Part shown: piece by piece, positions 1 to 30,407 of the stretch
Numbering within the stretch: position 1 is the stretch's first letter
Layout of the letters: each line of letters opens with the position of its first letter
DNA from: a virus
Direction: 5' to 3' (one strand)
IMG/VR virus record: IMGVR_UViG_3300037587_000782
Span: 1-30,407 of that record
DNA length: 30,407 nt
Notes under the pieces: generated by a model
What the model saw: only the letters and a program-made list of their open reading frames with translations
Told to the model about the DNA's origin: nothing
Database searches by the model: none
Position numbers and translations under genes: made by a program

Positions 1-209
1 GCCAGGTGGGAGCTTGAATCCACCCCGCCTTCATCCTCGTTGTGTTGAGCGCAGCGGCAACCGGAAATAACAGGGAAAGGCCTCTCGGCCCGGATCCGCG
101 CCCTCTCCAATCGCTCGAGAAAGAGCCGGCTTACGTTGAGAGTTCCGCACCCGCAATTACAGGTGAATTCTTCCTCGGTGAAGTGCGGAGCGAAGTCGTA
201 CCTTGCCAT
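1..209 (-). CDS. Peptidase M15_3-type endolysin, N-terminal part (cut by left edge)
   Basis: Translation from the ATG at 207-209 gives 69 residues before the window ends. The N-terminus has an HFTEEEFTCNCGCG motif, followed by SGCRC, a QHN triplet and SSSHL. This order is characteristic of the Peptidase_M15_3 family (VanY-like or L-Ala-D-Glu/D-Ala peptidases), zinc enzymes that cut peptidoglycan stem peptides and are common phage endolysins. The His of SSSHL should be the first zinc ligand; the Asp and second His ligands would lie beyond the edge. The start codon directly follows the stop of the giant upstream gene (TAAATG), so translation is probably coupled. No strong ribosome site is visible. 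No signal peptide is seen, so a holin would be needed for export; none is recognised here. Family assignment is fairly sure; the exact bond cut is not known. Confidence 0.82.
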   Translation of the reverse strand, partial: MARYDFAPHFTEEEFTCNCGCGTLNVSRLFLERLERARIRAERPFPVISGCRCAQHNEDEGGVDSSSHL

Positions 210-3200
210 TTATTGTTCGGGCTGCACTTGCGGTTCTCCTTGTGGTAGGCCCGGCGGCGGGGCCGGTTGTTGGGCCGGCGGTTGTGCCTGTTTCTGCTCG
301 GGGCCGAAGATCATATCTTGGGCTATTTCCCGCAACACCCTCATTCGCTCTCGCAGCTCGTCCAGTTGAAGGTTTTTTTCTTCTTCGCTTAGGCCCTGGT
401 GGTTTTGGACTTTATAGGCTGCGGCCGTGATTTCATCGAAACCATCCTCAAATTCTTTCTGCCTAAAGAACAGCTCAATATCCTCGTTCATGGGGTTGGT
501 TTTCAGGCCGATTATGGAACTGGCGATGGCCGTGGTCGGAGCTGACACCCTGCCGAAATAATCCTCCTTGCCCCAAACTGACTTCCAAATGCGCTCAAAG
601 CCGTACCCGCCCTCCGTAACTCCGGGAATAGCCGGCGAGAGGCTTGGCATCACGAACTTGTAAAGGTAGTCAGAAATTTTCTGCGTCACGATCTTTTTGC
701 TGTCGTTCTCGCCGTAAATCTCCTGGCCGGTGTACGACGATTTGTTGATGGTGATTTCGTAGATAGCGCGCATCGGGGCGGCGTGGATCGGACTACCTTG
801 ATAAATGCCAGTGGCCCCCTGTTCTCCAATATCTCCCCACGGCAGGATATAGGTAAGATCGAGGAATTGGAGCTGGCCATACTTGTCAGTAAACGGTAAA
901 AGCAGGGCCTTCGGTCCCAGGCCAAGGGGTTCCCCGCGCATCCTGTCGGGCATGATCCGCTTGAGGTATTCCAACTGATCTTCTGAAATGCCAAGGTGCT
1001 TGCGCGCAGCTTCTTCAGCGGCGTAGATGCCGTAGACAAGAGCGCCTAATCGCCATGGATGGGTGATCCCCGTTTCCAAAATCTGAGGCAGAGCCTTGTA
1101 GGTGAACGTGATGAAGGGGGCTCCCACGGGTGACGTTCTGGCCCAATTCACAAAGGGCGGGACTTCCGTGTAATCAAAGAGTGCCTTTTGGGCTTGCGCT
1201 GCGGCCTGTTTGGGGGTAGCTCCATCCTCTACCGCCTTGATATATCTGGCCAACTTAAACCACGCTTCCTCGCCCTGGTAAATCTTCGCTGCCCTCTGTC
1301 CGGCCCTCGTACTGGAAGGCAGGACTTTCCCCAGGCCCTCGGCTACTTCGCCCTTCTCGAAGTTTTCGGCCATGCCGGCGAATCGGTCATAGAGGCCCCC
1401 CTTGGTCGAGTTCCAAGAGTCGATTAACGGGGTCAGCTCCCCCTTGGTGAAGGTTGTCGAAAACAGGCCTTCCGCTTTGGCGGCATCGTAGTGTTCGCCC
1501 TTTTGCTGCCACAGTTGAGAGATAGCCTTGCCGTAAATGTCCACTCTCCAAGGGCCGAGGCCATCGAGGTACGCAAGCATGGAGTTGGAAATCATGTTGC
1601 GTCCGTGTGTCGGTGGGTTGAAGATGACCTTAAAGACCTTCCATTCGCTGACAAGACGCCGGCTGAGTTTCGACAGTTCGCCAACGGATTTTGTCATTTG
1701 ATTCAGCTCGGAGGCGATGTACTTATCAACGTATTGTCCTGACAGCCGGCCCAACTTGGTTGTCGTGGGCATCAGCGTGTATTTCTTGGGATCCTTGCCC
1801 AACTCGACCATGTTTTCCGGGGATACAGTCCAGGCTTTGTTGTCGGCAACGAAATTGAACAGCTTGGAGGTTTCAACATCGTGGATGACCGCCGACAGGC
1901 CCTTCGCCACCGGATAGCCGGGCTCCAAAATCTCACCCCTTAACACCCGGATTTCTTCGGGAATATCCTGCCGCTTTTTGTAGCGGTCCTGGTCAAGTCG
2001 CGTGGGCCTTGAGGCCCCGTACTTTCGCAACTGAGCGTCATAATCGACTTCATATCGCCGGTACAGGCGCGGCATATATTTCCCGTGATTCAGGAAGAAA
2101 TTTTCCTCTGACAATAGCTTCTGTTCTGCGGCCAGAGCTGCGTATTCATCGAACTTCGATCTGGCGGTTTTAACCGCGTCAATCGCTGCTTGCCATTCGG
2201 GATTCTCGCGCATGGCGCGCAGCTCGGCCTCGTTGGCCTTTCCTTTCAACAAATCACCCAACAATAGCTGATCGTCTTGCGAGAGCTTTCGGGTCATATC
2301 CTGCCCGAGTTTGAAGGCTTCTTGAGCCCCTTCTTCGGTTTTCCGCTGCCATTCCCGGTGACGCTCGACCCACGTTGCCGGCTGTTTGTGTCGGTTGATG
2401 AAAAGCCACTTCAGGGGCTCCGGCCAGGGTTTCACTAAGATGCCGTAGGGCTCCTTGGTGCTGCCGATAAACCTCCAAATTTTCGGCCCCACTCTCTTTG
2501 ACCACCAATCCATCATCGGCTGGATCGGGTTACTGTAGAGAGTCGATTGACCGCCAGGGCCTTTCGGGCGTGGCTTGTCGGCTTCTACGAGTTGGTCTAT
2601 CAGGCCCTTAACGGACCTGGCCATGTCGCCGGCCAGGCGTGGCGCCGATAGCTTCTGATCGCCCAATTTCCAATTCAGGTAGGCCTTGGCATAACCGGCA
2701 ACCTCTGTGGTGATCGCGCTTCCGGGCTTGGATGCCCCTTTGACAATGGAATCAACGTAGTCCGAAGCGTGGGTTGTGGGCTCCGGGGGCTTAACCTCGG
2801 TTCCCTCTAACCTGGGCTGCTCCGTGGGGGGTAGTTTTCCTGCCTGTTTGTCGGCCCAATCAACAGCATCGGTTCGATACCTGAAGCTGTTTACTTTCTT
2901 GCCATCGAGGTAAATGTCGTACTCCCCTATGGCTGTTCTTTCAACACGGTAATGACCAGTTTCGTAGGTGGTGAGCGGGGTTTGAAGTGGCTCTTTCGGC
3001 CTACCCTCTGGCTCCACCTTGGGTTCTTCAGCGTAAAGGCCAGCCGTTTCTTCTGCCGGCGGCTTCTCAGCTTCCGGTGTGGGCTCTCTCGTAAACAGGG
3101 GCGGTTCATCCTCGGCAAACATTCCGGCTTGCTCTATATCGCCCTCGGCGCGCAGCGCCTTCTCTTGCTCTGCGATGGACTTCCGCAGCGCCTTCTCCCT

Positions 3201-6200
3201 CTTGCCAAGCTCGATGATCTGCTTCTTACCGGCGGGGGTAGTTTGATCCGGCCTGGCGGTTAGGATATTTTCCAGCTTGGCCTTGTCGTCGGCCAGCCGG
3301 CTCTCTCGCTTAAAGCCCTCATGGCCTACGATCTCGACCTGGCCTTCCGGTCTGACTGTGGGCTCGACGGGCTTTGGTCCGGGATCTGGAATCTCTGCGG
3401 CTCGGTTGTCGATCTCGGCCAGGCGCCTTTCAGCTTCGATGCGAACGGCCTCTGCCCTCGCTCTTTCGGCTCTTTCGAGGCCTGAAAGTTCGATCCTGTC
3501 CACAATATCCGACAGCTTGCCGTATTCCGCAGCGTGTTTTTCCCAAAAGGCTTTGTATTCCGGGCTCTCCGCTACTTCCACTCCACCTCTAACGTCCGGT
3601 GGAATCTCTAGCTTTTCAGACGGAGTTGGCGGTCTTTTCTCGGCGGCTCTTTCCAGGTCGATTTCCCATCCTTCAACCTGTCTGATTCTTTCTTGGTATG
3701 CCTCCCGCCCTTCTGCGAAGCTGACAGCTTCCCCTTCCGGTGTGACCGTGGGCTCGGCCCTTCCCGGAAAGGCGGCTTCCCCGACTTCTGGACTCGGAGC
3801 CCCCCGCTCCCTTGGCTTGCGGAGCCGTTCAAGGTCAGCGTCGGTGAGTGCTTCGGGGCCGGCCCTCTGATCGCGCTGAACTTGGTCTATCAGCTCTTGC
3901 CTCTCGGCCCTGCCCTCGAATCCGGTCATGCCCTCAACGGCTTCGGCGGCTTCGTCTTGTTTGCGCTTCAGGCGAGCCATGGGGGGTTCGTCGGGATCGA
4001 GGGGCTTTGCTGCTCTCTCTCTCGCCCATATTTCGGCGTCTGCCTTGGTGTGCTTGCGCCTCTGAAGCCTCCCGTCAAGGAAGGCTCCCCAATCCCCACG
4101 CGCCGATGATGTTTCGGTGCGCTTGATTTCCCACCCTGTCGGCAAGGCCTCAAGCGGCGGCTCCCCTCTCAGGCTGCGGTTCCGCGCTTCTTCCGCAACC
4201 AAGTCATAGCCCTCCATATCGGTCATGGCTCGATCCAGGTTCGGCTGGCCCTTGACCCTGGCTTCGGAGAGGTCAACCCTCCATTCGGATTGAAGGTCTG
4301 CGACTGCCTCGCTCCAGGTTGGGCTCATGTGATGCCCGGACGGTCCACGCTTATCGAAGTAGCTTGTTTGCCAGGCGCCTTCCTCGGGGCGCGTAGATTC
4401 GTGCAAGATGGCGTAGCGCCCTTCTCCCCGCATTGGCACCTGGAATCCGACTTCTCCGTATCCTTCCCTGAAGGCGTTGAGTTGATCCTCAAAGCCCTTA
4501 TCCATAACATCTTGCCTGGCTTCCAGTTCGTCAAGAGTTTCGCGCCTCATCGTTTCGCCGGTGACGGTATCTTTGGGCTTGGGCGGTATATCGGCTCTCG
4601 GGGTTTCCGGCGCCACTCTCGGTTCTTCTGGCCCGAATCCCGGCCCTATCGTCGTCGGTTTTGGCCGCTGGATTCTGTCAATGTTTTGCTGCCGGATAAG
4701 GTTGTTCTCCACTTCCAGGGCCTCAAAGTCGGTGCCAGCGTAGCCGGGTTCGTCCCTCATGGCCTTTATCTGCGCTCGGCCCTTTTCCCAATCGGCTTCG
4801 GCTTGTTCCATGGTGCGCGGGGGCTCCCCTGCCGCCCGGGTATCCGGCGCGACCCGCTCCGGCACTTCGGGCCTAACGCGCCCTGGAACCCCGGCGCCTT
4901 CCCTAAATTCGGCGGGAGTAAGAGCTTCGGCTTGGGCGTCCATCTTATCCATCACATCTACTGACTCTATATTCGGGAAGGTTCCTTTCGAGCCCGGCGT
5001 CCGATCGGTCATCGCTTGCATGAAATCGGATTGAGTCCAATTCTTAGGAATTACTTGGTTGTCCTGAAGAATATGAAACATCTGATCCGGGGCCATGGCA
5101 TCCTCGCCCTTCATGGCTCGGATCGGGTCAAACATATTGCGCGCTCGGGCGTCCGTTCTGGCCCCCATGTTCGGCATTACCATGGCCCGTTCTTCGGCCA
5201 CGCTCATATCCAGCTTCATCCCGCCTTCGTTTACAATGGCCTGTTCCATGCTGTTTTCCGCGTACCACTCCTGGCCTATTTCCCAACGGGTCTTGTAGGG
5301 CTTTACGACCTTGGCCTGAATTTCAGCCTCGGTGGGCCGGCTTTTCATAAAATCTACGGCTTCAGCCTCGGTGGGCCTCGTTGCCCATAAATCTCCGTCC
5401 CTGTAGACTCCCCACTCGCCGCCTCTGAGCTGCTTGGACTCCCATACGAAGGCACCGCCCTCGCCTTCCGGGGCAACGGTCAGTTCTCCCTTGACCCTGG
5501 CCTCGGGCGCCAGCACTTCCGGCGTAATGGGGCCTTCAGGCCTCACAGTGGGCTCGTCAGCCAATAGGTCACTAGAGGGTTCCCCTTGCTCTCTGACGCG
5601 GAATCTGCCCGGTTCTCGTACACGGGCGGGTACTCCTGGCCGGCCTGTCGGAACAATATCGCCAGGACGGAAGGGGTCAAGGCCTCCGGGTTCGCCTGGC
5701 TCTCCCCTTCGCAAGACGCCACCAACACCCCCGCCAGGTCCGGGCATTTCTATATCGGGGCTCGTAAGCAATCTCTGTGGTGTTTCAGGCAACACAGGGG
5801 GCGCGGGTGGTCCTACGAAATCGGGCGCCTCTCGCTGTCTGCGAAGCACATTGGACGGTTCATCCCCGAATAAGCCTTGGGGCCTTCCGGTAGGCGTCAC
5901 CGTCTGCTCTCCCGTGACTACCGGCTCCCCTTCCAGTGTCGGCGCTGGCTCTCCCATTCTCGCGCCGCCACGAAAGCGTCGGCCGGGGCCGGCTCCGGGA
6001 ATATCGTAGCCGGGAGCTTCGGGCAATAGGCCTCTTACCCCTGGCTCGGGTGGTGTGCCTCGACTATAGATTCCCTGTGTGCTTGGGACGCCGGGCCTCC
6101 CTGCTGCGGGTTGCCTTGGCACTCCCGGCAGGGCGCCGGTTGCGGGTGAGCCTGGCAGCTCTAAGGGTCTGCCGGGGAATAAAGGCTGCTCATGGGCCGG

Positions 6201-7028
6201 CATTAGTGGTAAGCCGGGACGTTCTTCAAACACACGGGGCTCAAGAGGCCTTCCCCCGCCGCCGGGGCCGCGTGGATCCAGAACAATCTCCCGGCCTGTG
6301 ACCAATGGATGACTTCGGCCAGCCTTCAAGGCAGAACCCCCGAGCCCTAGAGAGAGGCCTCCCATTACCAAAACCTCTGTTCCTTTGGCAAAGGCCTCGT
6401 CATATTCTCCCAATTTCACATGGTCAACAATTTCCGGGGCTTTGATAATCGCTTCGGCACCCATCATGCCGCTGAATCCCATGGTAATCAGCACCTTGAG
6501 AGTTTGGCTAACGGCGCTGAGTCCTCCGGCTGCAGCCATGGTCATTATGCTGGCCGGCGAAGAAAATCCTTCGATAATCCTGGCCATGCCAATGGCGAAT
6601 CCCCGCTCTGCTTGCTCGGGTAAGGCCATGCCCTCATAGTGCGGCCAATACTTTTGGGCGGTAGGCTCCAAAGTGAGAAGGGGGTCAAACGCGGTTTGCT
6701 TTGTTTCTTCCTGCGGAGGCCGAAACCCGCCAGGCTTTTCGTGGACGGTAGGGCCACCTGTTTGTTGTGCGGTTCTTAGGTTGGCGCGCTCGACGGGGGT
6801 TAATCCGGGTGAAGGGCTGATTAGGCTTTCACGGCCAGGCTCCTGCATGGCGCGGCCCATTCGTCTGAACAAACCTGGACCCGGTGCCGGTTCATCAGGG
6901 GGCCACTTCATTTCCCCCCTTTCAGCTTCGTACAGCTTTCTGGCGGCTGCGTCTATCTCGGCCTGGCCCATTGTGTCGGGAAATTCGATTTCCCCTACAC
7001 CGGGAATGTCCACGATTTGTTGAGGCAT
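210..7028 (-). CDS. Giant internal virion / polyvalent protein (2272 aa) with LPD38-like C-terminal region
   Basis: The first ~35 residues (VDIPGVGEIEFPD...) resemble a short N-terminal module common in phage virion proteins. Residues ~153-197 and ~216-233 are hydrophobic and could be membrane-active. Residues ~240-500 are Pro/Gly-rich. Residues ~500-1420 alternate charged helical stretches with linkers such as PTVRPEG and three copies of a ~40-residue module (near 528-563, 965-1005 and 1358-1396). Residues ~1500-2200 form a dense, conserved-looking region with FNPPTHGRNMISN near 1803-1815, which resembles the large polyvalent-protein LPD38 type. The tail is Gln/Pro-rich. By position it is the counterpart of T7 gp16, the large DNA-ejection protein. 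I see no lysozyme or transglycosylase signature and no RNA polymerase motifs. The start (ATG at 7028) lies 3 nt after the preceding stop. The ejection role is inferred from synteny; the LPD38 likeness is from memory of the family. Confidence 0.7.
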   Translation of the reverse strand: MPQQIVDIPGVGEIEFPDTMGQAEIDAAARKLYEAERGEMKWPPDEPAPGPGLFRRMGRAMQEPGRESLISPSPGLTPVERANLRTAQQTGGPTVHEKPGGFRPPQEETKQTAFDPLLTLEPTAQKYWPHYEGMALPEQAERGFAIGMARIIEGFSSPASIMTMAAAGGLSAVSQTLKVLITMGFSGMMGAEAIIKAPEIVDHVKLGEYDEAFAKGTEVLVMGGLSLGLGGSALKAGRSHPLVTGREIVLDPRGPGGGGRPLEPRVFEERPGLPLMPAHEQPLFPGRPLELPGSPATGALPGVPRQPAAGRPGVPSTQGIYSRGTPPEPGVRGLLPEAPGYDIPGAGPGRRFRGGARMGEPAPTLEGEPVVTGEQTVTPTGRPQGLFGDEPSNVLRRQREAPDFVGPPAPPVLPETPQRLLTSPDIEMPGPGGGVGGVLRRGEPGEPGGLDPFRPGDIVPTGRPGVPARVREPGRFRVREQGEPSSDLLADEPTVRPEGPITPEVLAPEARVKGELTVAPEGEGGAFVWESKQLRGGEWGVYRDGDLWATRPTEAEAVDFMKSRPTEAEIQAKVVKPYKTRWEIGQEWYAENSMEQAIVNEGGMKLDMSVAEERAMVMPNMGARTDARARNMFDPIRAMKGEDAMAPDQMFHILQDNQVIPKNWTQSDFMQAMTDRTPGSKGTFPNIESVDVMDKMDAQAEALTPAEFREGAGVPGRVRPEVPERVAPDTRAAGEPPRTMEQAEADWEKGRAQIKAMRDEPGYAGTDFEALEVENNLIRQQNIDRIQRPKPTTIGPGFGPEEPRVAPETPRADIPPKPKDTVTGETMRRETLDELEARQDVMDKGFEDQLNAFREGYGEVGFQVPMRGEGRYAILHESTRPEEGAWQTSYFDKRGPSGHHMSPTWSEAVADLQSEWRVDLSEARVKGQPNLDRAMTDMEGYDLVAEEARNRSLRGEPPLEALPTGWEIKRTETSSARGDWGAFLDGRLQRRKHTKADAEIWARERAAKPLDPDEPPMARLKRKQDEAAEAVEGMTGFEGRAERQELIDQVQRDQRAGPEALTDADLERLRKPRERGAPSPEVGEAAFPGRAEPTVTPEGEAVSFAEGREAYQERIRQVEGWEIDLERAAEKRPPTPSEKLEIPPDVRGGVEVAESPEYKAFWEKHAAEYGKLSDIVDRIELSGLERAERARAEAVRIEAERRLAEIDNRAAEIPDPGPKPVEPTVRPEGQVEIVGHEGFKRESRLADDKAKLENILTARPDQTTPAGKKQIIELGKREKALRKSIAEQEKALRAEGDIEQAGMFAEDEPPLFTREPTPEAEKPPAEETAGLYAEEPKVEPEGRPKEPLQTPLTTYETGHYRVERTAIGEYDIYLDGKKVNSFRYRTDAVDWADKQAGKLPPTEQPRLEGTEVKPPEPTTHASDYVDSIVKGASKPGSAITTEVAGYAKAYLNWKLGDQKLSAPRLAGDMARSVKGLIDQLVEADKPRPKGPGGQSTLYSNPIQPMMDWWSKRVGPKIWRFIGSTKEPYGILVKPWPEPLKWLFINRHKQPATWVERHREWQRKTEEGAQEAFKLGQDMTRKLSQDDQLLLGDLLKGKANEAELRAMRENPEWQAAIDAVKTARSKFDEYAALAAEQKLLSEENFFLNHGKYMPRLYRRYEVDYDAQLRKYGASRPTRLDQDRYKKRQDIPEEIRVLRGEILEPGYPVAKGLSAVIHDVETSKLFNFVADNKAWTVSPENMVELGKDPKKYTLMPTTTKLGRLSGQYVDKYIASELNQMTKSVGELSKLSRRLVSEWKVFKVIFNPPTHGRNMISNSMLAYLDGLGPWRVDIYGKAISQLWQQKGEHYDAAKAEGLFSTTFTKGELTPLIDSWNSTKGGLYDRFAGMAENFEKGEVAEGLGKVLPSSTRAGQRAAKIYQGEEAWFKLARYIKAVEDGATPKQAAAQAQKALFDYTEVPPFVNWARTSPVGAPFITFTYKALPQILETGITHPWRLGALVYGIYAAEEAARKHLGISEDQLEYLKRIMPDRMRGEPLGLGPKALLLPFTDKYGQLQFLDLTYILPWGDIGEQGATGIYQGSPIHAAPMRAIYEITINKSSYTGQEIYGENDSKKIVTQKISDYLYKFVMPSLSPAIPGVTEGGYGFERIWKSVWGKEDYFGRVSAPTTAIASSIIGLKTNPMNEDIELFFRQKEFEDGFDEITAAAYKVQNHQGLSEEEKNLQLDELRERMRVLREIAQDMIFGPEQKQAQPPAQQPAPPPGLPQGEPQVQPEQ

Positions 7029-7031
7029 CAG

Positions 7032-8264
7032 TTACCTGTCTATGACTGTGCCGCTTGCCGGATCGTATCGCCTGACTGTTGGAGGCGTAATCGGGTCGAT
7101 GGATTGGCTCCGCAAAGCCTCCAAGCGTTTTTCGAGTTCGGTGTCAATTTCGTCCAATTCCGCTTGCTCCGCTCTGGCCAATTCTTCAAACCTGGGCGTT
7201 CCTGGGCGACCCGAGAAAGGATCCTGCCTCATTCTCCGGTAGGCTGTCCTGATTTGCCGCTTCGAGTCTGCCGCCCATCGTTGTTCTCGGGCAATATCAT
7301 CGGGCGTGACGGTGGGGGCTCTTGGCCGTTCCCCTGTGGTGCGCTGTGGTCCCTGGTAGATGATATTTCCAAATTCATCGTATCGGTTGGCTGGCCTTTC
7401 ATCGTAATACGACTCGCTGCGAGGCTGATTGATAAGCAGGCCTTCCTCGTCAAAGCCTGGTACTGCGACTTCTTGGCCGAGGCCTTGGCGATACTCTCGC
7501 CACGCCTGAAAGTTCTGTTCTTCAGTCATGGTGGTGTAATCCGCGATGTTGTTCCTGGCAGCGTAGAGCATACGGGCTTGCCGCCGTTCAAACTCCCCTG
7601 TGGTGAGCCCCCCAAAGCCCCTTTCATCCTCGTAAATCATTTCTCTTTTCACGGGATCCCACACGCCAGCTCCACGCGACACGGCAAACGGCGCTTCTTC
7701 CTCGGCCTTGGCGGCGCGTTTCCTTTCCTCAAGGGTTTGCTCCTGAATATCGACGCCCTTCATATCCATGATCTGTCTGTAGTAGTCGTCCCATTCGCCA
7801 CGGTTGGCTGAATAGCCGGCCAGCTCCCTGGCGTAGTCACGCTCCGCTCTGCGTTCAGGTTCAAGGAAAAATTGATCCGCTGCCCTCGGCCCCTGGCCGG
7901 TGAGGTTGGCCATTCCTGACAGACCGATCCCCAAAGCGGTTCGCTTCCAGCCAGGGCGCTCGGGTTCTTCATAGACCGGCATTTTGATCCGATCTTGTGG
8001 AACCTGAATGGGCGGCATAGCGCCGGTTGAATCGCCTCCTGGCGCACCGGATAAGTCTATAGGTGGGAACCCTTCTCTGAGGCCACCCATGATCGCCGGG
8101 GGAGTGTACTGACGCTGGCCTTCCGGCGGGAAAGGGGATTGAAACTTAAAATCCCGTAATGCTCTCAGTGACGGGGGATTGAAGTCAGGATCTTCCTTTT
8201 TCCGTGGATCTATATTCACCCCGGAATGACCGATCCCACCCTGTACGCTTCCAAATTGAACCAT
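7032..8264 (-). CDS. Putative internal virion protein, gp15-position (410 aa)
   Basis: I recognise no domain. The N-terminal ~110 residues are Pro/Gly-rich and look disordered. A short Gly-containing stretch (GIGLSGMANLTG, ~112-123) follows. The middle and C-terminal parts are rich in charged residues, with helical runs such as ELARAEQAELDEIDTELEKR (~359-378) that could form a coiled coil. The start is supported by an AGGGGG-type ribosome site just upstream (TTAGGGGGTAACG before the ATG). It lies between a 216-aa protein and the giant 2272-aa protein, the position of T7 gp15 in the ejection module, though it is much shorter than gp15. A structural or ejection role is inference from gene order only. 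Confidence 0.6.
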   Translation of the reverse strand: MVQFGSVQGGIGHSGVNIDPRKKEDPDFNPPSLRALRDFKFQSPFPPEGQRQYTPPAIMGGLREGFPPIDLSGAPGGDSTGAMPPIQVPQDRIKMPVYEEPERPGWKRTALGIGLSGMANLTGQGPRAADQFFLEPERRAERDYARELAGYSANRGEWDDYYRQIMDMKGVDIQEQTLEERKRAAKAEEEAPFAVSRGAGVWDPVKREMIYEDERGFGGLTTGEFERRQARMLYAARNNIADYTTMTEEQNFQAWREYRQGLGQEVAVPGFDEEGLLINQPRSESYYDERPANRYDEFGNIIYQGPQRTTGERPRAPTVTPDDIAREQRWAADSKRQIRTAYRRMRQDPFSGRPGTPRFEELARAEQAELDEIDTELEKRLEALRSQSIDPITPPTVRRYDPASGTVIDR

Positions 8265-8277
8265 CGTTACCCCCTAA

Positions 8278-8928
8278 TCAAAACCATTTTGCGCCGGCTG
8301 CGGCACTCGCTCCCCCTGCGGCCCCACCAAGCACCGGCCCGATCACCGTTTCCATCAGGCCCGGCTCGATCCCTGCGGCGTGTTGGCCGAGGGCTCCGGT
8401 GGCTCCCCCGAGCTGCGACATTAAGAGTTGAGTGTCGATCCCAAACAGTTGGGCCAAGCCTCCGAGGCCCCCCATCTGCCGCTTGAATCGCTCACCCTCA
8501 AGCCAGCCCATGCGGTTGAATTCCTCTCGGCTCTCTGCCTCTGTCAATCCGGCTTCCGTCCTGCGCGTTATGTCAGCCATTCCCCTGGATTTGCCCCTGG
8601 CAAGCTCGGCTTGGCCGGCGGCGAAGCCGGCAGGATTGCGGGTGCGCGCCAGGCGTTGTTGGGTGACGTCCTGGGCTTCCTCGTAGGGAAGGCGCGCCGA
8701 CCTAATGCTGCTCGTTAAGATATTCTCCCGTTCCTTGTCACCAAACAACTTGCGCTGAAAGCCCTCTGGCTCGTAGCCGAAACTTTCGTCATAGAGCTTC
8801 AGGTACTCCGGCATGAGCTGTTCCCTTGCCTGTGTTCTTTCCCCGCGCTGGCGCTCCGTTTCTGCGCGCTGCCACTCAAACTCGTCCCTGGATAGTTCGC
8901 GTTGTTCCTTCGCCCCTTTACGTCCCAT
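8278..8928 (-). CDS. Putative internal virion protein, gp14-position (216 aa)
   Basis: The N-terminal ~60 residues are highly charged and predicted helical (repeated Glu/Arg/Gln). The C-terminal ~25 residues are Gly/Ala-rich and weakly hydrophobic, which would suit membrane insertion or packing in a ring. The start at 8928 is supported by an AAAGGAG ribosome site 7 nt upstream, inside the end of the preceding gene, which it overlaps by 11 bp. The size is close to T7 gp14 (about 196 aa), and it sits in the same place between a gp13-like GNAT protein and larger internal proteins. Role inferred from synteny; no catalytic motif is visible. Confidence 0.62.
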   Translation of the reverse strand: MGRKGAKEQRELSRDEFEWQRAETERQRGERTQAREQLMPEYLKLYDESFGYEPEGFQRKLFGDKERENILTSSIRSARLPYEEAQDVTQQRLARTRNPAGFAAGQAELARGKSRGMADITRRTEAGLTEAESREEFNRMGWLEGERFKRQMGGLGGLAQLFGIDTQLLMSQLGGATGALGQHAAGIEPGLMETVIGPVLGGAAGGASAAAGAKWF

Positions 8929-9334
8929 CGTTAAACTCCTTTACAAAAACCGGGAATTCCTCACGCTTGAATCCAATTCCGCGGATTCGTCGGCCGAAGC
9001 CGGCAGCTATTTCCTCGGGGATCCGGCCCCATACCTGGGCGATCCCTCGGCTCCTTAGATCCTTTTCCAGTATCCGGTAAAGCCGAATACCCTTGTCCCA
9101 ACGGCCTCTAGGGCCAAGCCACGCAGGGTCGTTGAAAATCAATATCTCGGCAGACAGGCGCGCCAGCATGGCGATCTTGGCCTGGTCATCATCGTTGGTC
9201 TGGATCAGCGACACAAACCCGTTCATGCCCTGCACTATTTCGTAGGGGAAGTTTTCGCCCTGGAAGCTCATGGCGTCAAACATTTGCTTGAGGTCCGGCA
9301 AATCTCTCTCCTTGTAGGTTCGGATTGTTTCCAT
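8918..9334 (-). CDS. GNAT-fold N-acetyltransferase-like protein, gp13-position (138 aa)
   Basis: The opening METIRTYKERDLPDLKQMF fits the first strand and helix of a GNAT domain. Residues ~52-68 (AKIAMLAR...AEILIF) fit the central strands, and ~83-124 (LYRILEKDLRSRGI...IRGIGFKRE) fit the C-terminal helix-strand with the usual aromatic GF near the end. A clear acetyl-CoA P-loop (Q/RxxGxG/A) is not obvious, so activity may be lost. T7 gp13 is also 138 residues and, as I recall, GNAT-like, and several podoviruses have such a gene beside their internal virion proteins. The gene starts 1 nt after the stop of the 99-aa gene (ATATAGGATG) and overlaps the next by 11 bp. GNAT-like fold: fairly sure. 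Enzymatic function: unknown. Confidence 0.7.
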   Translation of the reverse strand: METIRTYKERDLPDLKQMFDAMSFQGENFPYEIVQGMNGFVSLIQTNDDDQAKIAMLARLSAEILIFNDPAWLGPRGRWDKGIRLYRILEKDLRSRGIAQVWGRIPEEIAAGFGRRIRGIGFKREEFPVFVKEFNDGT

Positions 9335-9335
9335 C

Positions 9336-9635
9336 CTATATCGTTCCCCCGATCAGGAGCTTGAAAATCTCATCGCGCTCTGGCTCCGAGTAGATCCTGG
9401 CACCTGGGGCTGGCGGCACCTTCGCAGCCAGGACTTCCTGCCGGCTAGGCGGCACCGGGGGGATCGGCACCCAAACCAGGGCCGTGGTATCCCACATTTC
9501 CAGGAGAGTGTTCGGGGGAGTCGCTTGCTCCTTGAAGTCAAGGTGAGCTGGCATGGGATCCGCGAGCTGCGCCCTGGCGTTTGCGCTGCTGAAGTGTACT
9601 CCCGTGGCGATAACGTAAACCGTGAAGAAGGGCAT
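9336..9635 (-). CDS. Small hypothetical virion-cluster protein (99 aa)
   Basis: No family recognised. The N-terminus is a short hydrophobic strand (FFTVYVIATGVHF), and the middle carries a Pro-rich stretch (VPIPPVPPS). The ATG at 9635 has an AGGAG ribosome site (TAGGAGAAAATC before the start) that overlaps the stop of the preceding gene, so the start is well supported. It lies between a cluster of beta-domain proteins and the GNAT-like gene, so it may be a small tail or fibre accessory; this is inference from position. Confidence 0.6.
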   Translation of the reverse strand: MPFFTVYVIATGVHFSSANARAQLADPMPAHLDFKEQATPPNTLLEMWDTTALVWVPIPPVPPSRQEVLAAKVPPAPGARIYSEPERDEIFKLLIGGTI

Positions 9636-9644
9636 GATTTTCTC

Positions 9645-10049
9645 CTATGGAAACGGCTTTTCCCACAGCCGAATCTTTACTCTGTAGGGGGCTGCGAAAG
9701 TCGTGTTTTCGTCGGCAACCTGGCAACTCAACCGAAGCCCGGTCCCAAAGGTCCAGGGGAGCGAGTAACCCTGCCAATAGCCTCCGGGCAAGATCGAACC
9801 CGAGCTGATACTTTGGCCGATATTGCACATTTTCACAACCTCAAGCCCCGCCGGTCCCGTAGCGATGTTCAGTTTAATCTGCGAGCCCCCAAGGTTCAAA
9901 AACGCTCCGATGCCGTGGTAGAAGATCCACAGCCAACCCGAGGTCCGAGCCGTTGAGGCAATCAACAGGCCAAAAGCCCCGAACACATTTGGCGCCAGGC
10001 CGCTAGTGACAGCTACAACCGGGCTGGCTTCATTCAGGTAATTCGACAT
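9645..10049 (-). CDS. Beta-domain structural protein, paralogue 3 of a cluster (134 aa)
   Basis: The start at 10049 (MSNYLNEAS) is chosen over a longer possibility at 10169 because it forms a TAATG junction with the preceding stop and the longer version would overlap that gene by 120 bp. The protein carries the signature shared with its two upstream neighbours: FGAFGLLIASTARTSGWLWI, then LNIATGPAGLEV, then a late strand region (RLSCQVADENTT). It is a single-domain version of the ~110-residue unit. Similar IASTxxxxxxWLW / IATGxAGxEV domains are, from memory, common in environmental phage virion proteins, probably decoration, fibre or receptor-binding parts. The function is not proven. Confidence 0.75.
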   Translation of the reverse strand: MSNYLNEASPVVAVTSGLAPNVFGAFGLLIASTARTSGWLWIFYHGIGAFLNLGGSQIKLNIATGPAGLEVVKMCNIGQSISSGSILPGGYWQGYSLPWTFGTGLRLSCQVADENTTFAAPYRVKIRLWEKPFP

Positions 10050-10828
10050 TATTGCGCCGGGTACTCCAATCCAATAGCTTGCCAGAGCATTGAGAGCGCC
10101 ACATTCACATCGGTTTTGGCCCTCAGAGAGAGCCTTTCCCCTACGTCTAAAGAAACCGGCCCACACCACGGAACGCTGGATTCCTTCCTGGTCGGGGATT
10201 GATTACGGCTGTGAGCCATTTCCCCCAGGCGGTCCACTTCGAGCCCGGCAGCGCCGGTCATAAGATCCCAATTTCCGATGGAATTGTTGACTGCCGAAAG
10301 CTGCGTCCAGTGAATCATCAGGTAATCGAGCTTCACCGGGAGCGAGGCAATCACTTCCACGATAGCCCCGTCCACTCCGGCAGAACCGCCCGTGATGATC
10401 GTCTTTTGGGGAAGCAAGAGGCGAGAAACCGGATCCCCAAAGGGCATACTCACATTCGTCAAAGTGACGTTAGGGATGACGTAGGCGATGGCCGCAGCGT
10501 CATTGTCTTTGCAGCGAATCGCCACACGGCTCCCGGCGGGAATGTTGATTGGCCAATAGAAGTTCTGCGTATTCTGCGATTGCCGGCCCGTGTGGAAGAA
10601 ATAGCAGTCGGAATAGTCGTCAACCTCACCGCCCCCTGGCCCCGTTGCTATGTCAAACTCTACGGTCCTGTTGAACCCGCCCTGGACGCCGGCTATGCCA
10701 AGCCAAAGCCACTTATTATCCCTGGCCGTTGAGGCAAAGAACGGGACATACGCGCCCTCCACTCCCGCACCCACACCGGAAACGATGCTTTTGATCCCGC
10801 CAGAATTTTCGTGCAGCATATTGGTCAT
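10049..10828 (-). CDS. Structural protein with two tandem beta-domains, paralogue 2 (259 aa)
   Basis: Start taken at 10828 (MTNMLHENS), which forms a TAATG junction with the preceding stop; an alternative start 12 nt upstream is less likely. Domain A covers roughly residues 15-125: SGVGAGVEGA, ASTARDNKWLWL, FDIATGPGGGEV, then IPAGSRVAIRCKDNDAAA. Domain B covers roughly 140-255: GGSAGVDGA, a divergent middle, WDLMTGAAGLEV, then LDVGERLSLRAKTDVN. The two halves are clearly duplicates. Domain A closely matches the unit in the upstream 169-aa protein (both have SGVGAGVEGA). Probably a fibre, decoration or adhesin component of the virion; no enzyme motif is seen. Confidence 0.78.
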   Translation of the reverse strand: MTNMLHENSGGIKSIVSGVGAGVEGAYVPFFASTARDNKWLWLGIAGVQGGFNRTVEFDIATGPGGGEVDDYSDCYFFHTGRQSQNTQNFYWPINIPAGSRVAIRCKDNDAAAIAYVIPNVTLTNVSMPFGDPVSRLLLPQKTIITGGSAGVDGAIVEVIASLPVKLDYLMIHWTQLSAVNNSIGNWDLMTGAAGLEVDRLGEMAHSRNQSPTRKESSVPWCGPVSLDVGERLSLRAKTDVNVALSMLWQAIGLEYPAQ

Positions 10829-11337
10829 TATTCGGCCCAAAGTTGAAGAAGGCCCCTGTAATTTAGGGCAGCGGCGTTGTTGTCCTTTATCCGCACCGAA
10901 ACTTGGGATCCAATCGGAATCGGAGTATCAAACGCGCCCGTGTAGGTGACACCCAAAGAATTCCCCCCGCCGGCTATGGAACCGTTGCGCGAATAGCCTA
11001 GATCGTCCATAAACGGGACTTCAAGCCCCGCCGGACCTACGCCTATATCGAATTCTGCAAACCTGTCCACATTTGAAGTGGAATTGCTGTTAATGATGAT
11101 CGAAAACCATTTATTTTCGTTGATCGTTCCAGGGATCGGTGCCGGAATAAAACTTTTCCAGGCCCCTTCGACTCCTGCACCGACACCCGAGGCTAGGGTT
11201 TGCCAGAACACCGTACACTCTTGCAGCGACAACTGAATGATGCCCGGCACAACCGGAGCCGGGGCCGAACCGGGGAACACCGTGAGATTCGGCTGGCTCA
11301 GGACTCCTGCCGGCAGCGGAAAAACGTGGCTACTCAT
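10828..11337 (-). CDS. Structural protein with one beta-domain, paralogue 1 (169 aa)
   Basis: The N-terminal ~45 residues are Pro-rich and unlike the neighbours. From about residue 48 the protein has ASGVGAGVEGAW, NENKWFSI, AEFDIGVGPAGLEV, then IPIGSQVSVRIKDNNAAAL. This is the same motif order as in the next two genes downstream. It overlaps the preceding gene by 8 bp and shares a TAATG junction with the following one, so the group is almost certainly co-translated. Likely a tail-fibre or decoration subunit, by position and domain likeness only. Confidence 0.76.
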   Translation of the reverse strand: MSSHVFPLPAGVLSQPNLTVFPGSAPAPVVPGIIQLSLQECTVFWQTLASGVGAGVEGAWKSFIPAPIPGTINENKWFSIIINSNSTSNVDRFAEFDIGVGPAGLEVPFMDDLGYSRNGSIAGGGNSLGVTYTGAFDTPIPIGSQVSVRIKDNNAAALNYRGLLQLWAE

Positions 11338-11695
11338 TGGTCATGTGCGCCTCTCCCGCGCTCAAGGTCATCGAGATACTGTTGGCTGTGTCGGCTGCAG
11401 CCTCGATCTCATAGGTATCACCGGCCCTGAATTTCAGTTCCCAAATCTCCGTGTTTCCTGCGGCCAGTTTGCCCTCGCCGGCTGTGTTGGATCCTCTCAA
11501 GAAATGCTTGTTTGCCGTGGGTTCGCCGGTAGGCCTTATTTTGAGGTCATAGCCCACATCATTTGGCGAGAAATTGCAGACGACGAGGGTGAGCTGAAGG
11601 GTGATCCTACCCGGCGAAACCTTGTAAAGTTGCCCAAGGGCCAGGGCCAATTCGAGCTGCGCCAGGGGCGGGTACGATACCTTGCGATCTGGCAC
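11330..11695 (-). CDS. Small beta-rich virion protein (121 aa, GTG start)
   Basis: No named family. The sequence alternates short strands and turns (ITLQLTLVVCNFS, YDLKIRPTGEP, IWELKFRAGDTYEIEAAADT) in a way typical of small phage decoration or fibre-head proteins. The start is a GTG at 11695 whose bases overlap the upstream stop (TAGTG), implying coupled translation. It sits between an 81-aa protein and the first of the three beta-domain paralogues, and may be a further, more diverged member of that set. Confidence 0.65.
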   Translation of the reverse strand: MPDRKVSYPPLAQLELALALGQLYKVSPGRITLQLTLVVCNFSPNDVGYDLKIRPTGEPTANKHFLRGSNTAGEGKLAAGNTEIWELKFRAGDTYEIEAAADTANSISMTLSAGEAHMTNE

Positions 11696-11940
11696 TAGAA
11701 CACCCCCGAAACATAGGTGTCGATCTCATGGGGAGCCTTCCATTCCGTCAAACTTTCTTCCTCTGAATTGAAGGTCAGCACATCGGCCTGGTTCCCATCG
11801 GTGGGAACGGCTCCGGTCCCTCCTATGCCTCCAAGAATCGACTTTTCGTTTGCGTTGATTTGCAGGAGAAAGGCCTTCAGGATCTCGTAGAGCCTCACCT
11901 GTTCCCGGAGGCTGTCGATCATCGGTACAAGCAGAGGCAT
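11695..11940 (-). CDS. Small protein downstream of the tail hub (81 aa)
   Basis: The N-terminal half (PMIDSLREQVRLYEILKAF) is a likely amphipathic helix; then a Gly-rich turn (LGGIGGTG) and an acidic tail follow. The start overlaps the stop of the tail-hub gene (TGATG), so it is translationally coupled. The helix could mediate trimer formation or act as a hub-fibre linker, but this is speculation from composition and position. No known family is recognised. Confidence 0.6.
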   Translation of the reverse strand: MPLLVPMIDSLREQVRLYEILKAFLLQINANEKSILGGIGGTGAVPTDGNQADVLTFNSEEESLTEWKAPHEIDTYVSGVF

Positions 11941-14882
11941 CAGTTAGTTCCTCGGATGAAGTCAAACGGCGAGGCCTTCGACCACGGGACGAATTTGGTC
12001 ATCGTAAAGCTCTCATCGAAAGCGTCTACACCGAACCTGAATGACACCCTTTCGGAAATGAGATTGATTTGCCTCTCCAAGTCTTTTCGCTGGCCGACGC
12101 CGAGCCCCGGCAGCGTGAATCCTCTGATGACAATACTTGAGTTGTCGGGCCGGAACATTTCGAGGTCGAGTACCCCATTCCCCCGGCAATAGAGAGTCAA
12201 ATAGGCGAAAAGCTGACGCCCCGCGAAATCAGTATGGGAGAGGAAGGCTGTCCGGTAGAAGGCGTTGATTGGAACTTGGTTGTCTGTTCTAAACAGCCCG
12301 GAGCTAAGGCCCCCGGCACCCACAATCGGTTGACTCAAAATCTCCCCTTCGTTTTGGGTTCCCGATGGACCGCCGTTGCTCCCGTAGAAGGCTTCAGCGA
12401 CTCTCGCATCCCCCCTTTCAACCATGGCCGCGCTATTGGCCGGGATCTCCCAAATCGCCCACTGTCGGCCCTTGCCGTTGTTCCTGAGAGGATCCGCAAA
12501 ACCCTCCTGGTAATCCATCATCCACACTCTGTCGGGTTCCTCCATCGTGGGGAGAGTGCGGGTGTCGGGCCATCCGATCATAAAGCGTTGTTCCTCAACG
12601 TGGTTGATGACCCAAATCTTATGCGAAAACTTCCAGTGGATCCGGCGCCACTCGGCGTCAATTTCGTTGCTGAGTTTGATTGGCCGACCACCATCGAAGT
12701 AATAGGCCCCTTCCTGGCCGGCGATAACCGCCCAATCCTCTCCAGCCGACACGCCATGAGGCGAGAAGGTGCCTACAACCGGCGAAACTTCCTCAACGGT
12801 CCAGGTCGAGGGTGGGCCGATTCCATCGTCCCTGGTGGCCCACAGGGAGCGTTCCTTGACGAAGTAGAGAATGTCCCGGATCACAAACACAGCGCGCAGC
12901 GATTCGCCGTTGTCCTGGGCGATGCTGATAAGCCCGGTGACTCCATCGTAAAATTCCGGGTTGTCAGGATCCGATACCCGAGCCGTTGATGGGTTCAATT
13001 CTCGATCCGAAGGCCAAATCTCTATCTCGTCTATTAGGAAGAATTCGGCGCTTGTGGGCGTACCGTCTGCGAAAACGCGCAACCGTAGATCGGTGGGGAT
13101 TGTCGTCAGGGCAGCGGTCAATTCAAATTCAAACTCTGTGTAGCTTGTGTCGCTGATTGACACGGCTGCAACACTCAAACCTACCGTGTCGATCCCGCCC
13201 GTTGTGCTTTGAAGGTCGATATGGACACTACCCCCGACCATGCCGGCAGACCGCTTGAGCCTGGCCTTCACCCTGTAGGCCCGGCCAGCTTCGATTAAGG
13301 GCAAGGCGTTGTACTGATCCACGTTGGCCGGCTGAGAAATGAGCCCCGGAAAGATTGTTCCATCGCCCGTGATTTTGTAGGCATTTCCGGCGATAGCGTC
13401 GGTTGGTTCCTGTCTGCCCCCGGTAGTTGAAAGTGTCCAGCCGAGCGGCACATCTTCGGCTGTCTGGAACAGCCACCCGCCATCGAAGCCGAGATTTATC
13501 CACTGTTGCATCCGGTTCCGCTCCCCGACCCATACGAGCCGGTTGGCGTAGGAAGTGACACAGGCCTCTGGCGGCAACTGCAGGGCGCGGAGCTGCTTAT
13601 CTACGAGCTGGCTAGAGATTAAATCAACGTCGGTGAAATCCACCAGGAAGTCGGTTGTCGTGTTGTCGCCAATCCGCATGGTATTGGCAACGTGGAAAAA
13701 TTCCTCTCCGTTGACGATGGTGAAAGCCACACGCCTGGCCACGACATAATCCGGGCCAATCGGGATATTCGAGAGGGCTACGGCCTTGTTCCCGTCTGCG
13801 GTATAGGAGAAGGAAGGCGATGCTTTTGTGAGGTATCCGGTGTCGGTTTCAAAAAAGACCATGACCTTGTGGACGCCGGCAGGGATGACCCCTGAAATCG
13901 TTTCAACTTCAAACAGAAAATCCTTGGTCAGATCGGCAGACCAGGCATCGACGCCATCGAAGGAAATGAAGCTCCCAAAGGCGTAGGTCGGGCTCGATCC
14001 GTCAGCTCCCCACACAATCGCATCGGTAGCGGCAACATAGGCGGCATCGTAGGCCGCATCCCCCTCAAAAACGATGTGGTACTGGCCGTTTTCTTCCAGC
14101 GGCCCAAGCTCCAATGGAGAGGGGAAGGTGAAGGTGACAAAGGAGTAGCCGGCACCGATCCCGGTTACGTCCACATCTGAGGTCACACCTACGTTGTCAG
14201 GGTTTGCGAGGTCGTTGGGATCGCCCTCTTTGAGTCGGATCCTGACGAAGCCGGCAGGGGTGCCGATACTCTTGAGAAAGAGCTTGATGGTGGAAACCTT
14301 GACGTTGGTTTGGAACTGGATCGCTTGCCCGAGGTTGCCCTGCGCGCCAGCTCCCCCGGTGTTCAGTTCGTGATCTTCGTCCTGGCCGGTGCTGTTGTCC
14401 TGGTCATTGGTTTCATCGTTGACCGCAGTAGGGGCAGCTCCCGGCCCACTCGGGCTCACTCTCAGGAAGTTAATGTCATCGAAATAGAACGGGAATTCCT
14501 CTCCAACACCGTCCTGGGAGAAGGCCATGTACTCCCGGCCAAAGAGCGTGGTGCTTTTGTAGAGAAGGTCCGTTTTGAGGTTGGTGGTAATCGTGTCCAG
14601 GGATCCGGGAAACCGCTCGACCTTCAGGACGCCAGTGGAGAGCAAGACGATCAGGCGGCGTTCCAGGTCGATCTTGACGTAAGTTTTTAGGCCGTTGATC
14701 TTGGCCGGGGCCTGGTCCGGGAAGGGAGCGCCCAAACCCGGGCGGGACTGCACTCTGCCGGTGGAAAAGATAACATCTCCACACTCGGGGCTCATCCCTA
14801 CCGGGACGTCAGAAGGGTCCGGCAGGGATACAAAGCCCCCGAATGATTCCAGTGGATTTGGTTTGAGGCCTTCAATGCTCAT
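11940..14882 (-). CDS. Podoviral tail hub / stabilisation protein, P22 gp10- or T7 gp12-like (980 aa)
   Basis: The N-terminus (GGFVSLPDPSDVPVG...SRPG, ~15-49) resembles tail-tube/stabilisation proteins that open with a list of parameters followed by a beta-propeller. Propeller-like segments include KTYVKIDLERRLIVLL (~66-81), CVTSYANRLVWVGERNRMQQW (~441-461) and DNGESLRAVFVIRDILYFVKERSLWA (~657-682). Two extra beta-sandwich-like stretches interrupt it: residues ~180-327 (resembling 'choice-of-anchor' or CBM-like domains) and ~480-625 (CBM-like jelly-roll). It follows the adaptor and a small protein and precedes fibre-like genes, as expected for the tail hub closing the connector. The ATG at 14882 has a weak AGAGG site. 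Hub assignment: good. Inserted-domain identities: tentative; they could bind cell-surface glycans. Confidence 0.72.
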   Translation of the reverse strand: MSIEGLKPNPLESFGGFVSLPDPSDVPVGMSPECGDVIFSTGRVQSRPGLGAPFPDQAPAKINGLKTYVKIDLERRLIVLLSTGVLKVERFPGSLDTITTNLKTDLLYKSTTLFGREYMAFSQDGVGEEFPFYFDDINFLRVSPSGPGAAPTAVNDETNDQDNSTGQDEDHELNTGGAGAQGNLGQAIQFQTNVKVSTIKLFLKSIGTPAGFVRIRLKEGDPNDLANPDNVGVTSDVDVTGIGAGYSFVTFTFPSPLELGPLEENGQYHIVFEGDAAYDAAYVAATDAIVWGADGSSPTYAFGSFISFDGVDAWSADLTKDFLFEVETISGVIPAGVHKVMVFFETDTGYLTKASPSFSYTADGNKAVALSNIPIGPDYVVARRVAFTIVNGEEFFHVANTMRIGDNTTTDFLVDFTDVDLISSQLVDKQLRALQLPPEACVTSYANRLVWVGERNRMQQWINLGFDGGWLFQTAEDVPLGWTLSTTGGRQEPTDAIAGNAYKITGDGTIFPGLISQPANVDQYNALPLIEAGRAYRVKARLKRSAGMVGGSVHIDLQSTTGGIDTVGLSVAAVSISDTSYTEFEFELTAALTTIPTDLRLRVFADGTPTSAEFFLIDEIEIWPSDRELNPSTARVSDPDNPEFYDGVTGLISIAQDNGESLRAVFVIRDILYFVKERSLWATRDDGIGPPSTWTVEEVSPVVGTFSPHGVSAGEDWAVIAGQEGAYYFDGGRPIKLSNEIDAEWRRIHWKFSHKIWVINHVEEQRFMIGWPDTRTLPTMEEPDRVWMMDYQEGFADPLRNNGKGRQWAIWEIPANSAAMVERGDARVAEAFYGSNGGPSGTQNEGEILSQPIVGAGGLSSGLFRTDNQVPINAFYRTAFLSHTDFAGRQLFAYLTLYCRGNGVLDLEMFRPDNSSIVIRGFTLPGLGVGQRKDLERQINLISERVSFRFGVDAFDESFTMTKFVPWSKASPFDFIRGTN

Positions 14883-14891
14883 CGGCCTCTA

Positions 14892-15221
14892 TTAGCGCAT
14901 CTTGAAGATGGCGTGGTAATGCACCGTTTCGGCAAGGAGGTTTCCCGGATAAAGCGCTCCGGAAAGCTCAACACCGGCAAGGAAAACAACCAACGCGCCA
15001 TCGCTAATGTCGGTGCCAGGGGAATAGTTGAATTGGAATCCCTCTACCTCGCCATGGATCTCAACAAAGTCCGGGATCCGGCTTGATTTAACTTCACCGT
15101 CTGCGAAACTCAGGATCTCCTGTTGGCCGGTTAGGTAAGTTCCCGAAAGCGCGATTGTCCCGACCTGATGAAGTCGCTGACCATCGAACCATCTGCTTGT
15201 GTTGGTGATTTGCGTTGTCAT
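14892..15221 (-). CDS. Small structural protein between adaptor and tail hub (109 aa)
   Basis: Start fixed at the ATG at 15221 (MTTQITNTSRWFDG) because a near-perfect AAAGGAGG site lies a few bases upstream; a TTG at 15236 would place that site inside the coding region. The protein is beta-rich, with no recognised family: short strands around LHQVGTIALSG, VEIHGEVEGFQFNYS and ALVVFLAGVELSG. Its position suggests a virion component, for example a tail-tip or decoration protein. Function unknown. Confidence 0.65.
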   Translation of the reverse strand: MTTQITNTSRWFDGQRLHQVGTIALSGTYLTGQQEILSFADGEVKSSRIPDFVEIHGEVEGFQFNYSPGTDISDGALVVFLAGVELSGALYPGNLLAETVHYHAIFKMR

Positions 15222-15225
15222 AAAT

Positions 15226-15233
15226 CCTCCTTT
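15226..15233 (-). promoter_or_regulatory. Ribosome binding site deciding the 15221 start
   Basis: The coding strand reads AAAGGAGG, followed by ATTT and the ATG at 15221. It settles the start of the 109-aa structural gene, since the alternative TTG at 15236 lies upstream of this site. Confidence 0.82.
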
Positions 15234-15267
15234 CAAGGATTGGACCCGAGGGGGTCAATGACGTTGG

Positions 15268-15960
15268 CTAATAGCGGAACTGCCAGTAGTAGTTCCTGAA
15301 GCCGTAGGGTCGTCGCCTACGGGACTTTCTCTGCTCGGGCTTGCGGTTGCGCCTCACCATGCGATCCACTTCCGTCAGGTACTCGACCTGTAAATCACTG
15401 GCCTCTGCCCTGACTCCCCGGCTGCGTGACGCCATGGCTGAAATCCGTAGGGCCAGGGCTTCCTCGGCTCCCCGAATCAGAACGATGTTTGAGCCGGGGC
15501 CGGTCTGGGTCAGATCGTCCAACTGCACTTCGTAGCGCACCTTGCAAATCACATCGCGGGTCGCACCGACGAGCTGGATGGCGTTGTCGCGCCACTCCCA
15601 CACATTCAGGTTTACGTCCGGGTCCATATCCGGTAGTCCTGAAACGTGCTTCTGCATCTGCTGAAACTTCTCGGAGCTGTTATCCGGCTTCTCCCGGAGG
15701 CTGTGAGGCACGATGAATCCCAACGGTAGCGGCGGGGTGCTTAGATCGTTCAAAACCGTCGTGGCGGTGGGTACGGTCAGGTCCGTTTCCCGGATCATTA
15801 CGCTGACGCCGTTTTGCACCAGGCGGCGCTGTAGATCCCGATAGGCCGAATTGACGAAGGGGAACAGGACTGTATCGGTGTAAACGTCACCAAGGGGCGT
15901 ATCGAGGTCGTTAAGGTATGCCCTGGCAAGCAGTTGGGCGTCCGTTGTCAGAAAGACCAT
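15268..15960 (-). CDS. Head-tail adaptor protein (230 aa)
   Basis: The N-terminal pattern LLARAYLNDLDTPLGDVYTD followed by LFPFVNSAYRDLQRRL is typical of phage adaptor proteins that dock under the portal and join head to tail (the T7 gp11, P22 gp4 or gp6-like role). A helical region follows near residues 165-205, and the C-terminus is very basic (RKSRRRRPYGFR), perhaps contacting DNA or the portal. It lies downstream of the capsid genes and upstream of the tail hub, matching that role. It begins 3 nt after the preceding stop. Adaptor assignment rests on motif feel plus gene order. Confidence 0.72.
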   Translation of the reverse strand: MVFLTTDAQLLARAYLNDLDTPLGDVYTDTVLFPFVNSAYRDLQRRLVQNGVSVMIRETDLTVPTATTVLNDLSTPPLPLGFIVPHSLREKPDNSSEKFQQMQKHVSGLPDMDPDVNLNVWEWRDNAIQLVGATRDVICKVRYEVQLDDLTQTGPGSNIVLIRGAEEALALRISAMASRSRGVRAEASDLQVEYLTEVDRMVRRNRKPEQRKSRRRRPYGFRNYYWQFRY

Positions 15961-15963
15961 GAT

Positions 15964-16632
15964 CTACGCTTCTTTTCCTTCGGTCACGGGCTCCGTGTTA
16001 CTCGGGGGTGGAACCTCGGTTTTGGCTTCCTTTGCGCTCAAATCCTGGTAGGCTTCGGGCGATGCAGCCTGGCTCGGCCTGTCGCCGGCAAATTCCAGCT
16101 TCTCGTAGGCCTCACGGTTGATGACCACGCTACAATGCTTACACATGGCAACGTGCGCCGGCACTCTCTCGCCGCAGCTCGGACACTCGATATTGGCCTT
16201 GGCGATGGTGTTCCAGGGTCGCAGCTCCCCGAGGGCGTGAGCTGCGCGCCGGTGAGCATCGGAAATATGCTCATGCTTCCCGTACCGCGCCCAAGAGCTG
16301 TCGCCCTCTCTCATAAGCCTGATGTAGAAATTGCGCTGATCCGCTGCGGCCTTTTCAAGCTCTTTCTCGGTCACTTCTTCACCCTCGATGATGAAGAATC
16401 CCTGATCGTTTTCCTTCTTGCGGATGAAGTCGTTAGCGATGTTCACGGCCCTCACATCGACCATCATAAAGTGGCCTTCCTCATGGTCGGTGACGTACTT
16501 ATCCTTGGCGTCGATCACCGTCATGTAGGACGGATTTTCGAGGGATCCGGGTTGAATCCGATAGTGGCCATAGGTGCGCTCCCAATGCTTCTCGTAGGGG
16601 GCGATACTGCAAATTCTAATCTCGTCGCTCAT
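15964..16632 (-). CDS. Unknown virion-cluster protein with zinc ribbon (222 aa)
   Basis: No family recognised for the N-terminal ~140 residues, which have a mixed alpha/beta look and a charged central helix (EKELEKAAADQRNFYIRLMRE). Residues 150-167 carry CPSC-x10-CKHC, a classic four-Cys zinc ribbon, followed by a disordered, acidic/Pro-rich tail. It overlaps the upstream gene by 4 bp (ATGA), so the pair is co-translated. Position just after the major capsid protein suggests a minor capsid, connector or maturation role. Function unknown. Confidence 0.68.
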   Translation of the reverse strand: MSDEIRICSIAPYEKHWERTYGHYRIQPGSLENPSYMTVIDAKDKYVTDHEEGHFMMVDVRAVNIANDFIRKKENDQGFFIIEGEEVTEKELEKAAADQRNFYIRLMREGDSSWARYGKHEHISDAHRRAAHALGELRPWNTIAKANIECPSCGERVPAHVAMCKHCSVVINREAYEKLEFAGDRPSQAASPEAYQDLSAKEAKTEVPPPSNTEPVTEGKEA

Positions 16633-17339
16633 TGTGGTTCCTCCTTACCTGGGACAGACACATTGGGCTTCCCGTCGAAAGCGGGATAGCAGTCGTCCAC
16701 CAGGCTATACGCAAAATCGTCATCTGCCTTCTTTTTCTTTTCCTCTCGGTCTTTCAGGGCTTGCTTGCGCTCCAAGTCGGTGATGCTGCGCTGATACTGG
16801 AAAGCCCGGATGACAGTTTCGACCACATGAGGTTGAAGCTCCTGGTAGGTGCCATCGGGGTTCTCGAAACAGTAGCAAGCCTCATACTCTCCCCGTGAGG
16901 GATACGGCCCCATGGCCGCGAATTCTATGCCGTTGAATACCTCTGTGGTGTAGTCGTACCAATCGGCTTTGGAGCCAAAGGTTTCAGGCCCGAACCACCT
17001 TTCCAAGTGGAACCGATCAAAGGGCATATTCTTCGGCTCCCACCTGTACTCCCCAACTGTCCTGTACCAATTTCCTGAAGAATCAACATCGTCCCACTCA
17101 CCGGCAATTATGGTCAGTCTTGACCATCCCCAAACGACCCGGAAATTCGGTTCCCCAAGAAGATTCAGACCCCCGACTATGGCAGCGAGGGCCTGAATCT
17201 CTCGAGGAACGTCTTTGATTTCCCTGCCCGTCCGAATCCTCAGACCCTCGGCATCGTAGAAACGCTCCCTATCGCCCATAAAGCGAGTAAGGTGCGATCT
17301 CGTCGCGGGATCCTTGGAACGTATTTGCAGATCAACCAA
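16629..17339 (-). CDS. Unknown protein after the major capsid gene (236 aa, probable TTG start)
   Basis: The frame opens just after an in-frame TGA at 17343-17345. The only candidate starts are TTG at 17339, a CTG shortly after, or ATG at 17279 (residue 21). TTG is preferred: a weak GGGTGA stretch precedes it, while the ATG has no ribosome site. The protein contains a Trp/Tyr-rich central part (NFRVVWGWSRLTIIAGEW, NWYRTVGEYRWEP, HLERWFGPETF) and ends with a charged helix of Lys/Glu/Asp. It shares an ATGA junction with the next gene. No family recognised; a minor virion or assembly role is inferred from position between capsid and adaptor genes. Confidence 0.6.
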   Translation of the reverse strand: MVDLQIRSKDPATRSHLTRFMGDRERFYDAEGLRIRTGREIKDVPREIQALAAIVGGLNLLGEPNFRVVWGWSRLTIIAGEWDDVDSSGNWYRTVGEYRWEPKNMPFDRFHLERWFGPETFGSKADWYDYTTEVFNGIEFAAMGPYPSRGEYEACYCFENPDGTYQELQPHVVETVIRAFQYQRSITDLERKQALKDREEKKKKADDDFAYSLVDDCYPAFDGKPNVSVPGKEEPQ

Positions 17340-17356
17340 AGCTCAGTCACCCGGAA

Positions 17357-18610
17357 TCACGGATAACCCGTGGGCTTCGCCAGATTCTCGATGAAAGCAC
17401 CAACACGGGGGCTGTCGGACCACACCTGGAAACTGGTCACGATGTAGAAGATCATCGCGGCATCCAACCCACCATCTGTCGAGTTGTAGAGAGGGTAAAC
17501 GGTCTGCCCTCCAACTTCGTACAGATCAATGTCCTTCGATACCGCCCGGCCCCAATGGGCTAGAGCGATAAAGTCGATCCGCTCGGGATTCCAATGGACA
17601 TTGGCATGGATCGGGATTCCACTCATCGTCTTTTTCCCGTCGAAGAATAGATCCACACCTTGTCGGTTACTGGAAGTCTTGATGATCTCTGAAATCGTGA
17701 TCGCCAAAGCCTCGTAGGCGTCCTCTTGCTCCACGTTCATGCAAGCATAGAGGCGATTCCGCATCAGGATCTCTCCACCAAGGGCCTTGCGGATCTTGTT
17801 GAGAGCCAGGCGAATGACACCCGTGGTCAGGGCCGCGCTAAGAGCGTCCACGGCCGGGGTGCGAATCTCAGGAAAGGTTGCCCTATCCAAATTCAGCCAC
17901 GTTCCGGTAGCGGAGTCGTCCTGGTGAAACGGAACACCGAAAATGCCCACAGGAGCCGGAGCATCTACACCATCGACAACGATCAGATCGGTAGCAATCG
18001 TTCCTACGGGGAGCGCGTCAATCGTGATCTGCGCGTTCTCGTAGTCGATAGATTCAATCTCCAAGGCCCCACGATTGACAGTCAGAGCGGCGTTGAACAC
18101 CTGAACCGTCTGATTGTCGTACATGAGATTTGCCAGGTTGGGAGTCCCTAGCGTTAGGACCGGATCCGCTTCAACCGTGATGTTCGCCAAAACGGCATCG
18201 CCGGCAGTCTGCAAATAACGATCCAGGAAGTTTCGGAATTGGGCCATGCAGTTGGCGGTTTCCCGCGTCACGGCATTGGCAATAGCCTTTTCCCGACTGT
18301 TGGTTGAGTATTCAATCCGCTTTGTCAGCTCACACGCGAACTTAAAGTCCAACGGCGCCAACTGCGCTACTTCATACCGTGTACCGGAACCACGGCCCAA
18401 TGCTCCACCGTCAAAAGACGTTTGGCCGGCCTTACCGCCTGGCTTCATTTGGAGCGGGACACGCATATTCCGGCTTGAAACTTGCTCAACATCGCCACGC
18501 CGGGTCAGCATCGAATAGAACGTACCTTCCCGCTCATAGAGCAAGGGAAGCCGCTCACGCACTTTTTCGAGCTGCAGCGCAACGGTATCGGCATTTACCA
18601 TCTGAGGCAT
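17357..18610 (-). CDS. Major capsid protein, HK97-fold (417 aa)
   Basis: It follows an acidic scaffold gene and has the feel of environmental podoviral coat proteins. The N-terminal arm is helical (ALQLEKVRERLPLLYE). The next block reads RNMRVPLQMKPGGKAG and TSFDGGALGRGSGTRYEVAQ. Then comes a long helix (NSREKAIANAVTRETANCMAQFRNFLD). The C-terminal domain contains DLYEVGGQTVYPLYNSTDGG and AMIFYIVTSFQVWSDSPR. The length suits a HK97-type coat without protease-removed delta domain. The start has a GGAGGG ribosome site 8 nt upstream, and the spacing from the scaffold stop is 34 nt. No separate protease or frameshifted longer form is apparent; the next gene's frame is closed by a stop between the two. 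Confidence 0.86.
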   Translation of the reverse strand: MPQMVNADTVALQLEKVRERLPLLYEREGTFYSMLTRRGDVEQVSSRNMRVPLQMKPGGKAGQTSFDGGALGRGSGTRYEVAQLAPLDFKFACELTKRIEYSTNSREKAIANAVTRETANCMAQFRNFLDRYLQTAGDAVLANITVEADPVLTLGTPNLANLMYDNQTVQVFNAALTVNRGALEIESIDYENAQITIDALPVGTIATDLIVVDGVDAPAPVGIFGVPFHQDDSATGTWLNLDRATFPEIRTPAVDALSAALTTGVIRLALNKIRKALGGEILMRNRLYACMNVEQEDAYEALAITISEIIKTSSNRQGVDLFFDGKKTMSGIPIHANVHWNPERIDFIALAHWGRAVSKDIDLYEVGGQTVYPLYNSTDGGLDAAMIFYIVTSFQVWSDSPRVGAFIENLAKPTGYP

Positions 18611-18618
18611 GATTCAAG

Positions 18619-18624
18619 CCCTCC
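18619..18624 (-). promoter_or_regulatory. Strong ribosome binding site of the major capsid gene
   Basis: On the coding strand this reads GGAGGG, followed by an 8-nt spacer (CTTGAATC) and the ATG at 18610. It is among the clearest Shine-Dalgarno sites in the window, as expected for the most abundant virion protein. Confidence 0.75.
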
Positions 18625-18644
18625 GTTAAAGAGGCAGTTTACCC

Positions 18645-19880
18645 CTACTTCGTCGGGATCTCGGGAGCTGTCAACAGTTCAACGTCAGACATTTTGCTGT
18701 AATCGACTTTATCAGCCGTGGGCAAAGCGCCGGACGGTTGCCCTGGTGGGCCTCCGGTTCCAACATCAGACCGGGAGATTCGCTGCCTTTCACGTTGCTG
18801 TTTACTTTGGGCAAGGTAGGATCCGGTCCACTCTTTGATGACGCTACGCGAAGTTTCTCCAAGGAGATTCTTCGCCCTGTTCACCACAATTCCAACGATG
18901 GATTCCAAATGCCTTTGCCCACGGTTCCCGTTGCGGAAAGCTCGGTTGAGCTGCACTTTGAGGGTGGGATTCTCGCTGACCTTGATACGAATTTCCTGGT
19001 CAATATCGTCAATGATCCGTTGCTTTGCGCCCTTTGGAACGGCGCTATCCTTCAAGACTTTATCAACGTGAGTCGTGATGATGTTTCGTACCTGGCTGTC
19101 GGTTGTTTCCAACGCAGCCTGTTTGAATCCGTTGAGTTCCTTACTGGCTAAAGCCTGTTCTCTCTCTTTCAGGTTGCTCTCTCTCAGGTCGCCCTGGGGA
19201 GCTGCGCGTCCATTGTACTGTTGCCCATTCAGCCGACGCCATAGGACGTCTACGGCCGCGACCAAGTTCTTGTCTTGCGACTTCTCAGCCTGATCGTGGA
19301 AATGGTGCAGCACATTTTCCGCTGCCTGGGTGTGAAGGTTATGGTAGGCCTGTTGGTCCTGTCCGTAAACGGCTTGCCAGAATTCAGTGGCACCTTCCGG
19401 GCCTTCGATGGCCTTTTCAAAGGCTTCCTCAAAGGGCTCGATCCGGGAGGCTATGTCGAGCATTTCCCTGGCACTCTCGATGCCATTAGGAAGTAGCTCT
19501 TTAACCTCACGGGCCTCTGCCACTGTTGGGAAAACCTCTCGGAAGGCCTGATCCCGGAAGTACAGATCCCGGAGCTTCGGCCCTACGCCTTCTTGTTTGA
19601 ACAGAGCTTTAATTTCTTCAGGAACTTCCCCCTCCGCAAAGGGTTCCTCGACTTCTTCCTCACCCTCACCGTCAGGCTTCGCAGCCTTGGGCTCGGGTTC
19701 TTCTTCCTCACCGGCCCCCGTTTCTCCCTCATCAGGCACCTGGGGTTCTGGTGTTTCAAGGGGCTTTTCCCCTTGCTCGGTGGGTTTGGCTTCTGGCTCG
19801 GCTGGCGTATCCGGGCCGGCTAACAAAGCCTCATCTGATTCGATTCCCGCACCTGGAACCGTTCCACTCGGTTGTCCCAT
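18645..19880 (-). CDS. Capsid scaffolding protein (411 aa)
   Basis: The N-terminal ~100 residues are Pro/Glu-rich and very acidic (for example ETGAGEEEEPEPKAA), typical of podoviral scaffolds. The remainder is mostly helical: LRDLYFRDQAFREVF, EPFEEAFEKAIEG, a coiled-coil-like middle with ESNLKEREQALASKEL, and a basic region near the C-terminus (SKQQRERQRISRS). The gene is immediately upstream of the major capsid gene, the usual place. The start at 19880 has an AAGGA site (GAGAAGGAATC before the ATG). It is the first gene after the 210-bp gap with a promoter-like sequence. No protease domain is visible, so it is likely a scaffold recycled or degraded without self-cleavage. Confidence 0.82.
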   Translation of the reverse strand: MGQPSGTVPGAGIESDEALLAGPDTPAEPEAKPTEQGEKPLETPEPQVPDEGETGAGEEEEPEPKAAKPDGEGEEEVEEPFAEGEVPEEIKALFKQEGVGPKLRDLYFRDQAFREVFPTVAEAREVKELLPNGIESAREMLDIASRIEPFEEAFEKAIEGPEGATEFWQAVYGQDQQAYHNLHTQAAENVLHHFHDQAEKSQDKNLVAAVDVLWRRLNGQQYNGRAAPQGDLRESNLKEREQALASKELNGFKQAALETTDSQVRNIITTHVDKVLKDSAVPKGAKQRIIDDIDQEIRIKVSENPTLKVQLNRAFRNGNRGQRHLESIVGIVVNRAKNLLGETSRSVIKEWTGSYLAQSKQQRERQRISRSDVGTGGPPGQPSGALPTADKVDYSKMSDVELLTAPEIPTK

Positions 19881-20055
19881 GATTCCTTCTCTCCCGACTT
19901 TTCCGCTTTCGCGGCGGGGTGTTCGGATCCCCGTGAGTTACAGAGTATGGGTTTATGTTTGGCCTGATCGCCAGGGGGGTCAGAGATAGGTTTGGTCGTC
20001 CAATCTTTCTTTCCCTGGCGACCAAACCAAATCAATAGCCGCTAGTGACGGCTAT
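19881..20055 (-). ncRNA. Structured 5' leader upstream of the scaffold-capsid genes
   Basis: This is a non-coding stretch in an otherwise gapless gene array. On the transcribed strand it can form: (a) a 7-bp hairpin, ATAGCCG/CGGCTAT, arms 20049-20055 and 20035-20041; (b) a perfect 10-bp stem, GGTTTGGTCG/CGACCAAACC, arms 20019-20028 and 19989-19998; (c) a 9-bp pairing between 20013-20021 and 19968-19976 that uses the loop and first bases of (b), giving either a pseudoknot or a competing fold; (d) a 5-bp stem CGGGG/CCCCG, arms 19929-19933 and 19915-19919; and (e) a CCGC-GAAA-GCGG tetraloop hairpin at 19903-19914 close to the scaffold ribosome site. This suggests translational or transcript-stability control of capsid genes. 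No known riboswitch class is recognised. Confidence 0.55.
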
Positions 20056-20059
20056 GGGG

Positions 20060-20089
20060 ATTGTAAACACAGAGGACTGATGAAAACAA
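20060..20089 (-). promoter_or_regulatory. Candidate sigma70-type promoter for the scaffold-capsid genes
   Basis: On the minus strand, TACAAT (20060-20065; five of six matches to TATAAT) is preceded by TTGTTT (20084-20089; weak match to TTGACA) with an 18-nt spacer. Transcription would begin near 20052-20055, at the first hairpin of the leader. It lies directly after the stop codon of the 147-aa gene, in the longest non-coding gap of the window. Inferred from sequence only; a phage-specific polymerase could use other signals. Confidence 0.45.
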
Positions 20090-20090
20090 G

Positions 20091-20534
20091 TTAGGAAGTT
20101 TTGGCCTGGCTCATTTCCATGACTTTATCGACCTGTTTGCTGGCCTCGCGGTTTAGCTGAAGTTGCTCGATGGCCCGTTCCATATCCTTCTTCGGCAAGG
20201 CTTCTACTCGGTCCAGCTCGTCAAGCAGCACCGGGACGATGAAAGCCTGATTCGGGGGAAACTCACAGGCGTAAACTTCCTTCTTCAAAGAGTCAAAGTC
20301 ATCGCCTCGCAGAATGACAACGCTTTCGCCGGCGTCGATGGCTTTGTCAATCGCCCGGACGACCCTACGCCACTCTCGGGCCACTTTGGCGCCCATCTGC
20401 TTGTGGTTTTCAGCGTAGACGTTTTCGATGATGTTCCGGGTGATCTTGGCGTTGGAGGGTACTTCCTTCCCTGCTGGAGCTTCCCGCAGCTCATCGACTT
20501 CGTAATCAAGATCAATTTTGAGGATTTTCTTCAT
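20091..20534 (-). CDS. Hypothetical helical protein (147 aa)
   Basis: No family recognised. It opens with a short strand (KKILKIDLDYEVDELRE), then a helical stretch (AREWRRVVRAIDKAIDAGESVVILRGDDFDSLKKEVY), and ends in a charged helix (MERAIEQLQLNREASKQVDKVMEM) likely to form a coiled coil. It shares an ATGA junction with the 115-aa gene upstream and is followed by the promoter-like sequence, so it is probably the last gene of the portal-containing transcript segment. A role as an assembly chaperone is possible but unsupported. Confidence 0.6.
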   Translation of the reverse strand: MKKILKIDLDYEVDELREAPAGKEVPSNAKITRNIIENVYAENHKQMGAKVAREWRRVVRAIDKAIDAGESVVILRGDDFDSLKKEVYACEFPPNQAFIVPVLLDELDRVEALPKKDMERAIEQLQLNREASKQVDKVMEMSQAKTS

Positions 20535-20878
20535 GGGATGGCTACTATAACATCAGCCGAGGTTCCCACAAAAGCTGTCACGTTGAGCCGGTAGATCCCG
20601 GTCCTGCCAAGATCATTCCGGGCTGCGGGAGTAGCAGCAAAGTCGATGGCGGCAACCACGGAGAAGTTGACTCCCCCATCCAAGGAAACCTCAATATCGG
20701 CGGTGAAGGCCGAGAATGTCCCTATGGCCTGAAAGGTCACATCGGTCATGTTCAGGCTGTGATCCTGGGGCAGAATGAAGCGGTTGGTTCCGTCCAGGCC
20801 TACGGCCACGGCCGCGTCGATAGCTTTGAATCCTACTTGGCCTTTTCGGATGATCGGAGCAATTACGTTCTCAACCAT
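20531..20878 (-). CDS. Small beta-rich structural protein (115 aa)
   Basis: The sequence is beta-rich: VGFKAIDAAVAVGLDGTNRF, MTDVTFQAIGTF, ADIEVSLDGGVNFSVVAAIDF and GIYRLNVTAFVGTSADVIVAI. The pattern of a mean response with an 'SLDGG-NFS' turn recurs in phage decoration or fibre-like proteins that I recall, but no named family is certain. A good AGGGGG ribosome site precedes the ATG at 20878. It follows the 888-aa repeat protein and may be a virion partner of it. Confidence 0.6.
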   Translation of the reverse strand: MVENVIAPIIRKGQVGFKAIDAAVAVGLDGTNRFILPQDHSLNMTDVTFQAIGTFSAFTADIEVSLDGGVNFSVVAAIDFAATPAARNDLGRTGIYRLNVTAFVGTSADVIVAIP

Positions 20879-20903
20879 GATTTCCCCCTAATTTAGCACA
20901 GTT

Positions 20904-23570
20904 TCAAAAGGTGTTCACTTCGTAAGTATTGGCATCGGGCTCGTTCACATCGACGCCGGTTTCTGCGTGAGCCCCGCCGCGCCGGTCCCTCGCGTGGCCC
21001 TTGCTCGTAATGGGCGTGATTTGGAAGCCGGGGTCGGGAAGGGCTATCAGGTCGGCTACGGCTGTCACCAAGGCAGCTCCCGGAATCGTCACCGTGATTT
21101 CCTCAAGCAGAGTAATGTCGTATTGGTTCCTCGGTATGAGGGTGATGGTGACAAGGGTATCGCTTGTTCTCACCACGGCTCCCAACGGGATATTCGGCAC
21201 GATTTCGGCGTTCCATCCGGTAGCCTCTGATTGGGCAGAAACAAGTCCGTCGATGATGGCCTGTCTTTGAGCTTCAAACGCGCCACCTGTAGCAACCCAA
21301 GTGTCGTCAGTCAGGAAAAGCAAGATCGTCCTGCCCCCGGCCCTTATTTGCCCTTCCGTTGAGGAAAAGGCGATGGTCCCGCCCACGATGGCCGTGGGAA
21401 TCTGATTCACGTTGAACGTGGGAGTGGCCACAATCGGGTCGGGAGTGTCGGTAATGGCACTCGCCGGGATTGTCGCCGTGATCGTTTCAGGAGTCGTGAT
21501 GTTGTAGGCCGCTGCCGCGCTGAAGGTGATCGTCACCACAGTTCCCGAAGTCCTCACCACGGCTCCGACAACTTCCTTGTCCCGCACCTCTGCGTTCCAC
21601 CCGGTAGCTTCTGACTGAGCCGAAGTGAGCCCATCAAGGATGGCCTGGCGCACAGCGTCGAAAGTAGGGCCGACTGAAACCCATGAATCTCCGGTCAAGG
21701 TGAGAATGAGGGTTTGCCCTCCGTTCACGATTTGCAGCTCCAGGGACGATGGAACGGTTGTCCCGCTGATTGCTACGGCAGTCGGATCCACGGTGAACGT
21801 GGGGCTGGCAATTACGGGCTGGCTGGCCTCCACAAGAGCCGACGCCGGCACCGTGACCGTGATGACTTCCTGGGCTGTGATGTTGTAGAGAGCCTGGGCC
21901 GTAAGGGTGATGGTGACTTTGGTTGCGCTTGTCCGAATCACGGCTGAAGTAGGCAGCTTATCCCTGACTTCGTTGTTCCATCCGGTCAGCTCTGCTTGAG
22001 CCGAATCCAAACCGTCGATGATGGCCTGACGCACACCATCAAACTCCATCCCATTCGGTTGCCAGGTATCGCCAACGAGGTCGATGATGATGGTTTTCGC
22101 GCCCAAGACAACATCAGCCTCGACTATGCCGGCGGTGGCCGTTCCACTGACCGCTGCCGTGGGATCCACCTTAATGTCGAAGGTCGGAGTCGCCACATAG
22201 GGGCCTCCAGTGACCATTACACTGGCCGGCATCGTCCCGGTGATTGTTTCGTCAGCCGTTATATCGTAAGCCGCCTGGGCGTCCAGGGTTATCGTCACAG
22301 TCACCGGATCCGTCAGAACGACCCCTATGGTGCCTTGCTTGTCCCTGACTTCGTTATTCCAGCCCAAAACCTCCACTTGAGCGGAAGTGAGCCCGTCGAT
22401 AATCGCCTGTCTTTCAGTGTCCGTAAACGGCGTTTGCCAGGTGTCTTTGTTGGAAGTGAGGACGAGCGTTCTGCCCCCGGCTACTATGTCGGCTTCAAAA
22501 TCTTGAGGGACCACATCGCCGGCCAGGCTGACACCCTGCGGAATGAAAATCACGGGAAAGGTCGGTATGGCGACGAGGGTTTGGCCCCCTTTATTCGCAC
22601 TCGCCGGGAAAGTGACTTCGATTTCCTCATCAGCGGTAAGGAGATAGGCGGCAGAAGCGGGAAAGTCGATTTTCGCAACTTTGGCTGCGGCCCGAGTCAC
22701 ATCGGTCACGCTCAACTTGTCGCGCACTTCGTTGTTCCAGCCAAGCAGCTCGGATTGGAAAGAAGTAATCCCGTCAATTATGGCTTGCCTGGATCCGTCA
22801 AACGCGGCCCCGGCGTTTAGCAATTCTTCGTCGGTCAGGGTGATAAGGAGAAATTTGCCTCCATCCACAATATCGAATTCATCAACGGGCGTTCCCACGC
22901 CGACAACAATGGTCCCGCCAGCCGCAGCGGAGCCAAGTGGGGTGATCGCCAGGGTGAAGGCTTGCCATTCCTCCGCGCCAGCTTGGGTATAGGCCGGGGG
23001 ATTCTCGGCAGCGGCAGCAACATTTTTGGTGGCAATACCGATGGTGGCCCCGGAAAACTGAGAAACAGTGACGGAATTTGTGTATCCAGAGGGAAAGGCG
23101 GTGATGGCGAAGTCGTCCTTCTCGTAACCGCACATCGCCATATACATATAATCTTTGGTCAGACCAACAGGAATGAGATTGTCGGGATCGGCGTTCACGC
23201 TATTGCCGCTGGCACCGGCAGACACTTCGACAGCAGCAGCGGCGCTGGCGTTGCTGATCCGGTACATGGCGTGAGCTGCGCGCTCGGCATCGACGCTTGT
23301 GACGGTGATGTTGAGGCCTTCGGTCCCGTCAGAAATCTTGTACGCTATGCCGATACTCGCGCCAGCAGCCCCGCCCGTGGTCTTGTCCTTGATCTCCGTG
23401 AAACCGTCAGACCATCCCGAGAATTGGCCGGCGGGGCTTGTGAGGTTTTCCAGGGCGATGAAGGCAATCAACATATCGCCAGCCACGACACCGGCGGGGG
23501 TGCTGATCGTGTGCGCGGTGAGGCTTGAGGAAGTTGTCGATGTGGTGGCAGTTTCAAAAACTGGAAACAC
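20904..23570 (-). CDS. Large virion protein with five tandem Ig-like/beta repeats (888 aa, GTG start)
   Basis: Residues ~1-215 form a distinct N-terminal domain (HTISTPAGVVAGDMLIAFIA, SDGFTEIKDKTTGG, IGIAYKISDG) of a type seen in phage structural proteins. Then come five units of ~127 residues starting near residues 235, 363, 488, 615 and 743. Each has a GG-x-T strand, a helix RQAIIDGLTSAQ, the invariant GWN(N/A)E motif (Trp at 278, 404, 531, 658 and 786), the strand VVRTS-x-TVTITL, and IPAS/VPAS ending in ATPTF. The last unit is followed by a short tail with RDRRGG. The gene starts at GTG 23570, overlapping the upstream stop (TAGTG). Length and repeats suit an outer decoration protein, fibre or adhesin exposed on the virion. 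No enzyme motif is visible. Confidence 0.75.
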   Translation of the reverse strand: MFPVFETATTSTTSSSLTAHTISTPAGVVAGDMLIAFIALENLTSPAGQFSGWSDGFTEIKDKTTGGAAGASIGIAYKISDGTEGLNITVTSVDAERAAHAMYRISNASAAAAVEVSAGASGNSVNADPDNLIPVGLTKDYMYMAMCGYEKDDFAITAFPSGYTNSVTVSQFSGATIGIATKNVAAAAENPPAYTQAGAEEWQAFTLAITPLGSAAAGGTIVVGVGTPVDEFDIVDGGKFLLITLTDEELLNAGAAFDGSRQAIIDGITSFQSELLGWNNEVRDKLSVTDVTRAAAKVAKIDFPASAAYLLTADEEIEVTFPASANKGGQTLVAIPTFPVIFIPQGVSLAGDVVPQDFEADIVAGGRTLVLTSNKDTWQTPFTDTERQAIIDGLTSAQVEVLGWNNEVRDKQGTIGVVLTDPVTVTITLDAQAAYDITADETITGTMPASVMVTGGPYVATPTFDIKVDPTAAVSGTATAGIVEADVVLGAKTIIIDLVGDTWQPNGMEFDGVRQAIIDGLDSAQAELTGWNNEVRDKLPTSAVIRTSATKVTITLTAQALYNITAQEVITVTVPASALVEASQPVIASPTFTVDPTAVAISGTTVPSSLELQIVNGGQTLILTLTGDSWVSVGPTFDAVRQAILDGLTSAQSEATGWNAEVRDKEVVGAVVRTSGTVVTITFSAAAAYNITTPETITATIPASAITDTPDPIVATPTFNVNQIPTAIVGGTIAFSSTEGQIRAGGRTILLFLTDDTWVATGGAFEAQRQAIIDGLVSAQSEATGWNAEIVPNIPLGAVVRTSDTLVTITLIPRNQYDITLLEEITVTIPGAALVTAVADLIALPDPGFQITPITSKGHARDRRGGAHAETGVDVNEPDANTYEVNTF
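21012..22868 (-). repeat. Five tandem ~380-bp coding repeats
   Basis: The in-frame units span about 22485-22868, 22110-22484, 21729-22109, 21345-21728 and 21012-21344 (the last shortened). Similarity persists at DNA level: on the plus strand a GTCGATGATGGCCTG-like block near the helix and a GTTCCA(C/T)CC-like block at GWN recur at each unit. Such repeats can change in number by recombination. Confidence 0.85.
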
Positions 23571-23917
23571 TACAGATCCTCATTCCGGGTGATACTCGCG
23601 GATCCGCGTACACCGTGAAGGGCATCAGCCAGGGGAAGCTGACATTCCCGGCAGTTGCCGGTGGATTCGCACAGTTCAAAAGTGTGTCGATAGAGGTTCA
23701 CGTTGTCGGTGTTCCGAGCCTGTAATCTCAGGCCTTCCGGTTCGGTGATCGTGCCAGGCGCGGGGCCTGGTGGCGTCCAGGTATGGAACGGATCCGCAGG
23801 GAGAAGGCCGCACTCTCCGCAGTTCGCAGCCACACCCTTGAATTCGTGATGGTGCATTTGCTCCACCATTCGATTCCGGTTGCTGGCCCTGGTTTTCTCG
23901 GCTTCTGAAAGCGGCAT
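23570..23917 (-). CDS. Small protein with duplicated His/Cys zinc-binding motif (115 aa)
   Basis: Two copies of the same motif are visible. Copy 1 spans H24 to H45 (HEFKGVAANCGECGLLPADPFH) in form H-x8-C-x2-C-x8-H. Copy 2 spans H78 to H101 (HTFELCESTGNCRECQLPLADALH) as H-x10-C-x2-C-x8-H. Each copy can supply four metal ligands, so two zinc sites are likely. Short proteins with this kind of motif appear in many phages, but their function is not established to my knowledge. It has a TAATG junction with the upstream gene and a TAGTG junction with the 888-aa gene. Possible nucleic-acid or protein binding; unproven. Confidence 0.72.
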   Translation of the reverse strand: MPLSEAEKTRASNRNRMVEQMHHHEFKGVAANCGECGLLPADPFHTWTPPGPAPGTITEPEGLRLQARNTDNVNLYRHTFELCESTGNCRECQLPLADALHGVRGSASITRNEDL

Positions 23918-24426
23918 TATTCCCCTATTACGGGATGGGGGTGAGGGTGGATTCTCGGCCCCGAAAAGAAGTTGGCTGTCACGACATTCTCATCCCCGGT
24001 GATGATGATGACCACCTGTGGGGCTGGCCTGGGCTCTCCGGGTTTGGACGGGGCATCGGGGTTGAGCCAACGGATCGTCAGCGAGTCCGAGAAGATGCTT
24101 TCATTCCCGCTCGTATTGCGCGCTGTCACGCGATAGACGTAATCCTGGGTGACGAACACCACGGGGCCGGGCTCGGTCCACTGGATTGGATCCGGTCCCT
24201 GCGCCACAGTGGCCACTTCAACGAAGGCAGGGCAGTTTGGGGGAGCTGGCACCGGATCGGTGCAATCGGCATCAGCTCGGTAGACGCCGTAATCGACCAT
24301 ATCGGACTCGGTGTTGGCGTCCCAATAGATCGGGAGCCCAAAGGTGTGATCGACGGTCTGCCCGTAGGCGGTCACTCCCAAAAGAATCAAGAGGATGATG
24401 ATGACTACTAAGGTTCCTCGGGTCAT
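23917..24426 (-). CDS. Signal-peptide protein with one Fn3-like domain (169 aa)
   Basis: The start is placed at 24426 (MTRGTLVV...) because it overlaps the portal stop as ATGA; a longer version from 24654 would run 229 bp into the portal gene. Residues ~5-20 are a strongly hydrophobic helix ending in AYGQ, which looks like a Sec signal peptide or a membrane anchor. Residues ~24-120 fit a fibronectin type III fold (IYWDANTESDMVDYGVYR, PIQWTEPG, DYVYRVTARNTSGNES). Two Cys near 54 and 64 could form a disulfide in the periplasm. The C-terminus is Pro/His-rich (HPHPHPVIGE). Export is unusual for a gene inside a packaging block: it may act at the host envelope, or the hydrophobic helix may anchor it in the virion. 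Role unknown. Confidence 0.68.
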   Translation of the reverse strand: MTRGTLVVIIILLILLGVTAYGQTVDHTFGLPIYWDANTESDMVDYGVYRADADCTDPVPAPPNCPAFVEVATVAQGPDPIQWTEPGPVVFVTQDYVYRVTARNTSGNESIFSDSLTIRWLNPDAPSKPGEPRPAPQVVIIITGDENVVTANFFSGPRIHPHPHPVIGE

Positions 24427-26774
24427 TTTTTCCCCTTCGCTGCCGGTTTCGGTTTCGGCTTTTCCTTCTCTATTTGGAGCTTTCCGGCTGCTTCGGCCTG
24501 GGCCATGGCCGCTGTCATAATCAACTGTTTCCGCTCCGCTTGCTGTTGCGCCATTGAGATAGCTTCCTGGTGCTGCATCGCGTGAGCCTGGACATTCATA
24601 AAGCCCATCGGGTTCTGTTCCTTGGCCTTCTGGCCCTCGGATGAATTGACCCACTGTGCCACGATGGCCAACTCAACTTCGTGAGAATCGAACATTCCAA
24701 TTTCCACGGACGACTCGAATCCACCTTCCTCTGTTTCGATAGGCATTTCCTCGAGAAGCTGAATGATCTCGCGCCACTGTTTGTCCCGGCTCGTATCGCC
24801 GGGAATCGTCAAATCGTCCAGCCCGAGCAAATCCTTGAGGATCTTCATGTTCTCGGGATGCTGTAAAACCCCTGCGATTTCCTCGTTGCCGGATTGCAGT
24901 AACTCCATGAGGGTTCGGCGCTTTTGCACCCAAGTTTCGGGGAACTGTTCTTCCGTTTCCGAGTAGACAACCACGGCTCCCTGAAGGTCATCCAGGCGAA
25001 TCAAGCGACTGTCGAATTCCTGGCCAATCGCCTTCATTGGAATTTCAACATCTTCGTTCCTTTCGTCGCCGTAGATCCGCACTCCCTTGACCATGCAGTT
25101 GTCCCAAAAAGACTTCATGGCGCGCCAGAAGATGCCTTGCCTACCTAACGCCTGGTCCCTCGACATAGCGTATCCTGATGCTGTATCAATATTGGCCGCT
25201 GAACCACCCATAAGTGATGGAAATGCACCAACTTGGAACTGTCCCATGGGTCCAGCAAGATCGTTGATATATCGGTAGGTTTCAGCCGCCAGGGGCGTAG
25301 GTTGAGGCTGAAAAAAAGCGTCCCGGACCCTACCCGTGGGCGGTGGTGTCACCGGGTAGTGACTCCCAGGTTCGGCGGTGGTGTCCTCGATGGCATCGAA
25401 ATCCAGGACGCTATCATCGGCGTATATCGGAGGAACGCCGAATTCGATGTTTTCTACGACCAAATTGTTCAGGGTGTTGTACCGCTCTTGAATGGAAATG
25501 AGGGCCGTTCCGATGGCCGGCCGGTTCTGACCATCACCGGGCATGACATTCATCACCGTCCAGTAGTCATCCATGTTCTCATCCCGGGCCTCGGCAAACT
25601 GATCGGCCGCGAAAGCGCAGTACACGCCATTCGGGAAAAGGCGGTACAGTTCGGAACGGATATTTTCGTCATCTATTCCCTCGAAAACAAACGGGCGCAG
25701 CCAGCAACGGTCAAAGGTAATCAGGTTGGCCGATGGTGTGCCGGCTTCGTCGTAGATGCCGCTGTAGTGGAGCCGCAGCCGCACCTGGCGCTCGTAAGTA
25801 TCCTCTCCACCTGAAGGGGTTTCCTGCGAAATTTTCTCTCGAATGTGGGGGTAGGTCGCCTGAAGTTTCGCCCTGTGAATCTCCGTTGACCAAATCAGAT
25901 AGGGGAATTCGTGTTGCTTGTTGCACCACATGGGGGTGCGTACTTCCAGGGCTCCGAAAACGTCCAGAACCTCCTGGCCCTTCGGGATCCGCTCACTCCC
26001 GGTTTGCTGCGGGACCGTGTAAGGCTGCGGCGACATAAGATCCGTGTCACTCAGGGGGGCTCCGCACTCGGGGCATAGGGCATCGGGCGGTATATCCTGA
26101 AAGGGGGTATTGCCCCCACACTCGGGACAGGAGTAGGCCGCGTCCTCACCGGGGAGCTGGATTTGCTGTTCGGCCATTTCCGGTACGTCCTGATAGCCAA
26201 ACCTCAGACCGTCCTGCACATATCGTATATAGCCGGCCACTTTTCCATCGGTCCAGGCGAAGTACGCCATTCTCTCCAAAAGGGTGCTGGCGTCATTGTT
26301 CCGCTGGATCAGCTTGATAACTTCGGTCCCGATCTTGGCCGTGGTCACATCTTCCGGTTGCTGGCTGGATTGCGGGAAAAGACGGGTTACGGGCTTACTC
26401 TGTGATAACACAGCGATTATGGACAGACCAAAGGCCTGGTAGATGTTCGTCACGAAGCTGTATCTTGGCATCTGATCCGAGATAAAATCGCGGTTGAAAA
26501 GGGTTTCAAACGGGAATCGCCACTCCTGATCCGACTCGGCCCACCAAATGTTTTGAACGCCCTTCCAATACTCCCTGGCTTGCTTCGCCTTCTTCACTTC
26601 CTCGCGCCTGGCCGACAGCGTTTCATCCTTCATTTCCGCAATCAGGGACCGCAGAGAGGACTTGATTTCGTCGGGCAGATTTTCCATGAACCGCCCGTAA
26701 CCGGGGCCGCTCAGTGGAGCGTCAAGGGGTCCATCTTCGAGGCCTAGAGGGTGAGCTGCTGTTGTGAGTCCCAT
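24423..26774 (-). CDS. Portal protein with inserted zinc ribbon (783 aa)
   Basis: The protein lies downstream of TerL and upstream of the scaffold and capsid, where podoviral portals are found, and has the typical length (~700-800 aa). Residues ~50-130 contain the helical clip-like start (REYWKGVQNIWWAE, NRDFISDQMPRYSF). The core includes VENIEFGVPPIYADDSVLDFD and a long helical stem region (GYAMSRDQALGRQGIFWRAM). An insertion near 210-240 has CPEC (216-219) and CPEC (234-237), a four-Cys zinc ribbon. The C-terminus is Ala/Gln-rich coiled coil ending in a Lys/Pro tail. The ATG at 26774 directly follows the preceding stop (TAAATG). Portal assignment is good by order and composition; I do not know the job of the zinc ribbon. 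Confidence 0.8.
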   Translation of the reverse strand: MGLTTAAHPLGLEDGPLDAPLSGPGYGRFMENLPDEIKSSLRSLIAEMKDETLSARREEVKKAKQAREYWKGVQNIWWAESDQEWRFPFETLFNRDFISDQMPRYSFVTNIYQAFGLSIIAVLSQSKPVTRLFPQSSQQPEDVTTAKIGTEVIKLIQRNNDASTLLERMAYFAWTDGKVAGYIRYVQDGLRFGYQDVPEMAEQQIQLPGEDAAYSCPECGGNTPFQDIPPDALCPECGAPLSDTDLMSPQPYTVPQQTGSERIPKGQEVLDVFGALEVRTPMWCNKQHEFPYLIWSTEIHRAKLQATYPHIREKISQETPSGGEDTYERQVRLRLHYSGIYDEAGTPSANLITFDRCWLRPFVFEGIDDENIRSELYRLFPNGVYCAFAADQFAEARDENMDDYWTVMNVMPGDGQNRPAIGTALISIQERYNTLNNLVVENIEFGVPPIYADDSVLDFDAIEDTTAEPGSHYPVTPPPTGRVRDAFFQPQPTPLAAETYRYINDLAGPMGQFQVGAFPSLMGGSAANIDTASGYAMSRDQALGRQGIFWRAMKSFWDNCMVKGVRIYGDERNEDVEIPMKAIGQEFDSRLIRLDDLQGAVVVYSETEEQFPETWVQKRRTLMELLQSGNEEIAGVLQHPENMKILKDLLGLDDLTIPGDTSRDKQWREIIQLLEEMPIETEEGGFESSVEIGMFDSHEVELAIVAQWVNSSEGQKAKEQNPMGFMNVQAHAMQHQEAISMAQQQAERKQLIMTAAMAQAEAAGKLQIEKEKPKPKPAAKGKK

Positions 26775-27062
26775 TTATCTTCGCCTCGCGCCTCCTGAAA
26801 GTCCAAAGAGCCTTGAGAATATCCCGCCACGCTCACCGCCACCGCCCTCGGCAACTGGACGTAATCGCTGTGTAAGCGCAGTCCTGGCCGACTCCTGTGC
26901 AGCAGATTGTCGCTGTCGTAATTGGGCCAGAAAGTCCTCACCGGGCTTGCCCCCGCGCAAGAACGAACCTGGACCCATCTTTTTTCGCCGCTTCGAGGCC
27001 TTGTCACCCGCCTTACCTGCAGCCTTGCCCATCAAACCACCAATAGCACTCTGTCTACCCAT
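26775..27062 (-). CDS. Small basic, Gly-rich protein before portal (95 aa)
   Basis: The start at 27062 (MGRQSAIGG) is fixed by a strong GGGAGGAA ribosome site; a longer frame from 27131 would overlap most of the previous gene. The N-terminal half is Gly/Lys-rich (GLMGKAAGKAGDKASKRRKK) and the middle is a Gln/Ala/Arg helix (LAQLRQRQSAAQESARTALT). The C-terminus is Gly/Arg-rich. It overlaps the previous gene by 8 bp. Possibly a DNA-binding or assembly accessory factor; no family recognised. Confidence 0.6.
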   Translation of the reverse strand: MGRQSAIGGLMGKAAGKAGDKASKRRKKMGPGSFLRGGKPGEDFLAQLRQRQSAAQESARTALTQRLRPVAEGGGGERGGIFSRLFGLSGGARRR

Positions 27063-27249
27063 GTTTCCTCCCAAAGAGTTTTCTTTTCTTTTTTCGGGTG
27101 TTGGCCCTCTCGGGCAGCTCGTACATGGCATGGCCTTTCATCTTGCCGACGATCTCCTTGGCTAGCGCCGGCGGCATCCCGTTCTTCTTCCGGCCATGCC
27201 CGGACAGGACCGCATGGGCGTACCTGACCTGGGCTCTCGACTCAGGCAT
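27055..27249 (-). CDS. Small basic protein, DUF3008-like in outline (64 aa)
   Basis: The N-terminal pattern PESRAQVRYAHAVLSGHG followed by a helix PALAKEIVGKMKGHAMYEL recalls small phage proteins starting with (A/S)RAQ, such as the DUF3008 group, whose role I do not know. The C-terminus is a strongly basic RKKKRKLFGRKHG tail. It begins directly after the previous stop (TAGATG). Similarity is weak and not confirmed by a search. Confidence 0.55.
   Translation of the reverse strand: MPESRAQVRYAHAVLSGHGRKKNGMPPALAKEIVGKMKGHAMYELPERANTRKKKRKLFGRKHG
27065..27072 (-). promoter_or_regulatory. Ribosome binding site deciding the 27062 start
   Basis: The coding strand reads GGGAGGAA, followed by AC and the ATG at 27062. 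This perfect site rules out the longer reading that begins at 27131. Confidence 0.8.
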
Positions 27250-27723
27250 CTAGTAGTGGGGATTGCCCTTTTTGCCCTTAACGCCCTTGTTCGTATTGCG
27301 GAGAGGCGCTTTCGGTTTGGTGCCGTTCTCGCCGGGATAGCTCAAGCCGGCGTGGCTCCCGTGGCTCGACTTCATGCCGTTGTAGCCATGCCGATAGTCG
27401 TTGAAAACGTGGCCCACGAAATAGGCCATATCCTTGGCGTTCTCAAAGACCTTGACGGTGGGCTCCATGTAGCCCATCGGGCTCATGCCCATTTCGCCGC
27501 CCTTCTTTTTCTTGTCGTAGGGTTCTTCCCAAAAGCACTTCACGACGAAGCCGTTTTCCGCGTACTCGACTTCGAGTTTGTTCACCATGTACCCCATCTT
27601 GGCGTACTGTGCGGCCTTCTCGCCGTAGGCATCCATTGACATTTTGCCCTTGGACTCCCCACCCTCCATCATCTTCCCGTAGGCGGGATTCGCGTAGTGA
27701 TCTCCCTTAGCGTTGTGCGGCAT
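27250..27723 (-). CDS. Hypothetical Gly/Lys/Met-rich protein (157 aa)
   Basis: No family recognised. The sequence is rich in Met, Gly, Tyr and Lys, with a beta-like central part (MGYMVNKLEVEYAENGFVV, EPTVKVFENAKDMAYFVGHVF) and a basic, low-complexity tail (NKGVKGKKGNPHY). It overlaps the end of the upstream gene by 17 bp; an AGGAGG site about 12 nt upstream supports the ATG at 27723. Position between TerL and the portal suggests an accessory head or packaging protein, without proof. Confidence 0.6.
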   Translation of the reverse strand: MPHNAKGDHYANPAYGKMMEGGESKGKMSMDAYGEKAAQYAKMGYMVNKLEVEYAENGFVVKCFWEEPYDKKKKGGEMGMSPMGYMEPTVKVFENAKDMAYFVGHVFNDYRHGYNGMKSSHGSHAGLSYPGENGTKPKAPLRNTNKGVKGKKGNPHY

Positions 27724-28081
27724 CTTTTTTCATAGCCTCCTGTTTTTGCCGGTGATCCCGGATTTCTTTTTCCATTTCGGCAGCTTCTTTCTGGCTGGCT
27801 CTCTCAAGCTGCGCCCTCAATTTCGCATGGGTAACATTCCCGACGACGGGCCTCATGCTGCCCGGCTCCCGTCCCTTGGTGGCTTCCCGTAAATCCCGGC
27901 CCCTGGCGGTCAAGTCTTGTAGATCCGGGGAAGGTACTTGGTGGATGCCCTTTTGGGCGAGAAGGGTGTGATTGAGTCCTGCGGTTTCCTGCCGCAGCCG
28001 GACGACTTCCGCTTCCAGATACCGGACATATCGGGAACGGAAAATGTCGATGAACGATTGGAAGAATTCCAGTAGCCTCAT
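27707..28081 (-). CDS. Hypothetical helical/coiled-coil protein (124 aa)
   Basis: The start at 28081 (MRLLEFFQSFIDIF) lies 2 nt after the previous stop; a longer frame from 28159 would overlap that gene by 76 bp. The N-terminus is amphipathic and hydrophobic, and residues ~25-40 and 85-124 are charged helices (YLEAEVVRLRQETAG, LERASQKEAAEMEKEIRDHR) likely to form a coiled coil. No family recognised; it may be a small assembly factor of the head module. Confidence 0.6.
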   Translation of the reverse strand: MRLLEFFQSFIDIFRSRYVRYLEAEVVRLRQETAGLNHTLLAQKGIHQVPSPDLQDLTARGRDLREATKGREPGSMRPVVGNVTHAKLRAQLERASQKEAAEMEKEIRDHRQKQEAMKKDAAQR

Positions 28082-28083
28082 GG

Positions 28084-28359
28084 CTAACTGGCCTTCTTCT
28101 TGGCAGCTTTTTTCTTGTTGTTTTTCTTTTTGGGCGCCTTCTTTTTCCCTGGCTCCCATGAATCCAGGTCCATGACACAGCCCAATTTCTCTCCGATTTT
28201 TACCCCGCCCAACTCCCTTCTCAGCCTTCCCAAAGGATCCGATGGCCCATCGGTGTTTATGACAACGATGCTGGCTTTTCCATTTTCGATCTTGGCTATG
28301 AGGCAGTCTTGGGGTTTACCGGAGAGGTCAACGTAGGTGGCAGCTTGGCCGACTTCCAT
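28084..28359 (-). CDS. Small protein with Lys-rich C-terminal tail (91 aa)
   Basis: A short beta-like N-terminal part (ATYVDLSGKPQDCLIAKIENGKASIVVINTDG) is followed by a tail of Lys/Ala/Pro repeats (KKKAPKKKNNKKKAAKKK), about 20 residues long. Such tails bind nucleic acid non-specifically. A clean GGAGG ribosome site (GGAGGAAACGCC before ATG) supports the start at 28359. It is the first small gene after TerL, and the ~150-bp gap before it contains an inverted repeat. Role unknown. Confidence 0.58.
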   Translation of the reverse strand: MEVGQAATYVDLSGKPQDCLIAKIENGKASIVVINTDGPSDPLGRLRRELGGVKIGEKLGCVMDLDSWEPGKKKAPKKKNNKKKAAKKKAS

Positions 28360-28420
28360 GGCGTTTCCTCCATTGGATTAGTTGCCGCCACTAGCGTTGA
28401 ACGATTTGAACCTTGGTTTT

Positions 28421-28455
28421 GCGCCCTCCGAAAAAGCATGAAATCCGAAGGGCGC
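28421..28455 (-). other. Inverted repeat in the gap after TerL
   Basis: Arms GCGCCCT (28421-28427) and AGGGCGC (28449-28455) give a 7-bp stem with a 21-nt loop. The transcribed strand continues with AAAACC rather than a U-run, so this is not a canonical Rho-independent terminator. The rest of the 149-bp gap (28360-28508) holds no convincing gene. Confidence 0.4.
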
Positions 28456-28508
28456 GACATGGAAAACGTCAAAACCGATCCGAGGCTATCACGGGATCTC
28501 TGACAGAA

Positions 28509-30035
28509 TCAACCGATTGTCGGTGGGCTTTTCCCTTTCCGGTGACGCAGGAAGCGCCGAGGCATACGCCTTTTCAACTGGCTCCGCTTCTTGTTCTTGG
28601 CCGTTTCTCTCATCACCGTCATCATGGCCTCATTCGGATCCTCGATGGGCTTGACCATCTTCCGCAGCCGGTTCTCGAAGGGCTCCGCTTTCGGAGCGTA
28701 GCGACTTTTCAGGCCGTAGCGGCAGGAGTCATACGGGTCATCCCCGTCAATTTTCATCACATCTTCCACGTTCTTGTCGTCCCGAATCATCATGGGGATA
28801 CACTCGATGATGTGCTTACAGTGGCTCCCGATCATCCAGCGCCCGTCACGCATCATTTGGTACATCAGCATGGCCCCGCCTACCCGGTCATTGTTCGCCA
28901 TCCGGGCAATCGGGAACTTCCCTTCCCTGAAAATCATGTTCATCTGATCCGCGATGGTGTCCGGGCCTTGTCGACGGGCAAAGGCATCCGGCGCGAGGTA
29001 CACCGTCTGGATCTTCTCCTTCTCCTGATCGCCGCTTCTTTTGACGATCTCGTAGGCCAAATCCTCCGGTGTGAGCTTGTCCTTGACCAACTCCCGATAG
29101 GTGAACGTGGTCCCGGAATCGCTCTGACAATGCCAGTAAACCGCAGAAGGGTGGATATACCCCCAATCCACTGACACCCACCTTGGCCACCACGGCTTCA
29201 TTCCCATTTCCTCGGGCCGGCAAGTCATCGTGGCCCGGTCAAAAATGTCGAAGTAGACACCCCCTAAAACGTCCCAACGGCCTTCCAAGAGAGCTGCGCG
29301 CAGGTGATTGGGCAGAGCTGCCAGCTTCGCCTTGTAGTCCTCATCGTTGGCGTAAACAGGGTTATCTGAGAGCAAGGCAGGGATGAATTCGTAGTCGTCC
29401 GGGTTGTAGGCCGCAGCCTGGCCCTCATCCATGCCCGTTGGTGGCTTTTTGTCCAGCCACATGGCCTTCACCCATCCAAAGCCCGGTCCCACGGGATTCG
29501 TCGCTCCCGCCATTCTCCCGCTCATGTGGGGGCTCCGGTTCCAGCCGGTCAGTGTCGTCCACTGAGCCAGGGTGAACTGCGTCAGCTCGTCCCATCCCAC
29601 GAAAGCCCACTCACCCCCCTGATACTGCCAAACGTCATCATCCGTCTTGCAGTACCCGAACTTGGTGACGGATCCGTTGTGCCAGGTCACGATTTGCTTC
29701 TGCGTGTTGTAGCTCTTATAGGCCTCCGGGGGAACGAGGCGCCTGAAGTTGAGGATGATCGACGCTTCCAACTCGGGGAACGTCCGGCGTAAGACCATTG
29801 TGTTGATTCCAGCGTGGACATTCGCAGCCAGGTCAACCGCTTCCATGAGTAGCGCCCACGACTTACCGGGACCGGCCGCACCGCCGAAAAGCCGGTACTT
29901 CGAAATCGAATTGTGGAATACCTGTTGCTTGGGGAAAGGCTCGTAGGGCTGCAAAAGAGCCACTTCTTGACGTTTCTCGCTGATAATGCGTTCTGTACCG
30001 CTTTTACCGACCCGAATCAGCTCTTGTTCAGCCAT
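28509..30035 (-). CDS. terL: Terminase large subunit (TerL, 508 aa)
   Basis: This is the packaging motor: an ATPase and nuclease that docks on the portal, drives DNA into the capsid and cuts it. Walker A GGAAGPGKS is at residues 51-59 and Walker B (AFVGWDE) at 144-150. A coupling-like ATNP lies at 178-181. The nuclease domain has SVDWG (Asp290), LAPDA (Asp350) and DPYDSCRYGL (Asp436), which fit the three acidic metal-binding residues. The C-terminus is very basic. The length is standard. The ribosome site at the ATG (30035) is weak. A small terminase subunit is not recognised nearby. Confidence 0.93.
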   Translation of the reverse strand: MAEQELIRVGKSGTERIISEKRQEVALLQPYEPFPKQQVFHNSISKYRLFGGAAGPGKSWALLMEAVDLAANVHAGINTMVLRRTFPELEASIILNFRRLVPPEAYKSYNTQKQIVTWHNGSVTKFGYCKTDDDVWQYQGGEWAFVGWDELTQFTLAQWTTLTGWNRSPHMSGRMAGATNPVGPGFGWVKAMWLDKKPPTGMDEGQAAAYNPDDYEFIPALLSDNPVYANDEDYKAKLAALPNHLRAALLEGRWDVLGGVYFDIFDRATMTCRPEEMGMKPWWPRWVSVDWGYIHPSAVYWHCQSDSGTTFTYRELVKDKLTPEDLAYEIVKRSGDQEKEKIQTVYLAPDAFARRQGPDTIADQMNMIFREGKFPIARMANNDRVGGAMLMYQMMRDGRWMIGSHCKHIIECIPMMIRDDKNVEDVMKIDGDDPYDSCRYGLKSRYAPKAEPFENRLRKMVKPIEDPNEAMMTVMRETAKNKKRSQLKRRMPRRFLRHRKGKSPPTIG

Positions 30036-30054
30036 TTTTCTGCCAAAAGGGGGT

Positions 30055-30082
30055 CTGACATTTTCCCGCTACCCCTGACATT
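30055..30082 (-). repeat. Direct repeat AATGTCAG upstream of TerL
   Basis: On the coding strand AATGTCAG occurs twice (30055-30062 and 30075-30082), exactly 20 bp apart, in the 54-bp gap between the edge ORF and TerL. Two turns of spacing would suit a dimeric protein site, but no known operator or packaging site is recognised, and a coincidence is possible. Confidence 0.3.
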
Positions 30083-30089
30083 CTATTCG

Positions 30090-30404
30090 TCAGAGTCCTA
30101 CGCTCTCCAGCACTTCCTTGGAAACTGCCAGATAGGGGTCATAGGCGATCTCGTCGGCTTCCAGGGGCTCAAAATCATCCTGAAACCCCTTGATGATGGG
30201 GATATGGTCGGGCTCCGCTCGAGAAATGCAGACGTCCAGGCCCGTGTCGATGTGCTGAAACCTCACTTCCCAAGTCGGATCCTTCGCCTTCGGATACCAC
30301 CTGTCCCGCTTCTCCCGTGTCGTGTTGGGGTCATCCAGTATCACGCGGGTATGGCCGGCCATGAACAGACTCCGAACCTGGAACCCCGCCGTGTGTTCAA
30401 CCAT
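30090..30404 (-). CDS. Hypothetical protein at the right edge (104 aa, possibly 5'-truncated)
   Basis: The reading frame ends with TGA at 30090-30092. The first ATG lies at 30402-30404, only 3 nt from the window edge, so the true start may be further upstream. The sequence is mixed alpha/beta with RVILDDPNTTREKRDRWY, WEVRFQHIDTGLDVCISRAEPD and an acidic end (FEPLEADEIAYDPYLAV). No family recognised. The place just before TerL is where small terminase subunits often sit, but nothing in the sequence supports that assignment. Confidence 0.5.
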   Translation of the reverse strand: MVEHTAGFQVRSLFMAGHTRVILDDPNTTREKRDRWYPKAKDPTWEVRFQHIDTGLDVCISRAEPDHIPIIKGFQDDFEPLEADEIAYDPYLAVSKEVLESVGL

Positions 30405-30407
30405 CGC

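Follow-up and report, generated by a model that had tools for sequence, protein, structure and literature searches.

A candidate strand-exchange leader RNA ahead of the scaffold and capsid genes in an uncultivated phage lineage

The way in which tailed phages proportion portal, scaffold and capsid proteins is known mainly from a few models, and to our knowledge control of the scaffold-capsid message at the RNA level is poorly documented. The scaffolding protein of P22 autoregulates post-transcriptionally. The start region of the lambda cIII message is an equilibrium of two alternative folds. In hok/sok and CopA/CopT, a hairpin loop finds its complement in a distant or separate stretch, and coordinated change keeps the match. 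RNase III cleavage of the lambda cIII message frees its ribosome site (PMC5371410). In the expression platforms of strand-exchange riboswitches, one switching strand has two exclusive partners and changes between them by way of a toehold and branch migration (PMC10907184).

The locus described here lies in a 30,407-nt stretch of viral DNA (IMGVR_UViG_3300037587_000782, positions 1-30,407), which was analyzed as a whole and is called the window. It is of a known kind, a phage mRNA leader with exclusive folds. In this family both folds are held by compensation and a predicted covarying contact leads to a second late leader; no Rfam family matched the leader at the curated score. Like the lambda cIII region, where the alternative folds affect translation, it is a phage mRNA leader with alternative folds, but 80-170 nt separate its exchanging helices from the start downstream, and no common pairing to the ribosome site was found. 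With the strand-exchange riboswitches it shares one switching strand with two exclusive partners and a toehold, whereas a recognizable aptamer is absent from it. As in hok/sok and CopA/CopT, the complementarity of its hairpin P1 (M1:M2, see below) is kept by coordinated change; unlike in those systems, where the partners overlap on opposite strands, the two elements stand in the leaders of two late units that share a strand and are 8.3 kb apart. If a scaffold gene were controlled post-transcriptionally as in P22, a site such as this leader is where the control would act. No description of the leader family was found in a few searches of the open-access literature; this is weak evidence of absence, with subscription journals mostly outside the coverage.

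Gene context and homologues of the leader

The long genes of the window lie on the minus strand; they include terminase, a portal-like gene, scaffold and capsid, and the leader occupies the gap ahead of the scaffold-like gene (Table 1). A coding function of the gap was rejected: its frames are interrupted by stops and by non-triplet indels between homologues, and it contains no ATG. The first-pass annotation had called it the only long gap in the gene array. It is the longest, but stretches of 149 nt (28360-28508) and 118 nt (27132-27249) also separate open reading frames. The same annotation had placed scaffold and capsid genes after the gap. For the capsid this was borne out by PHROG 14242, on which the assignment rests; the structure model of the capsid itself was unusable (pLDDT 28). 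The 411-aa gene is called scaffold-like on account of its position, its composition and a structure model that is mostly helical but of modest confidence (pLDDT 56); no family model matched its protein.

Table 1. Positions of the leader elements and of neighboring features in the window
Feature	Position	Strand	Basis or remark
Promoter-like TTGTTT-18-TACAAT	20060..20089	minus	sequence; TTGTTT 20089-20084, TACAAT 20065-20060
Non-coding leader gap	20090-19881	minus	between stop of 147-aa gene and ATG of 411-aa scaffold-like gene
P1 hairpin AGCCG-loop-CGGCU	20037..20053	minus	begins at predicted +1; U-rich stretch follows
M1	20052-20040	minus	5' arm plus loop of P1
Strand A, common switching strand	20013..20031	minus	I1 and I2 inverted repeats; covaries with B and C
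Strand B	19989..19998	minus	perfect 10-bp stem with A 20028-20019
Strand C	19958..19976	minus	competing long helix with A 20031-20013
P4 hairpin CGGGG-AUCCGAACA-CCCCG	19915..19933	minus	alignment A6, pair count; invariant in three phages
P5 hairpin CCGC-GAAA-GCGG	19903..19914	minus	two covarying pairs
Ribosome-binding region GGGAGAGAAGGA	19884..19895	minus	before ATG 19880; nearly invariant
Scaffold-like gene, 411 aa	18645..19880	minus	first gene downstream of leader; ATG at 19880
Major capsid gene	17357..18610	minus	PHROG 14242 major head protein, E 8e-10; downstream of scaffold-like gene
M2, 13 nt complementary to P1 (M1)	28384..28396	minus	24 nt before ATG of gene after terminase
11-bp hairpin GCGCCCUUCGG/UCGGAGGGCGC	28411..28456 (approximate limits)	minus	in leader holding M2

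A capsid search of viral contigs yielded two relatives with capsids 95% and 96% identical to that of the window, L002 (3300009102_000068) and L003 (3300037628_000540). Both carry this gap at the equivalent place, where it is likewise non-coding and directly upstream of the same gene, with 71-77% DNA identity. Among the three phages the final 80 nt before the ATG are 85-91% identical, and the protein encoded upstream of the gap only 43-47%. When viral contigs were searched with patterns for the exact core, the relaxed core and the promoter plus P1, L002 and L003 were the only real homologues; other matches to the relaxed core were without the rest of the leader. Capsid and scaffold profile searches gave no further leader homologues, and no relatives were found in an annotated phage collection by capsid or by DNA. 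Portal and terminase profiles retrieved close kin, on contigs ending before the gap, and a second clade with capsids about 52% identical. The leader is absent from this clade, which has its own scaffold-capsid gap without strong competing helices.

In the second clade, 660-836 nt lie between the scaffold and capsid genes (L020 8237-8898, L024 10163-10824, L026 9929-10764). Close to the start of the capsid gene this stretch contains small hairpins, GUCCGUGAAGGAC and CCGCGC..GCGCGG, and the leader differs from that of the first clade. A further contig, L017 (IMGVR_UViG_3300037628_000575), has terminase and following genes 100% identical to those of the window and continues beyond the right end of the window; it may therefore belong to the same phage. 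L017 and the L003 contig derive from one metagenome. Among the other genes of the window, the 783-aa gene in the portal position and a 245-aa gene overlap by 232 nt in different frames (24423-24654), as they do in the relatives; the 245-aa gene may in fact start further downstream. The 888-aa protein (20904-23570) aligned with its relative in L003 (1357-3744) in two shifted registers, at 73% and 49%, and therefore probably contains internal repeats. No match to this protein was found in L002.

The TACAAT/TTGTTT pair with 18-nt spacing noticed in the first reading of the sequence is present on the minus strand, and the predicted +1 is the A at 20053. All three phages have kept the -10 region CTNTGTGNTTACAATCNCC, the -10 box alone scoring 5/6, and the -35 box is poor (3/6). 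Taken together, the two hexamers stayed below the threshold of 9/12 in a sigma-70 consensus scan, which did not list the leader promoter in any of the three phages. Elsewhere in the window the frequency of the shared -10 motif was not above chance. The promoter ahead of the leader is predicted as a motif only. The three further hairpins reported for the gap were all recovered as P1, P4 and P5, the last being the GAAA-loop hairpin described near the ribosome site. P1 has an invariant stem and a variable loop in the three phages.

Competing helices on a common strand

Strand A can pair with either B or C, giving two mutually exclusive helices that share this strand. The perfect 10-bp stem of the earlier annotation corresponds to A:B. 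The competing pairing is also present, but the 9 bp given for it were too few: A:C comprises 19 contiguous pairs counting G-U (20031-20013 with 19976-19958). Compared with shuffles, MFE z values of -4.8 for the gap and -5.3 from position 20058 were determined. The leader was among the two most structured of 203 sense-strand windows, and its competing-helix score was the highest of 606 windows. This score was reached in 0/1500 shuffles for each of the three phages.

The indels put A, B and C beyond alignment with MAFFT, and the pair counts were therefore taken from an alignment made by hand. Despite differing letters, all compared core pairs were standard in all three phages (10/10 for A:B and 17/17 for A:C). 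The A:B helix is GGTTTGGTCG:CGACCAAACC in the window, GGTCTGACCGCC:GGCGGTCAGACC in L002 and GGGCTTTGGTCA:TGACCAAAGCCC in L003, and it extends to 12 bp in the latter two. The A:C helix is TTTGG..TGGTCGCCAGGG:CCCTGGCGATCA..CCAAA in the window, TTCGG..TGACCGCCGGAGA:TCTCCGGCGGTCA..CCGGG in L002 and TTGGG..TGGTCAGCCAGG:CCTGGTTGACCA..CCCAA in L003. Two-sided changes were observed in three A:B pairs and in several A:C pairs, one of which is three-way (T-A, C-G and G-C across the phages), and the insertions in L003 are matched on both sides of the helices. At one position of A (T/C/T) the partners in B and in C have changed along with it; the neighboring position (G/A/G) retains both partners, once via a wobble pair. 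Compensatory changes in related phages, which had been proposed as a check, are thus present in both competing helices. Beyond the pairing, A, B and C have no conserved letters.

In a neutral simulation with the same number of B and C changes, both helices survived in about 2.5e-6 to 1.6e-4 of the trials, the range being set by the transition bias. Formal covariation statistics are weak, since only three distinct sequences carry the leader. The cells within the helices that depart from Watson-Crick pairing are all G-U in the sense RNA and never C-A. On the opposite strand these cells would read C-A, which indicates that it is the sense RNA that folds, although the cells are few and the argument is weak alone. 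From the comparison of the three phages, the gap very probably encodes a structured RNA under conservation, with two mutually exclusive helices that have both been selected. A pseudoknot or a switch had been suggested for the competing pairings. The switch is retained, and a pseudoknot is less likely than exclusive strand exchange because the A:C pairs traverse the A:B positions, which covary in both helices.

Equilibrium folding of growing transcripts gave an A:B probability of about 1.00 until C was made, and of 0.95 or more for A:C once C appeared, in all three phages. In the complete leader A:C is preferred in the window and L003, and A:B in L002. The return of L002 to A:B is explained by its C, which can pair near the ribosome site. 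Both the maintenance of the two helices and the prefix folding support the switch well as anatomy; a consistent link to the ribosome site is lacking.

The length of A:C (17-19 pairs) and its low primary-sequence conservation would also suit an RNase III processing or stability element, and comparable sites are known in lambda, T7 and T3 messages (PMC5371410). A:C would then be cleaved or protective, separating or stabilizing late messages, and A:B would be a mere folding intermediate. Alone, such an element leaves unexplained that B has kept a perfect match of 10-12 bp to A through independent changes, and we regard it as an unlikely account of the leader.

Complementarity to the leader after the terminase gene

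The gap after the terminase gene (28508-28360) contains M2 and an 11-bp hairpin, and by inspection a promoter-like TTGATT-18-TAGCCT lies upstream of this hairpin. In nine relatives 99/99 cells of the hairpin are paired, with two-sided changes in two pairs. M2 lies 22-24 nt before the next ATG and follows the frame ACG.TAG.G.CGGC in nine relatives, save that L013 has one extra letter. The three positions left free by the frame coincide exactly with the variable positions of M1. Cognate M1 and M2 form 13/13 pairs in all three genomes; in L002 and L003 every pair is Watson-Crick, and in the window one of the 13 is G-U. When M1 and M2 from different genomes among the three are combined, only 10-12/13 pairs form. 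The 42-kb L002 record contains only two exact copies of the 13-mer. For the M1:M2 duplex about -25 kcal/mol was calculated, compared with -6 to -8 for the P1 hairpin.

If G-U pairs are counted as well, it is not unusual for a single genome to give a 13-nt match between two gaps of this kind (31-78/400 shuffles). When only Watson-Crick pairs were counted, the test gave 1/3000 for L002, 3/3000 for L003 and nothing for the window. The chance of the coordinated changes is about 0.7% per comparison if two random changes are made on each side. The match was found post hoc, and it is the same position together with the coordinated changes in three genomes that suggests a real relationship. M1:M2 may be a trans contact between messages, a cis contact in one long transcript or a site on the DNA that a protein recognizes. 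The M1 motif has a third near-copy, GCTGTCACTAGCG, with one mismatch, in a coding region at 10001-10013 on the minus strand, which may be due to chance.

A role of this pairing in antitermination was considered. P1 was scored as terminator-like for the upstream (portal) unit in all three phages, M2 is located in the leader of that same unit, and the M1:M2 duplex is far stronger than the hairpin. M2, made early in the same long transcript, would pair with the 5' arm and loop of P1 and thereby permit read-through into scaffold and capsid. However, the putative terminator is weak (5-bp stem, 5-6 U in 8), and the window has fewer terminator-like hits (1) than the mean of its shuffles (2.6). There is little precedent for pairing across 8.3 kb of nascent RNA, and A:B and A:C would be left unexplained. 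We consider antitermination improbable as the explanation of the locus. Both it and RNase III processing can be compatible with a switch.

The repeats could also act at the DNA level, with A, B, C and M1/M2 as sites for a phage DNA-binding protein or for recombination and their complementarity incidental. B and C are both inverted relatives of A, and M1 and M2 represent one 13-mer in its two orientations, changing in step between genomes. Against this stand the departures within the helices, which are G-U only in the sense RNA, and the nearby GNRA hairpin, which covaries. M1 and M2 are without a common promoter context (partly by inspection), and the gene orientation is the same in every relative fetched. 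Such a DNA function appears very unlikely.

Ribosome-proximal part and proposed mechanism

P4 is invariant, which neither supports nor refutes its stem. The GNRA loop of P5 is kept in the three phages as GAAA, GAGA and GAAA. Masking of the ribosome site by C was tested against 1000 shuffles, of which 488 (window), 57 (L002) and 451 (L003) gave a C:SD duplex at least as good. In L003 the accessibility of the SD was the same in both switch states. Direct masking of the scaffold ribosome site is therefore not supported, the C:SD duplex being no better than shuffled in the window and L003, and it was rejected as a general mechanism.

The near invariance of the 3' part (P4, P5 and the joining letters) would be in line with the aptamer of a small-molecule riboswitch, the more so as the 5' part exchanges strands in the manner of the commonest riboswitch expression platform (PMC10907184). 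In strand-exchange riboswitches, however, the switching strand is shared with the aptamer (PMC10907184), whereas here the three strands are conserved in their pairing only. No Rfam riboswitch reached its score, and scaffold genes are not metabolite-related. The leader was for these reasons not filed as a riboswitch, a classification that we consider highly improbable. The best sub-threshold Rfam match, chrB-a RNA (RF03078), covered P4, P5 and the start codon at the same place in the three phages with 13-16 bits compared with a gathering score of 43.9. It was treated as chance because of the low bits and because this stretch is nearly identical in the three phages, so that the matches are not independent. 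Matches to miRNA families in Rfam were merely long hairpins.

On balance we favor, with some reserve, the reading of the gap as a structured 5' leader of the scaffold-capsid unit that acts as a regulatory strand-exchange switch. Transcription would start at about 20053, and the A:B hairpin would form once B is transcribed. Some 10-30 nt later C would enter at the unpaired 3' end of A, with CCAGGG as the toehold, and displace B, so that the longer A:C helix replaces A:B. Which share of the RNA remains in A:B would depend on a phage or host factor, or on when transcription and ribosome loading occur, and this share would set the translation or stability of the scaffold-capsid message. By analogy with P22, free scaffold protein is a first candidate for the sensed factor. 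The leader of the neighboring portal unit could be another through M1:M2, or the two late units could be tied together by it. Of the earlier proposal that a regulated RNA controls capsid expression, the conserved RNA with competing pairings is supported by the compensatory changes, and regulation of expression is likely but still inferred.

A more far-reaching proposal is that pairing of M2 with P1, together with the timed three-strand switch, couples the portal and scaffold-capsid units and partly sets the portal:scaffold:capsid ratio. We regard this as a speculative and rather doubtful extension. If it were true, this ratio would be set partly by RNA-RNA contacts between messages. The leader together with M1:M2 offers a concrete, testable candidate for RNA-level control of scaffold and capsid in an uncultivated phage lineage. 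Separately, very strong predicted RNA structure (z about -5) was observed at 17058-17207 on the minus strand of the window, within the gene that follows the capsid gene.
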